A stretch of 46,650 nucleotides of DNA from a virus (IMGVR_UViG_3300037258_001222:1-46650), one strand, 5' to 3'; positions 1 through 46,650 are shown, counted from the stretch's first letter. Notes: a model not told the origin generated them from the sequence alone. Program-made: numbers and translations.

Positions 1-267
1 CTACACAGACTTCGTTTTTGTGATCCACCACCACCATTTCCTCGCCGTTTCCCGGCCATTCCTATTCAGACGGTCCTTGAACGACGAGCGAAGCGCATAG
101 AGCTGGTCGAGGGTGTAGTGGGAGGTGCGCACGGCTACGAAGCGCACCGGGCGCTCGATCTCTTTGGAGAAGTAGTCGAGCAGCTCGCCGCGCTCGGTCT
201 TGCCTTGCCTCGGGATAATCCGGTAGCTTCCGAGCAGGTCCATCATGCTTTGGTAGCCGTCTTCCAT
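1..267 (-). CDS. hypothetical protein, last gene of recombination operon
   Basis: An 88-residue basic protein whose stop codon is the first three bases of the window. I do not recognise the family. It is rich in Arg, Lys and aromatic residues, with four consecutive Trp near the C-terminus, and ends in TKTKSV. The plus-strand proteins at 3130-3480 and 3477-4094 have almost the same tail. No Shine-Dalgarno precedes the ATG. It lies 9 nt downstream of the NinB-like gene and is probably co-transcribed with the recombination genes. Confidence 0.6.
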   Translation of the reverse strand: MEDGYQSMMDLLGSYRIIPRQGKTERGELLDYFSKEIERPVRFVAVRTSHYTLDQLYALRSSFKDRLNRNGRETARKWWWWITKTKSV

Positions 268-276
268 ACGCCCAGT

Positions 277-705
277 CTACGATGCCTGCCGCCGTGCTAC
301 CAAGTCCGGGTCCGGGTCGGGCACCACGACACCGAGTTCCGCTCCTTCCTGGATGACCTGGCTGATGTACTCGGCCATCTCGTCGGTGGTGAGCTTGGTC
401 GTGGTTTGGAGAACGGTGATATCGCCGCCGCGCCATACGCGCTTGCGCCGTAGGAAGCGCGATTTCATGATCTCGTGCAGGTCCTCCGACAGCTCACCGA
501 CATGCGCGCCGATCGTCGGCAGCACCAAGCCCCAATAGTAGGCGTTTTGTTTCTTCGACCGGGTGCCGCGGTCTTTCTCGATGATGACACGCACCTTATC
601 GGTGTCGTCGTAGCGGGAAAGGAGGGCGCGGAAGTAACGCTCGTTGACGAGAATGAGCTTGCCATCTTTGATCTTGGCGCGCGAGATGAAGCGCGTAAGT
701 TTCAT
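277..705 (-). CDS. NinB-like recombination protein
   Basis: A 142-residue protein. Residues about 45-90 carry the NinB/YbcN-like signature: a basic stretch RSKKQNAYYWG, then LPTIGAHVGE and a segment ending SRFLRRKR. NinB-family phage proteins bind single-stranded DNA and assist homologous recombination. Its neighbours support that role, since the exonuclease and ERF annealing protein lie upstream in the same operon. Its ATG overlaps the stop of the upstream 54-residue zinc protein (ATGA), indicating translational coupling. Family assignment is from motif memory. Confidence 0.7.
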   Translation of the reverse strand: MKLTRFISRAKIKDGKLILVNERYFRALLSRYDDTDKVRVIIEKDRGTRSKKQNAYYWGLVLPTIGAHVGELSEDLHEIMKSRFLRRKRVWRGGDITVLQTTTKLTTDEMAEYISQVIQEGAELGVVVPDPDPDLVARRQAS

Positions 706-866
706 GGCTTGCGCCGGCGCCTATCCCGGCATGCCCGGCAGCGCAGCGGTGGCTGCCAGTGGGACTCCTTGCATCGGTCGATGTCGGTCTGAGTGATGAC
801 GAAGGCTCGGCCGCAGTCGGGCTCGATGCAGATGTAGGTGCCGGGTTTATTGTTGAGCACCCGCAT
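702..866 (-). CDS. 54-aa Cys-rich (zinc-ribbon-like) protein
   Basis: This short ORF fills the gap between the NinB-like gene and the 77-residue protein. It has the Cys pattern C-x4-C near residues 13-18 and C-x2-C near residues 43-46, followed by a run of Arg/Lys at the C-terminus. That looks like a small zinc-binding DNA or RNA contact domain. It starts 3 nt after the upstream stop codon and ends by ATGA overlap with the next gene, so it fits the operon tightly. No Shine-Dalgarno is visible. Function unknown. Confidence 0.65.
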   Translation of the reverse strand: MRVLNNKPGTYICIEPDCGRAFVITQTDIDRCKESHWQPPLRCRACRDRRRRKP

Positions 867-869
867 GAG

Positions 870-1103
870 TTAGACGGATTCGGCCAAACCTTCCGGGATG
901 GAATAACCCCAGTCCTTTAGATGCGTAATCACGCGATCTTGGTTTTCGCCATCGAGCATAGAGAACGCGGCGTCGTATCCCATGGACAGCATCATCGATT
1001 TTTCGTCGATGTATCTTGGATGTGCTTCTTTGTAGCCGGTGCCGTGATGGTCCATGAGGACGAGGAAGCAGAGGGCGGCGAAAGCTCGTTCGGTCGGTTT
1101 CAT
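870..1103 (-). CDS. hypothetical protein (77 aa)
   Basis: A small acidic-to-neutral protein with no family I recognise. It begins MKPTERAFAALCFLVL, a mildly hydrophobic N-terminal helix that is not a convincing membrane segment. It lies 11 nt after the exonuclease stop and 3 nt before the zinc protein start. Its start is preceded by TAACTCA rather than a Shine-Dalgarno, a feature shared with neighbouring genes. Confidence 0.55.
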   Translation of the reverse strand: MKPTERAFAALCFLVLMDHHGTGYKEAHPRYIDEKSMMLSMGYDAAFSMLDGENQDRVITHLKDWGYSIPEGLAESV

Positions 1104-1114
1104 AGGCTATTGAG

Positions 1115-1714
1115 TTAGAAGGTTAGCTGCTCCTCGATGTTCGCTATTTGCTCAAGCGCGCGGCGTTCAAGGTCGAGGTAGGTATCAACATCTTCCTGCA
1201 CGTCAGCGCGGTTAATCGTGAGATAGAAGAAGTCGCGAGGCATCCTTGGGTCGAAGAAACAAAAGTACAAGGTCTTCAGCTTGTCATTGACGATGAAATA
1301 CTGGAGCACCTGGTGCTCGTACTCCTCTGGGACCAGTCGCGTGAGGAACGCTTCTATGTGGCTCGCCGAAGATAGGCACTTGACTTCACATGCCTCGGTC
1401 TTGCCGATTTGCCCGTCCGGTGAGACGGCGATATTCTCGTCATCGTCGCGGGTCCATAGCACAAGGTCGGTATTGACCTTCTTGCCGGTCTCGGCCATGA
1501 AGCGCTCGATCGCTTCATCTTCGAGGCGCTTGCCGCGATCCATGACGTTCTCGCCGTCGTGAGGGACCGCGATGCGCTCGGCAATCACCTCGTAGAAGCC
1601 CTTGAGCGGCTTGCCGTCGCGCTTGGAGAATAGGGTCTTGACGCGGGTGCCGGTGATCCGGCCCCGGCGAGCGTCGAGCCATGCTTCTTCGGTGTCGTAC
1701 TTGGTGACCTTCAT
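1115..1714 (-). CDS. YqaJ/lambda-exonuclease-type 5'-3' exonuclease
   Basis: A 199-residue PD-(D/E)XK nuclease. An early RRGRITGT motif (residues about 16-23) matches the YqaJ signature. A Glu/Asp-rich segment follows, then SPDGQIG...CEVKC near residues 100-115 supplies the catalytic D and E-x-K, and a conserved Gln in the EHQVLQY helix follows. Such enzymes resect double-stranded DNA ends to give 3' overhangs for a partner annealing protein, here ERF, encoded 3 nt upstream. The length is usual for phage YqaJ proteins. Start at 1714 chosen because it directly follows the ERF stop. Confidence 0.85.
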   Translation of the reverse strand: MKVTKYDTEEAWLDARRGRITGTRVKTLFSKRDGKPLKGFYEVIAERIAVPHDGENVMDRGKRLEDEAIERFMAETGKKVNTDLVLWTRDDDENIAVSPDGQIGKTEACEVKCLSSASHIEAFLTRLVPEEYEHQVLQYFIVNDKLKTLYFCFFDPRMPRDFFYLTINRADVQEDVDTYLDLERRALEQIANIEEQLTF

Positions 1715-1717
1715 ACG

Positions 1718-2473
1718 CTAGTTGGTAGCCTCCTGGCGGTCGTGGATAATCACGTCGAGGCGCGTGACGATCTCCTCGAAATTGGCGGGCGCGAGGGCGA
1801 GCTTAGCAAGGCGTTTTACGGCCTCCTCAATTTCATCCTTGCTGCCAGTTTTTTCGCCGAGGGTGCGCAGCCGGATGACGATCTTGGCTTTCGGGTCCTT
1901 GGCGTCAGGCCGCCTTCCGCTGTCGGTCGCATCGGTATCCTCCTCGCCGGTGGCGATGCCGAGGACGGCGCAGAGGGAGTAGCGCTTTGCATAGGTCAGC
2001 GCGGTAGCGGCGTCCTGCGGCGCCGTAGTGAGCTTGTAGCCGCTTCTGCTTACCTTGCCTTCTTCGATCGGAGCGACGAACGAGCTTGCCTCCGAGTGGC
2101 CTGCGATATGCGTCAGGATGGCGGCTGCGGTTACGAGCCGCTCTTTCGGGTCAGAGATAATCTCCCAGCGGTACGAAAGGCCGTGCTTGGCAAGCGGTTT
2201 TTGGATTTGCCGGACAATCGAATCGATAGAAGCGAACTTATAGCGGAGCGTGCCGTCTTGGTTCTTGACGGCGTTCTTCTTCTCTATGATCGGACATTCG
2301 GCTTGGAACGCGGCGAGAGCTCGTATGAATGACTGCTTTGCCGCAGCAGCACGCGCCTTCTGTTGAAGCTCGAAAAGCCGGTCGAGCGTTTCAACCGTTG
2401 CACCTGTCTCGATCGCTTTCTGAATGAACGTATCGACGGATGCAAGCTCCGTGCTGGTCGTATCTTGTTCCAT
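1718..2473 (-). CDS. erf: ERF-family single-strand annealing protein
   Basis: 251 residues from the ATG at 2473. An upstream in-frame start would overlap the previous gene and adds an unrelated leader. The core AAFQAECP.I.K...V (residues about 50-70), the YKFASIDSIVRQI segment, and TYAKRYSLCAVLGI (residues about 165-180) are the hallmarks of ERF recombinases. ERF anneals complementary single strands and pairs with the YqaJ exonuclease encoded next. The C-terminal third is charged and less conserved. The gene follows TAACTCACTCACTC with no Shine-Dalgarno. Confidence 0.85.
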   Translation of the reverse strand: MEQDTTSTELASVDTFIQKAIETGATVETLDRLFELQQKARAAAAKQSFIRALAAFQAECPIIEKKNAVKNQDGTLRYKFASIDSIVRQIQKPLAKHGLSYRWEIISDPKERLVTAAAILTHIAGHSEASSFVAPIEEGKVSRSGYKLTTAPQDAATALTYAKRYSLCAVLGIATGEEDTDATDSGRRPDAKDPKAKIVIRLRTLGEKTGSKDEIEEAVKRLAKLALAPANFEEIVTRLDVIIHDRQEATN

Positions 2474-2484
2474 GAGTGAGTGAG

Positions 2485-2613
2485 TTAGCGCGCAGGCCAC
2501 TGGACTTCCATAGCCCACATGACGAGCTGCGCGAATGAGTAGTCGACAAAGGTTCGATGCTTCCCCTCATGCGAGACGACCGCTGCGTTCTGGCTGATCG
2601 GTGTGATGGTCAT
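2485..2613 (-). CDS. 42-aa hypothetical protein
   Basis: A micro-ORF between the membrane micropeptide and ERF. It ends with a Trp-rich amphipathic segment (QLVMWAMEVQW). It starts by ATGA overlap with the upstream gene and stops 11 nt before ERF. Coding status rests mainly on this tight overlap packing. Function unknown. Confidence 0.5.
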   Translation of the reverse strand: MTITPISQNAAVVSHEGKHRTFVDYSFAQLVMWAMEVQWPAR

Positions 2614-2705
2614 GCGCCGAAGATGACATAGAGCGCGAATAAAACGACGAATAGATAGATCGCGATGCCAATCCCTTCTATCAATCCCCTGACGAAAGTA
2701 CGCAT
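2610..2705 (-). CDS. 31-aa single-span membrane micropeptide
   Basis: The micro-ORF reads MRTFVRGLIEGIGIAIYLFV and continues as one hydrophobic helix with a basic N-terminus, predicting one inner-membrane span. It is the first ORF of the recombination operon, just after a long structured leader. A GGAGG about 26 nt upstream is too far away for normal use and lies inside a hairpin. Could be a leader peptide rather than a functional protein. Confidence 0.5.
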   Translation of the reverse strand: MRTFVRGLIEGIGIAIYLFVVLFALYVIFGA

Positions 2706-2893
2706 AAATGGTGTGTGTGAGTTCGTAATCCTCCTCAAAGGGAGGCGCGGAAGCGCAGGTCCGGTTCAGGTTATGAACTAGGTCTGCCGCGCGCCCACGT
2801 CTCCCTTCGAGACGGGCCGGGCGTGTGCTGACGGGCGGTCGAGTGGTTGATCCCGAAGGACACAAGGCCGCCGCTGCTACATGCTTCGTACCT
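2706..2893 (-). promoter_or_regulatory. long structured 5' leader of recombination operon
   Basis: No credible gene lies here. Read on the minus strand, the leader contains several stem-loops: GTCTC/GAGAC arms (plus coordinates 2798-2814), GTTCA/TGAAC arms (2764-2778), and CCTCC/GGAGG arms (2730-2745) that pair the only purine-rich ribosome-binding-like sequence. The length (about 190 nt) and serial hairpins suggest post-transcriptional control or an antitermination region. Confidence 0.45.
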
Positions 2894-2899
2894 GGGTGT

Positions 2900-2927
2900 A
2901 GTATACATGCGGCGTGTGTGCGTGCAA
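2900..2927 (-). promoter_or_regulatory. candidate promoter of recombination operon
   Basis: On the minus strand, TTGCAC, a 16-bp spacer and TATACT. The -10 overlaps the palindrome GTATAC, so a plus-strand start could also arise here. Confidence 0.45.
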
Positions 2928-2945
2928 GGAGCGTAATAAAGGAGG

Positions 2946-2964
2946 TGTGGATAACGCAAATGGC
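2946..2964 (+). promoter_or_regulatory. TGTGGATAAC-type regulatory box 1
   Basis: Matches TGTGGATAACNCNAATGGC, shared with box 2 at 25337-25355. The 9-nt core is also the reverse complement of the DnaA-box consensus TTATCCACA. It lies between divergent promoters, 31 bp before the RHH gene. Confidence 0.5.
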
Positions 2965-2980
2965 AGCGTTCGGGCGGCTA

Positions 2981-2989
2981 TGGTACTAT
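2981..2989 (+). promoter_or_regulatory. extended -10 promoter, leaderless start of RHH gene
   Basis: TGGTACTAT (TGn plus -10 hexamer) ends 6 nt before the ATG at 2996, so transcription would start at or next to the initiation codon. No convincing -35 or Shine-Dalgarno is seen. Confidence 0.45.
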
Positions 2990-2995
2990 CCGCTT

Positions 2996-3127
2996 ATGAA
3001 ACACAAAAAGAAAGATGAGCGTATCAGCGTGCGGATTAGCAAGCGGGCATACGAGGTGTTGAGATCGCGGGCGAATAGCGAACGCCGAAACCTCGTCGAT
3101 GTCGTCGATATGCTGTGCGGCGTATAG
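2996..3127 (+). CDS. ribbon-helix-helix (Arc/CopG-type) regulator, 43 aa
   Basis: A basic start MKHKKKDE is followed by a short beta-strand RISVRIS, helix KRAYEVLRSRA and helix NLVDVVDML. This is the compact RHH DNA-binding fold, which dimerises and inserts paired strands into the major groove. It is first in the plus-strand operon and probably autoregulates, since a candidate operator (2946-2964) sits just upstream. An in-frame ATG at 2960 would add 12 residues but lies upstream of the likely transcription start. A second RHH protein is at 36449-36571. Confidence 0.65.
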   Translation: MKHKKKDERISVRISKRAYEVLRSRANSERRNLVDVVDMLCGV

Positions 3128-3129
3128 GC

Positions 3130-3480
3130 ATGAGGCCCATATTCCCATCGGTCAAAAAGCGGCTCCTCACGGAGAAGCGGATGAAGCAGTGCGCGCTGAG
3201 TCAGCTGCAACGCATATATGAACTCTGTGAAGGCCGCATTACCTGGCATCACCCGTGGATATATGCTGGCCGACAGATCGGCGAGACCTGGGCCATCGTG
3301 CCCGCTTGCGAGCATCATCATCGTATGGTCGAGAGCGAGCCGGCGGTGAAAGCCGCATTCGAGGCCGCCTCATTATTACTGGCTACCGAAGAAGATTTGG
3401 CCTGCTACCCGCGCAAGCCGTGGGGGCGGATCAAAAAGGCACTCGGCTTACAAGCCGATACTAAGACTAAGAGCGTATGA
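3130..3480 (+). CDS. HNH-like endonuclease-domain protein
   Basis: 116 residues starting 2 nt after the RHH stop. The middle holds CEGRITWHHPWIYAGRQI followed about 10 residues later by PACEHHH. That pattern (Cys, His-His, aromatic, then C-x-HHH) resembles a small phage HNH-type family; I infer metal binding and nuclease activity. It ends ADTKTKSV, and its stop overlaps the next start (ATGA). Recombination or replication is the likeliest setting. Confidence 0.6.
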   Translation: MRPIFPSVKKRLLTEKRMKQCALSQLQRIYELCEGRITWHHPWIYAGRQIGETWAIVPACEHHHRMVESEPAVKAAFEAASLLLATEEDLACYPRKPWGRIKKALGLQADTKTKSV

Positions 3481-4094
3481 AAATCCAAATCAAGAACCGC
3501 TGGTCAGGAAATGTATTGTTCGAGTGCGAAGCTGTTTCATTGAAGGCGGCAGTAGAGATGGCCATGGAGGCGGACGCCGACCTCACGGACGCCGACCTCA
3601 CGGACGCCAACCTCACGGGCGACGACCTCGCGGGCGCCGACCTCGCGGGCGCCAACCTCGCGGGCGCCGACCTCGCGGGCGCCGACCTCACGGGCGCCAA
3701 CCTCACGCGCGCCAACCTCGCGGGCGCCAACCTCGCGGGCGCCGACCTCACGGGCGCCAACCTCCGTGTCATAAAGCACGATGTTTGGGGTGTTCTTCTG
3801 CTCAACAAAAATGAAGTGCCGTATCTGCGGCAAGCCATTATAGACGGCAAGGTAGATGGCTCCGCATATTCCGGCGAGTGTTCCTGTCTCTGTGGCACGC
3901 TCGCAAAAGCGAAGGGCATAAACGACGGTAAAAGTCTCGCGATAGCTGATTCATCAAGCCCCGCCGAGCGGTTCTTTCTCGCGATTAAGAGAGGCGATAC
4001 GCCTGAGACGAATCCGGTGTCAAAGATAGTGCTGGGGTGGATTGAGGAGTTTGAGACGCTAGTGGCCGATACTAAGACTAAGAGCCATGACTAA
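3477..4094 (+). CDS. pentapeptide-repeat protein
   Basis: 205 residues. After a short N-terminal domain (1-30), residues about 32-97 are about 13 consecutive A(D/N)L-type pentapeptides, predicting a right-handed quadrilateral beta-helix of roughly three turns. The C-terminal domain includes SGECSCLCGTLAKAKG and a conserved-looking KRGDTPETNP segment. Some pentapeptide proteins mimic DNA and bind gyrase, but this repeat is short and a gyrase role is not shown. It ends in TKTKSHD and overlaps the next gene by 8 nt. Confidence 0.8.
   Translation: MKIQIKNRWSGNVLFECEAVSLKAAVEMAMEADADLTDADLTDANLTGDDLAGADLAGANLAGADLAGADLTGANLTRANLAGANLAGADLTGANLRVIKHDVWGVLLLNKNEVPYLRQAIIDGKVDGSAYSGECSCLCGTLAKAKGINDGKSLAIADSSSPAERFFLAIKRGDTPETNPVSKIVLGWIEEFETLVADTKTKSHD
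3569..3763 (+). repeat. 15-bp tandem repeat (about 13 units)
   Basis: In-frame repetition of GC(G/C)GGCGCC(A/G)ACCTC-like 15-mers with very few differences between copies encodes the pentapeptide repeats. The low divergence suggests recent expansion by slippage or recombination. Confidence 0.85.
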
Positions 4095-4386
4095 CCTCCC
4101 CGCCACTATAAAAGAGAAGCTCGCGGAGTTCTATGAATCTCCTGCTATCAACGACTTTAACTTCCGCACGACTTCGTGGAAAAAGAAAGAGATAGACACT
4201 CTTGTTCGCTCTCTCGTCCTCACCGTGCTGGAGGGGGTGAAGGATGGGTTGCCAGAGAGACGGCAGACAGAAGTCTTCCACACAAAACATGATGGCGATT
4301 TCATCAAAAATGATTGGGACGACTGCCGCGCCACCATCCTCACTTCACTCGACAAAGCGATAGCGGAGATTAAGAAAATACCATGA
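4087..4386 (+). CDS. hypothetical protein (99 aa)
   Basis: An unrecognised charged, helical protein. It overlaps the pentapeptide gene by 8 nt and the next gene by ATGA. From here to 5.1 kb the DNA is AT-richer than the structural region, suggesting a different origin. Confidence 0.6.
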   Translation: MTNLPATIKEKLAEFYESPAINDFNFRTTSWKKKEIDTLVRSLVLTVLEGVKDGLPERRQTEVFHTKHDGDFIKNDWDDCRATILTSLDKAIAEIKKIP

Positions 4387-4694
4387 TAAACCTACCCACA
4401 AAACTACCAGCACCCGCCCACACGAAGCATGAGACGATATACGATACCGTCAACCAACTTATTGACTATCTAGCCGAACGCGAACCGCAGCCACCGAAGA
4501 AGCGGAGCATTTGGGACTTAAAGACAGGGAGTAAAGAGAAGTATTGGGCGTTAGACTCGGTGGGTGATATTTCACAGTTTACTTTTGATTCTTATACAGA
4601 CGAGAGTATACGAAATTGTGGCAGCGCCTTCCTCACCCGCGAAGAAGCCGAAGCGGAGCTACAGGGGCGCAGGGAGCGCGCGAAGATGTTATGA
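4383..4694 (+). CDS. hypothetical protein (103 aa)
   Basis: Unrecognised. It has a Pro-rich N-terminal third, a KKRSIWDLKTGSKEKYWALD segment, and a C-terminus rich in Glu, Arg and Ala likely to be helical. It is coupled by ATGA overlaps on both sides, which supports translation. It is probably soluble. Confidence 0.6.
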   Translation: MINLPTKLPAPAHTKHETIYDTVNQLIDYLAEREPQPPKKRSIWDLKTGSKEKYWALDSVGDISQFTFDSYTDESIRNCGSAFLTREEAEAELQGRRERAKML

Positions 4695-4900
4695 GCTCCT
4701 TCTCCGCCCCCGCACGCCACTCTAAGACGGGGGAGATAGAACAATTCGAGAAGACACTCATTGTTTTATGGGAATCCTTCTTGAAGGATTTAGATGAGTA
4801 TGAAAAAGACCCATATCGGAATCACTATAACTTCTGGGAACGGGATGAGAGTTTTGGTGCTTTTATGCATTGGCTCTCACACCATATTGTCAAGATATGA
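4691..4900 (+). CDS. hypothetical protein (69 aa)
   Basis: The start at 4691 is chosen because it overlaps the upstream stop (ATGA), the rule in this operon. An acidic, aromatic-rich small protein (YRNHYNFWERDESF), unrecognised. Confidence 0.55.
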   Translation: MSSFSAPARHSKTGEIEQFEKTLIVLWESFLKDLDEYEKDPYRNHYNFWERDESFGAFMHWLSHHIVKI

Positions 4901-5121
4901 AGAAGATAACAATAGAGATTACAATTGACGAATATATAGGTCGTCAAATTGTGGACGAGAGGAAGCTTCGTGGATGGACACAAAAAGAGCTTGCAAAAAA
5001 GCTGGGATGGTCGTCAATGACGCTTTCCTTTTTTGAGACAGGCAGCAGAAGTATGACACCGAGCCGTCTCTATAAGATTGCCAAAATCCTAAATACCGAA
5101 ATAGATAACTTGTTCCCATGA
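4897..5121 (+). CDS. Cro/CI-type HTH transcriptional regulator (74 aa)
   Basis: Start at 4897 by ATGA overlap. After a short N-terminal strand segment, residues about 23-70 form an HTH_3 domain: RGWTQKELAKKLGWSSMTLSFFETGSR, then SRLYKIAKILN. The first helix-turn-helix pair is TQKELAKKLG/SSMTLSFFE. It is last in the plus-strand operon, followed by a terminator. It probably represses an early or lysogeny promoter, but no target is proven. Confidence 0.8.
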   Translation: MKKITIEITIDEYIGRQIVDERKLRGWTQKELAKKLGWSSMTLSFFETGSRSMTPSRLYKIAKILNTEIDNLFP

Positions 5122-5177
5122 CCCACTCCCAGAAGGCACATAGGGCGGCGAAGGTGGATACAGAGCGGTAGTGCCTG

Positions 5178-5186
5178 TGCTATACT
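5178..5186 (+). promoter_or_regulatory. extended -10 promoter for candidate small RNA
   Basis: TGCTATACT is a good TGn-extended -10. It lies after the last plus-strand gene and only about 50 nt before an intrinsic terminator, with no ORF between. Confidence 0.5.
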
Positions 5187-5191
5187 ACCCC

Positions 5192-5264
5192 TACACCAGC
5201 GTGTATTTGGTGACCTAGTAGTAGGGCGACGCAATCCCTCGGCAACGAGGGGTTGTTTCGTTAT
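5192..5264 (+). ncRNA. candidate about 70-nt small RNA
   Basis: Bounded by the extended -10 at 5178-5186 and the terminator at 5236-5264. It contains a CACCA/TGGTG hairpin (5194-5212). A possible closing pair CCCTAC/GTAGGG (5189-5194 with 5221-5226) depends on the exact start site and competes for one base. No coding potential is seen. Confidence 0.4.
5236..5264 (+). terminator. intrinsic terminator of plus-strand operon
   Basis: CCCTCG-GCAA-CGAGGG stem with a GNRA-type tetraloop followed by GTTGTTTCGTT. Confidence 0.7.
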
Positions 5265-5287
5265 TAACCCACGACCCGTGGATTAAT

Positions 5288-5318
5288 ATAAAAAAGACCG
5301 GCCGCATATAGCGGTCGG
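5288..5318 (-). terminator. intrinsic terminator of late minus-strand genes
   Basis: Eight-pair stem (5298-5305 with 5311-5318, one G-T pair), five-nt loop, then a run of T on the minus strand. It faces the plus-strand terminator and separates the convergent units. Confidence 0.75.
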
Positions 5319-5335
5319 CAAGGTTGAGGAAATGC

Positions 5336-5458
5336 CTAGAGGCAGAGGAAGTATAGCCCTAAGCATACCAAGCACGCAAGTACCAGCGCCATCTGAACCT
5401 TCTCGGCGCGCGTGAGAAGCGACGCGGACGTATGCCGTGAGTCATGAGACTCCTCCAT
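5336..5458 (-). CDS. 40-aa C-terminal membrane-anchor protein
   Basis: A short ORF starting within the stop of the upstream gene (TGATG). Residues 1-19 are polar, and residues 20-40 form one hydrophobic helix rich in Leu, Val and Cys, reaching the C-terminus. This predicts a tail-anchored single-span protein. It is the last gene before the late terminator. Function unknown; post-lysis-cassette position suggests a lysis accessory or moron. Confidence 0.5.
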   Translation of the reverse strand: MEESHDSRHTSASLLTRAEKVQMALVLACLVCLGLYFLCL

Positions 5459-5661
5459 CAAAAGGACACGCAGTAGCCCGAACACGTCCCGCGCACCTCG
5501 TTGGTGTTAGGGTCGCTCATGCGGGTACACCCTTCCACCGTGCAGTACCAGATGGGTTTGGGCGGGCTGTCCTGCGTTATAGGAAACGGCGCTCCGCCGC
5601 GGCTGCGATAGACATCTCCGATAGCCTTGTAATCGAAGACGCCGGTTTTATACGCGCTCAC
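5458..5661 (-). CDS. 67-aa Cys-containing hypothetical protein
   Basis: A GTG start at 5661 overlaps the upstream stop (GTGA); a longer upstream ATG would run through the previous gene. The C-terminal half has C-x4-C and C-x3-C (YCTVEGC and CSGYC), suggesting a metal site. Member of a run of small Cys-rich genes. Unrecognised. Confidence 0.5.
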   Translation of the reverse strand: MSAYKTGVFDYKAIGDVYRSRGGAPFPITQDSPPKPIWYCTVEGCTRMSDPNTNEVRGTCSGYCVSF

Positions 5662-5876
5662 GCCGCACCTCCTTGCAGATGGGCGACGTAGCAGCTCTGC
5701 CCGCAGACGGCGCGGTAGCCCCATCCGTCGCTAAAGTTGAGCCATACGAGCTTCACGCCACCGACGGCGACGCTTTTGCCGCATAAGCAGGTTACCGCGC
5801 GTTCGCCGTCGAACTCGGTGCCTTTGGGCATGTCCCGTATAAGGTCGCGCGGATCAGCGATGGGTGGTATCAACAT
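5658..5876 (-). CDS. 72-aa Cys-rich hypothetical protein
   Basis: The start at 5876 follows a GAGGAG Shine-Dalgarno 7 nt upstream, inside the end of the preceding gene (23-nt overlap). Two Cys pairs (CLCG and CGQSC) frame a short beta-rich core with VWLNFSDGWGY. A zinc-binding fold is likely. Unrecognised. Confidence 0.55.
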   Translation of the reverse strand: MLIPPIADPRDLIRDMPKGTEFDGERAVTCLCGKSVAVGGVKLVWLNFSDGWGYRAVCGQSCYVAHLQGGAA

Positions 5877-6045
5877 CGTCTTTCTCCTCGTCAGAGAACG
5901 GGACGCGCTTGAGATCGCGCTCCTGCTTTCGCAGCAGCCTGGCCTGGCGGCACGTCCACTCGTGGCAGAACGGTACGCCGTCGCGCACATAGGTAGCGTG
6001 AGCCGGGTTGAGGCGGTGAAAGCCGCAGACGCAACGTACAAGCAT
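5854..6045 (-). CDS. 63-aa Cys-rich protein, first of accessory cluster
   Basis: One of the few left-half genes with a perfect Shine-Dalgarno: AGGAGG 5 nt before the ATG. Cys pairs CVCG (residues 5-8) and C-HEWTC (residues about 27-32) suggest a zinc ribbon, followed by a long basic helix. It opens a new unit after the lysis-gene terminator. Confidence 0.6.
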   Translation of the reverse strand: MLVRCVCGFHRLNPAHATYVRDGVPFCHEWTCRQARLLRKQERDLKRVPFSDEEKDDVDTTHR

Positions 6046-6077
6046 GGTTTCCTCCTATTCACTCCTCGCTCATGATA
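6046..6077 (-). promoter_or_regulatory. promoter and strong RBS of Cys-rich cluster
   Basis: On the minus strand a -10-like TATCAT (6072-6077) precedes AGGAGG and the ATG at 6045. No clear -35. Confidence 0.4.
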
Positions 6078-6155
6078 CTCCTTGTAAAGAGAGTGCGGGG
6101 AGGGTAGAGTGGATAGTGGATAGAGAGAGAGTTTAGGTTTAACGCCCCCGTTTTT

Positions 6156-6183
6156 GGCAAAAGGTCCCGCTATGTGGCGGGCC
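6156..6183 (-). terminator. terminator after lytic transglycosylase, possibly bidirectional
   Basis: Stem 6163-6170 with 6176-6183 followed by TTTTGCC on the minus strand. The plus strand also has TTTTGTCGTTTT. The hairpin overlaps the last codons of the transglycosylase. Confidence 0.65.
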
Positions 6184-6574
6184 TTTTGTCGTTTTCTGAG
6201 GGCCATGGACCGAGGCGAGTGATGATGCCGCGGCCGCAGTTGTACCAGTTGCTCCAGCCTCCATTGTCGAGGACATGGAAGGCCACCGTTTCTTGGAGGT
6301 CTTTATCGTAGATGTTTTCCATTGATGTGCCGAATTGAGCAGAGTACGAGAGCCAGGTCGCGGCTTGGAATTGGAGGATGCCGTAGGAGTAGCGATCGTT
6401 GCTATCGAGAACGCGCACCGTCGTGCTGCCGGTGCTTTCGCACTTCTCAAGAGCGTCGAGCCATGCTCGCTGATCTGCGGAAACATATTGAGCGGAGTAG
6501 GCGGCTTCCGGCGTAAGGGTCTGCGGGCTTATCCGGTATTGCGCTATCAACGCGATGTAGAGGACGAGGAGCAT
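6170..6574 (-). CDS. lytic transglycosylase-like endolysin with N-terminal anchor
   Basis: 134 residues. Residues 1-12 are hydrophobic (signal-anchor). The SLT-like core starts near residue 35: ALEKCES gives the catalytic Glu within an E-S motif (E46), and NDRYSYGILQFQAATW is the typical YG-x-LQF segment. Muramidases of this fold cleave the MurNAc-GlcNAc bond of peptidoglycan. Together with the holin-like gene 17 nt upstream it is the likely endolysin; a signal-anchor endolysin would export itself. The small size and C-E-S motif recall CPR-type transglycosylases (impression from memory). Confidence 0.75.
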   Translation of the reverse strand: MLLVLYIALIAQYRISPQTLTPEAAYSAQYVSADQRAWLDALEKCESTGSTTVRVLDSNDRYSYGILQFQAATWLSYSAQFGTSMENIYDKDLQETVAFHVLDNGGWSNWYNCGRGIITRLGPWPSENDKRPAT

Positions 6575-6591
6575 GGCTCCTCATTGCGTCG

Positions 6592-6804
6592 TTAGCGCCG
6601 GATCGTTATCGCTCCGAAGATCGCGCCGCTCGGTCCGCTCACTGCCTGCTCAATCACGCCGATTATCGCAGTGACGAACGCAGCAGTGCCCGCCGAGACA
6701 AGACCGGAAGCGCCGAGATTATCCGCGACCGCTTTAAGTGCGGTCAGCAGGACGGCGACTCCGATTACTTGAATGAAGCGGACGGTTTTTGGTCGTAGGT
6801 TCAT
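6592..6804 (-). CDS. holin-like two-span membrane protein
   Basis: 70 residues with two hydrophobic segments (about 12-26 and 38-55) around a short polar turn and a basic C-terminus. This is class II holin architecture. Its position between peptidoglycan-degrading genes supports a holin role, but sequence alone cannot prove it. Confidence 0.6.
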   Translation of the reverse strand: MNLRPKTVRFIQVIGVAVLLTALKAVADNLGASGLVSAGTAAFVTAIIGVIEQAVSGPSGAIFGAITIRR

Positions 6805-6813
6805 ACGCTTTTT

Positions 6814-6819
6814 AGTATA
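6814..6819 (-). promoter_or_regulatory. -10 element before holin-like gene
   Basis: Minus-strand TATACT, 9 nt before the ATG at 6804, no Shine-Dalgarno between. Confidence 0.4.
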
Positions 6820-6825
6820 GCGCGG

Positions 6826-7389
6826 CTAGGAAGGCCGGAAGAACCGAGTAGTGGATTGCGGGAAGCCCGCCCGCCAGTGCTCGATATCACGGTAGTTTTC
6901 GGCCCAGAGGCCCGTCGCGCCGGTGTTGCTGCAAATCCCGTATTTCATCAGAACGCCGATGTGCGCGCCCTCGGGGTTTGTGTAGTCGGGAGAGTGGGCA
7001 GCGATGATGTCGCCGGGCTCGGGCGTGTCGATCTCCGGAAACCCACGGCCGAGCATCCAGGCGATCATGGCGTTGACGCCTGGAATGCCTTTAGGCGGCA
7101 TCTGATACCCGGCATTGTGCAGGACGACGGATAGGGCCTCGCAGCACCCCACCTCGGCCGGCACGGCGGGATCAAGGGTCAGATGCTTGCCCATGGCAGC
7201 CACGGCAGTGTCATATACGCGCTGTGGAGCCGGAATCTGGCCGCTCGGCGGGGTTTGGGTCTTGGATGGTAGTTGGATCATGACGCTGGGATTAAGCTGT
7301 TTCTGGGGCTGTAGGCTCGTCTCGACGGGCAGCCAGAAGATCGAGAAGGTCGAGGAGAGCCAGGCGATCAGCCGCCCCCATAGGCTCAT
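6826..7389 (-). CDS. NlpC/CHAP-like cysteine peptidase, putative cell-wall hydrolase
   Basis: 187 residues. Residues about 8-22 are hydrophobic (signal-anchor), then a Pro-rich linker to about residue 55. The catalytic-type domain has Cys in EVGCCEALS (residues 82-83), a PGDIIAA strand (about 125-131), His in GAHIGVLM (residue 143), and a later Asn in WAENY. This order (Cys, then His) fits NlpC/P60 or CHAP amidases or endopeptidases that cut peptidoglycan peptides. The ATG overlaps the upstream gene (ATGA-like). Confidence 0.6.
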   Translation of the reverse strand: MSLWGRLIAWLSSTFSIFWLPVETSLQPQKQLNPSVMIQLPSKTQTPPSGQIPAPQRVYDTAVAAMGKHLTLDPAVPAEVGCCEALSVVLHNAGYQMPPKGIPGVNAMIAWMLGRGFPEIDTPEPGDIIAAHSPDYTNPEGAHIGVLMKYGICSNTGATGLWAENYRDIEHWRAGFPQSTTRFFRPS

Positions 7390-8249
7390 AACCCCGCCTT
7401 CACGAGCGCTGGGAGCTGGGGCAGGATCGCGGGAAATCGGATCGCCAGGATGCCGAGTAGGCTGATGAAGCGGATAGCGTGAGGGTCTATCGACAGCGCC
7501 CCGCTTCCCGGTATCGAGAGTGCCGCGTTAACGGTTTCTCGGGAGAAGTAAAGCTTCCCATCATCGCCCACTCGGTTGCCTTGGTGGGAATAGACGATGA
7601 GATAGGGCACGGCATTGATCGTGGTTTTACCGTCTGCGGTGTAGTTGTGCCAGGCATCGCCCTGCGTGTTGGAGATGTCCGGCATGCGCACGATCCCTTG
7701 GTCAATACCAGTCGTCCATTCGGGGAACCACGGAGAACCGACGGAAACCGGAATGCCGCCCTGGCTGATGGCCGAGAGGATGCTGTCGAAGGCATCCCCA
7801 AAGCCGAGGACGTTGCGAACGCCGTTTTGCACATACGCGCGGCTGTCGGGCAGGGTTGGCGACCACCTGCCGAAATCGGATATGTACAGTTCGCTGGTTG
7901 TCTTGGCGTCAAAAGGGGCGTCTTTCAACGGTAATCCGCCATAGCCGACAAGCGCGTCCATCGCGCCGTGGAATGATGCTCCGTCGACGCCGGGGCCTTC
8001 GCCGGTGATGTAGCGGTTAGCGGCAAACGAGAAGTCAGGTGAAAAGCGGACATTGAATATCGCGGAGAGGATATGCGCAGCCGTGTAGCCGGTGCACTCG
8101 GTCGGAGCGTTATCCTTCTCCTGATCCTGTAGCGACAGATTGCGGCCAAGATCGAAGTCGGGAATATCGGCAGGATTGATGGCTCCGAAGTGCGGGTAAC
8201 GACGCACTTTGTGGAGATGCCGAGCCGGCCTGGTGCCTGCTACGATCAT
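7386..8249 (-). CDS. papain-like (C1-type) cysteine protease
   Basis: 287 residues. Gln in LQDQEKDNAPTECTGYTAA provides the oxyanion position with Cys52. His201 lies in DAWHNY, and Asn225 in SHQGNRVGDDGKLYFSRE, which mimics the papain NSWG...GYF segment. The order Q-C-H-N matches C1 peptidases. No propeptide or signal peptide is visible. The C-terminal 45 residues are hydrophobic and helical, perhaps a membrane or particle contact. The lysis-cassette position suggests attack on a proteinaceous envelope layer, but a tail-associated role is possible. Confidence 0.6.
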   Translation of the reverse strand: MIVAGTRPARHLHKVRRYPHFGAINPADIPDFDLGRNLSLQDQEKDNAPTECTGYTAAHILSAIFNVRFSPDFSFAANRYITGEGPGVDGASFHGAMDALVGYGGLPLKDAPFDAKTTSELYISDFGRWSPTLPDSRAYVQNGVRNVLGFGDAFDSILSAISQGGIPVSVGSPWFPEWTTGIDQGIVRMPDISNTQGDAWHNYTADGKTTINAVPYLIVYSHQGNRVGDDGKLYFSRETVNAALSIPGSGALSIDPHAIRFISLLGILAIRFPAILPQLPALVKAGL

Positions 8250-8635
8250 ACGCGCCGTAATACCTCGTCGAGCTTCTCGTCGATCCCTGAGAGTTCGCTT
8301 TGCAGTTCTTCAATACGCGTTTCCGATTCGAGGTTGGTCCGGTAGTCAGCATCGGCCTGCTGCCGGTCGCGCACGGACTGGCGGTTCTGGCTCATGAGGA
8401 TGAGCGGCGCGGAGAAAGCCGCCTCGGCGCTCATGAAGAGATTTAGAAATATGAAGGGATAACCGTCGAAGCGGAACGCATGGAAGAGGGCAAGCGTGTT
8501 GAGGACGCCCCACAAAGCCATGAGCGCAGCCTGGGCGATGATAAACGTCCAGCTTCCGAGAAAAGAGGCGACCGCATCGGCGATCCTCTCGCCGGGGGTC
8601 ATGCTTTCTTGGTGTTGCGCGTGCCAGTTTTTCAT
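8246..8635 (-). CDS. DUF1003 membrane protein
   Basis: 129 residues from the ATG at 8635, which overlaps the upstream stop (ATGA). GERIADAVASFLGSWTFII starts the DUF1003 domain, with two membrane spans separated by FRFDGYPFIFLNLFMS, then SAPLILMSQNRQ and a C-terminal coiled coil of about 45 residues. The family is widespread and of unknown function. Here it sits with holin-type genes and may be a lysis accessory protein. Confidence 0.8.
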   Translation of the reverse strand: MKNWHAQHQESMTPGERIADAVASFLGSWTFIIAQAALMALWGVLNTLALFHAFRFDGYPFIFLNLFMSAEAAFSAPLILMSQNRQSVRDRQQADADYRTNLESETRIEELQSELSGIDEKLDEVLRRV

Positions 8636-8877
8636 ATACCGCCGATTTTGATCAGCTCGATTATGATCGGAATGGCGACGGCGATGATGATGAAGGAAAG
8701 CGTGGCGACGGAGCCAAGGATGTAGGCGCGCCATTGGTAGAGGTGGCCGACACTCCGTTCGAGGTCCGTGACGCGACCATTGGTCTTGGTTGTTTGAGTT
8801 TCGATGCGGCCGAGCGTTTCCTGCACACTCGTGAACATCTCGCGTATTTCCCGGTTCTCGTACGGCTTCTCATCCAT
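8632..8877 (-). CDS. XhlA-like coiled coil plus membrane anchor
   Basis: 81 residues. Residues 1-45 form an amphipathic coiled coil (IREMFTSVQETLGRIE...), and residues about 52-76 form one hydrophobic span. This is the XhlA/hemolysin-type arrangement found beside phage lysis genes, where it helps permeabilise the membrane with a holin. It is 3 nt after a tail gene and overlaps DUF1003. Confidence 0.65.
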   Translation of the reverse strand: MDEKPYENREIREMFTSVQETLGRIETQTTKTNGRVTDLERSVGHLYQWRAYILGSVATLSFIIIAVAIPIIIELIKIGGI

Positions 8878-8880
8878 AGG

Positions 8881-9639
8881 TCAGAGCGTAATGATCTGCC
8901 AATCTACGACAGTCGGAGTCGTGAATACGCCGCCCGTATAGGAGACGATTTTGTAGGTGTTGCCGTTCGGGACGAAGAAGGTCAAAACCATCTCCATCTC
9001 GATTTCCTTTGCACTCAAAGTACGACACTTTACCTCCGGGGCGCTCGATACCCCGCTTACAGTTGCAGTCAAAGTGATGAAACCGGCACTGCCAGAGGAG
9101 TCACCGACGATCATGTCGACGGTGACGATATGAAGTTGCGCACGCCCGGAGTCGTTTGTGTATTCGTGGTCGAGGAGAGGCGTCCCGAGCACGGCGCTGC
9201 TAGGGTTTACATTCGAGAGGAACGGCCGCACGTCGGTGATATATCCCTGGCCGGCCGTCTGGTTGGCATTATCATAAATGATTGTCTCTCCGACGACGTT
9301 GTAGATTTCGGCGAGCACCATCTTGTCGGTGGGATACGTGGGGGCGGTCGGCGAGGATGCCTCTGTGCCCGTGATAAGGGCAAGCGTGCCGGCGTTGTCG
9401 ATCGTCAAGAGGTCGATGCGTGGGTTGCCTGTGGGGGCCGTGATCGTCGGGCTGTCGCCGCCGGCGAAGATTACTTGTGTGGGACCGAGATAGAGAATAC
9501 CCGCCTCGACTGTAACGGCCATGCCGGGGACACTCTGCTGATGAGGGATGAGCATCGACCCGCCATAAGCGTCGTCCCTAAGGTTGTTGTAGTCGTTCGC
9601 GTACGCGGTTCCCCCTGCTGAAGCGGCGGATGATCTCAT
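8881..9639 (-). CDS. putative tail/baseplate appendage protein
   Basis: 252 residues, predicted mostly beta. The N-terminal region YANDYNNLRDDAYGG and VEAGILYLG resembles the start of phage baseplate-upper or fibre proteins that build a shell around the tail tip. The rest is Ser/Thr/Val-rich. It lies 2 nt from another fibre-like gene and before the lysis genes, where distal tail proteins are often encoded. I cannot assign a precise family. Confidence 0.5.
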   Translation of the reverse strand: MRSSAASAGGTAYANDYNNLRDDAYGGSMLIPHQQSVPGMAVTVEAGILYLGPTQVIFAGGDSPTITAPTGNPRIDLLTIDNAGTLALITGTEASSPTAPTYPTDKMVLAEIYNVVGETIIYDNANQTAGQGYITDVRPFLSNVNPSSAVLGTPLLDHEYTNDSGRAQLHIVTVDMIVGDSSGSAGFITLTATVSGVSSAPEVKCRTLSAKEIEMEMVLTFFVPNGNTYKIVSYTGGVFTTPTVVDWQIITL

Positions 9640-9641
9640 AT

Positions 9642-10214
9642 TCAGGCATTAGCGAGGGTGACATCGCACTCGACGGTACTATCGTTGCCGCTGGATTTCG
9701 AGTATGGCGTCGTGAACAGCACATGGTTGAAAAGTTGCCCGTCGCCGATGGTCGAGCTGGTCGAGACAAAGGTGCCGAACTCGGTGTAAGTGCCATTGGC
9801 GAGTTGGCCGTCGGCAAAGAAAAATTGGAGCTGCGCTTCATTGAAACCTTGATCCGTGGCATACGAGAGCTGCGCGCGAAGGGTGGGCGTTTCAAGCGCG
9901 GTATCGCTCAAGGTGGGCGTCGTGGTGCCAGTGCCGATTTCTCCCCATTGCGGCCCGATCGGATAGGCAACCGCCGAGTTAAGCCCGCTCACCATCCACT
10001 GTATGAGAAGATCGATGCCGCGGTTGGCTGATTGGACGACGATATTTTTGCTCTTGGTTGCGACTTCACCACGGGCAAGCAGGGCATTCGCTTCGTCGTG
10101 CAGGCCCTTTCGATGAAGCTCTTGGAGCTTGGCGATCGTACCGACCGGGTGGCGCCGAACAGTGACGATGCCAACGATGCCCACCTTCTCCTTTTTTATT
10201 ATCATCCTGTTCAT
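9642..10214 (-). CDS. tail-fibre-like structural protein A
   Basis: 190 residues. A basic N-terminus is followed by SANRGIDLLIQWMVSG and repeated beta-strand segments (EIGTGTTTPTLSDTALETP, TEFGTFVSTSS). The same layout appears in the gene at 12578-13153, so the two are probably paralogues. Likely a virion appendage or fibre subunit. The near-start promoter (10224-10232) suggests separate transcription. Confidence 0.5.
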   Translation of the reverse strand: MNRMIIKKEKVGIVGIVTVRRHPVGTIAKLQELHRKGLHDEANALLARGEVATKSKNIVVQSANRGIDLLIQWMVSGLNSAVAYPIGPQWGEIGTGTTTPTLSDTALETPTLRAQLSYATDQGFNEAQLQFFFADGQLANGTYTEFGTFVSTSSTIGDGQLFNHVLFTTPYSKSSGNDSTVECDVTLANA

Positions 10215-10223
10215 TGCATTTTC

Positions 10224-10232
10224 AGTATAGCA
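10224..10232 (-). promoter_or_regulatory. extended -10 promoter, 9 nt before ATG
   Basis: Minus-strand TGCTATACT, identical to the element at 5178. The ATG at 10214 follows 9 nt later without a Shine-Dalgarno. Confidence 0.5.
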
Positions 10233-10255
10233 ATAGCCGGATGACGTTATTCACA

Positions 10256-11932
10256 CTATTGCCAGGTGAAGAAGCCCCATTTGGCGAGGTTGGTAACTAA
10301 CGTGGCGAGCCGCGATGCGCCGTTCATGATGGAGGCAGAGAGCGCGCGGCCGAGCGTAAGCGCGCGGCCGACCGCGGCGCTTCTTGATGCGCCATTCATG
10401 ATGTTCGCGGAAAGGGCAGCCGTTGCCTGCTGGTAGGGCGAGAACGTCCCGCTCGAATCGTAGGTGTAGATATCCTTGCCGCCCGTTGTGGTCATGGAGG
10501 TCCAGGTGCCGCTTGCGTTCGGGAATGATCCCGTGGGCACCGAGAAAATCACAACGCCCGTCCCGCCCGCGCCGCCGGTGTTTTCGGCTCCGCCGCCTCC
10601 GCTGCCGAGATTAGTGGTGCCGGCCGTGCCGTTTATGCCCGCTGCTCCGCCGCCTCCCGAGCCGCCGGAGGCATCCCCTCCTTGCCCCGCCCCGCCGCCA
10701 CCTCCGCCATAGGTAACAGCCGAGCCGGTGATGTTAAGAGATACTCCCGCGCCGCCAGCCCCGCCAACCTTAGTGGAATTGTTCGCATTGGAGCCACCGG
10801 CTCCCGCCCCGCCGCCGCCGCCACCGGCAGCGTTGGCTGAGTCACCTGAACCTCCATCATAGCCCTCGCCGTTTGTCCCGGTGCCGTGTGTGCTTGTCCC
10901 GCCCCCGCCTCCCGAGCCGCCGTTTCCGGCATTGGTGCCTTGAACGCCCCCGCCACCGCCGCCGTCAGCGGTTATGCTGAAGGCGGATGAGCTTCCTCCG
11001 TCGCTGCCCTTAGCAGCATTTCCGCCAGCCCCACCGGCTCCGATGGTAATCGTATAGGTGCCGACTGTCGGCAGGGATATGGTCCCTCCTTTGACACCTC
11101 CGGCTCCGCCTCCTCCGCCAGCGTGGACGCTACCTCCTACACCGCCGCCACCTCCGCCGCCACCGACAATGAGATAGGTTAGGTCAGAAGTGCTGATCGT
11201 TGGTGCCCAGGTGCCGCTTGCCGTGAACGTCCAGTAGTCGTAAGTAGCGTCGGAAGTGTGCGTGCCTCCGATAGCACTGGTGATGGTTCCTAGCGTGGCG
11301 GCGATGATGACTGTACCCGATCCACCGTTACCAACGCCGCCTGATGTTCCTCCACCACCTCCGCCACCTGAGTTGGCGGTTCCGTTGTTAGAGCCGGAAT
11401 GTGCTCCGCCGCCACTGCCGCCACTTCCGCTTGGACCTCCACCGCCGCCGCCGGCGTAGGTGGTGCTGTTGAGGGACCAGGTTGTGCCGGCCCCTCCGTT
11501 ACTGCCCGACCCGGCTGCTCCCGCGCCACCTCCACCACCTCCTGCGCCGCCTGCGATACCCGATGCACCGTTGTGGCCCTGGCCGGAGACACCCGTGCCG
11601 CCGGCTGCATTGCCGCTGCTGTCGCGCGCGCCCCCGCCTCCCGAGCCGCCGTTGAGGCCAGCTCCGAACGAGGCCGATCCATTACCGTTGCCCCCGCCAC
11701 CACCGCCCGTAGCCGTGATCCCGAATGCGCTTGAATCGGCTCCGTTATTACCCTGTCCATTTGCATTCTGGCCAGAGCCACCGCTCCCAACGATGATGCT
11801 GTAGTACGAACCGTTGCCGACGGCCGTGGTGCCAGTGAGCATGCCGCCGCCACCTCCACCTCCACCATTGTTACCAGAGTTAGCGCCCCCAGCGCCGCCA
11901 CCTCCGACGATGAGATAGTTGATGGTCGCCAT
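10256..11932 (-). CDS. large glycine-rich adhesin-like tail protein
   Basis: 558 residues. Two copies of a beta domain begin with (N)YLIVGGGGAGG and YLIVGGGGGGG (starts near residues 6 and 252), each followed by long Gly-rich loops. GTYTITIGAGGAGG marks the second domain. Gly-rich loop clusters of this kind are known from phage receptor-binding adhesins where they form polyglycine II sandwiches. No signal peptide. The tail-cluster position makes it the best receptor-binding candidate. The C-terminus repeats ANIMNGASR/ASIMNGASR. Confidence 0.7.
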   Translation of the reverse strand: MATINYLIVGGGGAGGANSGNNGGGGGGGGMLTGTTAVGNGSYYSIIVGSGGSGQNANGQGNNGADSSAFGITATGGGGGGNGNGSASFGAGLNGGSGGGGARDSSGNAAGGTGVSGQGHNGASGIAGGAGGGGGGAGAAGSGSNGGAGTTWSLNSTTYAGGGGGGPSGSGGSGGGAHSGSNNGTANSGGGGGGGTSGGVGNGGSGTVIIAATLGTITSAIGGTHTSDATYDYWTFTASGTWAPTISTSDLTYLIVGGGGGGGGVGGSVHAGGGGGAGGVKGGTISLPTVGTYTITIGAGGAGGNAAKGSDGGSSSAFSITADGGGGGGVQGTNAGNGGSGGGGGTSTHGTGTNGEGYDGGSGDSANAAGGGGGGAGAGGSNANNSTKVGGAGGAGVSLNITGSAVTYGGGGGGAGQGGDASGGSGGGGAAGINGTAGTTNLGSGGGGAENTGGAGGTGVVIFSVPTGSFPNASGTWTSMTTTGGKDIYTYDSSGTFSPYQQATAALSANIMNGASRSAAVGRALTLGRALSASIMNGASRLATLVTNLAKWGFFTWQ

Positions 11933-11944
11933 ATCAGAGGTAGG

Positions 11945-12133
11945 CTATTTTACTCGGTCAATCTCCTCGGTCACGTCCGTGACTGCCCGCTCAAGGAGTT
12001 CCTTGAAGTCCTTTAGCTCGCCCTTCGTATCGATGCGCAGCGAGAAGTTGAGGGTGATTTTGCCTTTCTCATAGGAGAACCTGCGCGTCGTCTCGTGCAT
12101 CGCTTTCAGATCATTTTTGAGAAAACCGGGCAT
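11945..12133 (-). CDS. hypothetical protein (62 aa)
   Basis: A small charged helical protein, unrecognised. The ATG at 12133 lies 2 nt after the HNH stop; a TTG at 12139 overlapping that stop is an alternative. It separates the HNH gene from the glycine-rich adhesin and could be a chaperone-like or regulatory protein. Confidence 0.5.
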   Translation of the reverse strand: MPGFLKNDLKAMHETTRRFSYEKGKITLNFSLRIDTKGELKDFKELLERAVTDVTEEIDRVK

Positions 12134-12135
12134 GG

Positions 12136-12567
12136 TCAAAGATTCACCAATCGGGAGGTGATGTTCTCATTGTTCGCTACTTTTTTGATGAAGTTGTGGT
12201 TCGCACAAAGGATTTGGTACTTTTTTCGACCACCAGCGAGTACCTTTTCGTAATACTTGAAGGGACTCATTCCCTTTCGTTCTCGGTTGCCACCTCCGTT
12301 TTTGTGGTCAATTTGGAGCGCCCTCTTATCGGAAAATCCGCACTGCGAACACGCGTCACCGAGCAGTGCAAAGATGGCATCCTTGAGTCTATCAACGCTC
12401 TTCCTTGCTTCTTCCGTGTGATGTCTTTTGCAGAGGACGGTAAGCCCATCGTAGCGACCACGGTTTTTGAAGAACTGATCTTTACTGCATCGAGCATTGC
12501 ATCGAGAGCAATGCTTATCTTTCAGGTCACGTGGGATTTTTAGTTTTCTGTTTTTGGGGTAGTTCAT
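12136..12567 (-). CDS. HNH homing-type endonuclease
   Basis: 143 residues. The N-terminal zinc region has CSRCNARC and LCKRHH. The HNH core has CSQCGF, LQIDHKNGGGN and LCANHNFIKK. Basic throughout. Free-standing HNH genes between structural genes are usually mobile homing endonucleases. A TATGAT -10-like hexamer lies 9 nt before the ATG. It interrupts the tail-fibre gene series. Confidence 0.85.
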   Translation of the reverse strand: MNYPKNRKLKIPRDLKDKHCSRCNARCSKDQFFKNRGRYDGLTVLCKRHHTEEARKSVDRLKDAIFALLGDACSQCGFSDKRALQIDHKNGGGNRERKGMSPFKYYEKVLAGGRKKYQILCANHNFIKKVANNENITSRLVNL

Positions 12568-12577
12568 AACTGAGGCA

Positions 12578-13153
12578 TCATAAGTTGATTGTCCAAGTTA
12601 TAGAAAGAGTGTCCCCACTAAGCAGTACCGCGCTCGACGGAAGATTTGTTTCCGCAAAAAGATTGCCGCTCGATGAGGCATCGAAGAGAGCGGAGGATTC
12701 GATGGTGATGGAGCCCGAGGCGGTAAAGGTCTTGGTGACGGTATAGGACGCTGCACCGTCAAGCGAGGAAGGGCCAGTGTAGCTTCCCTGCGTGCCGAGC
12801 GCGCGCGCCATGCCGGAGCTTGAGGTCTCGCCGGAGAGGGTGGTGTCAGTCTTGGCCGGCGTCAGTGATGACGTGGAGAGGGCAATGTATTTCGGCGGTA
12901 AGGGGCTGGAGATTGAGTTCTGCGCTGCACCCGTGACGAGCGAGGCGATCAGGTCTGCGCCCTTGTTCACGCGCGCATTGTAGGAGATTCCTAGTCGGTC
13001 GATGCTCCCGTCGGTCCGAGTGATAACCGCCATCACGCTGTTGAAGCCGCGGATGCCGAGGAGTGAACCGATGCGGGCGCCGAGCTTGCTGTGGAGGATG
13101 CGCTTAATACATTGGCCGCGGGGTGAATACTGGAACGGTACGGTAGTCTCCAT
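12578..13153 (-). CDS. tail-fibre-like structural protein B
   Basis: 191 residues, laid out like the protein at 9642-10214: RVNKGADLIASLVTG, then beta-rich STSSLTPAKTDTTLSGETSS and a Thr/Ser-rich C-terminus. Probably a duplicated tail appendage subunit. TGATACCAT lies 8 nt before the ATG. No Shine-Dalgarno. Confidence 0.5.
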   Translation of the reverse strand: METTVPFQYSPRGQCIKRILHSKLGARIGSLLGIRGFNSVMAVITRTDGSIDRLGISYNARVNKGADLIASLVTGAAQNSISSPLPPKYIALSTSSLTPAKTDTTLSGETSSSGMARALGTQGSYTGPSSLDGAASYTVTKTFTASGSITIESSALFDASSSGNLFAETNLPSSAVLLSGDTLSITWTINL

Positions 13154-13161
13154 ATACCGTT

Positions 13162-13170
13162 ATGGTATCA
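13162..13170 (-). promoter_or_regulatory. -10-like element before fibre protein B
   Basis: Minus-strand TGATACCAT, 8 nt before the ATG at 13153, no Shine-Dalgarno. Confidence 0.35.
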
Positions 13171-13176
13171 CGGCCA

Positions 13177-14616
13177 CTACCCCCAGTTTGCCGCCACATG
13201 TGCAGAAGCGTTGACTGATATCGTCTCGGTGATCGAGATGGCCTCGGTCGGGGTGAGTTCAAGATTTTCGTTGATGGTACTGTCATCCACCGGCGTCTGC
13301 GCCGCTTCCTGCTGAAGCAGGGTGGTCATAATGTCGACGAAAGTGACGGTATCGCTGCCGATACATTCGAGCTGGTAGGCGAGCTTGCCGGAAGCACCCG
13401 GCGCGCGCACGGTGGCCTCCAGGCGCTTGATGACGAGCCATTTGCTCACCCCGAAGGCCGGGAGGTTGACGAAGATGGCCTGCCCGATAGCGCAGCCGGC
13501 CACGAGCGTCGTGACCTTGATGTCGTAGACGGGATGGCCGAATTGTAAGACGGCCGCTTGGGCGCGCGCCTGGGCTTCCGCCACCGTCGTAATCTTCGTG
13601 TCGACGATGACCGTCTGATACTCGCCGTAGGTGGCGATGCTGCTTGCATCGCCCGCATGCGCGACGATCGGCACGAGCGCAGCGCCGAAAATCTTAACCG
13701 TCTGGCCGCTCGAAGGCGCTCCTGCGGTGAAGCGGATGTTGCGGTTCCTGTCGTTGTAGAGCACGTCCACGGTCGAGGGATCGGCCGTGCCGTCCACGCC
13801 GACGGTCTGTGCGGTGCCCGCAAGCGTCACCTGGATTTTCGATGAGTCGTAGGGGTAGGAGAGCGCGACGACCTGCACCACGCCGTCCGTTTGGTATGTG
13901 TCCGGGGTGTTTGCCGCGGTGAAGGTCTTTTTGTAGTTGCCGCCGATGACGTAGCAGGAGTTCTGCATGTTTTGCAGATTGAGGTCCACGTCGAGGGAGT
14001 TCCATTCGATGTCCTGCCCGCTGTTGCCGCCGATTTGGTCGATGAGGATCGGCGCCGCGCCGTTTTCGCCGATCCCGTCTTCCACGTCGCCAAGGAAGAA
14101 ATGCACGTCCTTGTCCGGGTCGATGTACCAGTCCCAGCCTATGAGCTTGGCGAGGCTTTCAAGGCATTTGGTCGGCGGCTGGTAGTTGAACTTTATCGAG
14201 GGGACGAGGAAATTTCCGCGCTGGACGTGGTTGGTCGTGAAGCCTTTGGCGGCGCAGAACGTGGTCACGATGTCCGCGACGATATCGGCCGGGTCCTCTG
14301 CCGCATAGTTCTTCTTTACGAGCGTTCCGTCGAACAAATACCCCCAGTCCGACACGGTTATGGCATAGCTTATGAGTAGCCCGGATATCGTGGCCTCAAT
14401 CTCCGTGACCGTGCCGCCGAAAATCTTGCCGCTCGTGTCGTCCATTTCGACCGTATCGCCCACGGCCGGCACGGTGATCGCGGGGTAGGTCTGCCCGACG
14501 CCCTGGCTCACCGTGAAGGTCAGCGTCGAGTTTTCTTTCGTCAGTACCGAGACGAGATCGAGGTCGCGCCAGTTGACTGAGTTCGAGATGTCAGTCCCGT
14601 TGAGCTTGATGGTCAT
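13177..14616 (-). CDS. tail hub / distal tail (Tal-like) protein
   Basis: 479 residues. The N-terminal LNGTDISNSVNWRDLDLV and a hub-type beta core are followed by a middle segment KCLESLAKLIGWDWYIDPDKDVHFF typical of tail hub proteins, which fold like phage T4 gp27. It directly follows the tape measure gene in transcription order, with overlapping ATGA, as expected for distal tail and hub genes. It should cap the tail tube and connect to the fibres encoded next. Confidence 0.65.
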   Translation of the reverse strand: MTIKLNGTDISNSVNWRDLDLVSVLTKENSTLTFTVSQGVGQTYPAITVPAVGDTVEMDDTSGKIFGGTVTEIEATISGLLISYAITVSDWGYLFDGTLVKKNYAAEDPADIVADIVTTFCAAKGFTTNHVQRGNFLVPSIKFNYQPPTKCLESLAKLIGWDWYIDPDKDVHFFLGDVEDGIGENGAAPILIDQIGGNSGQDIEWNSLDVDLNLQNMQNSCYVIGGNYKKTFTAANTPDTYQTDGVVQVVALSYPYDSSKIQVTLAGTAQTVGVDGTADPSTVDVLYNDRNRNIRFTAGAPSSGQTVKIFGAALVPIVAHAGDASSIATYGEYQTVIVDTKITTVAEAQARAQAAVLQFGHPVYDIKVTTLVAGCAIGQAIFVNLPAFGVSKWLVIKRLEATVRAPGASGKLAYQLECIGSDTVTFVDIMTTLLQQEAAQTPVDDSTINENLELTPTEAISITETISVNASAHVAANWG

Positions 14617-16478
14617 GTAGCGTAGTTGCGAATGCGCAGGTTCTTGATGATCTGCGCGGAGAGCGCGTTGCCGATCTCAGTCGCGGCGCTCCGGTCGAGA
14701 TAGTAGCCGCCCATGATGTTGACGATGATACCCGCATTGCTGCCACCACCACGGCCAGCAAGGGAGTTGCCGCCTGCGAAGGCCGAAAGAGGTATGACTG
14801 CCTCCGGGCCAGCTTCGCCGATGAGGGCCATCGTGGGGCTGTTGACGATGCCACCGACCGCCATTTTTGTGATGCCGAGATAGTCGGTTATGGCTGTGAG
14901 GCCACCGCCAATCCCTGAGTAGCGCTGGCCGATGGCGAGAGCGTTCTGTCCCGAGGCAATCGTGCTCGCTTGAATCTGCTGTAGCTTGGCAAGTTCCGGG
15001 CCTGTCGCGGTGCTGAGAAGCTTTTGAAAGGCGGGACTGTTTGCAACGCCTATGGCTTGGTTTCCGGCGCTCATGGCATTCATTGCAGCGGTCTGCATGG
15101 ATGAAAAGGCATTAGCAATCGCGATAATGGCCGCCGAGAGCGCGATGAAAGCCAGCAGCCAAGGACCACCAGCAACGATTGCAGGTATGAATGTACCGCT
15201 CATAAAGCTGAAAATGCCCGAGAACATCGGTAGCAACACGCCAGCAACCTTCGTCACGCTGCCGATTACGAGCGCCACCGGACCAAGGGCAGCGGCAAGT
15301 CCCAGAGCGCCGATGATGACATTTTGCGCCGCGGGAGATAGGTTTGTGAACCAGTCCGCCACGTCTTTCACGGCCGCCGCCAGTTTAGGCAGGATTTCCG
15401 CCTCGATTGGGATGAGCGCGTTACCGATCTGGACCATCGACGCCGAAACCGAAGCCTGCATTTGAGCAAACTGCGCCGCAGTCGTGCCGGCCTGGTCCTG
15501 CACCTTCTGCTGGAAGGTTCCCACTCCGGTGTTGATGAGCGCGTACTTCTGCTGCACCCGGTCGAGGTTATTGAGCAACAGGTCGATGGCGCCGGAAGTA
15601 CGGCCGCCGCCAAAGGCTTGCGAAAGCACCATCGCCTGCTGGTCAGCGGTCAGCCCGGTGCTCACGAGATGGTCATGGAGGTCCTGAAGCGCCGGGAGAA
15701 GACCTTGGGTCCGCATGTCGTCGGCGAGCTGTAGCTGCGTGATCCCGATGCTCGCGAGCGCCTTAGTCGCCGCTGCGGTTGGCGCTTCCATGAGTGAAAT
15801 CGCCATGTGCAGCCGGGTTGCAGCATCCGCGGCCGGCATCCCGTTGTCAGTCATGGTCGCCATCGCCGCGCCGACATCGGTGAGCGAGAGCCCCGCAGTC
15901 GTGGCTTGGGGGAGCACGTTGCCAAGCGCCGTGGCGAGGTCCTGCATGCGCATGTTGCCGGCACCAACCGTGGCATTCAGCACGGCCATCGCATTGTTGT
16001 AGTCGCCCGACCCTTTGATGTTGGAGGCCACGGCCGCGCCGAGGGCGTTGGACACATCCTCAAGGTTCGCGCCGGACATGGCTGCGCCTTCGCTCGCGAG
16101 CTTGAGGACGCTCATAGCATCTGCGGCGGGTACGCCGAGCGAGACGATGTGGTAGAGGCCCTGGGCGAGCACCTCGGGTGCCTGCTGTGCGCCGCTCTGG
16201 GCGAAATCGAGAGTGGCTTTGGTAAGGCCGGCGAGCGCGTCTTGGGGAAGGCCCGCCTGCGTCACAAGCATTTCCATCGCCGACTGGAAGTCGCTTGCGG
16301 ATTTAGCGGCTGCGACCCCGACCCCGACAATCGGCAGCGTCACGTCGGTCGTGAGAGTGCGGCCGGCGTTTATCATTGACTGGCCGGTTGCCTGTAGGTT
16401 CTTGCTGACCGAAGCCATCGACGCCGACGCTTCGTCAACCAGTTTAAGAATTATCGAAAGGGTTGTGGACGATCCCAT
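14613..16478 (-). CDS. tail tape measure protein (TP901-type)
   Basis: 621 residues. The N-terminal coiled coil (about 10-50) leads into the TP901 core DFQSAMEMLVTQAGL...APEVLAQGLYHIVSLG...AATRLHMAI. Hydrophobic helices follow at about 395-465 and a C-terminal region contains GLTAITDYLG and GEAGPEAVIPL. By the usual rule of about 0.15 nm per residue, the tail would be near 90 nm. It starts 4 nt after the frameshifted chaperone stop. TACAAT lies 6 nt before the ATG. Confidence 0.9.
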   Translation of the reverse strand: MGSSTTLSIILKLVDEASASMASVSKNLQATGQSMINAGRTLTTDVTLPIVGVGVAAAKSASDFQSAMEMLVTQAGLPQDALAGLTKATLDFAQSGAQQAPEVLAQGLYHIVSLGVPAADAMSVLKLASEGAAMSGANLEDVSNALGAAVASNIKGSGDYNNAMAVLNATVGAGNMRMQDLATALGNVLPQATTAGLSLTDVGAAMATMTDNGMPAADAATRLHMAISLMEAPTAAATKALASIGITQLQLADDMRTQGLLPALQDLHDHLVSTGLTADQQAMVLSQAFGGGRTSGAIDLLLNNLDRVQQKYALINTGVGTFQQKVQDQAGTTAAQFAQMQASVSASMVQIGNALIPIEAEILPKLAAAVKDVADWFTNLSPAAQNVIIGALGLAAALGPVALVIGSVTKVAGVLLPMFSGIFSFMSGTFIPAIVAGGPWLLAFIALSAAIIAIANAFSSMQTAAMNAMSAGNQAIGVANSPAFQKLLSTATGPELAKLQQIQASTIASGQNALAIGQRYSGIGGGLTAITDYLGITKMAVGGIVNSPTMALIGEAGPEAVIPLSAFAGGNSLAGRGGGSNAGIIVNIMGGYYLDRSAATEIGNALSAQIIKNLRIRNYAT

Positions 16479-16482
16479 GCGG

Positions 16483-17006
16483 CTATTGTACCGCGTTCTT
16501 TTGGTGTGCAGCCTCCGCTCTCAACAGCTCCAAGAGCATGGAAACGAACCACGCCGGCTGCGATAGGTACTGCTCATAATCCCATCCCATCTCCCGGCAA
16601 AGGATGGCTATGAGCTGAGTGTCGAACTCGATTACGCCGCTGCGAAAATAGCGCTGCCAGGCCGCGCGAAGTTCTACGGCGTCGTAGGGTTTTGGATCGC
16701 GTTTACTTCCTTGACGATGGCCTCGTAGTCGACGGCGGGTAAGTCGAGGAGCTTCTCTACGGGCGAGGCAGTATCGCCATCGACGGAGACAAGCAGCGCG
16801 TCGAGCGCCTTGCGTTCTTGCTCGATGAGAAACTCGCCGGAAACCTCCGAGAGCGCCGGAGTGCTGCCATCGGCGCTCAGCTCCATCTTGAGGCCCTTGA
16901 ACAGCTCGCCCCTGATCGCCGCTATCTCCCTGCCAGTTAGGTACGTCTTGAGGACGACCGCATGGCCGCCGGGAGTGGTAAACGTTCGGGTCTCGCGTTC
17001 GGTCAT
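16483..17006 (-). CDS. tail assembly chaperone, -1 frameshift long form (gpGT-like)
   Basis: After slipping at AAACCCT, the -1 frame stays open for 67 residues, beginning YDAVELRAAWQRYF and containing WDYEQYLSQPAWFVSMLLE. The stop at 16483-16485 lies 4 nt before the tape measure ATG. The fusion would be about 174 residues. This organisation equals the lambda G/GT system: the extension has no start of its own and would otherwise leave an unexplained 190-nt gap. Confidence 0.85.
16485..16490 (-). promoter_or_regulatory. -10-like element before tape measure gene
   Basis: Minus-strand TACAAT, 6 nt before the ATG, overlapping the stop of the frameshift product. Confidence 0.3.
16674..17006 (-). 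CDS. tail assembly chaperone, short form (gpG-like)
   Basis: 110 residues, mostly helical with an early beta segment (TRTFTTPGGHAVVLKTYLTGREIAAIRGELF). Size and position between tail tube and tape measure match gpG-type chaperones that coat the tape measure during tail assembly. It ends QNPTTP in frame 0, three codons past a slippery site used to make the long form. Its ATG overlaps the 42-aa membrane protein. Confidence 0.8.
   Translation of the reverse strand: MTERETRTFTTPGGHAVVLKTYLTGREIAAIRGELFKGLKMELSADGSTPALSEVSGEFLIEQERKALDALLVSVDGDTASPVEKLLDLPAVDYEAIVKEVNAIQNPTTP
16686..16692 (-). other. AAACCCT -1 ribosomal frameshift site
   Basis: A canonical XXXYYYZ heptamer on the minus strand, correctly phased as A AAC CCT relative to the short chaperone frame. 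Confidence 0.85.
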
Positions 17007-17131
17007 ATGAATATGCTGAGAACGAGGCCCAATAGAAACAGCCCGAACATAAGCCAGAGAAACGCCTTCCCGACCTCCATTATTTTAGTGCCCGCGTAGT
17101 CCATCTTCTCTGCGAAAGTTTTGTTTTCCAT
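17003..17131 (-). CDS. 42-aa single-span membrane protein in tail operon
   Basis: A micro-ORF: a polar N-terminal half, then KAFLWLMFGLFLLGLVLSIF as one membrane span. It overlaps the chaperone start (ATGA). It has its own near-consensus promoter, 9 nt upstream. A membrane protein here is unusual, because tail tube and chaperone genes are normally adjacent. Confidence 0.6.
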   Translation of the reverse strand: MENKTFAEKMDYAGTKIMEVGKAFLWLMFGLFLLGLVLSIFI

Positions 17132-17140
17132 ATACCGCCC

Positions 17141-17169
17141 ACTATACGGCGGCGGCGTCGCTTTTGCAA
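17141..17169 (-). promoter_or_regulatory. sigma70-like promoter inside tail operon
   Basis: Minus-strand TTGCAA, exactly 17 bp, TATAGT. The -10 ends 9 nt before the ATG at 17131. Confidence 0.6.
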
Positions 17170-17186
17170 GTCGGGGGTGTGAAGAA

Positions 17187-18173
17187 CTAGGAGTAGCTCG
17201 TAACGTCGTTGATCAAAACCGATGAAATCATGCTCGTGTCAGAGAGCGAGTAGGAGGCCGTGAACTTGATAGACTGATAAACGAGGTCCTTTACCTTGTA
17301 AGGAGTGCCGTATTCTACAAAGGTGACCTTGGCGAGCGTGAACTTGATTTCAGGGTGCGATGATGTGTCAATCGTCACGTCGCTGTTTACAAAATCGAGC
17401 GACATAGCCTGCGCGGTTGGCCCCATGAAGGCGGTCTTGAAGTCGCCCTCGTTTTTCAGGATCGCCTCGAACGTGCCGCTTACCGCGAATTCTTTGTTGA
17501 GGAAGTCTGCCGGGTCGATGGAGCCGAGCACGTCCTGGTCCTCGACGTTCGCGTTGATGGAGAGCTTGACGCTTTTGAGCGCGATGGCCGTGGCGCTAGA
17601 AAGACCGGAAATGCTCGATGCAAATTTTGCCGTGAGGTACTGCGGCAGGAAGCGATTTTCCGTCGTCGTCGAAGGCGTGAAGCTCGAAGCGGTCGCGCCG
17701 CTCAGGGCCTTGACGCTCGCATTATAGGCGAGAAACTTTTTCAGCTCTGCGGTGATCTCTAGCTTCTCGACCACGCCGTTCGCATAGGTGTAATCCTGCG
17801 CGGTGAGCGGGTCGTGTTTGAAAAGGGTGAGCGACTGGTGCTGCGCGTTCTGGCCTACGGTAAAGGTGTGCGTGTAGGGACCCGAGCCGCTAACCGCATA
17901 GCCGCCGAACATGCTGTAAAGGATGAGGCCGAAGGTCTGATCGTGAACATTGCCTTGTAGAGAGCCTTGCGACCATTGCTTCGTCTGCGATTGATTTACG
18001 TTGTCCTCTATGATGCCGTAGCTCTGGTCGTCGGTGGCAAATTCCTTCTTCTCGTCGAGGGCCAAATCCATCCAGGGAACCCAAAACGTCGCAGAACTTT
18101 CGGCCGTGCCGCGCGTGCCTTCCTTTGTGAGCCCGACCTGGATGAGTCGCCCGATACCGCGTTGTGCCGCCAT
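17187..18173 (-). CDS. major tail tube protein
   Basis: 328 residues. It starts MAAQRGIGRLIQVGLTKEGT, typical of tail tube proteins of the GTA/siphovirus type. A beta-rich core includes NVHDQTFGLILYSMFGG and a long C-terminal domain with TFSGTF-like strands (FAVSGTFEAILKNEGDF). It sits between connector genes and the chaperone. The length suggests an added Ig-like or decoration domain. TAACAT lies 8 nt before the ATG. Confidence 0.75.
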   Translation of the reverse strand: MAAQRGIGRLIQVGLTKEGTRGTAESSATFWVPWMDLALDEKKEFATDDQSYGIIEDNVNQSQTKQWSQGSLQGNVHDQTFGLILYSMFGGYAVSGSGPYTHTFTVGQNAQHQSLTLFKHDPLTAQDYTYANGVVEKLEITAELKKFLAYNASVKALSGATASSFTPSTTTENRFLPQYLTAKFASSISGLSSATAIALKSVKLSINANVEDQDVLGSIDPADFLNKEFAVSGTFEAILKNEGDFKTAFMGPTAQAMSLDFVNSDVTIDTSSHPEIKFTLAKVTFVEYGTPYKVKDLVYQSIKFTASYSLSDTSMISSVLINDVTSYS

Positions 18174-18179
18174 ATAGAT

Positions 18180-18380
18180 TTATGTTACATCATCCGCGCT
18201 CTCGGGAGCTGTGGATTGGCTGATAAGCCGCTTGACCTTGTGGTAGATCGCCTCGGCTTCCCGTATGGTCGCGGCTTCGATGTACTCCGCGAGATAAACG
18301 CCATCACTCGCAAAGTGAAATCCCTTCTTCGCGGGAGCTGCTTGCATCATTTTATTAGAAGTAGGCGCGGTGAGGCTCAT
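18180..18380 (-). CDS. hypothetical protein (66 aa)
   Basis: A small helical protein with GVYLAEYIEAATIREAEAIYHKVKRLIS; unrecognised. It starts by overlap with the upstream tail-completion gene and precedes the tail tube gene by 6 nt. Probably part of the connector operon, perhaps an assembly helper. Confidence 0.5.
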   Translation of the reverse strand: MSLTAPTSNKMMQAAPAKKGFHFASDGVYLAEYIEAATIREAEAIYHKVKRLISQSTAPESADDVT

Positions 18381-18820
18381 ACAGTGAATAGCGTTCTTGC
18401 CTCTAATGTTAGCACGAACACAAGCAAATCGTTGCTACCTGTGGATACCGGACTCGCCTCTACCTTGGCTGGGAGTACGGCTGCATCGGCGGTTCCGGCG
18501 AGGGTGTAGTTGGTATCGAACTGATTGAGCGCCGCGTCGATTAAGTCCTCCACGTCCGTGTCGGGGTTTGCCAGTGCGGCCGGGTCGAGGACGAAGAGTA
18601 CGTCGTAGCGGTAGGTGCGGATGTTCGTGGCCTGATCCTCGAAATCGGAGGAGATGCGCGGCATGCCCACGATGGCGAATGGGTAGCCGGAGGGCGGCGC
18701 GTCGGTGAGCGGGTTCGGGTTCTTGTCGAGGGACAGGAAGGAATTGAGCGTGCCGGCATCTACCATCGCTTTGAGGTTTGCGAGTATCTGCTGCTTGATG
18801 GGAGAGACAAGTTTCGTCAT
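18377..18820 (-). CDS. putative tail terminator / tail completion protein
   Basis: 147 residues from the ATG at 18820; the longer frame overlaps the upstream gene and looks spurious. Residues about 45-90 (PFAIVGMPRISSDFEDQ...RTYRYDVLFVLD) and the phased strands resemble tail terminator (gpU-like) proteins. Its position after the HK97-gp10-like gene and before the tube gene supports this. Confidence 0.6.
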   Translation of the reverse strand: MTKLVSPIKQQILANLKAMVDAGTLNSFLSLDKNPNPLTDAPPSGYPFAIVGMPRISSDFEDQATNIRTYRYDVLFVLDPAALANPDTDVEDLIDAALNQFDTNYTLAGTADAAVLPAKVEASPVSTGSNDLLVFVLTLEARTLFTV

Positions 18821-18822
18821 GA

Positions 18823-19281
18823 TTATTGGGCGGCGATGGCCGCAGTTATCTGCGAAAGTGCGGTGCCGAAGGTCGCGTCTATTTCTTCCTGGGAGGCATC
18901 GACTATTCTGCCCATAAAATCGTTGGGCTGTGTGCCGGGATGATTGACGCGCGCGACCGGATGCTCCGCACCGGGCCAGTAGAGCGCCTTCTTGTCTTTC
19001 GGCAGGATGACGTGCGGCGCGGTGCCGAACTCCACGAATGGCGCGTAGCTGGCGGTAGGAAACCATCGGAGCATTCCCGTGGTGAGCTGCGCCTGGAATG
19101 TCTGAGCGAGGAAGCCGGTGCGCCACGGCACAATGCCTTTGACGGTGTGCTTGGCGAGAACGGCTTGAGAAGCGGAGAGCGCCCGCTGCAAGATCGGCGC
19201 GGCAATTGACGGCGCTTCCTTGAGCTTGGCTACAAGTTGGTCGAGGCCCTGAATGGTGACGGTGAATTGTCCGGTGGGCAT
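18823..19281 (-). CDS. HK97 gp10-like head-tail protein
   Basis: 152 residues from 19281. It has FTVTIQGLDQLVAKLK and RALSASQAVLAKHTVKGIVPWRTGFL followed by ASYAPFVEFGTAPHVILPK. The Y-x-x-FVEFGT segment is characteristic of gp10 family head-completion and tail-joining proteins. It begins 1 nt after the connector gene's stop. Confidence 0.8.
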   Translation of the reverse strand: MPTGQFTVTIQGLDQLVAKLKEAPSIAAPILQRALSASQAVLAKHTVKGIVPWRTGFLAQTFQAQLTTGMLRWFPTASYAPFVEFGTAPHVILPKDKKALYWPGAEHPVARVNHPGTQPNDFMGRIVDASQEEIDATFGTALSQITAAIAAQ

Positions 19282-19282
19282 A

Positions 19283-20389
19283 TCAGAAATGAATGTCCCG
19301 GTACTGCCCGAGGATATCGAGGTCCTCCTGGTCGAGCGTGTTGCGCCAGGTCTCAGTGGCGTCCCCGACTCGTTCGCTCGACTTACCGGCCAGTCCACGC
19401 CGCTTGAAACGTCGCACCACAAGGTTCTCGCAGACGCTCGTGATGTCGCCCGGAAGCCAGTGCGTGTTGTGATCCTCGGGATTGTTCCAGTTGACCGGAT
19501 AGCCGCCCGTGTAGGTGGCTCGGATCATGTTGTTATAGAGGCGCGGAAGGACGCCATAAACGCGCACCATGCCGGAGGGATACCAGACGAGGCCGGAGAC
19601 GGGATCGGTGCGCGGGTTGACCAGCTCGTATTGATCGGCGATGAAGTCGGTCCAGTTCGGGTTGGATGGGGTTCCGGCGCGCCACTGGAAGTTCGATATG
19701 GAGAAGACCGGCGTATTACGCAGCATGAGGAAGCTCTGCCGCGGGCTCTCGATGGAATACACCTCGTCGGTGTAGGTCTGCTGCACGAAGGAGAACCGCC
19801 CGCACTGATTGTTGATGTAGTTGGTGGCGTAGTTAATCATGCGGACCAGCACGCCGTCGTAGGCGGTTGGCTGGTCGGTGACGGTCAAGGTCTGGCCGGT
19901 TTGGGTCGAGGTGGCGGCCTGTGAGAGCGTGATCTCGGTCGCGCTTACGACGGCCGTAATCGTCGTGCCGACGGGGATATAGGTGCCGGTGATCACTTGC
20001 CCGACGCGGATCGTCTTGCCGGTCGGCACGGTGATGCCGGTTACGTCGGTTGAGTTGTTGGTGAGCGACGCTCCGGTAAGCGAGACGGTGAGGTTGGGGT
20101 CAAAGAGGAGGTCCTTGACCCGCTGCAAGGTTGTGAGGGCGTAAGGCGAGACCTGATCGGCACCCACGATGACGACGGAAGGATTATTGGCGGGCGTGTA
20201 GTCGGCAAGCAGCTCCCCGGCGGAGTAGCTGTTGACGGTGGTGATGTCGGCCCCGGCGATCGCGTAATCGTTGCCGACGCCAGGGGTAAGCCGAACACCC
20301 GCGCCATAGAGAGTTACAGTGCCAGCCGCAGGCGTGTTTTCCAGCGTCCAGCTTGTGCCATCTCCCGAGACGATTTCGTTTTGGATCAT
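19283..20389 (-). CDS. head-tail connector / adaptor protein with extra beta domain
   Basis: 368 residues. The C-terminal half (from about residue 180: YDGVLVRMINYATNYINNQCGRFSF, then ATYTGGYP and DITSVCENLVVRRFKRRG) fits gp6-like head-tail adaptors. The N-terminal half carries two beta-sandwich-like segments (TVTLYGAGVRLTPGV and VPTGKTIRVGQVITGT). The added domain makes it larger than usual adaptors. It overlaps the HNH gene stop by 4 nt. Confidence 0.6.
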   Translation of the reverse strand: MIQNEIVSGDGTSWTLENTPAAGTVTLYGAGVRLTPGVGNDYAIAGADITTVNSYSAGELLADYTPANNPSVVIVGADQVSPYALTTLQRVKDLLFDPNLTVSLTGASLTNNSTDVTGITVPTGKTIRVGQVITGTYIPVGTTITAVVSATEITLSQAATSTQTGQTLTVTDQPTAYDGVLVRMINYATNYINNQCGRFSFVQQTYTDEVYSIESPRQSFLMLRNTPVFSISNFQWRAGTPSNPNWTDFIADQYELVNPRTDPVSGLVWYPSGMVRVYGVLPRLYNNMIRATYTGGYPVNWNNPEDHNTHWLPGDITSVCENLVVRRFKRRGLAGKSSERVGDATETWRNTLDQEDLDILGQYRDIHF

Positions 20390-20943
20390 AGGGCGTAGGC
20401 TTCGGCCTTGCGACCGTAGGTTGGCGTCTTTGTATGGCAGTCATGGCAGAGTGTGCGCCCGTTATCCGTGTCGAAGCGAAGCTCGGTGAAGAAGGCAAAA
20501 GGTTTGATGTGATCTGCTTCCAGATTGCCGCCGCGATTATCACCACACTCGATGCATGCATAGCCGTCGCGCTCAAAGACTGCTTGGCGCCATTCTTGGT
20601 ATTCCAAGGAATGGCGGATGCGTTCGTGCTCGGGTGTAATGCCGCCCTTCCACGCGCTGCCCTTTGCGCCGACAAAGCGCCCGATATTTGCGAGGCGGCA
20701 TTTTAGTTTCGTCTCCTCGGGTTGGGGCTTTCCTTTATTCCAAGGGATATGACCTTCCTTGAATCCTCCCCCGAGGTAGATGCTTTTGCCCTTATTCCAA
20801 GGAATTGCGTGAGGTCGTGGCCCGCGCAATTTTGCGCGATGTTCGTCGGTAAATCTGCGGCCTTTTTGGGCGTCACTTATTTTTCGTCTGTGTTCCTCGG
20901 ACATGAAGCCCGCTGGCATTTTGTATTTTTTTTGTGGCTCCAT
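20386..20943 (-). CDS. HNH homing endonuclease with NUMOD3 motifs
   Basis: 185 residues from 20943. The N-terminal half has DNA-binding NUMOD3-like repeats: EEHRRKISDAQKGR, TDEHRAKL, then HIPWNKGKPQPEETKLK. The C-terminal HNH core has YACIECGDNRGGNLEADHIKPF, then LCHDCH. Homing endonucleases with this layout nick specific phage DNA. The gene is inserted between a minor capsid-like gene and the connector gene, behind a strong hairpin (20949-20991). Confidence 0.9.
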   Translation of the reverse strand: MEPQKKYKMPAGFMSEEHRRKISDAQKGRRFTDEHRAKLRGPRPHAIPWNKGKSIYLGGGFKEGHIPWNKGKPQPEETKLKCRLANIGRFVGAKGSAWKGGITPEHERIRHSLEYQEWRQAVFERDGYACIECGDNRGGNLEADHIKPFAFFTELRFDTDNGRTLCHDCHTKTPTYGRKAEAYAL

Positions 20944-20948
20944 ATATT

Positions 20949-20991
20949 CGTTCGTTTCGTGGCCCCACGAGTTGAGGCCACGCGACGAACG
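20949..20991 (-). repeat. 43-nt stem-loop just upstream of homing endonuclease ATG
   Basis: Outer arms CGTTCGT/ACGAACG and inner arms CGTGGCC/GGCCACG, separated by 2-nt internal loops. It ends 5 nt before the start codon. Confidence 0.7.
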
Positions 20992-21007
20992 TTCAAATAC
21001 TATTCTA

Positions 21008-21520
21008 TCAAGTATTTGAAGTTGTCGAACGCACGGGTAGCTGCGCACCGTTGCCGGTCGCGCCGATGAACTCGGCGTAGGCCAAGATCGCCGGGGTCGT
21101 GCCGCTCGTGAAAGCGGGCGTGAGACCGATCGCGAGATAGCGCTTGCGGCCGCCAGCGCTCGCGGTCGGTTCCGTATTGGAGCCGACAGATTGAAGGTTG
21201 ATGCCTTCAACGCGAGCATAGGCATCCTGGGCCGCCGTGTGGACATTCAGCGTGCCGCCGATGGCGGTGCCGGTGTTGTCCTTGGCCGCCACGAAGGTGC
21301 TGTTGTCGTCGGACTCCAAAAGAGCCCAAGCGACGGTCGCCGCAGTCGGGGACCCGGATGCGATCTCAGCGCGGACATGCACCATGAGCGACTCAAGGCC
21401 AGCGAGCGCGGTGTCGAGACCGTCGGAATCGACCTCGGTGCTGCCGGTGAGCGATTGGATCGCTACCGAGGTGGCAGCGGCGTTCTCGTGATACACGTCA
21501 TCGTATGGATTGAAACGCAT
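21008..21520 (-). CDS. minor capsid or decoration-like protein
   Basis: 170 residues, mainly beta with Ala/Thr/Ser. It contains ALLESDDNSTFVAA and RKRYLAIGLTPAF, reminiscent of the phage Bbp16-like family found just after the major capsid gene. No membrane segment. Likely a capsid surface or inner protein. Confidence 0.55.
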   Translation of the reverse strand: MRFNPYDDVYHENAAATSVAIQSLTGSTEVDSDGLDTALAGLESLMVHVRAEIASGSPTAATVAWALLESDDNSTFVAAKDNTGTAIGGTLNVHTAAQDAYARVEGINLQSVGSNTEPTASAGGRKRYLAIGLTPAFTSGTTPAILAYAEFIGATGNGAQLPVRSTTSNT

Positions 21521-21593
21521 ACAATTTTTGTGCTTATGCCACTTCGCGCCGTCGATCCGGTGCGCGCGGCGGGCGACCGCGTGGCGTTGATAA

Positions 21594-21893
21594 CTAGCCC
21601 TGATTCGGGAGGCAGATGTAGCCTACGTCGAAGCGGTGGACCGTGCCGATGCGCCCGTCGGGGCACGTGCACGGTTCGCCTGACTTGAGGCCCTTCGGCG
21701 CAAAGCCGGTACGGCTTGCGCTCGGGTCTGCGCTCTCCTCCGAAGCCGCAGCATCCGCCGGAGCATTCTCCGGCGTTTGACTGGCAGGCTCTTCGCCTTC
21801 TGCTGGCGCGGGGGTCTCCTCGGAAGGAGTCTCGGGTGCCGCCTCAGGCGCAGCCGGCTCGGCTGCCGGGTCGACTTTCTGTTCGTCGTTCAT
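21594..21893 (-). CDS. acidic Ala/Pro/Glu-rich protein with Cys tail
   Basis: 99 residues. Residues 1-70 are low-complexity Ala/Pro/Glu, likely disordered. The C-terminus has CTCPDGRIGTVHRFDVG, a compact KOW-like or zinc-type patch. It lies next to the capsid gene. Possibly a capsid-associated or assembly protein. The family is unknown. Confidence 0.5.
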   Translation of the reverse strand: MNDEQKVDPAAEPAAPEAAPETPSEETPAPAEGEEPASQTPENAPADAAASEESADPSASRTGFAPKGLKSGEPCTCPDGRIGTVHRFDVGYICLPNQG

Positions 21894-21933
21894 GGCGTCA
21901 GATGGTTACGTGCTTGTAAACTATCGCCCGAAA

Positions 21934-21964
21934 CAGTTGATATCCGAGGATTGGATATCAACTG
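21934..21964 (-). terminator. 12-bp perfect hairpin after major capsid gene
   Basis: Arms CAGTTGATATCC/GGATATCAACTG with a 7-nt loop, then TTTC on the minus strand. A partial terminator or mRNA-protecting hairpin. Confidence 0.55.
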
Positions 21965-21980
21965 AGTCGAGAATGAAGAA

Positions 21981-23225
21981 CTAGGATGCAGCGGTCTTCG
22001 CCACTACCATCGCGCGCGGGAGCGCGAGAGTGAGGGCGTGGCGATGCCGATACACGAGGCCGCGCTGGTCTGCCAAGGCGATCTCCTTGCCGCCGAAGCT
22101 GCCGCTCTCGAACTGCGCGACGCGCATCTCGCCCTTGTCTCCGAATGCGAAGGCTTGCATGTTGCCGAAGATAAGGAACGGGTTGCTCGCGGCATCCGAG
22201 AAGCCGTTGACGCTTGAGGCGCCGACGGCCGGAAGCCAGCGGTTCGTGTAGACCGGGTAGCCGAGGAGCTGGCCGGCGGGCTTGATTGGTCCGCCGCCCG
22301 GATGATCCTCGACCGCAGGCTGTGGCTCTGCGAGTCCGGCGAAGGGCAGGATGTAGTTTCCTGCGGAATCCTTCTCGGTGCGGAGCTTGGCCCAGACAGT
22401 GCGGTGTATGTAGAACGCCGCGCCGCCGAGCAAGGACTCCTCCATGTTGCCGATCATCGCCGAGCTGTCGTCCATGAGGGCGAACTTGGCGAAGGTCGTC
22501 ATCGTCGAGGGAAGCACGTAGCTCGACACCTTCTGGCCGGTCTCGTCGATGGTGGTCGTCGAGGGCCAGTTGAGGATGCCGAGGAACGGATCGCCCGAAT
22601 GGGCGCCGCCCACGAAGCCCTGGTAGTCGATCTCGTTGGCGAGCGCTTCGCCCGCAAGCGAGAGGAGCCAGTCGGCCACGTTGACGGAAGCATCCGCGAG
22701 CAGGTCGTTGCCGACCACGAACGCGAGCTGCCACTTCTTGACGATGAGCTGGGATTGCCCGAAGGTGATGCCCGTGACGACGCCCGGAGCATCCACGCCG
22801 AGGTACGCTCCTTTGAGGAACGCGCCCGTGTAGTTCGGGACCGCCAGTTCGTCACTGGTCATGTTCCACTTCATCGCCTGATTCATGATCGTACCGACCG
22901 AAGCGGCGATACGAAGAATGGCATCGGCGATTTCGCGGGAGACCAAGTAGCCGCCGCGGTTGTCCTGCTCCTCGATCAGAGCCTCATTCGCCTTTTCCCG
23001 TGTCGGAAAGCCGATGGCTTTTCGGACGGTATCAACGAAGAGGTCCTTCTGCTTGGTGTCGAGGCCGGTGCGGTCGAAGCCGAACTTGGCGCGCTCGGCG
23101 CGAAGCTCTGCGACTATCTTGCCGGTTTCAGCGGCGACTTCTTGTCCGATGATCGGGACGAGCTTCTCCTTCATCACCTCGTCGAACGCGGTGACGTGCA
23201 TCTGCTTGATTTCAGCAAAATCCAT
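21981..23225 (-). CDS. major capsid protein (HK97 fold)
   Basis: 414 residues from the ATG at 23225. A 96-residue upstream extension of the frame overlaps the protease gene and is unlikely. A helical delta-like region (1-85) precedes the mature shell: DNRGGYLVSREIADAIL, then the spine-helix and P-domain strands GYPVYTNRWLP and FLIFGNMQAF. The typical protease cleavage zone lies near residue 80-90. It directly follows the protease-scaffold gene. The hairpin at 23234-23249 precedes the start. Confidence 0.9.
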   Translation of the reverse strand: MDFAEIKQMHVTAFDEVMKEKLVPIIGQEVAAETGKIVAELRAERAKFGFDRTGLDTKQKDLFVDTVRKAIGFPTREKANEALIEEQDNRGGYLVSREIADAILRIAASVGTIMNQAMKWNMTSDELAVPNYTGAFLKGAYLGVDAPGVVTGITFGQSQLIVKKWQLAFVVGNDLLADASVNVADWLLSLAGEALANEIDYQGFVGGAHSGDPFLGILNWPSTTTIDETGQKVSSYVLPSTMTTFAKFALMDDSSAMIGNMEESLLGGAAFYIHRTVWAKLRTEKDSAGNYILPFAGLAEPQPAVEDHPGGGPIKPAGQLLGYPVYTNRWLPAVGASSVNGFSDAASNPFLIFGNMQAFAFGDKGEMRVAQFESGSFGGKEIALADQRGLVYRHRHALTLALPRAMVVAKTAAS

Positions 23226-23233
23226 ATATGTAG

Positions 23234-23249
23234 GGGGCAGTAATGCCCC
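23234..23249 (-). promoter_or_regulatory. stem-loop immediately upstream of capsid start
   Basis: GGGGCA-TTAC-TGCCCC on the minus strand, ending 8 nt before the capsid ATG. Could stabilise or process capsid mRNA. Confidence 0.5.
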
Positions 23250-23259
23250 TGATTGGGAT

Positions 23260-25281
23260 TTACTTCTTGCTGCGGTCGCGAATGTCGGCATTGATCTTGC
23301 CAAGCGCTTCGCGCGCCGCAGCTTCAATGCCGCGCACGGTCTCGCGCATGCGCAGATGAGCGGTAAGCTCGTCGTCATCGCGAGAGGGTGCGTGGGTTCT
23401 CGACCTGGATTGCGCGGGAGCCGGTTGAGGTTCAACCTCAACGCTGCGGCTTTCCTCCCCGCTGCCGTCGGCGAGGTCCGGGTGAAGGTCCTCAAGAACG
23501 GCTTTAGCAGCATTCAAATGACTGTGTGCCTCGGCAATCCGCTTCTTCGTCTCGGAAGACACCTTCGCGCCGATTTTCAGCGAAAGTGCGTTCAAGATGA
23601 GCGGATCGACGTGTGGCGTAAGAAATTCTTGCAGCACGGCGAGCGTCTTCTCGTCGGCCTGGTCCTCCTCGCCAAAGGCTGCCTTGCACATAGCCTTGGC
23701 GATCTTGGCGATCGACTTCTTGTGTGCGCGCTGATGCCCGTCCAGGCGGCCAGTGATCCAGTCCGTATGCTCGTCCACCGAGTCCGGGCCGCCCTCAACG
23801 GACTTGACCATGCGATCCTCGAAATCATCGAGGGCGGCTTTGTGTTTGCTCTCGTAATCGTCGTGCTCGTCGCGGAGCGCCTTCAGGTGCTCCTTCTTGT
23901 CAAATGCCTTTTCCATTTCAGGCTTGAAGGCGCGGAAGCAGGCGATGGATTTGGCCCGGTGCATTGATTGCTCGTCGCGCATGGAGTCGCGCAGGTCCTT
24001 CAGATGCTCGCGGATCATGCTTTCGGGCGTCGGTTTCTTGGCAGCCTTCTCGTCGCCGTCGGGTTCGTTGTCGGCGTATGCCTTTTCTTTGAAGTCGTCG
24101 ATCGCCTTCTCTACCTCGCCGACGTGCCGGCCATGCTCCTCGGCGAGTGCCTTCTTGAGCGCCTTCTCCGAAGCCTTGTCGACCGACTTTTCCTCGGCCG
24201 GAACGCAAATCAGCGCGCCTTCCGGGTCGTCGGGATCAACAGCAAGGACGCCCGGCGTGCCGTCCTCCATTGTGCATTCGTCACCCGCCTGTTCGGCCTT
24301 GAGCGCCTTGAACTCGGGCGGCTCCTTGTCGAACTGCTTGTAATGCTTGGCGAGGTGGTCATAGACGGCCTTCTTGTCACCGTCCACGTCCACGCCGCCG
24401 CGCGCGCCCATCAACGCGCCCATGGCAGCCTCGACGCCCCGGAGCACGACGGCCCCGTCGCTCGCGCGGTGATGGGGAAGCTTCAGGTCCTCGAAGCTCG
24501 CGGGGATCGCCTCTTTGGTCCAGGCATAGTGCCCGGCGATATGCCGCTTCTCGGCGTCGGAGAGATCATCCCAGCCCTTGTCCGTGAAGTCCTTGAGGGT
24601 CGGCTTGCTCCACGCCGTATCCGGCGCGGCCGTCTTCTCGGATACGTCCTTCGGGATGAAGCCGAGCGTCTCGGCGAATTCGAGGCCCTTCACGCGCATC
24701 CCGGCAACGTCGAGCCCGATCTCCTTTGCTTCCTCGAAAGTGAGCGCGCGGCCCATCGCTGGCCCGACGCCTTGGTTGGCCGGGACCGGGACAAAGCTGA
24801 ATTCGAGAAGCTCGGCGCGGGTGATGACGGAGCTGTCCTCCGGGTCGAATTCCTTGGGAATGAAGCCGACGGAAGTCGTGCAGCCGACGTTGTACCCCGA
24901 TTTCACGCCGTACTCGTACATGCGGCGGACCTGCTGGGCGAGGGGATTGATTTCGGCCGAAAGGAACACACCACGCGCGCCGAGAGCTGGCACGCCGCGA
25001 TAGGTGGTGTTGTAGGTCTCGGTGCAGACACCTACCGGGAGCGAATAGTAGTCGTGGCCCCAAAGCACGATGGGGTTGTTCTTGTAGTTGATGAGGTCCC
25101 ATCCGTCCTGGCGCACGATCTCCCCTGAGCGGTCTTTTACTTCGGTGGAGATAATCACGTCGAACGTGCCATGCTGCTCCTTGGCCTTGGCGAGCTTCTC
25201 GATCGTGTTGAAGTCGAGCGCTTTGACGCGAGCGCGAATATCGGAGGCGAGGTCTTCAGTGAGCTTAAGAGTGGGGTTCAT
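23260..25281 (-). CDS. prohead protease fused to scaffold-like domain
   Basis: 673 residues. Residues 40-190 form an HK97/herpes-type serine protease: His76 in LWGHDY, Ser137 in TTSVGF, and acidic ELLEFSFVPVPAN near 158-168. Residues about 220-320 contain a helical domain with WDDLSDAEKRHIAGHYAW and ARGGVDVDGDKKAVYDHLAKHY. The last 350 residues are charged, coiled-coil scaffold-like sequence with an acidic C-terminal part. Protease and scaffold are thus in one polypeptide. Extended -10 TGGTATGAT lies 22 nt upstream. Confidence 0.85.
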   Translation of the reverse strand: MNPTLKLTEDLASDIRARVKALDFNTIEKLAKAKEQHGTFDVIISTEVKDRSGEIVRQDGWDLINYKNNPIVLWGHDYYSLPVGVCTETYNTTYRGVPALGARGVFLSAEINPLAQQVRRMYEYGVKSGYNVGCTTSVGFIPKEFDPEDSSVITRAELLEFSFVPVPANQGVGPAMGRALTFEEAKEIGLDVAGMRVKGLEFAETLGFIPKDVSEKTAAPDTAWSKPTLKDFTDKGWDDLSDAEKRHIAGHYAWTKEAIPASFEDLKLPHHRASDGAVVLRGVEAAMGALMGARGGVDVDGDKKAVYDHLAKHYKQFDKEPPEFKALKAEQAGDECTMEDGTPGVLAVDPDDPEGALICVPAEEKSVDKASEKALKKALAEEHGRHVGEVEKAIDDFKEKAYADNEPDGDEKAAKKPTPESMIREHLKDLRDSMRDEQSMHRAKSIACFRAFKPEMEKAFDKKEHLKALRDEHDDYESKHKAALDDFEDRMVKSVEGGPDSVDEHTDWITGRLDGHQRAHKKSIAKIAKAMCKAAFGEEDQADEKTLAVLQEFLTPHVDPLILNALSLKIGAKVSSETKKRIAEAHSHLNAAKAVLEDLHPDLADGSGEESRSVEVEPQPAPAQSRSRTHAPSRDDDELTAHLRMRETVRGIEAAAREALGKINADIRDRSKK

Positions 25282-25303
25282 ACTGTGGATGGATGATATC
25301 TAA

Positions 25304-25312
25304 ATCATACCA
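25304..25312 (-). promoter_or_regulatory. extended -10 promoter of head operon
   Basis: Minus-strand TGGTATGAT, 22 nt before the protease ATG. The candidate regulatory box 2 lies about 25 bp upstream of it. Confidence 0.45.
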
Positions 25313-25336
25313 CCTTCATGCGGAGAAAAATCGATA

Positions 25337-25355
25337 TGTGGATAACCCTAATGGC
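25337..25355 (+). promoter_or_regulatory. TGTGGATAAC-type regulatory box 2
   Basis: Differs from box 1 (2946-2964) only at the two variable positions inside TGTGGATAACNCNAATGGC. It lies in the 85-bp gap between the glycine-rich gene and the protease gene. Confidence 0.5.
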
Positions 25356-25366
25356 CCTTGATGTAT

Positions 25367-26521
25367 TCATACCGCCGTTCTCGCGTATCTCACTCTGGTA
25401 AAAGAGTATGCCTGCTTCGGCAACGCGCCGCTTGAGATAAAGACATGGCTTTTGGGGTTAGGGACGGCGGGCGTGCCTCCCCCTCCCGGCGTATAAGTGA
25501 TAACAATAAGCCCGTTCGCACCCGCGCCTCCCGTCCCCGGCGTTTTTCCCGACCCTGCGCCGCCGCCCCCGCCACCCGCGCCGCCATAGGTGCCTCCTGC
25601 GCCGCCGTTTTGTCCACCGCTCGAATCGCCACCACCAGCGCCGCCGCCGCCGCCAACGCCGTGCGTAGCGTCCCATGTCGTACCCGCGCCGCCGCCCCCT
25701 CCGTAGCCGCTCCACCACCCGCCCGAGCCGCCGCCGCCGTTAGTGCCGTTGCCGCTCCAACTGGCACCCCCGCTACACGTCAACGCGCCGCCGGTGCCGG
25801 ATGAGTTGCTGCCGCCAGAGGAGTTGGGCGCGGAGGTGCCGCCATTCTGCGCGCCGGACGGACTGGGACATGAGGTGGCCGTATTGGGCGCGGCACCTCC
25901 GTCAGCGCCACCGCCACCGCCCGCTTGGCCGTTGAAGGCAGAACCAGCGCCGGATGCGCCGTTTCCATTGGGGCCGCCCGCGCCCGCGCCGCCGGTGCCG
26001 CCATCCGTACCGCTCGTGCCCACAGCGCCCGCGCCGCCGGAATGCGTGAGCGTCGCGCCGATGTTCGATTGGGAATGATTGCTGATGGTGTTGGCACTGC
26101 CGCTCGCTCCGTAGTCGCCTTGGCAGATTTTCGTACTCGTATCGTCTTCGAGATAGGTTGCCGTCGTCCCGCCGCCTGTGCCGACAGAAATGGTAAGTAC
26201 GTCCGCCGCCGCGACATTTGAAGGCGCAGCGACTTCGCCATACCCGCCGCCTTGGCCTCCCGCGCCGCTGGCGGTAACTGCTGCGCCGTTGCCGCCACTG
26301 CCACCGGAGCCGACGCACTCAATCGTATTCGTCGTTGACCAATCGGCCGGAACCGTCCACGTGCTGCCGGAGGTGAGATACCCGCGGCACTGCCCCGATC
26401 CGTCGTCGCTGCCGAAGTCGGGGCATGAGACGGCAAACGCTTGCGGGACGAAGTACGCGAACAGCGACGCCGAAAGAAGAAGCCCGAGCGTTATGGTGCC
26501 AATGCGTTTAAGTAATTTCAT
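25367..26521 (-). CDS. secreted glycine-rich protein with signal peptide
   Basis: 384 residues. A clear Sec signal: basic MKLLKR, hydrophobic GTITLGLLLSASLFAYFV, then a cleavage-type AFA. The mature part has scattered Cys and a Gly-rich domain like the tail adhesin at 10256-11932 (ending GLIVITYTPGGGG), but exported. Lying between portal and protease genes is unexpected for a virion component. Candidate lysogenic-conversion surface protein. Confidence 0.65.
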   Translation of the reverse strand: MKLLKRIGTITLGLLLSASLFAYFVPQAFAVSCPDFGSDDGSGQCRGYLTSGSTWTVPADWSTTNTIECVGSGGSGGNGAAVTASGAGGQGGGYGEVAAPSNVAAADVLTISVGTGGGTTATYLEDDTSTKICQGDYGASGSANTISNHSQSNIGATLTHSGGAGAVGTSGTDGGTGGAGAGGPNGNGASGAGSAFNGQAGGGGGADGGAAPNTATSCPSPSGAQNGGTSAPNSSGGSNSSGTGGALTCSGGASWSGNGTNGGGGSGGWWSGYGGGGGAGTTWDATHGVGGGGGAGGGDSSGGQNGGAGGTYGGAGGGGGGAGSGKTPGTGGAGANGLIVITYTPGGGGTPAVPNPKSHVFISSGALPKQAYSFTRVRYARTAV

Positions 26522-26522
26522 A

Positions 26523-29500
26523 TCATCTATTTAGCGTTCCGTACAAATCAAAGGAAGCATCATCCGCGCTGCCTGAACTCGTGCCAAGCGCGACGAAGTA
26601 GCAGCCGGAGAGCGAGCGGGAGATGGTGGTCGCGCCGGGCGTCGTCGTGAGCGAGACGGTCGAGGTCGCGCTGCCGTCGCCTATGGCAAGCAAGAGCGAG
26701 GTGCCCGCGCGTATCATGCCCTCCACGCTCGTGAGCGTTACGGCTTTAGAGGTACAGACCCGCAAGGTCGAGGTCGCGCTCGCGCCGTATATCGAGCTGT
26801 TAGAGCCGGGCGTCGTCGAAGCCCAGCCCGAGAAGGCTTTGTCGTATGAAAAGACGGTTGAGGTCGCGACGACGGCTCCCGTGCTATCAACGGCAAGCCC
26901 GTTACCCGAGGCGATGTTCGGCAGGTATATCTGTCCGAAATGGGCGATGGTCGAGGAGGCGTAGGTCGAAGAGAACAGCGTGGAGGTTGCGTTGGTAAAA
27001 GTCTGTAATGCCGTCCAGGTGTTCGCGTGCGCGAGGTTCAAGGTGGCCGTGAGCGTGCCGGAGGTCGTGATGGGCGTGCCGCCGATAGTCAAGGTCGAGT
27101 TTGAGTCAGAAAGGCCGACGGACGTGACGGTGCCCGAGCCGCCACCGCTGCCGCCTATACACGTTCCGGCGATAGCGAAGCAGCCAGCCGCGAGATTGAT
27201 GCCGCCGGTCGAGCTGAAAGTGGATGTCGCGGTTGAAAAGTTAATGCCGTTAGTGTCGCCGATAGAAAGAAGCGTGCCGGGAGTCGAAGAACCGATGCCA
27301 AGGTTGCCGTTATGCGAGGCGGTAAGCACCGTCGTCGCATTCGGCGTGAAGGTAATATCGCCGGTGCCCGCGACCGTCTTGAAGTCCATACTGGCTCCCG
27401 CTGTGGTGTCTTGAAACTGCGCGTAGGTGGGGCCGTTAAATTGGATTTGCTGGTAGCCGTTCAACGCGCCCGCGCTGTTCACGGAAAGGTATGTCGTCGC
27501 TCCGTTCTTCACGTCAAAGAGGTCGGAGCCTGCGGAGGTGGTGGCGATAGTGAGAGAACCGATAACCGTTGAGGAGGCGGTGGCAAGCAGGCCGCCATTG
27601 AACGAAAGCATCGTTGAGGTCGCGTTACCGGGGAATGGATAGGAGAAGGACGAACCTCCGCCCGAATACTGCGGAATGTTTAGGGTCGAGCCGTCGAAGG
27701 TCGCGGCTCCCGAGCTGCCAGAGGTCGTGAGCGTAAGGGGGAGCTGGTAGTCGGTATTGGCTACGGCGGTGGCGACCGCGCTTGTTCCTGCGCCTTTCAA
27801 AAGGCCGGAGAGCGTGGTCGAGCCGGTGCCCCCATGAGAGACGCCGAGCGTGCCAGTTATGCCCGTTGAAAGCGGGAGTCCCGTGGCGTTGGTGAGTGTA
27901 AGAGAAGCGGGCGTCCCGTAGTTGTTTGAGCCCGAGAAGGTATTGTTATTGGCAAGCAGAGTCGAGGATGCGGCGGTGATCGTGTCGGACGTATCGCCGA
28001 GAGTGAGCGTCGTGCCGTTCAGAACGATGGTCGAATTGGCGAGCTTGGAGTTAGCTATTGAACCGGCGAGCATCGCGTTGGTAACCTTGCCAGCGCCGAT
28101 CGTGGTGGTGATCGAGGTCGCCCCGGAACCCGAAACGTCCCCCGATAGGGTGATGGTCTGATTGCCCGTCAGATAGCCTTTCGTACCGCCCCAGTAATCG
28201 GCGGAGGTCGTCGAGAAGAAGTTATTGACGCCCTTCCAGTAGTCAGCGGAGGTGGTAGAGAAGCTTGAGGTTACATACCCGCTATCGTTCGTCCACTGCG
28301 AAATATCCGGCGATTTGAAGCTCGAAACGGCGAGATTAAGCGAAGAGGTGGCGATGCTTTTGAGCGTGTTGCCGTTCACCACCTCCGCGAGATTTCCGGC
28401 CGTCCATGATGTCGTGGTGCCCAGGCCGTTAAATTGAAGATGCGAGCCGCTGGTGCCGAGGCCGGTGAGCGGATAGTCGGCATACACGCTGGTGAGGCCG
28501 CCCGAACCGCTGCCGCAATCCGAGCCGGTGCCGCTGATATTCCCGCTGCTATCGACATGCAGGCATTGGATTGAGCCGGTGATATCGGAGAGGGTGAGGC
28601 CGTTGATCGTCGCTCCGCCGGAGAGCGTGAGCTCGGTTGAGGTCGCTGCCGCCGGAAATGGATACGCAAACGTGTCGTAGCCGGCGTCATTCGTCCATTG
28701 CGAGATATTGTTCGATGCAAAACCGGCCGTCGTCAGATTAAGCGAGGAGGTGGCGATGCTCGTGACGTGGCCGTTATCGCTGACTTGCGCGAGATGCCCG
28801 ACCGTCCACGGCGAAGTCGTCGAGAGCGCGTTGCTGCTGCTGCCAGACGGAGTGGAGCAGGTAAACGTGCCTCCTGCCGTTACCGCCGACATGAAGTCGC
28901 CCGAGGAGCAGGTCTTGGCGGTGATGAGCGAGTAGTCGGTGCCGTTCGATGCGGCCGAAAGAACACCCGAGGATGCTTTGAGGATGCCCGTCAAAGTGGC
29001 GCTTATGGTGCCGAGGTTGGCTGCGCTCGTGATCTGTGGCGCGCTCGTCGTGGCGAACCAGTCTTTGAGCGAAAAGAGCGTCGAAGTAGCTATGGCGGTC
29101 GAAATGGCCGAGCCAGATACGATGATCGGATAGGTGCCGGCATAGGTCGCCCCGGCGTACTGCGGAATATTGAGCACGCCGGTCGAGTTGCTGTAGGTCG
29201 CCGCGCCGGATGAGCCGCTGGTGGTGAGGGATATGGCAGAACGCGCGCGCGCATCGGTGAAGTAGAGATTGCTGCCCTCCGAAAGATTGGAAGTCGATTT
29301 CGTCGTGAGCCAGTAGGCGGCGCTTGAGGTGGAGAACGAGCTGGTGACAAAGCCGCTGTCGTTGGTCAGATCGGAGGTCTTGGTCGGTATCGTCGGGGTG
29401 CCGGTGAGCTGGGAATACGGGAGCGAAAGCGATGGAAGCGTAGTAATTGACTTTACGGAGGTCGTCGCCGCGAGGTTCTTGACGAAATCGGCGATCGAGC

Positions 29501-29978
29501 GTGCGGCCGTGTAGTAGAGATTGGAGCCCTCGGTCACCTGCGAGGTGGTGTAGTCGCCGCTCTGGGCCGTCACCGCTCCGGTACGGCCGAAGACGGACGA
29601 GACGCCGCTTTGTGAAGCGAGGGTCGAGGTTGCAAGGTACTCGTATTCTCCGTTCTTGCCGCCAACTAGAAGCGAGCCGTAGGCAGGCAGGGTCGAGGTG
29701 CCGGTGCCGCCCGAAAAGATTTTCACGACGGTCGGAGCAGCTTCGGCCGTGAAGAAGAAGCCGAACAAGACGGCAGCGATGAGAATGATTCCGGGGACTA
29801 GTGTGTAAGGGCGATAGTTCCCATTCCTACGCCGTGTCTCCAGCATCTTGCGGATTGTTTTTTGAGAGGGAGACCGGCCGGCATTCCAAGGCACTTGTCC
29901 CGCGCGAAATTTGGTTAAGGAGGAACATGGTTTGCCCTTCTTTGCCTCGCTGATTTTCTTTCTCGTCGCCTCCGTCAT
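26523..29978 (-). CDS. giant ATST-rich surface/fibre protein, with NUMOD3-like N-terminus
   Basis: 1,151 residues from 29978; 1,107 from the alternative ATG at 29846. Residues 1-60 look like NUMOD3 DNA-binding repeats (TRKKISEAKKGK, VPWNAGR) foreign to a fibre. Residues about 59-82 are a signal anchor (LVPGIILIAAVLFGFFF), then about 1,000 residues of short beta repeats rich in ATST and STTSADYW. The C-terminus has paired Cys. It resembles repetitive CPR surface proteins (memory). Could be a host-displayed adhesin or an unusual tail fibre. Confidence 0.65.
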   Translation of the reverse strand: MTEATRKKISEAKKGKPCSSLTKFRAGQVPWNAGRSPSQKTIRKMLETRRRNGNYRPYTLVPGIILIAAVLFGFFFTAEAAPTVVKIFSGGTGTSTLPAYGSLLVGGKNGEYEYLATSTLASQSGVSSVFGRTGAVTAQSGDYTTSQVTEGSNLYYTAARSIADFVKNLAATTSVKSITTLPSLSLPYSQLTGTPTIPTKTSDLTNDSGFVTSSFSTSSAAYWLTTKSTSNLSEGSNLYFTDARARSAISLTTSGSSGAATYSNSTGVLNIPQYAGATYAGTYPIIVSGSAISTAIATSTLFSLKDWFATTSAPQITSAANLGTISATLTGILKASSGVLSAASNGTDYSLITAKTCSSGDFMSAVTAGGTFTCSTPSGSSSNALSTTSPWTVGHLAQVSDNGHVTSIATSSLNLTTAGFASNNISQWTNDAGYDTFAYPFPAAATSTELTLSGGATINGLTLSDITGSIQCLHVDSSGNISGTGSDCGSGSGGLTSVYADYPLTGLGTSGSHLQFNGLGTTTSWTAGNLAEVVNGNTLKSIATSSLNLAVSSFKSPDISQWTNDSGYVTSSFSTTSADYWKGVNNFFSTTSADYWGGTKGYLTGNQTITLSGDVSGSGATSITTTIGAGKVTNAMLAGSIANSKLANSTIVLNGTTLTLGDTSDTITAASSTLLANNNTFSGSNNYGTPASLTLTNATGLPLSTGITGTLGVSHGGTGSTTLSGLLKGAGTSAVATAVANTDYQLPLTLTTSGSSGAATFDGSTLNIPQYSGGGSSFSYPFPGNATSTMLSFNGGLLATASSTVIGSLTIATTSAGSDLFDVKNGATTYLSVNSAGALNGYQQIQFNGPTYAQFQDTTAGASMDFKTVAGTGDITFTPNATTVLTASHNGNLGIGSSTPGTLLSIGDTNGINFSTATSTFSSTGGINLAAGCFAIAGTCIGGSGGGSGTVTSVGLSDSNSTLTIGGTPITTSGTLTATLNLAHANTWTALQTFTNATSTLFSSTYASSTIAHFGQIYLPNIASGNGLAVDSTGAVVATSTVFSYDKAFSGWASTTPGSNSSIYGASATSTLRVCTSKAVTLTSVEGMIRAGTSLLLAIGDGSATSTVSLTTTPGATTISRSLSGCYFVALGTSSGSADDASFDLYGTLNR

Positions 29979-29986
29979 ACATGTGG

Positions 29987-29992
29987 ATTATA
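29987..29992 (-). promoter_or_regulatory. consensus TATAAT before fibre gene
   Basis: A perfect -10 hexamer on the minus strand, 8 nt before the ATG at 29978 and overlapping the end of the portal gene region. No good -35. Confidence 0.45.
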
Positions 29993-29997
29993 CTGCA

Positions 29998-32313
29998 TCA
30001 TTCGATTGAGATGCTTTCTGGGCGCAGATAACAGCGGCACAGAGGGTGGAGTGGTGGCGCATCCACGTCTCCGTAGTCTGCGGTGTAGAGGCCGCCTTCG
30101 GTTCCCGCTACTTTCGAGCCTGCATCGGCAAATACCGTTTCTATAGGAACTGGCCCCTCTGCTTCCATGGCGGCGCAAAATTCACAAACGTGCGAGTCTT
30201 CGGCCGAATACCACTGCACGGTCTTGACCACGCCGCTCTGCTGCCATGCTTCCTTGTTCGCCCAGTTTGCCGCCCGGTAGCTCTCCGTCTTGGCGATGAG
30301 CCCGGCACGGCGCTCGTCCGCGAAGCTGTAGACGCCATCCACCGCGTCGGTCAGCTCCTTCATGTTCGTGCCGCCAGGCTGGTTGAGCTTGTCGGTGAGG
30401 ACCTTCGTGAGCTGATCGAGTGTGGTTGCGTTGTAGCTGCGGGCCATCTTGGCGATCCCGCGTTCAAGTGCCTGCTGCGTGCTCTCGTTAGCGAGGATGT
30501 CCTGGTGCTCTGCCCCAATCATCGCGAGCGCTGCGGTGGCCTCGTCCTTGGTGAGCCGGGAAAGGATGGGGGTTGCGAGATCGATCGTGATGCCGATCCA
30601 CTCCTGCGGGTCGAAAAGCTGGCCGATCGCCTTCTCGCGCGCGGCACGAGTGAATTTCTTGACGCCGGTCGCGTCCGGCAGATTTTCGAGCACGTCCTCT
30701 TTCTGCTTGGCATTGATGCCATGGAACACCTGGCGCAGCTCGGTCTCTGCTTGCTCGGAGCGCGCGTCAAAGCGCTTGTAGTGCTCCATGTACTCGGCGT
30801 GAGTCAGCTCGGTGATGCTCTTGACCTGGAATGCAGGGGCGCGGTCGAGGGTGGCGGCGAAGGCTTCGGTAATCTCGCGGATCACCTTGCTGATCGGCGC
30901 CCGCTTGCCGCCGATGCGGACCCGGATAGCCTTTGCCCGCCAGCCGTCGACCGTACGCACGAGCTGCGGAGCCTGGTCCTCGCCTTCCGGCTTGTCGGTT
31001 ATGCCGGCCGCGGTCATGGTCGAAGGCGTCATGAGCTGATCGCCGCCTTCGATGGCGCCGAGGCCGAGATAGCTGCGGCGGGCTTCGTTCTGCGTCATGA
31101 TCGGCATGTTGCCGACCGCCGCTTGCATTTCCTTCGTGCGGAACTCCTTATCCTCGGGTGTGGGGTCGATGAAGGTAAGGTAGAGGTCATCGCCGTAGCG
31201 AGGGATGAGGAACTCGTTGAGGTAAGAAAGAACGAGCTGCATCTTCGGCTTCATCGTGCGCTTGCTGAACACGTAATCCGCCGTCTCGGCAGTCGCGCGA
31301 TTTGTGTCCGATTCAGCCGTGCCGAGGATCGTCTTCGAGACGCCGAAAGCCGCGAGAATTCGGTCGCGGGTTGCCATCGCGAGCTTCTCGAACTCCATGT
31401 CACGGTGCGTGACGCCGGCGTTCTTGAGATCGACGCCCTTTGGCAGCACGGGTGTTTTATGCGCGTTGTCGACACCCGAGTACGCATCCTTGAAGCCCTG
31501 CTTGATGCGCTCGATTTGCCCTTCGACATTCGTCTGCGTGGCGATATAGAGGCCGATGCCCGCGCCGTTGATAAAATATTTGCGGTTGTACTCCATCGCG
31601 TAGTTGTCGCTGTCGATCCAAACCGGAATGGTCTGCGGCACGCCCACGCCCACATACGGGTCGCTCGGGTCCGGATATTTGAGGTGAAGGATTTGATACG
31701 GCTGGAACGTGATGACCTTGCCGTCGATGGTGAATTCGTAGTGCGAGAGCTTGTAGGGGAAGCTGCTCTTGTCGAGCTTGACGCGCATCCGGCCGGGATT
31801 GAGCGGATAGATGGCGCGCGGCTGGCTCCGTTCATCCTTCACGCCGTCGAGAAGCCAAAAGGCATTGCCAGTCAGTTCTAGGTGCGCCATGAGCGTGTAT
31901 TTCAGCTCGACGCCGGTCATGTGCGGATTGACCGTATCGAGGAGGTCGAGGAGCGGGTGATTGTCCAGCTCGCGGTGATCGTTGCCGGATACTTTGTAGA
32001 GCCGGAGTTGGATGCCGGCGGCTTCGCGCGCTATGGCGTTTACCGCCGCGAAGGTCCAGCCGGTGAAGTTGCCGAGCGCCTTGGCCGCGTCGATGTGCTT
32101 GGCGCCGTCTGGCTTGTAGATGGCGAGGGGGTCGTTGGAGAGCGTCTCGGATTTGAGGTCGGTGTTTGGGATTTCGGCCTTGCGCGTGCCACGCCGATCG
32201 CGCATGACTACACGGCCGTCGCTGGTGATGCCCTCGAAGCGATTGACAGGGATAGTGCCGCTCGAAGATTGGGGCGCGGCGCGAGTGAAGATGCGGCTGA
32301 TAAACTCCGGCAT
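29998..32313 (-). CDS. portal protein fused to MuF-like domain
   Basis: 771 residues. Residues about 85-440 form an HK97-type portal: FAAVNAIAREAAGIQLRLY, LTGNAFWLLDG, YQILHLKYPDPSDPYVGVG and AFGVSKTILG. A linker (about 440-560) leads to a MuF-type domain: LIAKTESYRAANWANKEAW, VCEFCAAMEAEG, and PLHPLCRCYL at the C-terminus. MuF proteins enter the capsid with DNA; fusion to portal makes it a single-gene portal-ejection protein. It should form the dodecamer through which DNA is packaged by the terminase. Confidence 0.9.
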   Translation of the reverse strand: MPEFISRIFTRAAPQSSSGTIPVNRFEGITSDGRVVMRDRRGTRKAEIPNTDLKSETLSNDPLAIYKPDGAKHIDAAKALGNFTGWTFAAVNAIAREAAGIQLRLYKVSGNDHRELDNHPLLDLLDTVNPHMTGVELKYTLMAHLELTGNAFWLLDGVKDERSQPRAIYPLNPGRMRVKLDKSSFPYKLSHYEFTIDGKVITFQPYQILHLKYPDPSDPYVGVGVPQTIPVWIDSDNYAMEYNRKYFINGAGIGLYIATQTNVEGQIERIKQGFKDAYSGVDNAHKTPVLPKGVDLKNAGVTHRDMEFEKLAMATRDRILAAFGVSKTILGTAESDTNRATAETADYVFSKRTMKPKMQLVLSYLNEFLIPRYGDDLYLTFIDPTPEDKEFRTKEMQAAVGNMPIMTQNEARRSYLGLGAIEGGDQLMTPSTMTAAGITDKPEGEDQAPQLVRTVDGWRAKAIRVRIGGKRAPISKVIREITEAFAATLDRAPAFQVKSITELTHAEYMEHYKRFDARSEQAETELRQVFHGINAKQKEDVLENLPDATGVKKFTRAAREKAIGQLFDPQEWIGITIDLATPILSRLTKDEATAALAMIGAEHQDILANESTQQALERGIAKMARSYNATTLDQLTKVLTDKLNQPGGTNMKELTDAVDGVYSFADERRAGLIAKTESYRAANWANKEAWQQSGVVKTVQWYSAEDSHVCEFCAAMEAEGPVPIETVFADAGSKVAGTEGGLYTADYGDVDAPPLHPLCRCYLRPESISIE

Positions 32314-32325
32314 AGATTTGATGTA

Positions 32326-32334
32326 ATGATAGCA
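32326..32334 (-). promoter_or_regulatory. extended -10 promoter of portal gene
   Basis: Minus-strand TGCTATCAT, 12 nt before the portal ATG. Confidence 0.4.
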
Positions 32335-32386
32335 CCCTGTCTACGCCGGAGAGCAGGGGTGGGGATATTTAGAAGAGGTGACTTAA

Positions 32387-32638
32387 ATGATCCCACCCGC
32401 GGCTTCGGGCGAACACATGGATGAACGACCGGACAAACCATCACCGCAATACAAATACTTCATTCAATATTATCGACAGGACCAAAATCCGGACATTGAC
32501 GAGCCGTACTGGTGGTACTTTACGTCTGAGGCAGATGCTCTAGCGAGTGGATGGGAAAATTGGCATGATGAGCGAGGAAGTAAATATAAAGCGATCCAGC
32601 TCTATTGCGGGAATGTCCAAATAAGGAATTTGCGTTAG
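32387..32638 (+). CDS. orphan plus-strand protein (83 aa), moron-like
   Basis: The only plus-strand gene in the structural region. It has a strong Shine-Dalgarno (AGAGGTGA) about 6 nt before the ATG. An aromatic-rich protein (YKYFIQYYRQDQ, PYWWYFTS), unrecognised. It converges on the terminase gene and overlaps its stop codon by 4 nt. Context and independent signals suggest an acquired moron. Confidence 0.6.
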   Translation: MIPPAASGEHMDERPDKPSPQYKYFIQYYRQDQNPDIDEPYWWYFTSEADALASGWENWHDERGSKYKAIQLYCGNVQIRNLR

Positions 32639-34089
32639 ATATATTGAACCTTCTGCTCCTCCACCCCATCATTGATGACGCCCAAAATCAAATATACGAG
32701 AGCGTCCACCGCATCGTCATGCTTCTCGCTGCCGAAGCCGAGTAACTGGGTGAGGAGCTGCTCGCATCCCGTCCGGGGAAACTTAACGACGCCGAGCTTG
32801 ATGTACCGCGCCGCGACGCGCAGTCGAGCCCGCTTGTCTTTGATCGGGTGCATGGCTTGCACGCTGAAGGCCCGGCGCTCCATTTCCTCGATCGCCGCAG
32901 CTTGATAGGCCACCGATTCAACGAAGAATTCGCAGCTCATTGCGGTCGAGCGCCGCACGTTATCGAGCGCGTCCATCGTGTCGGTGAAGGTCATGCGCCG
33001 GATCACGGGATGCGGCTGCACATAGATTTCCGTCTTGCCGGAGGGCCATGCCACTTCACCCGTTACGATGGCGGTGTAGTCGGCGCTCTCCTTCGTGCTG
33101 ATGGCTAGGTCGACCCCGTGGGCGAGGTAATTGCCGTCATCGAACGGCGGATCGTCGTAGTACGTGATGTCTTCCGGCAGAACGTCCTGTCCCTCCTCCG
33201 GCACGACCTGCAACAGCATCTCGCGGCGGAAGGCGATATCGCCCAGCTCTTGGCGCTTTGTGTCGATGGCCGCTTGCGTCGGATATTTTGCCTTCCACGT
33301 GCAGCGCTCAATTTCGGGCTCGTTGTCGTTCGCCGCACGTAGCAGCGGAAACTCCAGTACGCGGAAAATGCCGGTCTGCTTGAGCCGCGCCATAAGTCCG
33401 TCGGTATGCAGCCAGTTGCCGATCACGACCGCGCGGCCGTCGTGCTCGTCGAGCGACGGCAGCACGTTGCCGCGGAACCATCGGTCGCTCTTGTCGCGGT
33501 TCTCCTGCGTGCGCACCCAGTCGAGGTCTTCCACGTCGTCGGCGATGATGAGCGAGGGCCGATGCTGGCGGTGCTTGATGCCGCGTATCTTCTGGCCGCG
33601 CGAGCGCGAGAGGACGCGCACGCCGTTGTCGAGGACCGCGTTCATCGTCTGCCAGTCCTCGTCGCTTTCGAGCGTCGGCTCGGGACGCGGGTCGTCTATC
33701 TTGCGGTATTTCAGGTGGCCGTAATCGCGCAGAATGAGGTCGTTGTTGCGCAGCTCGTGCTGTACGGAGGCGGCGTTGATGCTGGCCTGCCCGCGAGTGT
33801 CGGCAAGCATGATGATGAAGGGATAGCGGTTTGGGTGTTCGAGCGCGGCCCAGAGGATGAGCGCGAGTGAGGCCATCGTCGATTTCGCGCAGCCGCGGAA
33901 GCCGATGATCTCAAGGCGCTTGGCGTCGTGATCCTGCAAGGCGCCGGCCATCTCGTCGAAGAAGTCGGAGAGGTCGGCCGGGAAGTGGTGGGGTAGGTAG
34001 GTGAGACAGAAGCCCTTGAGGGTCTTGGCTGCGGCGCGCCGGATTTCCGGGTCGTCTACTAGGCGTTCAAGTTGTTGAAGTTCGTCCAT
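32635..34089 (-). CDS. terL: terminase large subunit
   Basis: 484 residues. Walker A GFRGCAKST (63-71), Walker B LIIADDVED (180-188), then an RNase H-like nuclease domain beginning near residue 325 (AHGVDLAIS) with the late acidic pair in KHDDAVDAL. It pumps phage DNA into the prohead at the portal and cuts concatemers. Start overlaps the metallopeptidase gene by 31 nt. No Shine-Dalgarno. Confidence 0.95.
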   Translation of the reverse strand: MDELQQLERLVDDPEIRRAAAKTLKGFCLTYLPHHFPADLSDFFDEMAGALQDHDAKRLEIIGFRGCAKSTMASLALILWAALEHPNRYPFIIMLADTRGQASINAASVQHELRNNDLILRDYGHLKYRKIDDPRPEPTLESDEDWQTMNAVLDNGVRVLSRSRGQKIRGIKHRQHRPSLIIADDVEDLDWVRTQENRDKSDRWFRGNVLPSLDEHDGRAVVIGNWLHTDGLMARLKQTGIFRVLEFPLLRAANDNEPEIERCTWKAKYPTQAAIDTKRQELGDIAFRREMLLQVVPEEGQDVLPEDITYYDDPPFDDGNYLAHGVDLAISTKESADYTAIVTGEVAWPSGKTEIYVQPHPVIRRMTFTDTMDALDNVRRSTAMSCEFFVESVAYQAAAIEEMERRAFSVQAMHPIKDKRARLRVAARYIKLGVVKFPRTGCEQLLTQLLGFGSEKHDDAVDALVYLILGVINDGVEEQKVQYI

Positions 34090-34463
34090 ATGGAATGCGT
34101 GAAGCGGCCGACTGCGTCAGCAAAGCATTCCTCATTGCGTTCCGCCCGGTCGTTAGTAGGTGTGAAGACAGCACCGGGATAACGGGTCGCGAACACGCCG
34201 CTCGCGATGTGGATACACTCATGAGCGATGGTTTCTAAGTCGGTCTGCTTGCGAGCGATGTGAATGATACCGACACGGCCCGCCCAGTCGGGTTTGGGAA
34301 AGGTTTCTGCAAACGCAAGCAGGTTGCGGATGTTGCGCTCGTCAGGGTACTTGTGGTGAATGTGCCCTCGTAAGTCCGAAATGCGGTCGTAGATGCGGAG
34401 CCCAATACGAACGGGCTTTCCAAAGAGTATCACTTCAACGACAACGGTCTTGATGCCTTTCAT
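34059..34463 (-). CDS. HExxH metallopeptidase-like protein
   Basis: 134 residues. AHECIHIA (near 81-88) is an HExxH zincin motif, and a later Glu in NEECFADAVG fits the third ligand in Met-zincin-like families. No signal or membrane segment. Small HExxH proteins are common beside phage terminase genes; substrate unknown. It overlaps terminase by 31 nt. It is preceded by a pseudoknot leader. Confidence 0.65.
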   Translation of the reverse strand: MKGIKTVVVEVILFGKPVRIGLRIYDRISDLRGHIHHKYPDERNIRNLLAFAETFPKPDWAGRVGIIHIARKQTDLETIAHECIHIASGVFATRYPGAVFTPTNDRAERNEECFADAVGRFTHSIWTNFNNLNA

Positions 34464-34516
34464 TTTTCATTAAAGGAGAGCTGCGGGCGATCGTGCATGA
34501 TCATTTCGCTCGAACG

Positions 34517-34560
34517 TGCGCCCCGCTAGCCGCAAAGGCGCACACTCGAACGGGCTAGCT
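34517..34560. other. predicted H-type pseudoknot element
   Basis: Two interlocked perfect 7-bp pairs: GTGCGCC (34517-34523) with GGCGCAC (34538-34544), and GCTAGCC (34526-34532) with GGCTAGC (34554-34560). Flanking copies of CTCGAACG form a direct repeat. It lies at the expected 5' end of the transcript from the promoter at 34572-34580. Confidence 0.6.
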
Positions 34561-34571
34561 GATATATGAGT

Positions 34572-34580
34572 ATTATATCA
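34572..34580 (-). promoter_or_regulatory. TGATATAAT extended -10 promoter
   Basis: A perfect TATAAT with TGn extension on the minus strand. The TGA stop codon of the 179-aa gene forms the TGn. Likely drives the metallopeptidase and terminase genes. Confidence 0.55.
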
Positions 34581-35117
34581 CATCGGCAGGCGGTCAAAGA
34601 CTTCCCTTAGCGCGGCCTTTAATGTCTCTCTAGTTAAGAACTGGAGAGCACTCGGTAGCCACCGAAGATATTTAAGAGTTTGATGTGGCTCCCTTTTTTT
34701 GTATGCCTCTATTACGGTATACAGTTCGTGAAGCCCATGAATAAGGTCGGTATTTTCCAGAGGTACTACGGACACATCGGTGAACGCTTCCTCTTTCCAT
34801 CGAAAGAAGGCAACGCATGGAAGGCCGGGATACTTGACACCAATCTTCTTTCTGAAACAGTCATTGAATGGCTTGATGTCGTTCCGACCTCCGTGCAAAT
34901 AGAAGATATCCAGCTCTGACCCAGACAGGCGATCTAGAGCAGCGAACACGCCTTGATCCTTAAGAATGGTCTTTAGGCTGTCGTCTTTAAAGTCATAAAA
35001 TATGAATGAAAAAGAACGGTCGGAGTGAGACGCGCAGATTTCATCAAAACGCTTTATGAACGATTCAAAATTGTAGCCGATGCCGCGACCATTACCTTGC
35101 TCGTATATTGGTATCAT
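34578..35117 (-). CDS. hypothetical protein (179 aa), AT-rich
   Basis: Unrecognised, with alternating strands and helices (SFSFIFYDFKDD, LDIFYLHGG, CVAFFRW). AT-richer than its neighbours, with a good Shine-Dalgarno (GAGAGGTG, 2 nt before ATG), unlike the surrounding phage genes. These features suggest recent acquisition, perhaps a defence or exclusion moron. It separates the probable small terminase from the large terminase. Confidence 0.6.
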   Translation of the reverse strand: MIPIYEQGNGRGIGYNFESFIKRFDEICASHSDRSFSFIFYDFKDDSLKTILKDQGVFAALDRLSGSELDIFYLHGGRNDIKPFNDCFRKKIGVKYPGLPCVAFFRWKEEAFTDVSVVPLENTDLIHGLHELYTVIEAYKKREPHQTLKYLRWLPSALQFLTRETLKAALREVFDRLPM

Positions 35118-35150
35118 GTCACCTCTCCCCTACATTCGTCATCAATCCAC

Positions 35151-35687
35151 TTATGCTCTCGGCACCATATCCTCAACCACCCCCGCCGGCAACATCCCCC
35201 CGCGCTGCCACGCCGCAATGACGACGGCGCGCACCTCGCCGGGAAGCGGCTCGTAGTGGACGGTCTTGGCCAGCTCCTCGATCGGTTTGCGGTACATCCC
35301 CGCCGCCGCCTCGGCCTGTAGCAGCGCCAAATCCATCATGACGACGCTCTTGGCGGCCTCTACTCGGTCGCGGGCGAGCGGGCGTGGCATCCCGTCTTGG
35401 TGGTCGTCCGGCGTCCAGTAGACGATTTTGAGCAGCGCCTCGCGCATGACGCGGTAGTTCTCGCGCAGCTCGGCGAGCCGAGGTTCGATGGCGGCGCTGT
35501 CGATCTCGTAGCTGATCTCATTGCGGACTTTGCTGACGAGCTTGCGCAGATAAGAAAAGTGAAAATCACGGCCGAAGGTTTCTTCCATGCGCTCTTTGAG
35601 AGAGAGTATGGTGATTGTTGGCTTCTTCGCCAATTCGTCGCGGATTTGTGCCCGTAACTTTTCCTCGAACGGCGGGAGGATGCGCAT
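35151..35687 (-). CDS. probable terminase small subunit
   Basis: 178 residues, highly helical. An N-terminal HTH-like region (TITILSLKERMEETFG...SYLRKLVSKVRNEI) is followed by a long helical core. The position upstream of terminase and the fold type fit a small terminase that recognises packaging sites. No decisive signature; another DNA-binding role remains possible. TAAAAT lies 6 nt before the ATG. Confidence 0.5.
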   Translation of the reverse strand: MRILPPFEEKLRAQIRDELAKKPTITILSLKERMEETFGRDFHFSYLRKLVSKVRNEISYEIDSAAIEPRLAELRENYRVMREALLKIVYWTPDDHQDGMPRPLARDRVEAAKSVVMMDLALLQAEAAAGMYRKPIEELAKTVHYEPLPGEVRAVVIAAWQRGGMLPAGVVEDMVPRA

Positions 35688-35693
35688 TTATTT

Positions 35694-35699
35694 ATTTTA
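35694..35699 (-). promoter_or_regulatory. -10-like element before small terminase
   Basis: Minus-strand TAAAAT, 6 nt before the ATG at 35687, no Shine-Dalgarno. Confidence 0.35.
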
Positions 35700-35775
35700 C
35701 ACTAATCCCGCATCTTGCCGAAAAATTTGCAGGCATTTTATGGGAAGTTAATCGCTTCTTCGTATCCTCTCGCGT

Positions 35776-35940
35776 ATGAGGCACTCGGCGCTCTTGATAT
35801 CGCTTCTCGCGGGGTTGGTTGCGACGGTTGGCACCCAGCCGGTGTGGCTGCTCACCATCGGTATAGCCTGGATTCTGTGCTGGCGCTCCCCGGACATTTT
35901 GCGCGCAATCAACGAGATGCATCGGGGCCGGAAACACTAA
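35776..35940 (+). CDS. 54-aa plus-strand membrane protein
   Basis: MRHSALLISLLAGLVATVG followed by a second hydrophobic segment PVWLLTIGIAWILCW and a polar C-terminus, so one or two spans. It converges with the minus-strand gene at 35909 (32-nt overlap). TATCCT lies 7 nt before the ATG. Unknown; perhaps a superinfection-exclusion or accessory lysis peptide. Confidence 0.5.
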   Translation: MRHSALLISLLAGLVATVGTQPVWLLTIGIAWILCWRSPDILRAINEMHRGRKH

Positions 35941-36316
35941 GCTGATGTGGCTCCGTCGGCTGCTCCATCATCATTTCCTTCCATCCCCACCCTTCCGCGT
36001 GCTTGGCGAGAGCCAGATTGCTCTCCATGTTCTGTAGGAGGTTCTGCATCGCGCTCTGGCCGCCGACCAAATTCTCCTTGAGGAGCTTCATGCCGGCCGC
36101 GAGGGTCTTGCGCTTCTCTCGGTTCTCGACGGTATGGTAGTCCGGCGATGCCTCGATCGTGTCATCCACCTCCTTCTCCTTGGCGTACTCGGCTGCGATG
36201 CCGTCGAGCTGCTTGCCGATGAAGTCAGCGTGGCAGGCCGCGCCCCATGCTTTCTGGCGGCATTCGTCGATGAAGGTGGCGCGGTGTTTCTGCTGCTCGC
36301 TCTCGGGGAAGGTCAT
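35909..36316 (-). CDS. hypothetical helical protein (135 aa)
   Basis: Unrecognised, strongly helical and charged (ESEQQKHRATFIDECRQKAW, KEKEVDDTIE). It starts by ATGA overlap with a 43-aa membrane protein. It belongs to the small operon under the RHH gene at 36571 and lies upstream of the small terminase. Confidence 0.55.
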   Translation of the reverse strand: MTFPESEQQKHRATFIDECRQKAWGAACHADFIGKQLDGIAAEYAKEKEVDDTIEASPDYHTVENREKRKTLAAGMKLLKENLVGGQSAMQNLLQNMESNLALAKHAEGWGWKEMMMEQPTEPHQLSVSGPDASR

Positions 36317-36444
36317 GCGAACCAGAAGTAGTTTGCCCAGAAAACGACGCCGCCAGCGATAAGCACGAGAAGTACCGCCGTGCCGATGACGGCCAGTAGG
36401 CTTTCCCAGGTTATCGGGTGGCCGCCTGCCGTGATGTGCTTCAT
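36313..36444 (-). CDS. 43-aa single-span membrane protein
   Basis: Polar N-terminus, then ESLLAVIGTAVLLVLIAGGVVFW as a membrane helix. It begins 4 nt after the RHH stop and overlaps the next start. Coding status rests on packing and hydrophobicity. Confidence 0.55.
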   Translation of the reverse strand: MKHITAGGHPITWESLLAVIGTAVLLVLIAGGVVFWANYFWFA

Positions 36445-36448
36445 ATTC

Positions 36449-36571
36449 CTAGAAGCTTGCGAGCGCCTGGCGGACGATCTCGCTCTCGCTGATCTTTCGT
36501 ATCCGCGCCAGCTTGCGGAGGGTTTTCTTTTGTTCTCGGGAAACCCGTACCGTCAATCGAATGTATGTCAT
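36449..36571 (-). CDS. ribbon-helix-helix regulator, 40 aa
   Basis: MTYIRLTVRVSREQKKTLRK then LARIRKISESEIVRQALASF: an N-terminal strand and two helices of the CopG/Arc type. First gene of a short operon. The -10 TATCAT lies 6 nt before the ATG, and TGTGGATAA lies about 45 bp upstream, an arrangement parallel to the RHH gene at 2996. Likely autoregulatory. Confidence 0.7.
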   Translation of the reverse strand: MTYIRLTVRVSREQKKTLRKLARIRKISESEIVRQALASF

Positions 36572-36577
36572 ACCCTT

Positions 36578-36583
36578 ATGATA
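36578..36583 (-). promoter_or_regulatory. -10 element, leaderless RHH gene
   Basis: Minus-strand TATCAT, 6 nt before the ATG at 36571. Confidence 0.45.
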
Positions 36584-36614
36584 CACGACGCCGGTGGCGG
36601 CGCCACTGTCGGGG

Positions 36615-36623
36615 TGTGGATAA
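36615..36623 (+). promoter_or_regulatory. TGTGGATAA box 3
   Basis: The same 9-nt core as boxes 1 and 2, without the downstream AATGGC. In the intergenic region upstream of the RHH gene. Confidence 0.4.
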
Positions 36624-36659
36624 TCGTTAGACGGGCGCCGGGGTAAAGATGAGTTGACC

Positions 36660-36869
36660 TCAGCCCATTCGCCCTGAAATTAGTCCTGGCGCTTCCAATA
36701 CCTTGCACTGAAATCTGCGGAAAACGTCGCTTCTGTGATACGTCCGAAGGGCCAAAGCGCATGCCTGCTTTGATTGATACAACGGGCCGAACAGATGTTC
36801 TTGGCATGGCGGATGTTGTATGTTTGCATTGCAGATATATACAGCCAGCACCCATGCCCCGATGCCCAT
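36660..36869 (-). CDS. small Cys-containing probable secreted protein (69 aa)
   Basis: A hydrophobic N-terminus (MGIGAWVLAVYI) that may be a signal peptide, then Cys residues in NANIQHPPCQEH, KQACALAL and FQCKVLE. The pattern resembles short secreted proteins of proteobacterial prophages and islands (memory). A GGGAGCGAG purine run lies just before the ATG. It is preceded by a terminator at 36926 and so has its own promoter. Confidence 0.5.
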   Translation of the reverse strand: MGIGAWVLAVYICNANIQHPPCQEHLFGPLYQSKQACALALRTYHRSDVFRRFQCKVLEAPGLISGRMG

Positions 36870-36925
36870 CTCTCGCTCCCTTTTTTGCCTGATCGCGATC
36901 GTAGCGCAACCTTCGCGCGCAGGCT

Positions 36926-36951
36926 AGAAAAAAGCCCGCGCGAGGCGGGCT
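36926..36951 (-). terminator. intrinsic terminator
   Basis: AGCCCGC/GCGGGCT stem (36933-36939 with 36945-36951) and a six-T run on the minus strand. It ends transcription coming from the 37-38 kb genes. Confidence 0.85.
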
Positions 36952-37084
36952 TATCGAGAAGGTGCTAGGACCGGCTTGGCTGATTTTACAGCGATGAGAC
37001 TGCCGCCCAGCGGATCATAAACGGTGCCAATTTGCAGCCCCGCGACACCCGCAAGGCAGCAACGCGCGCGCTCGTCTAGCCGGG

Positions 37085-37288
37085 TTAATCTCGTTCGCGC
37101 TCGATGCGCCGGTAGAGGTGGTGGAGCACCTGGTCGGCTTCGCTTAGCGAAAGCGGCGTGCGCCGGATGGAATACCGAAGGCCAGGGAATGCCTTACGGA
37201 AGCTCTCCGCGCCAAGCTCAGCAGCTTCATTGGTCGGATAGTCGATAGCGAATTCCCGCCATGCCATAGCGAGATAGACGCGGTACAT
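37085..37288 (-). CDS. hypothetical protein (67 aa)
   Basis: The ATG at 37288 overlaps the DUF932 stop (TGATG); an upstream ATG at 37297 is an alternative. MYRVYLAMAWREFAIDYPTN and a basic helical C-terminus. Unrecognised. The 130 bp downstream to the terminator contains an open frame without a usual start codon. Confidence 0.5.
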   Translation of the reverse strand: MYRVYLAMAWREFAIDYPTNEAAELGAESFRKAFPGLRYSIRRTPLSLSEADQVLHHLYRRIERERD

Positions 37289-37998
37289 CAGGCGCACACG
37301 GCGTCGATCACTCGGTGTAAGGTGCTCGTTGCCTGCGGGTTCTCGGCGACCCTGCCTTCGAGGGCGAAGGTGACGGCGTTGAAGAGCCGCCAGACGTTGC
37401 GCTGCTCCTTGAAGTCATCGAAGGACGGTTCGTCCCATTCCCGCGCGACCGTGGGGATGCGCTGGACGTTGATGACGCCCTCGCGATACAGGCGCATGAC
37501 CGCGTGGTCGGCCATCTGGTCGGACAACGCGGTGTGCCGGTAGTGCTCGAAGGTGCGGGCTTGGCGCTCGCGCTGGATGGCGAGTGGCTCGATGATCTCC
37601 ATCAATAGGCCCGGCAGTTCGCGCTTCGCGTTCGCCGTGTGGCGGCGCCGGATAACGTGATCGCCGATGAAGCTCAGATTGGAGCAGACGAACACCTGGC
37701 TGCCGAAGCTGACGCCGATGGGAAACGCCTTGTCGTGCGAATTGCGCAGACCGAGCGTGTCGGTGTAGCCGGTGTACGGGCTCCGAAGCGTCATCAGGCC
37801 GAAGTAGCGGGCGGCGTCGTGGTCGAGGGCGTGGTGCTCTTCGACGATCTCATGGCCGAACATGCCGAGGGTCGAGCGCACGAGGTCGACGAGCCTATAG
37901 TGCTCGATCGGAACGTGCGTCGCTGTCGCCGGCGGGGTATCGAGTTGGCGGAGGGCGTCATACGCTACCAAGTCGCCGCCGCTGTGAAGGTTAAGCAT
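37288..37998 (-). CDS. DUF932-family protein
   Basis: 236 residues from the ATG at 37998, which has GGGAGA 7 nt upstream. DUF932 features: RSPYTGYTDTLGLRNSHDKAFPIGVSFGSQVFVCSNLSF, a conserved core with HD and VCSN motifs, then a helical half. The family is frequent on plasmids, ICEs and phages; function unknown, suggested links with replication or modification. It is followed by a terminator beyond the next genes. Confidence 0.75.
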   Translation of the reverse strand: MLNLHSGGDLVAYDALRQLDTPPATATHVPIEHYRLVDLVRSTLGMFGHEIVEEHHALDHDAARYFGLMTLRSPYTGYTDTLGLRNSHDKAFPIGVSFGSQVFVCSNLSFIGDHVIRRRHTANAKRELPGLLMEIIEPLAIQRERQARTFEHYRHTALSDQMADHAVMRLYREGVINVQRIPTVAREWDEPSFDDFKEQRNVWRLFNAVTFALEGRVAENPQATSTLHRVIDAVCA

Positions 37999-38037
37999 TC
38001 GTATCTCCCAAATAGCAGGACTCCTCTGTAATTTTAG

Positions 38038-38066
38038 CACAAAAGAAAGGCCGCCTTCGGGCGGCC
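38038..38066 (-). terminator. intrinsic terminator with UUCG-type loop (bidirectional)
   Basis: GGCCGCC-TTCG-GGCGGCC stem (38049-38066). The minus strand continues TTTCTTTT. It follows the 44-aa gene. Confidence 0.8.
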
Positions 38067-38089
38067 TTTGAGATGGATAGTCTACCTGC

Positions 38090-38224
38090 TTATTTCCGCT
38101 TCTTAGTACGGTTACGCCGTATGCTCTTGACGATCGGATCGCGGCGCAGGCGCTCCACTTCCTTAAATAGCTTGTCTTTGCGGGCGTTGTACCGTTGGGC
38201 CACCGTCATTCCCTTTCGAGGCAT
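38090..38224 (-). CDS. 44-aa highly basic protein
   Basis: MPRKGMTVAQRYNARKDKLF, then a run of Arg/Lys to the end (IRRNRTKKRK). Strong Shine-Dalgarno GGAGG before the ATG. Probably nucleic-acid binding. It lies 9 nt after the 157-aa gene and before a terminator. Confidence 0.55.
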   Translation of the reverse strand: MPRKGMTVAQRYNARKDKLFKEVERLRRDPIVKSIRRNRTKKRK

Positions 38225-38233
38225 GGCTCCCTC

Positions 38234-38707
38234 CTACCAGCGCGGCCACATGAGCGCAGCACCTGGGCATTCGAGATACGCCTTGACAAAGCCGTGTTGG
38301 TCATCGGGGAAGCGCTTATGGTAGCGATAATATTCTGCCTGCCCGATAACTTCGGCATCGATGATCTTGCAAAAACGGTCGAGGGTTTCGCCAGACCCGT
38401 AGAGTGCGAGTAGGTGCTGATTCTGCATCGCACAAACAGCTTGCTCGCCATCGTGGGTCAAGTCATGCTCGCCGCGCCAATGGCACCAGTCGTGCCATGC
38501 CCGGAAGCACCAGTTGACCTCGGGGTCGCCATAGATGGTACGATCGGAGCCGCCTTTGTAGACGAGCATTCGTTTTCCATCGGCGAGATGTCCTTTCAGC
38601 TCCTCCAATGTCGATGGCGCTTGCTCGGATACGTCGAAGCCGAGCGGGAAAAGTTTTGAAGCGATGTGTATGATCGCCACGTTCAAGCGAGTATCGAGTG
38701 GCTGCAT
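38234..38707 (-). CDS. conserved hypothetical protein with HxxxH-like motif
   Basis: 157 residues. The segment GDPEVNWCFRAWHDWCHWRGEHDLT has closely spaced His residues reminiscent of a metal site; it is similar to hypothetical proteins of alphaproteobacterial phages and islands (memory). Strong AGGAGG Shine-Dalgarno, partly folded into the hairpin at 38715-38749. Function unknown. Confidence 0.6.
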   Translation of the reverse strand: MQPLDTRLNVAIIHIASKLFPLGFDVSEQAPSTLEELKGHLADGKRMLVYKGGSDRTIYGDPEVNWCFRAWHDWCHWRGEHDLTHDGEQAVCAMQNQHLLALYGSGETLDRFCKIIDAEVIGQAEYYRYHKRFPDDQHGFVKAYLECPGAALMWPRW

Positions 38708-38714
38708 GTAGCCT

Positions 38715-38749
38715 CCTGGAATAAGTCCCCGATCGGGACAGGTTCCAGG
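38715..38749 (-). promoter_or_regulatory. nested hairpin overlapping the Shine-Dalgarno
   Basis: Outer arms CCTGGAA/TTCCAGG and inner GTCCC/GGGAC. On the minus strand the 3' arm runs into AGGAGG before the ATG at 38707, so folding should occlude ribosome binding. Confidence 0.55.
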
Positions 38750-38854
38750 TAGGGGCGAGTCGTAGAGATTTCGCAGGTCGCTATGTTTACAGTGATGTGC
38801 GATGGATAGTATGGATGCCCATAGCTAGATTCGTTCGTTTTGCAGATCAGGTAT

Positions 38855-38881
38855 GAAAACGGCCCACGACGAGGTGGGCCG
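38855..38881 (-). terminator. intrinsic terminator
   Basis: CGGCCCAC/GTGGGCCG stem (38860-38881) then TTTT on the minus strand. It follows the 90-aa gene. The 170 bp between it and 38707 contain no gene but hold the hairpin and a likely promoter (TACTAT). Confidence 0.8.
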
Positions 38882-38913
38882 ATAGTTAAAGGTGCTCGCT
38901 CTCGGGAGCTTCA

Positions 38914-39186
38914 TTATAGATCAAACAGTGTCGGTTCGACGAGCCTGCCGGCCGCCTTACGCTGGCTCACCGGCCGGGCGTCCTCTTTGACTGGGAACAA
39001 GGTCGGCTCGGGCTGTCGTTCCCGCTTGGTCTGCTCCTTGTGCAGCTCGCGCATGTAGCGCCAGTAGAGCTTGACCGCGCGGTCGCAGGGAAGGCCGTCG
39101 AGCACGACCCGACCATGATAGGTCTCGTCTTGCTCGATGAGCGCGTAGCGGTCGCCGTCGTTGCGGACGTAATAGCCGGTGATCAT
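38914..39186 (-). CDS. hypothetical protein with two EPTLF motifs (90 aa)
   Basis: An N-terminal beta region (MITGYYVRNDGDRYALIEQD), a helical middle (AVKLYWRYMRELHKEQ), then a tail with EPTLFPV and, at the very C-terminus, EPTLFDL. These resemble the short QLxLF-type sliding-clamp binding motif, though the match is partial. GGAGG Shine-Dalgarno present. It overlaps the primase-like gene. Confidence 0.55.
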   Translation of the reverse strand: MITGYYVRNDGDRYALIEQDETYHGRVVLDGLPCDRAVKLYWRYMRELHKEQTKRERQPEPTLFPVKEDARPVSQRKAAGRLVEPTLFDL

Positions 39187-39758
39187 GCCGGCCTCCGAAG
39201 CGGAACGACCTTCTGCTCGATGCCGTGCCAGCGCGGGGGCAGCTTGGCGATCTCCTCGACGCCGACGTATCCGGCCAGCTCGCCGGACGGGAGGCGGATC
39301 GGGATGGCGACCAAGCCGCGCATGATGCCGCGCGCGCAGTAGCCGATGCCGAGGGCCTTGGCGTCCTCGGGCTCGAAGCCGAGGGCGACGACGGCTGCGT
39401 GATCGTGCTCAAGCTCAAGGGGCTTGAGGCCGGAACTGTCCCCATTCGGGGAAACTTGTCCTGGGGATTGTTCCTTCTTAGAAGGATGGTCCCGGTCGAG
39501 CCACGCCGCCGCTTCCTTGGCTTCGGATTTGCGGATGTGCGCGGTGAGGGCGATGAGATCACCGCCGACATGGGCCGCCCAGCAGTACCAGACTTGCTTG
39601 CTGGGAGTGATGACAAGGGCTCGTTCGCCACCGCTTGCGCATGCCGGGCACGGACCTCGAAAGGTCTGCCCCGATTGCTTTAACGTAAGGCCAAGTAGGT
39701 CGGCTGTCTTCTCGATAGTGAGCCGCTGTTTCAAGGCGGCGAAGTCCACATAAGGCAT
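39183..39758 (-). CDS. truncated DnaG-like (CHC2 zinc-finger) primase protein
   Basis: 191 residues. The zinc domain (about 1-100) has FRGPCPACASGGERALVITPSKQVWYCWAAHVGGDLIAL, the primase zinc-ribbon pattern with a divergent second pair (C-W-A-A-H). Residues about 130-185 resemble the start of the DnaG polymerase domain (RGLVAIPIRLPSGELAGYVG). The catalytic TOPRIM part is missing, so primer synthesis is unlikely unless another subunit supplies it. GGAGG Shine-Dalgarno. Confidence 0.7.
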   Translation of the reverse strand: MPYVDFAALKQRLTIEKTADLLGLTLKQSGQTFRGPCPACASGGERALVITPSKQVWYCWAAHVGGDLIALTAHIRKSEAKEAAAWLDRDHPSKKEQSPGQVSPNGDSSGLKPLELEHDHAAVVALGFEPEDAKALGIGYCARGIMRGLVAIPIRLPSGELAGYVGVEEIAKLPPRWHGIEQKVVPLRRPA

Positions 39759-39825
39759 GACCGCCTCCGTAAGTAGCTTCCTCCGTCATGGTAGCATGGC
39801 GGAGGAACGCAACCCGGAGGTCCGA

Positions 39826-40014
39826 ATGGCACAAGGCAAGCGCCCCGATTATCGCGTGTTCGTTACGCGCGACTCCGGTGGCAAGACGTATTACAACCCT
39901 ATCGGCGCCGCCTGGAAAGTCGGCAATGACGGTATCAGCATCAAGCTCGATGCGCTGCCCGTTTCAGGCGAGATGGTTCTCTTTCCTCCACGCGAAGACG
40001 ACGGCGCCGATTAG
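39826..40014 (+). CDS. 62-aa conserved mobile-element protein
   Basis: ATG at 39826 chosen for the GGAGG 6 nt upstream. Beta-rich: MAQGKRPDYRVFVTRDSG, then IGAAWKVGNDGISIKLDALP. This pattern is familiar from small proteins near plasmid and ICE transfer genes in proteobacteria (memory). Function unknown; predicted soluble. It is transcribed alone and ends in a terminator. Confidence 0.6.
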   Translation: MAQGKRPDYRVFVTRDSGGKTYYNPIGAAWKVGNDGISIKLDALPVSGEMVLFPPREDDGAD

Positions 40015-40028
40015 GCGCCGTTTCGCTT
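40003..40028 (+). terminator. intrinsic terminator of 62-aa gene
   Basis: GGCGCC-GATTA-GGCGCC then GTTTCGCTTT, overlapping the gene end. Confidence 0.65.
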
Positions 40029-40945
40029 TATCCTATCTGCACCTGGCTCCCGTCAGCGGCGATCCACGGCTCGTTGAAGATGCCGTACATGATCGGCGGC
40101 ACATGCCAGGATGGTCCGAAATAGGAGACGCTTTTGAAAAGAAAATGCTTTGCGTACTGCGGCGCGCCGAGCGTGTGGTAGTAGTCGAGCATGTGCTGGA
40201 GGTGCAGCGCGTTGGTGGTGATGGTTAGCACATTGAAGGCTGGGATGCCGAAATGTGCGCGGTAGGTCCGGTTGTCGAGAATATCAAGGTAACCGGAGAG
40301 TTTGCGGCCATAGGCGGTCTTGGCCGTGTCGCTGTTGATGCTTTCGGTGCGGCGGTCGATTTCAACAGCATAGAACGCTGGCTTCTCCCCCTGGATGACA
40401 AAGAGGTTGTCGGGAACGACGTGCCGGCCCTGAGCAGGGATAGCAAGCGGATTAGCCGCCTTCTTCGTCGTCTCCGGGCATTTCGCGTGATTGATGATGG
40501 TCGCCGTGTCGGCGAACTTGAGGCCTTTGCGCTCTGCGGCGAGCTGGATAGATGCCGCGCAGCAGGCGCCCATGAGCCTATGAATGAAAGGGTCAGTGCG
40601 CTGGTTGAGGCGGATGCTCCGTTCGGCCAGGGCGACGAGCGCGCGCGGCGTGAGGTCGTAGATGTTCGGCTGGAACTTTCCGTCGATCGAGGCCCACTGC
40701 TGCTCCGGTCGGTAGAGGTAGGGCGCGTCGCCCGTGGTGCCGTGGGTGAGCTTCGATACCTTGCGCTTCAGCGAGACAAGCCCCTTGGCCGCGTCCTTGG
40801 TGAACTCATAGAGATAGTGAACGGGCAGCGGGCCGTGCCGGTTGATCGCCTGGAATAAGAGGATGTCGCGCGGCGTGAGGCGGATAAAGCCGTTGCGCGG
40901 CTGCGGCGGAGCGAAGCGGAGGCGGCGGCCAAGAGCATCGAGCAT
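40028..40945 (-). CDS. replication-relaxation family protein
   Basis: 305 residues. Residues about 20-100 form a winged-helix region (LTPRDILLFQAI, LYEFTKDAAKGLVSLKRKVSKL). Residues 175-215 carry the nuclease-like motif VPDNLFVIQGEKPAFYAVEIDRRTES with D179, E195 and D197, followed by Lys and Tyr. Members of this family (Replic_Relax) serve plasmid replication initiation or relaxation. Here it accompanies two coupling-type ATPases and an inverted-repeat locus, so a nicking or initiation role for mobilisation is the best inference. Confidence 0.75.
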   Translation of the reverse strand: MLDALGRRLRFAPPQPRNGFIRLTPRDILLFQAINRHGPLPVHYLYEFTKDAAKGLVSLKRKVSKLTHGTTGDAPYLYRPEQQWASIDGKFQPNIYDLTPRALVALAERSIRLNQRTDPFIHRLMGACCAASIQLAAERKGLKFADTATIINHAKCPETTKKAANPLAIPAQGRHVVPDNLFVIQGEKPAFYAVEIDRRTESINSDTAKTAYGRKLSGYLDILDNRTYRAHFGIPAFNVLTITTNALHLQHMLDYYHTLGAPQYAKHFLFKSVSYFGPSWHVPPIMYGIFNEPWIAADGSQVQIG

Positions 40946-41045
40946 ACATGTCTGATAGTCCCGCTACCGGCCGATTTCACCGGCCAGTATGGCGCGCGGC
41001 TGGCACTGTGGCTTATGTCCGTGCGCTATGCACATACCTGTGATT

Positions 41046-43250
41046 TTAGCATATCCGCCATGCGTCATCCTCTGCCGCATCCTTTCGATCTAGGAAATCA
41101 TCGATGTGGTCTTGCAGTTCGGCTGCCCGTTTGGCGTTCCCGCGACGGATTGCAAGTGCGAGCTGCGCATAGGCGTCCGCGAGTGCCAGGTCATCTTGCT
41201 GTGTCCACGGCCGCGTTTCTGGCGGGGGTTTTTTGGCCGTAGGGCCGGGACGCGGTGGTCGTTGCCGGTGGGTATGCTGCTGCCGCGCCCCGACACGCTC
41301 GCGATTCCTGCGCCGCATCTCCTCATACGCGGCCTCCGAAAGTCGCGGCTGCTTGTCTACTTCGTCGATCATGACTGAACATGATACGGCCTTTGGCGTC
41401 ACGTCCTGGATGTAGGTTGCGAAATGGTGGCGCGGTTGGTTGAGGACGAACTGTGGGTCGGTCCGCATCCACGTCGCGAGCGTCTTGGCGTCGTCGACTG
41501 ATACCCGAGAGGCCATGTGGATAGCCGGCTCGGTCGCAAGAGCCGCACGAAGGGATTGGCTGCATTCCTCTAGGTCGTGATGAGCAAGCACGCAGCCCAT
41601 CTTAAACTTGCGCGCATCGGTCAAAATATCCTTTGTTCGCGTGTCGAAATACTGGTTTGCTTCATCGACGAATAGAAATGCGGGTTTGCGACGCTCTTCA
41701 GGAATGGATGCTCGCTCGAAGATGGCTTGAAGGATGCGAGCGATAAACACGCGGCCATATAAAGCGCTATCCTGCTTCAAAAAATCCTGCGCCGTGTCGA
41801 TGAGGATGATCGCTCCATCGTTCAGAAGCTCATAAAAGTCGATCACGTTCTCTCTCGACGAGAACAGGCGGTCGAGCGTAGGGGTCTGCCGGACGCCCTG
41901 CAATCGATAGCGCAACTGGTCTTTGGTCTCCTTGAATTCACGGCTCCGATAGTCTCGACGGAAAAAATCGCGCTGCGCATCGGAAGCAAGGGTGACGGCC
42001 TGCTCGAACCACGCGGGCGGCTGCTCGGCCATGAGGTCAATAAGGTCTTGCAGAACGGCGTTGTCGCCGGTCGCCTCGGGGAGCATGAGGAGGAGGCGCG
42101 CGCAATATTCAAATAGGATGCCTTGCTTGCCAGTGAGGTCGAGCCCCATTCCCTCAAAAAGATAATCGAGCGTCTCAATCGCCGCCGTCGCCGCCTGCTC
42201 CTTCTCAAGATCGGAGTAGCGCCGAAGGCGCGAAGGGTTGAAGGCGAATATGTTGATGGCTGGCGGTGTGCGATCGCGGGGAGTTATGAGGACGAGCTTG
42301 TCGCGAATGTGCGGGAGATCGAGGCGGCTGACATAATCCACAAGGTCGTTGTGGCTATCGACGATCACGAGGGCAGGAGGATCGTCGGAAAGGATGTCGT
42401 GGAGTACAAGGCGTTTCAGTAGCGTCGTCTTCCCCGCCTTGTTGCCGCCGATGATGTGCATGTGGCTGAAGCGTTCTTCGTAGGCATATCGGAGTGAGAC
42501 TGGCTGGTGCAAGATCCGAGCGAATGGCGTATCGTCAAGAGTCTTCTCCGGGTCAACCTGATCTCTATGGTATTGCTGATTCCCATTTTTATCATAGCTC
42601 GCCACCCGGCTGAGGATAACTTCATACGGAGCTTGCAAAGCGCGCGGTCGTAAATCACCGTAGTTTGGATGTCCTTTTTCGGTCCAATCACCGCATCTGT
42701 TGAAGAAAATGATATCAACCATTTTCGGCACCGTCTGTGCCGGGTCGCGTAGACAAGAAATGAAGTGCGTGGAGAGTGGCGATGAAAACGACGTTCGTAT
42801 TTCCTTGGCGAGCAGAATGAGCGCATCAACGATGGTATTCGCGTGCTGATCAACGGTTTCGCTTCGTATCTTGTCCTTGTGGAGAGCACCTTTGGCCTCC
42901 TCTCCACGAATCAAATCGTCGATTGTCTCATAGAACAATGAAAGCCAGGGCTGCGCGGGTATGAAGAGGTCCACCGCTCTTTGGGCGCGTTGACGAACGA
43001 TCTCCGAAGGTTTGAGAGTTTGTTGTTCAGTCCTGCGTTCTTCAGGTGCAGCGGGAGGCGCTTGTGGGCTTGGTTGATCGGAAATCGATCGTGGGGTGGT
43101 GAAATATTCTTCCAACCATTCAAAACCATTTTGTAAAATGGCAGATATCCCCACTATGAATAGAACCGGGATTCCAATTAAGAGAACCACAAAGAACATT
43201 ATCTTGAGCCCGCCAGCTACAAGGAAGCCGATTAGGTCAAAAAACCACAT
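41046..43250 (-). CDS. VirD4/HerA-like membrane-anchored DNA-transfer ATPase
   Basis: 734 residues. A hydrophobic N-terminus with two spans (about 6-25 and 26-40). Walker A GGNKAGKT (268-275), Walker B-like ALVIVDSHND (near 296), later acidic FLFVDEANQYFD (about 545) and a QPRHHFA region. The tail is Pro/Arg-rich and disordered, then a helical segment. Architecture fits a hexameric coupling ATPase. Start overlaps the preceding ATPase gene. No other secretion-channel genes appear in the window. Confidence 0.8.
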   Translation of the reverse strand: MWFFDLIGFLVAGGLKIMFFVVLLIGIPVLFIVGISAILQNGFEWLEEYFTTPRSISDQPSPQAPPAAPEERRTEQQTLKPSEIVRQRAQRAVDLFIPAQPWLSLFYETIDDLIRGEEAKGALHKDKIRSETVDQHANTIVDALILLAKEIRTSFSSPLSTHFISCLRDPAQTVPKMVDIIFFNRCGDWTEKGHPNYGDLRPRALQAPYEVILSRVASYDKNGNQQYHRDQVDPEKTLDDTPFARILHQPVSLRYAYEERFSHMHIIGGNKAGKTTLLKRLVLHDILSDDPPALVIVDSHNDLVDYVSRLDLPHIRDKLVLITPRDRTPPAINIFAFNPSRLRRYSDLEKEQAATAAIETLDYLFEGMGLDLTGKQGILFEYCARLLLMLPEATGDNAVLQDLIDLMAEQPPAWFEQAVTLASDAQRDFFRRDYRSREFKETKDQLRYRLQGVRQTPTLDRLFSSRENVIDFYELLNDGAIILIDTAQDFLKQDSALYGRVFIARILQAIFERASIPEERRKPAFLFVDEANQYFDTRTKDILTDARKFKMGCVLAHHDLEECSQSLRAALATEPAIHMASRVSVDDAKTLATWMRTDPQFVLNQPRHHFATYIQDVTPKAVSCSVMIDEVDKQPRLSEAAYEEMRRRNRERVGARQQHTHRQRPPRPGPTAKKPPPETRPWTQQDDLALADAYAQLALAIRRGNAKRAAELQDHIDDFLDRKDAAEDDAWRIC

Positions 43251-44379
43251 CGAAGATAGCCCTGATTTGTGATTCTACTTTTTCTCTCGGCCGCCCATAC
43301 CTGGCCTGCATCCGTTTGAGGACGGACGCCAGCATACCCGTTTTCGCCCAGGCAGGTGGAGCGGTTTTTATCCAAATGGGCGAGCTTGGCACGCCGCGTT
43401 CGTTCCGGCGCATGATCGCTTCGTAGTTCTGAGTGTCGGTCAGCGTGGCGGCATTGGCAACTTCGATGCCCAGCTCTCCGGCGAGAAGCTTCGCATCTTG
43501 GCTCCCGACTCTGAACACGACGAGGGTCCCGATATTGCCGAGGACGGCCTGGCGCAGCCCCTCGGGGAGTTGCCCGAGATACTGGTTCGCAAGGCAAAGG
43601 GTCAGACCCCACTTGCGGCTTTCCGAGAGAATCGTGCCGAAGCTGTCGGTGGCGAACGACTGGAACTCGTCCGCATACAGCGTGTACGGGATGCGCTCGC
43701 TCTCGGGAAGCGTGACGCGCCGCGCGGTGGCCTGGGCAATGGCCGTGACGAAAAGGGCACCAAGCAGATGCGCGGGTTCCTGGCCGATGCCGGAGAGGTT
43801 GGCGATGAAGGTTTTACCGTTCACGATGTCATCGAACTTGAGCACCGATTTCTGGCAGAGCACGGCGCGGATGGTCGGGTTGGCGCAAAACTGCCCGACC
43901 TTGTTCTGTATCGGCGCGACGGCTTCGTTCTTGAAGCGTTCAGAATATCCTGCGAACTCATGCTCCCAGTACCAATGGATGAAGGGGTCGCCGCAGCGCT
44001 GCAAGCAGTGCGCCCGGTAACGGTCGTCGGCGAGGACGCGCGGCAGATGCAGCAGCGTCGCGCGGTTATCGATGAGGAGCCGCAGCGCGTTGTAGAGGAT
44101 GTATTCCATCCGCGGTCCCCAGCTCTCCGCCCAGATGTGTTTGAACGCCGAGACGATTTCGGACGCGGTAAGAGCGTCGCCGTTCTCAAGCGGGTTGAAG
44201 CCGAGCGGGATGGAATGGTGGAAGTAGATGGTGCGGTTCGGATCGCAGGCGTCCGCTACTTGGTTGGCGAGGTCGCCGTGCGGGTCGAGCAAAGCGAAGG
44301 AGTGGTCGCGCGTCATCAAGGACGCGAGCATGGTGCTCTTGCCGGTGCCGCTGCGTCCTATGAGATACGTGTGGGCCAT
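43237..44379 (-). CDS. second VirD4/TraG-like ATPase
   Basis: 380 residues from the ATG at 44379. An open frame continues upstream to 44574, but that part is unlike the family and runs into the inverted repeat; MHDTTS at 44496 is another possible start. Walker A GRSGTGKST (residues 8-16), then LLDPHGD (Walker B-like) and YADEFQSFATDSF, with SRKWGLTLCLANQYLGQL as the sensor region. These match TraM-recognition-type coupling ATPases. No membrane anchor from this start. It forms an operon with the larger ATPase. Confidence 0.75.
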   Translation of the reverse strand: MAHTYLIGRSGTGKSTMLASLMTRDHSFALLDPHGDLANQVADACDPNRTIYFHHSIPLGFNPLENGDALTASEIVSAFKHIWAESWGPRMEYILYNALRLLIDNRATLLHLPRVLADDRYRAHCLQRCGDPFIHWYWEHEFAGYSERFKNEAVAPIQNKVGQFCANPTIRAVLCQKSVLKFDDIVNGKTFIANLSGIGQEPAHLLGALFVTAIAQATARRVTLPESERIPYTLYADEFQSFATDSFGTILSESRKWGLTLCLANQYLGQLPEGLRQAVLGNIGTLVVFRVGSQDAKLLAGELGIEVANAATLTDTQNYEAIMRRNERGVPSSPIWIKTAPPAWAKTGMLASVLKRMQARYGRPREKVESQIRAIFDVVF

Positions 44380-44544
44380 GCGTCGGCAGCGGAGCCGTAG
44401 CGAGAGGTCGTGCCTTTGACATGCGCTCGGTGGCCGCTGCCGGCGGCTGTCTCTCACAAGGTGAAGTATAAACACGACAGGGCTGGTGGTGTCGTGCATC
44501 GGGTGGGCGATCCGTCCTTTATGTCCGATAGGAAGAGTGCCGCT

Positions 44545-44679
44545 CACTGTGCGTCGTTGAAGCGATAGCGCCACGACCCCAGCCGTTCTGCCCCGAGCGG
44601 ATACGCGAGGTGGTCTGCGGATAGCGAAAGCTAACCGACAGAACGGATGGGGTCGTGGCGTGAAGCCCGACGCACAGTG
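44545..44679. repeat. large nested inverted repeat (candidate oriT, origin or structured RNA)
   Basis: A perfect 12-bp outer pair (44545-44556 with 44668-44679), an internal loop, a 22-bp pair with one mismatch (44569-44590 with 44639-44660), and a central loop with a CGG-A-TAGC-GAAA-GCTA-A-CCG hairpin (44618-44637). It lies in the gene-free interval between the 129-aa gene and the coupling ATPases. Confidence 0.75.
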
Positions 44680-44703
44680 ATGCGGAAGCGTAGGTGAATG
44701 CCT

Positions 44704-44767
44704 CTATGCCATGAGGCATAGGGAATAGGCATAGTCGGAGCATATCCGTATGCCCGCTGCGTATGCC
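44704..44767. repeat. TATGCC/GGCATA iteron-like array
   Basis: Five copies of one hexamer: 44705, 44715, 44728, 44749 and 44762. The two same-strand pairs (44715/44728 and 44749/44762) are each spaced exactly 13 bp, arranged as mirror pairs around about 44741. The first two copies also form a hairpin. Confidence 0.6.
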
Positions 44768-44769
44768 GT

Positions 44770-44794
44770 AAGAACAGCGCCCGTTAGGGCGCTG
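44770..44794 (-). terminator. hairpin terminator over the 129-aa gene stop
   Basis: CAGCGCCC-GTTA-GGGCGCTG stem (44775-44794) with the stop codon in its loop and TTCTT after it on the minus strand. The short T-run makes it moderate. Confidence 0.55.
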
Positions 44795-45173
44795 CATAGG
44801 TTCCGTCATTGAGGGTAAGTTTGCCCGCTTTCTTCAAAGCGGAGAGAGCATTGGCGACCGATTGCGAGCCGGATTTGTCGCCATCGGCGATGCCGAGGAT
44901 GGCGCGAACGTCGGCGGGCGATGATGCCTTGGCCTTTACGATGTCGTATACCTGATCGCGGATGCCGGAGCGCCGGCCGCCGGTTGTTGTCCGCTGCCGG
45001 GGTTGAACGGCTGGCTTGCCCGTCTTGGCGGCTTCGTAGGCGTCGATCGCCGCGAGTTCGCGGTTGATGTCTGTGAGCTTGGTTTCAAGCTCGTGCTGCT
45101 GGCCGGAAATCGTCTCGCGCTCGCGGTGAAGGCGCTCGCGTTCGTGTGTGATGAAGTCGGCGAACGATTGCAT
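44784..45173 (-). CDS. coiled-coil plus winged-helix-like protein (129 aa)
   Basis: Residues 1-45 form an amphipathic coiled coil (HERERLHRERETISGQQHEL). A basic linker (PRQRTTTGGRRSG) leads to a helix-turn-helix-like C-terminus: IRDQVYDIVKAKASSPADVRAILGI, then SVANALSALKKAGKL. This resembles a MarR/wHTH half-site binder, perhaps acting on the adjacent iteron array. AGGAGAG Shine-Dalgarno. Confidence 0.6.
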   Translation of the reverse strand: MQSFADFITHERERLHRERETISGQQHELETKLTDINRELAAIDAYEAAKTGKPAVQPRQRTTTGGRRSGIRDQVYDIVKAKASSPADVRAILGIADGDKSGSQSVANALSALKKAGKLTLNDGTYAAP

Positions 45174-45195
45174 TGGGCTCTCCTTTCTGTGAGAG

Positions 45196-45204
45196 AGTAT
45201 ACCA
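45196..45204 (-). promoter_or_regulatory. extended -10 promoter of 129-aa gene
   Basis: Minus-strand TGGTATACT placed directly after the AlpA terminator. Confidence 0.5.
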
Positions 45205-45231
45205 AAAAAAGAGGGCCGCGTGTAGCGGCCC
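45203..45231 (-). terminator. intrinsic terminator after AlpA-like gene
   Basis: GGGCCGC/GCGGCCC stem (45213-45231) and seven T on the minus strand. Confidence 0.85.
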
Positions 45232-45237
45232 TACCTC

Positions 45238-45450
45238 CTAGTTGGAGGATTTTCCTCCCGATTTGGGAAGCCGAGCGTTGCGCTCGTCAGCACGCGCGAG
45301 CATCCACTCGTTTACCTCTTCCTCGATCCAAAACACGCGGAAGCCCACGCGCACCCGCAATGGGAACTTGTTGACCTCTTCGAGCCTTGAGACTTGAGTT
45401 GGCGACAGGCAAATGCGGTCACGGAGCTGCTTCTTAGTCAGGTAACGCAT
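45238..45450 (-). CDS. AlpA/excisionase-like DNA-binding protein (70 aa)
   Basis: MRYLTKKQLRDRICLSPTQV, then SRLEEVNKFPLRVRVGFRVFWIEEEVNEWML. This MerR-like winged helix is typical of AlpA-type excision or activation proteins beside tyrosine integrases. It should direct integrase toward excision or activate its promoter. GGGAGA Shine-Dalgarno lies in the 3' arm of the hairpin 45458-45472. Confidence 0.8.
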   Translation of the reverse strand: MRYLTKKQLRDRICLSPTQVSRLEEVNKFPLRVRVGFRVFWIEEEVNEWMLARADERNARLPKSGGKSSN

Positions 45451-45457
45451 CTGAACT

Positions 45458-45472
45458 CTCCCGATGCGGGAG
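45458..45472 (-). promoter_or_regulatory. Shine-Dalgarno-occluding hairpin of AlpA-like gene
   Basis: CTCCCG-ATG-CGGGAG pairs the ribosome binding site. A second small hairpin, GCGTC/GACGC, is adjacent (45472-45483). Confidence 0.5.
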
Positions 45473-45519
45473 CGTCCAGACGCTGCCCTAGGTTGTCTAG
45501 CTAGAGCGCGCGCACGGTA

Positions 45520-46650
45520 TCAGGTTTGGATGAGACGCGAAAGGTGTTGCTCCCATGCGTCTATCGCTGCGCGCATCTCCGCTTGGTATTCGTAGACGTT
45601 GTAGACGCGAGCGATCTGCGACTGGGTGCCGCCCGAGACGTGGTTCAAGAGCTTCTCGACGACGATCTGCGGCACTCCGAGCGCCGCCATGCCAGATGAG
45701 ACCGTGCGGCGTAGGTCATGGATCGTCCAGTCGTAAACGCCAAGGTCTTTATCGAGTTGGGCCTTTGGCTTACCCCAGCCGTTGAAGACGGTCGCGGGCT
45801 TTCCTTGGACCCGTTCCCGAGCAGCCGGAAAGAAGTAGGTATCGGATGTGTTGGGTGTCGTCTCAAGGATGCGCCGCGCGATAAGCCCGATGGGGAAGGC
45901 GTGGGTGCGCCCGTTCTTTGTGATGTGGGCGGGGATCGTGACAAGCCCGTTCTTGAGCCAGGAACGCTCCAGGCGGGCGATTTCTCCCCTACGCTGGCCG
46001 GTAAGGAGGCAAAGGGCGATGATCCGGTGGAAATGATTTTGAGGGGCAAATACCAGCCTACAGAGGCCGTGTAGCTCTTGATCGGACAGCGCCCGCTCGC
46101 GCGGTCGAGAATTTGATGGCGGTTCCATGTCCGCCATCGGGCTGCGGTCTATGCAGTGCTGCGAGACGCAGAAGCGGAAGAAGGCCCGGCCGGCGGCAAA
46201 GGCGTGGTGGCGCTCGGCCGGCGGCAGCTTCTTGAGCCTTCCGCCGATGTCGTGCGGTGTGATTTGGCCGACGCTCGACCGGCCGTAGGGATAGTGCTTG
46301 GTCAGCAGACGACGGTAATCTGCCAGGGTGCGGGGCCTCAGCGTCTTCTCCCGCTCGGTGAGGAAGGCATCGCGCGCTTCCTCGAACGCAACGTGCTTCG
46401 GGCGCACGCGGCCGAGCGTCTTCTGTGCGAGGATGCGCCTGGCTTCCGAGCGGGCTTCGGAGAGCGTTAGGCCGCCGGGGCCATACTTGCCGATCGTCTG
46501 GCGCCGGCCGGAGCCGATGAGGACGATGAAGGATTTTGCGCCGCCGGGGTAGACACGTAAACCGAACCCGGCGGTCGCGTCATCCCAGATGGTGAACGCT
46601 GCGGCGGCAGGCTTGGCCGCCCGGATCGCAAGCTCGGAAAGTTGAGGCAC
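45520..46650 (-). CDS. int: tyrosine-type integrase (DUF4102/P4-like)
   Basis: 376 residues shown; the frame opens with GTG at the window edge, so the true start could lie beyond it. The N-terminal arm-binding domain (PQLSELAIRAAKP...GLRVYPGGAKSF) is followed by a core-binding domain (about 85-180). The catalytic domain has Arg in TGQRRGEI (220-221), Lys in THITKNG-type beta hairpin (near 245), HDLRR (311-315), LLNH (334-337) and Tyr in ARVYNVYEY (350-355). It integrates the element, typically at a tRNA gene, presumably beyond the window. No att repeat is visible. Confidence 0.9.
   Translation of the reverse strand: MPQLSELAIRAAKPAAAAFTIWDDATAGFGLRVYPGGAKSFIVLIGSGRRQTIGKYGPGGLTLSEARSEARRILAQKTLGRVRPKHVAFEEARDAFLTEREKTLRPRTLADYRRLLTKHYPYGRSSVGQITPHDIGGRLKKLPPAERHHAFAAGRAFFRFCVSQHCIDRSPMADMEPPSNSRPRERALSDQELHGLCRLVFAPQNHFHRIIALCLLTGQRRGEIARLERSWLKNGLVTIPAHITKNGRTHAFPIGLIARRILETTPNTSDTYFFPAARERVQGKPATVFNGWGKPKAQLDKDLGVYDWTIHDLRRTVSSGMAALGVPQIVVEKLLNHVSGGTQSQIARVYNVYEYQAEMRAAIDAWEQHLSRLIQT

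Follow-up and report, generated by a model that had tools for sequence, protein, structure and literature searches.

A long hairpin, two predicted DNA-pump ATPases and a predicted relaxase-like nuclease lie together between 37 and 46.6 kb of a viral genome, in a region that is the phage's own early block and not a passenger. Nucleases and DNA-pump motors of this kind normally serve the movement of plasmids between cells. Based on comparisons across related phages, a host-flanked prophage and chromosomal elements, we tentatively propose that the module processes the phage's own DNA or starts its replication, and the data suggest that plasmid-transfer machinery has here been turned into the phages' own DNA-handling system.

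An early block shared by a phage family

The window, i.e. the whole stretch of DNA analysed, is a single IMG/VR virus entry of provirus type with 46,650 bases, and its genes are nearly all on the minus strand. The start codon of the integrase coincides with the last base, so the record was probably cut at a gene border as a provirus. From the right end, the genes read integrase, AlpA, a 129-residue protein, ATP1, ATP2, RR, a CHC2 protein, small conserved proteins and DUF932. Downstream of this early block follow terL, portal, head, tail and tape-measure genes, and then Erf and YqaJ/RecE at the far end. The features considered here are:

45520-46650, minus strand: tyrosine integrase (Arm-DNA-bind_3 and Phage_integrase; Pfam and PHROG matches)
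45238-45450, minus strand: AlpA-type excisionase/regulator (PF05930, 26.6 bits, above cut-off)
44784-45173, minus strand: 129-residue protein (same slot kept in phage G410)
44696-44775, no strand: cluster of five TATGCC/GGCATA hexamers by the hairpin, candidate protein-binding repeats
44540-44687, minus strand: long hairpin, candidate oriT, origin or cis site (fold z-scores and covarying homologues)
43237-44379, minus strand: ATP1, predicted short VirD4/TraD-like P-loop ATPase (380 residues from the ATG at 44379)
41046-43250, minus strand: ATP2, predicted VirD4-like P-loop ATPase with N-terminal hydrophobic segments (profile match, Walker motifs)
40028-40945, minus strand: RR, Replic_Relax/MOB_C-like protein (PF13814 match, active-site residues, AlphaFold models)
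39183-39758, minus strand: CHC2 zinc-finger (DnaG-type) protein, "prim" (PF01807, 28.2 bits, above cut-off)
38914-39186, minus strand: 90-residue block protein (homologues in L026, L029 and G416)
37288-38040, minus strand: DUF932 protein, the final conserved early-block gene (PF06067)
32635-34089, minus strand: terminase large subunit, first late-region marker (phrog_38, E=1e-64)

A first-pass annotation of the window had described a mobilisation module beside a complete phage head and tail set. The late region (terL, portal, head protease, major head protein, tape measure, minor tail and tail proteins) is complete enough for a tailed phage, and by this gene set it is that of a tailed phage. 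The AlpA and integrase genes named in that annotation are present at 45238-45450 and 45520-46650, and so is its primase-like protein at 39183-39758, which matches the CHC2 zinc finger only. Elsewhere in the window, a tandem 45-bp repeat array (3571-3764) lies within a pentapeptide-repeat gene (3477-4094), one of the few on the plus strand. An HNH endonuclease gene is found in the head gene region (20386-21246); related genes occupy other positions in G005, G008, G009, G413 and G416, and these shifting positions suggest a mobile homing endonuclease.

The conserved order is int-(AlpA)-ATP2-RR-CHC2 protein-DUF932-late genes; the hairpin and ATP1 are either part of the block or lie as a pair at the phage's far end. 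About ten independent viral records, whose late modules are of several unrelated types, have ATP2-RR-prim-DUF932 in this order, and the longer series int-(AlpA)-(129 aa)-(ATP1)-ATP2-RR-prim-DUF932 is found in full in G410 and almost in full in G002, G412, G415 and G418. An integrase homologue occupies the same slot in G002, G410, G412, G415, G418 and a Hyphomicrobiales prophage; AlpA is also found in G410 and G412 and, weakly, in G002; the CHC2 protein is invariably downstream of RR in related phages, and DUF932 homologues of 54-63% identity are located downstream of prim in many records. Relatives of the window terL in viral contigs are 67-87% identical (81-87% in most related records). Their records keep prim-DUF932-...-terL-portal, and the longer-reaching ones have RR and ATP2 upstream. 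A DUF932 search yielded ten further records; eight have RR, and it is missing from a 22-kb fragment and from a distant Salinibacter phage. ATP2-RR was found wherever the block slot is covered by a record. Terminase types differ, being phrog_38 in the window and the unrelated phrog_2 in G413, G418 and the Hyphomicrobiales prophage. G413 (48,194 bp), whose record is closed by an end repeat of 127 bp, includes the block.

The prophage, located in a Hyphomicrobiales MAG contig (G015:C56), extends from an integrase at 60.3 kb to about a tRNA-Gly(ccc) at 96.2 kb and contains terL, a head protein and the block, with host transporter genes beyond the tRNA. A search for its att ends gave only a 13-bp repeat. 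The window terL had no match in 385 alphaproteobacterial genomes. We also note that the start of a G413 protein (L080:18538-19071) resembles, by eye, the cell-cycle regulator GcrA, which fits an alphaproteobacterial host, and that the isolated Salinibacter phages M8CRM-1, M8CC-19 and M31CC-1 carry a DUF932 protein of 30% identity, with no detectable RR in M8CRM-1 (record G417).

Since the same junction recurs in independent records and in a host-flanked prophage, the block is part of the phage. The search of other genomes for this junction, suggested in the first-pass annotation, thus found it in independent viral records and in the Hyphomicrobiales prophage, and the modules are not separate in other genomes. 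Two options raised earlier, a chimeric junction at about 36.6-37 kb and an integrative mobilisable element adjacent to a prophage, are excluded by the recurrence of the block-to-late order across records and in the prophage. We accordingly give virtually no weight to an assembly chimera, or to a mobilisable element that lies by chance beside a prophage: trimming of the record at a gene border would be compatible with either, but the junction is present in many independent records, one of them end-repeat-closed, and in a chromosome, which refutes both. An integrase and a relaxase without mating-pair genes, as in integrative mobilisable elements, are present, but a discrete element separable from the phage genes was not seen. 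Identity as a phage-plasmid was likewise rejected, as the window encodes a tyrosine integrase, a relative is inserted next to tRNA-Gly, and the ParA, ParM and Rep families are unmatched among the window proteins scanned.

The predicted nuclease and the paired ATPases

The presence of a Replic_Relax protein is confirmed, RR matching PF13814 with E=3.2e-5 and 24.6 bits, just under the gathering cut-off of 25.3. Residues D179, E195, D197, K215 and Y219 are invariant in all 14 aligned RR proteins. AlphaFold models reach a pLDDT of 85 for the whole protein and 91 for the C-terminal domain alone. In structural comparisons to the model, the N-terminus (residues 22-109) corresponds to a MarR-like winged helix (best Z 10.9). 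A Foldseek search with whole RR gave nothing under E=0.001, and structural re-alignment of the whole protein was dominated by winged helices, so the nuclease domain was modelled alone. Its best matches, at moderate Z, are mostly restriction-type PD-(D/E)XK nucleases (PaqCI 8.6, SdaI 7.3, an XisH-type protein 7.3 and the nickase BspD6I 6.6); they are mutually consistent and agree with the conserved residues. RR is predicted to combine a winged helix with a PD-(D/E)XK nuclease. MOB_C relaxases have this architecture; in pAD1 TraX, for example, a winged helix at the N-terminus occurs together with a PD-(D/E)XK active site (PMC12857230). The earlier term relaxase-like therefore holds in the MOB_C sense and not in the HUH sense; an HUH relaxase was rejected, the predicted fold being PD-(D/E)XK.

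The active site is degraded in two phages, RR of G412 being without Glu and Lys and RR of G413 without Lys. Given these losses, nuclease activity is, as judged from the residues, not universal among phage RRs. On the RR tree, phage RRs form one deep group (support 86/72, bootstrap values being rough), separate from the lineages of chromosomal elements, with one change as compared to 8.1 in shuffles. A single deep phage group is as expected of an old, retained gene. By eye, RR-like proteins with a winged helix and a PD...E motif also follow a VirD4/HerA-like ATPase in a B. subtilis plasmid (L053:11632-12519) and in Microcystis phage Mwe-JY31 (L054:10523-11422); neither matches the RR profile.

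The tandem VirD4/HerA-like ATPases reported before are indeed encoded on the minus strand, with intact Walker motifs and VirD4/TrwB matches. ATP1 scores above the TrwB_AAD_bind cut-off (22.1 versus 20.5 bits) and matches TraG-D_C (E=7.5e-4). It carries Walker A GRSGTGKS and Walker B LYADEF, is without a membrane segment, and is 41-46% identical to stand-alone ATPases of alphaproteobacterial loci; as a query against viral contigs, it found no match. ATP2 stays below the TrwB_AAD_bind cut-off (E=0.0034) and has Walker A GGNKAGKT, Walker B FLFVDEA and two N-terminal hydrophobic segments, of a type detected in 8 of 15 homologues in a crude scan. It adjoins RR in phages and chromosomal elements alike. 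Both proteins are predicted to be VirD4-type P-loop pumps.

Four viral records encode a P-loop-less ATP1 relative of 256-288 residues (G002:43989-44765, G008:35228-36025, G409:41723-42493 and G413:22433-23299; loci taken: L039-L046, L071-L073 and L080-L082), and in G412 it is in pieces. Profile comparison relates it to ATP1 with a probability of 96.6% (E=5e-10). These relatives are well conserved among themselves, and intact and P-loop-less versions alternate between related phages. Judging by the missing P-loop, motor function of ATP1 is not universal in these phages. The 129-residue protein has no match in Pfam, PHROG or NCBIfam; by eye, it consists of a coiled coil and a winged helix, and it is possibly a relaxosome accessory protein. 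In agreement with the earlier statement that mating-pair genes are absent, profile searches of ten phage records, the window and nine relatives, gave no VirB4 family match.

Both ATPases match the PADLOC mad8/HerA models weakly, and the RR nuclease domain matches, among many nucleases, a HerA-DUF assembly (Z 6.7). These similarities would be in line with a HerA-nuclease-like system that the phage carries for defence or superinfection exclusion. We consider this very unlikely, as the fixed position in the early block, the universal presence and the hairpin argue against optional cargo, and RR itself is without a PADLOC match.

The hairpin and its distribution

The oriT-like repeat claimed at the outset corresponds to a significant hairpin, but at 44540-44687, just outside the interval 40028-44379 assigned to the module. 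This 148-nt hairpin upstream of ATP1 is probably the most informative part of the system. It has inner arms at 44569-44590/44639-44660 and outer arms at 44544-44556/44668-44680, and a DNA fold z of -9.9 (0 of 200 shuffles). The window has one inverted repeat of this strength, whereas 40 dinucleotide shuffles gave none. A scan for long inverted repeats detected hairpins of the same kind in phages (G001, G002, G008, G410, G413, G415 and G418) and in chromosomal loci (L002, L005, L006, L007, L010 and L013). Across the set, the length ranges from 150 to 290 nt and a CGAC core is kept in the 5' arm.

As MAFFT misaligned the hairpins, pairs were read from a CGAC-anchored alignment combined with RNAfold pairs. 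The inner stem of eight phages comprises 126 Watson-Crick, no G-T and two unpaired combinations, a G-T count that is biased because the hairpin finder favours Watson-Crick arms, and most positions vary in sequence. The outer stem, which played no part in finding the hairpins, has about 93 Watson-Crick pairs versus 2 G-T. Pairing kept in this manner, with G-T near absent, suggests selection on a DNA hairpin rather than on RNA. The hairpin may instead act as RNA: its RNA fold is very stable (z -9.8), and a precedent exists in sgm-sRNA, which is essential for SGI1 mobilisation (PMC9299015). This is clearly unlikely, however, considering that G-U pairs are nearly absent from both stems and that the hairpin has no Rfam match.

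The hairpin goes with ATP1. In phages with ATP1 at their far end (G001, G415 and the Hyphomicrobiales prophage), the hairpin is there too, upstream of ATP1. Among loci chosen by RR alone, it is present upstream of ATP1 in three of the five testable loci with ATP1 (L098, L103 and L104), as opposed to none of the eight without. The hexamer TATGCC/GGCATA has 24 copies in the window, five of which fall within 100 bases by the hairpin, the densest cluster of the window; by eye, such repeats were not seen beside the hairpin of G410. The pAD1 relaxase TraX binds direct repeats away from its nick site (PMC12857230). The hairpin is a candidate oriT, origin or cis site of the block.

The ATP1-ATP2-RR triad is also found with an integrase and the hairpin in alphaproteobacterial integrative elements, RR being detected in 7 of 385 sampled alphaproteobacterial genomes (E < 1e-20). 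A strict version of the chromosomal hairpin motif, allowing at most one mismatch, gave two copies in the 385 genomes, both in G014 with its two RR elements; with two mismatches, matches were at background level. The elements carry defence cargo, namely Avs2 (L005:5120-9667), an Avs2-like gene (L011:16976-21037), an LmuB/PtuA-like gene (L010:6411-8879) and a conflict-type nucleotidyltransferase (L005:11329-13014). No phage head or tail genes were recognised among the element proteins scanned; one L013 protein has a Peptidase_S74 domain, which occurs on tail spikes. One element further encodes an aGPT-Pplase (alpha-glutamyl/putrescinyl thymine pyrophosphorylase, also with an ADDT match; L006:4691-6585) beside a thymidylate-synthase-like gene, i.e. 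DNA base hypermodification enzymes. In the Hyphomicrobiales contig, two more RR elements lie upstream of the prophage (G015:C56:36500-102804; L098, L099, L106 and L107), and tRNA-Gly(ccc) also adjoins an RR element in G014 (L104).

The chromosomal hairpin-ATP1-ATP2-RR elements could be satellites of these phages, with the hairpin serving as a shared packaging or replication signal. The hairpin and genes are in common, the contig with the prophage holds two more RR elements upstream of it, beside tRNA-Gly(ccc), and defence cargo is known from satellites. Even so, we regard this as highly improbable: chromosomal and phage hairpins differ in sequence, the RR lineages are separate, and a scan of a few element proteins revealed no gene for capsid remodelling or packaging.

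Proposed function and relation to known systems

We propose, with less than firm confidence, that the module serves the phage's own DNA through the following steps. RR would recognise the hairpin and/or the adjoining repeats and nick one strand in the hairpin region. The ATP1 and ATP2 motors, membrane-anchored via ATP2, would then move DNA from the nick. The outcome would most likely be the start of strand-displacement replication or the processing of the excised phage genome, using host polymerase and helicase, with the CHC2 protein helping in priming. In effect, the module would act like a relaxosome and coupling protein built into the phage cycle, and may still retain an ancestral ability to be transferred by way of a helper channel. 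Use for the phage's own DNA is weighted most because the block is universal where its slot is covered and sits in the usual position of replication genes, and because no DnaB helicase was found in ten related records, in a search whose positive control was detected.

Both functions named in the first-pass annotation, a mobilisation unit on a phage and an ATPase pair that handles the phage's DNA, still stand, and both could be true. The latter is favoured since ATP2-RR is universally kept, the late modules differ and no other replication gene is recognised. In a true mobilisation unit, the hairpin would be the oriT, RR a MOB_C relaxase and ATP2 (with ATP1) the coupling protein on a helper type IV channel, so that the prophage also conjugates. 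This is the chief alternative, possible but doubtful. The domain architecture of RR equals that of MOB_C, a PD-(D/E)XK domain plus an N-terminal winged helix (PMC12857230), and streptococcal IMEs pair PF13814/MobC relaxases with VirD4 (PMC5357655). An Embleya plasmid has an ATPase beside Replic_Relax together with PrgI, another ATP-binding protein and NlpC/P60 genes. The same direction is indicated by the membrane segments in ATP2, by the lack of VirB4 in the ten phage records, which a mobilisable element would also show, and by integrative elements that contain the same genes along with defence cargo and in some cases stand in tandem with the prophage. Yet a mobilisation unit should be dispensable and patchy in the phages, whereas ATP2-RR is present wherever the slot is covered; the hairpin matches no known oriT, and the RR active site is lost in two phages.

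Several observations also count against our preferred reading. The hydrophobic N terminus of ATP2 suits membrane transport better than replication, and the presence of hairpin-ATP1-ATP2-RR in chromosomal elements without recognised phage structural genes suggests that the role is not phage-specific. The active-site losses in G412 and G413 and the P-loop-less ATP1 relatives in four phages weigh against DNA handling as well. A single site may serve both replication and cell-to-cell transfer, as a folded-DNA origin nicked by a restriction-enzyme-type relaxase with paired VirD4-like pumps; we consider such dual use rather unlikely. If true, virions and conjugation would both be routes of spread for the phages and related defence islands.

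Proteins of the Replic_Relax/MOB_C type next to VirD4-like pumps occur here and there on plasmids, in integrative elements and in a few phages of Bacillus, for the most part known from annotation. In the present phage family, such a pair is fixed and comes with a recognisable cis element, which is common to chromosomal islands with Avs2 and other defence genes. Where this nuclease family cuts and how it religates DNA are poorly understood, and the 148-nt hairpin represents a concrete, testable substrate for it. The block further offers a case for testing directly where phage replication ends and conjugative DNA processing begins. In the open literature searched, where absence is weak evidence, we came across neither this hairpin nor a comparable block in phages of alphaproteobacteria. 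Pairs of a pump ATPase and Replic_Relax are already annotated in Bacillus phages and on plasmids; new are the covarying hairpin and a motor/nuclease block fixed in an alphaproteobacterial phage family.

By described architecture, the closest likeness is to MOB_C modules (CloDF13 MobC/MobB, pAD1 TraX, and PF13814/MobC with VirD4 in streptococcal IMEs), which also place a PD-(D/E)XK nuclease with an N-terminal winged helix beside a VirD4-type ATPase; the mobilisable members and the window block are alike without their own mating channel. In the CloDF13 record, the mob genes are sparsely annotated and their reading frames are broken. Unlike these modules, the block is part of a tailed-phage early block, has two ATPases, one of them sometimes without P-loop, and a covarying hairpin, and its RR falls just below the Pfam cut-off. 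Among phages, the Tyrovirus members Thrax1-5 encode a type IV secretion protein (gp17) and a replication-relaxation protein (gp18), and Bacillus phages Novomoskovsk, Bolokhovo and Pony have Replic_Relax and FtsK (PMC9703825, PMC9658697, PMC3853050, cited jointly for the Bacillus phages). They share with the window a pump ATPase near a Replic_Relax protein, but their pair has been interpreted as marking a plasmid-prophage region and is missing in some relatives, whereas the family described here is alphaproteobacterial, has the pair wherever the slot is covered, and adds a second ATPase and the hairpin. ICETh1 of Thermus, which is active in transjugation, is similarly without a type IV channel and combines a membrane-associated VirD4/HerA-type ATPase (TdtA) with a nuclease (NurA), both needed for DNA donation (PMC5365140); it differs in using NurA plus a type IIG enzyme, and has no phage genes and no known hairpin. 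SGI1 likewise relies on a non-canonical relaxase (MpsA/MpsB), an inverted-repeat oriT and an essential non-coding element upstream, sgm-sRNA, and is helper-dependent (PMC9299015), but its relaxase is of the tyrosine-recombinase type, its coupling protein comes from the helper, and its non-coding element is an RNA.
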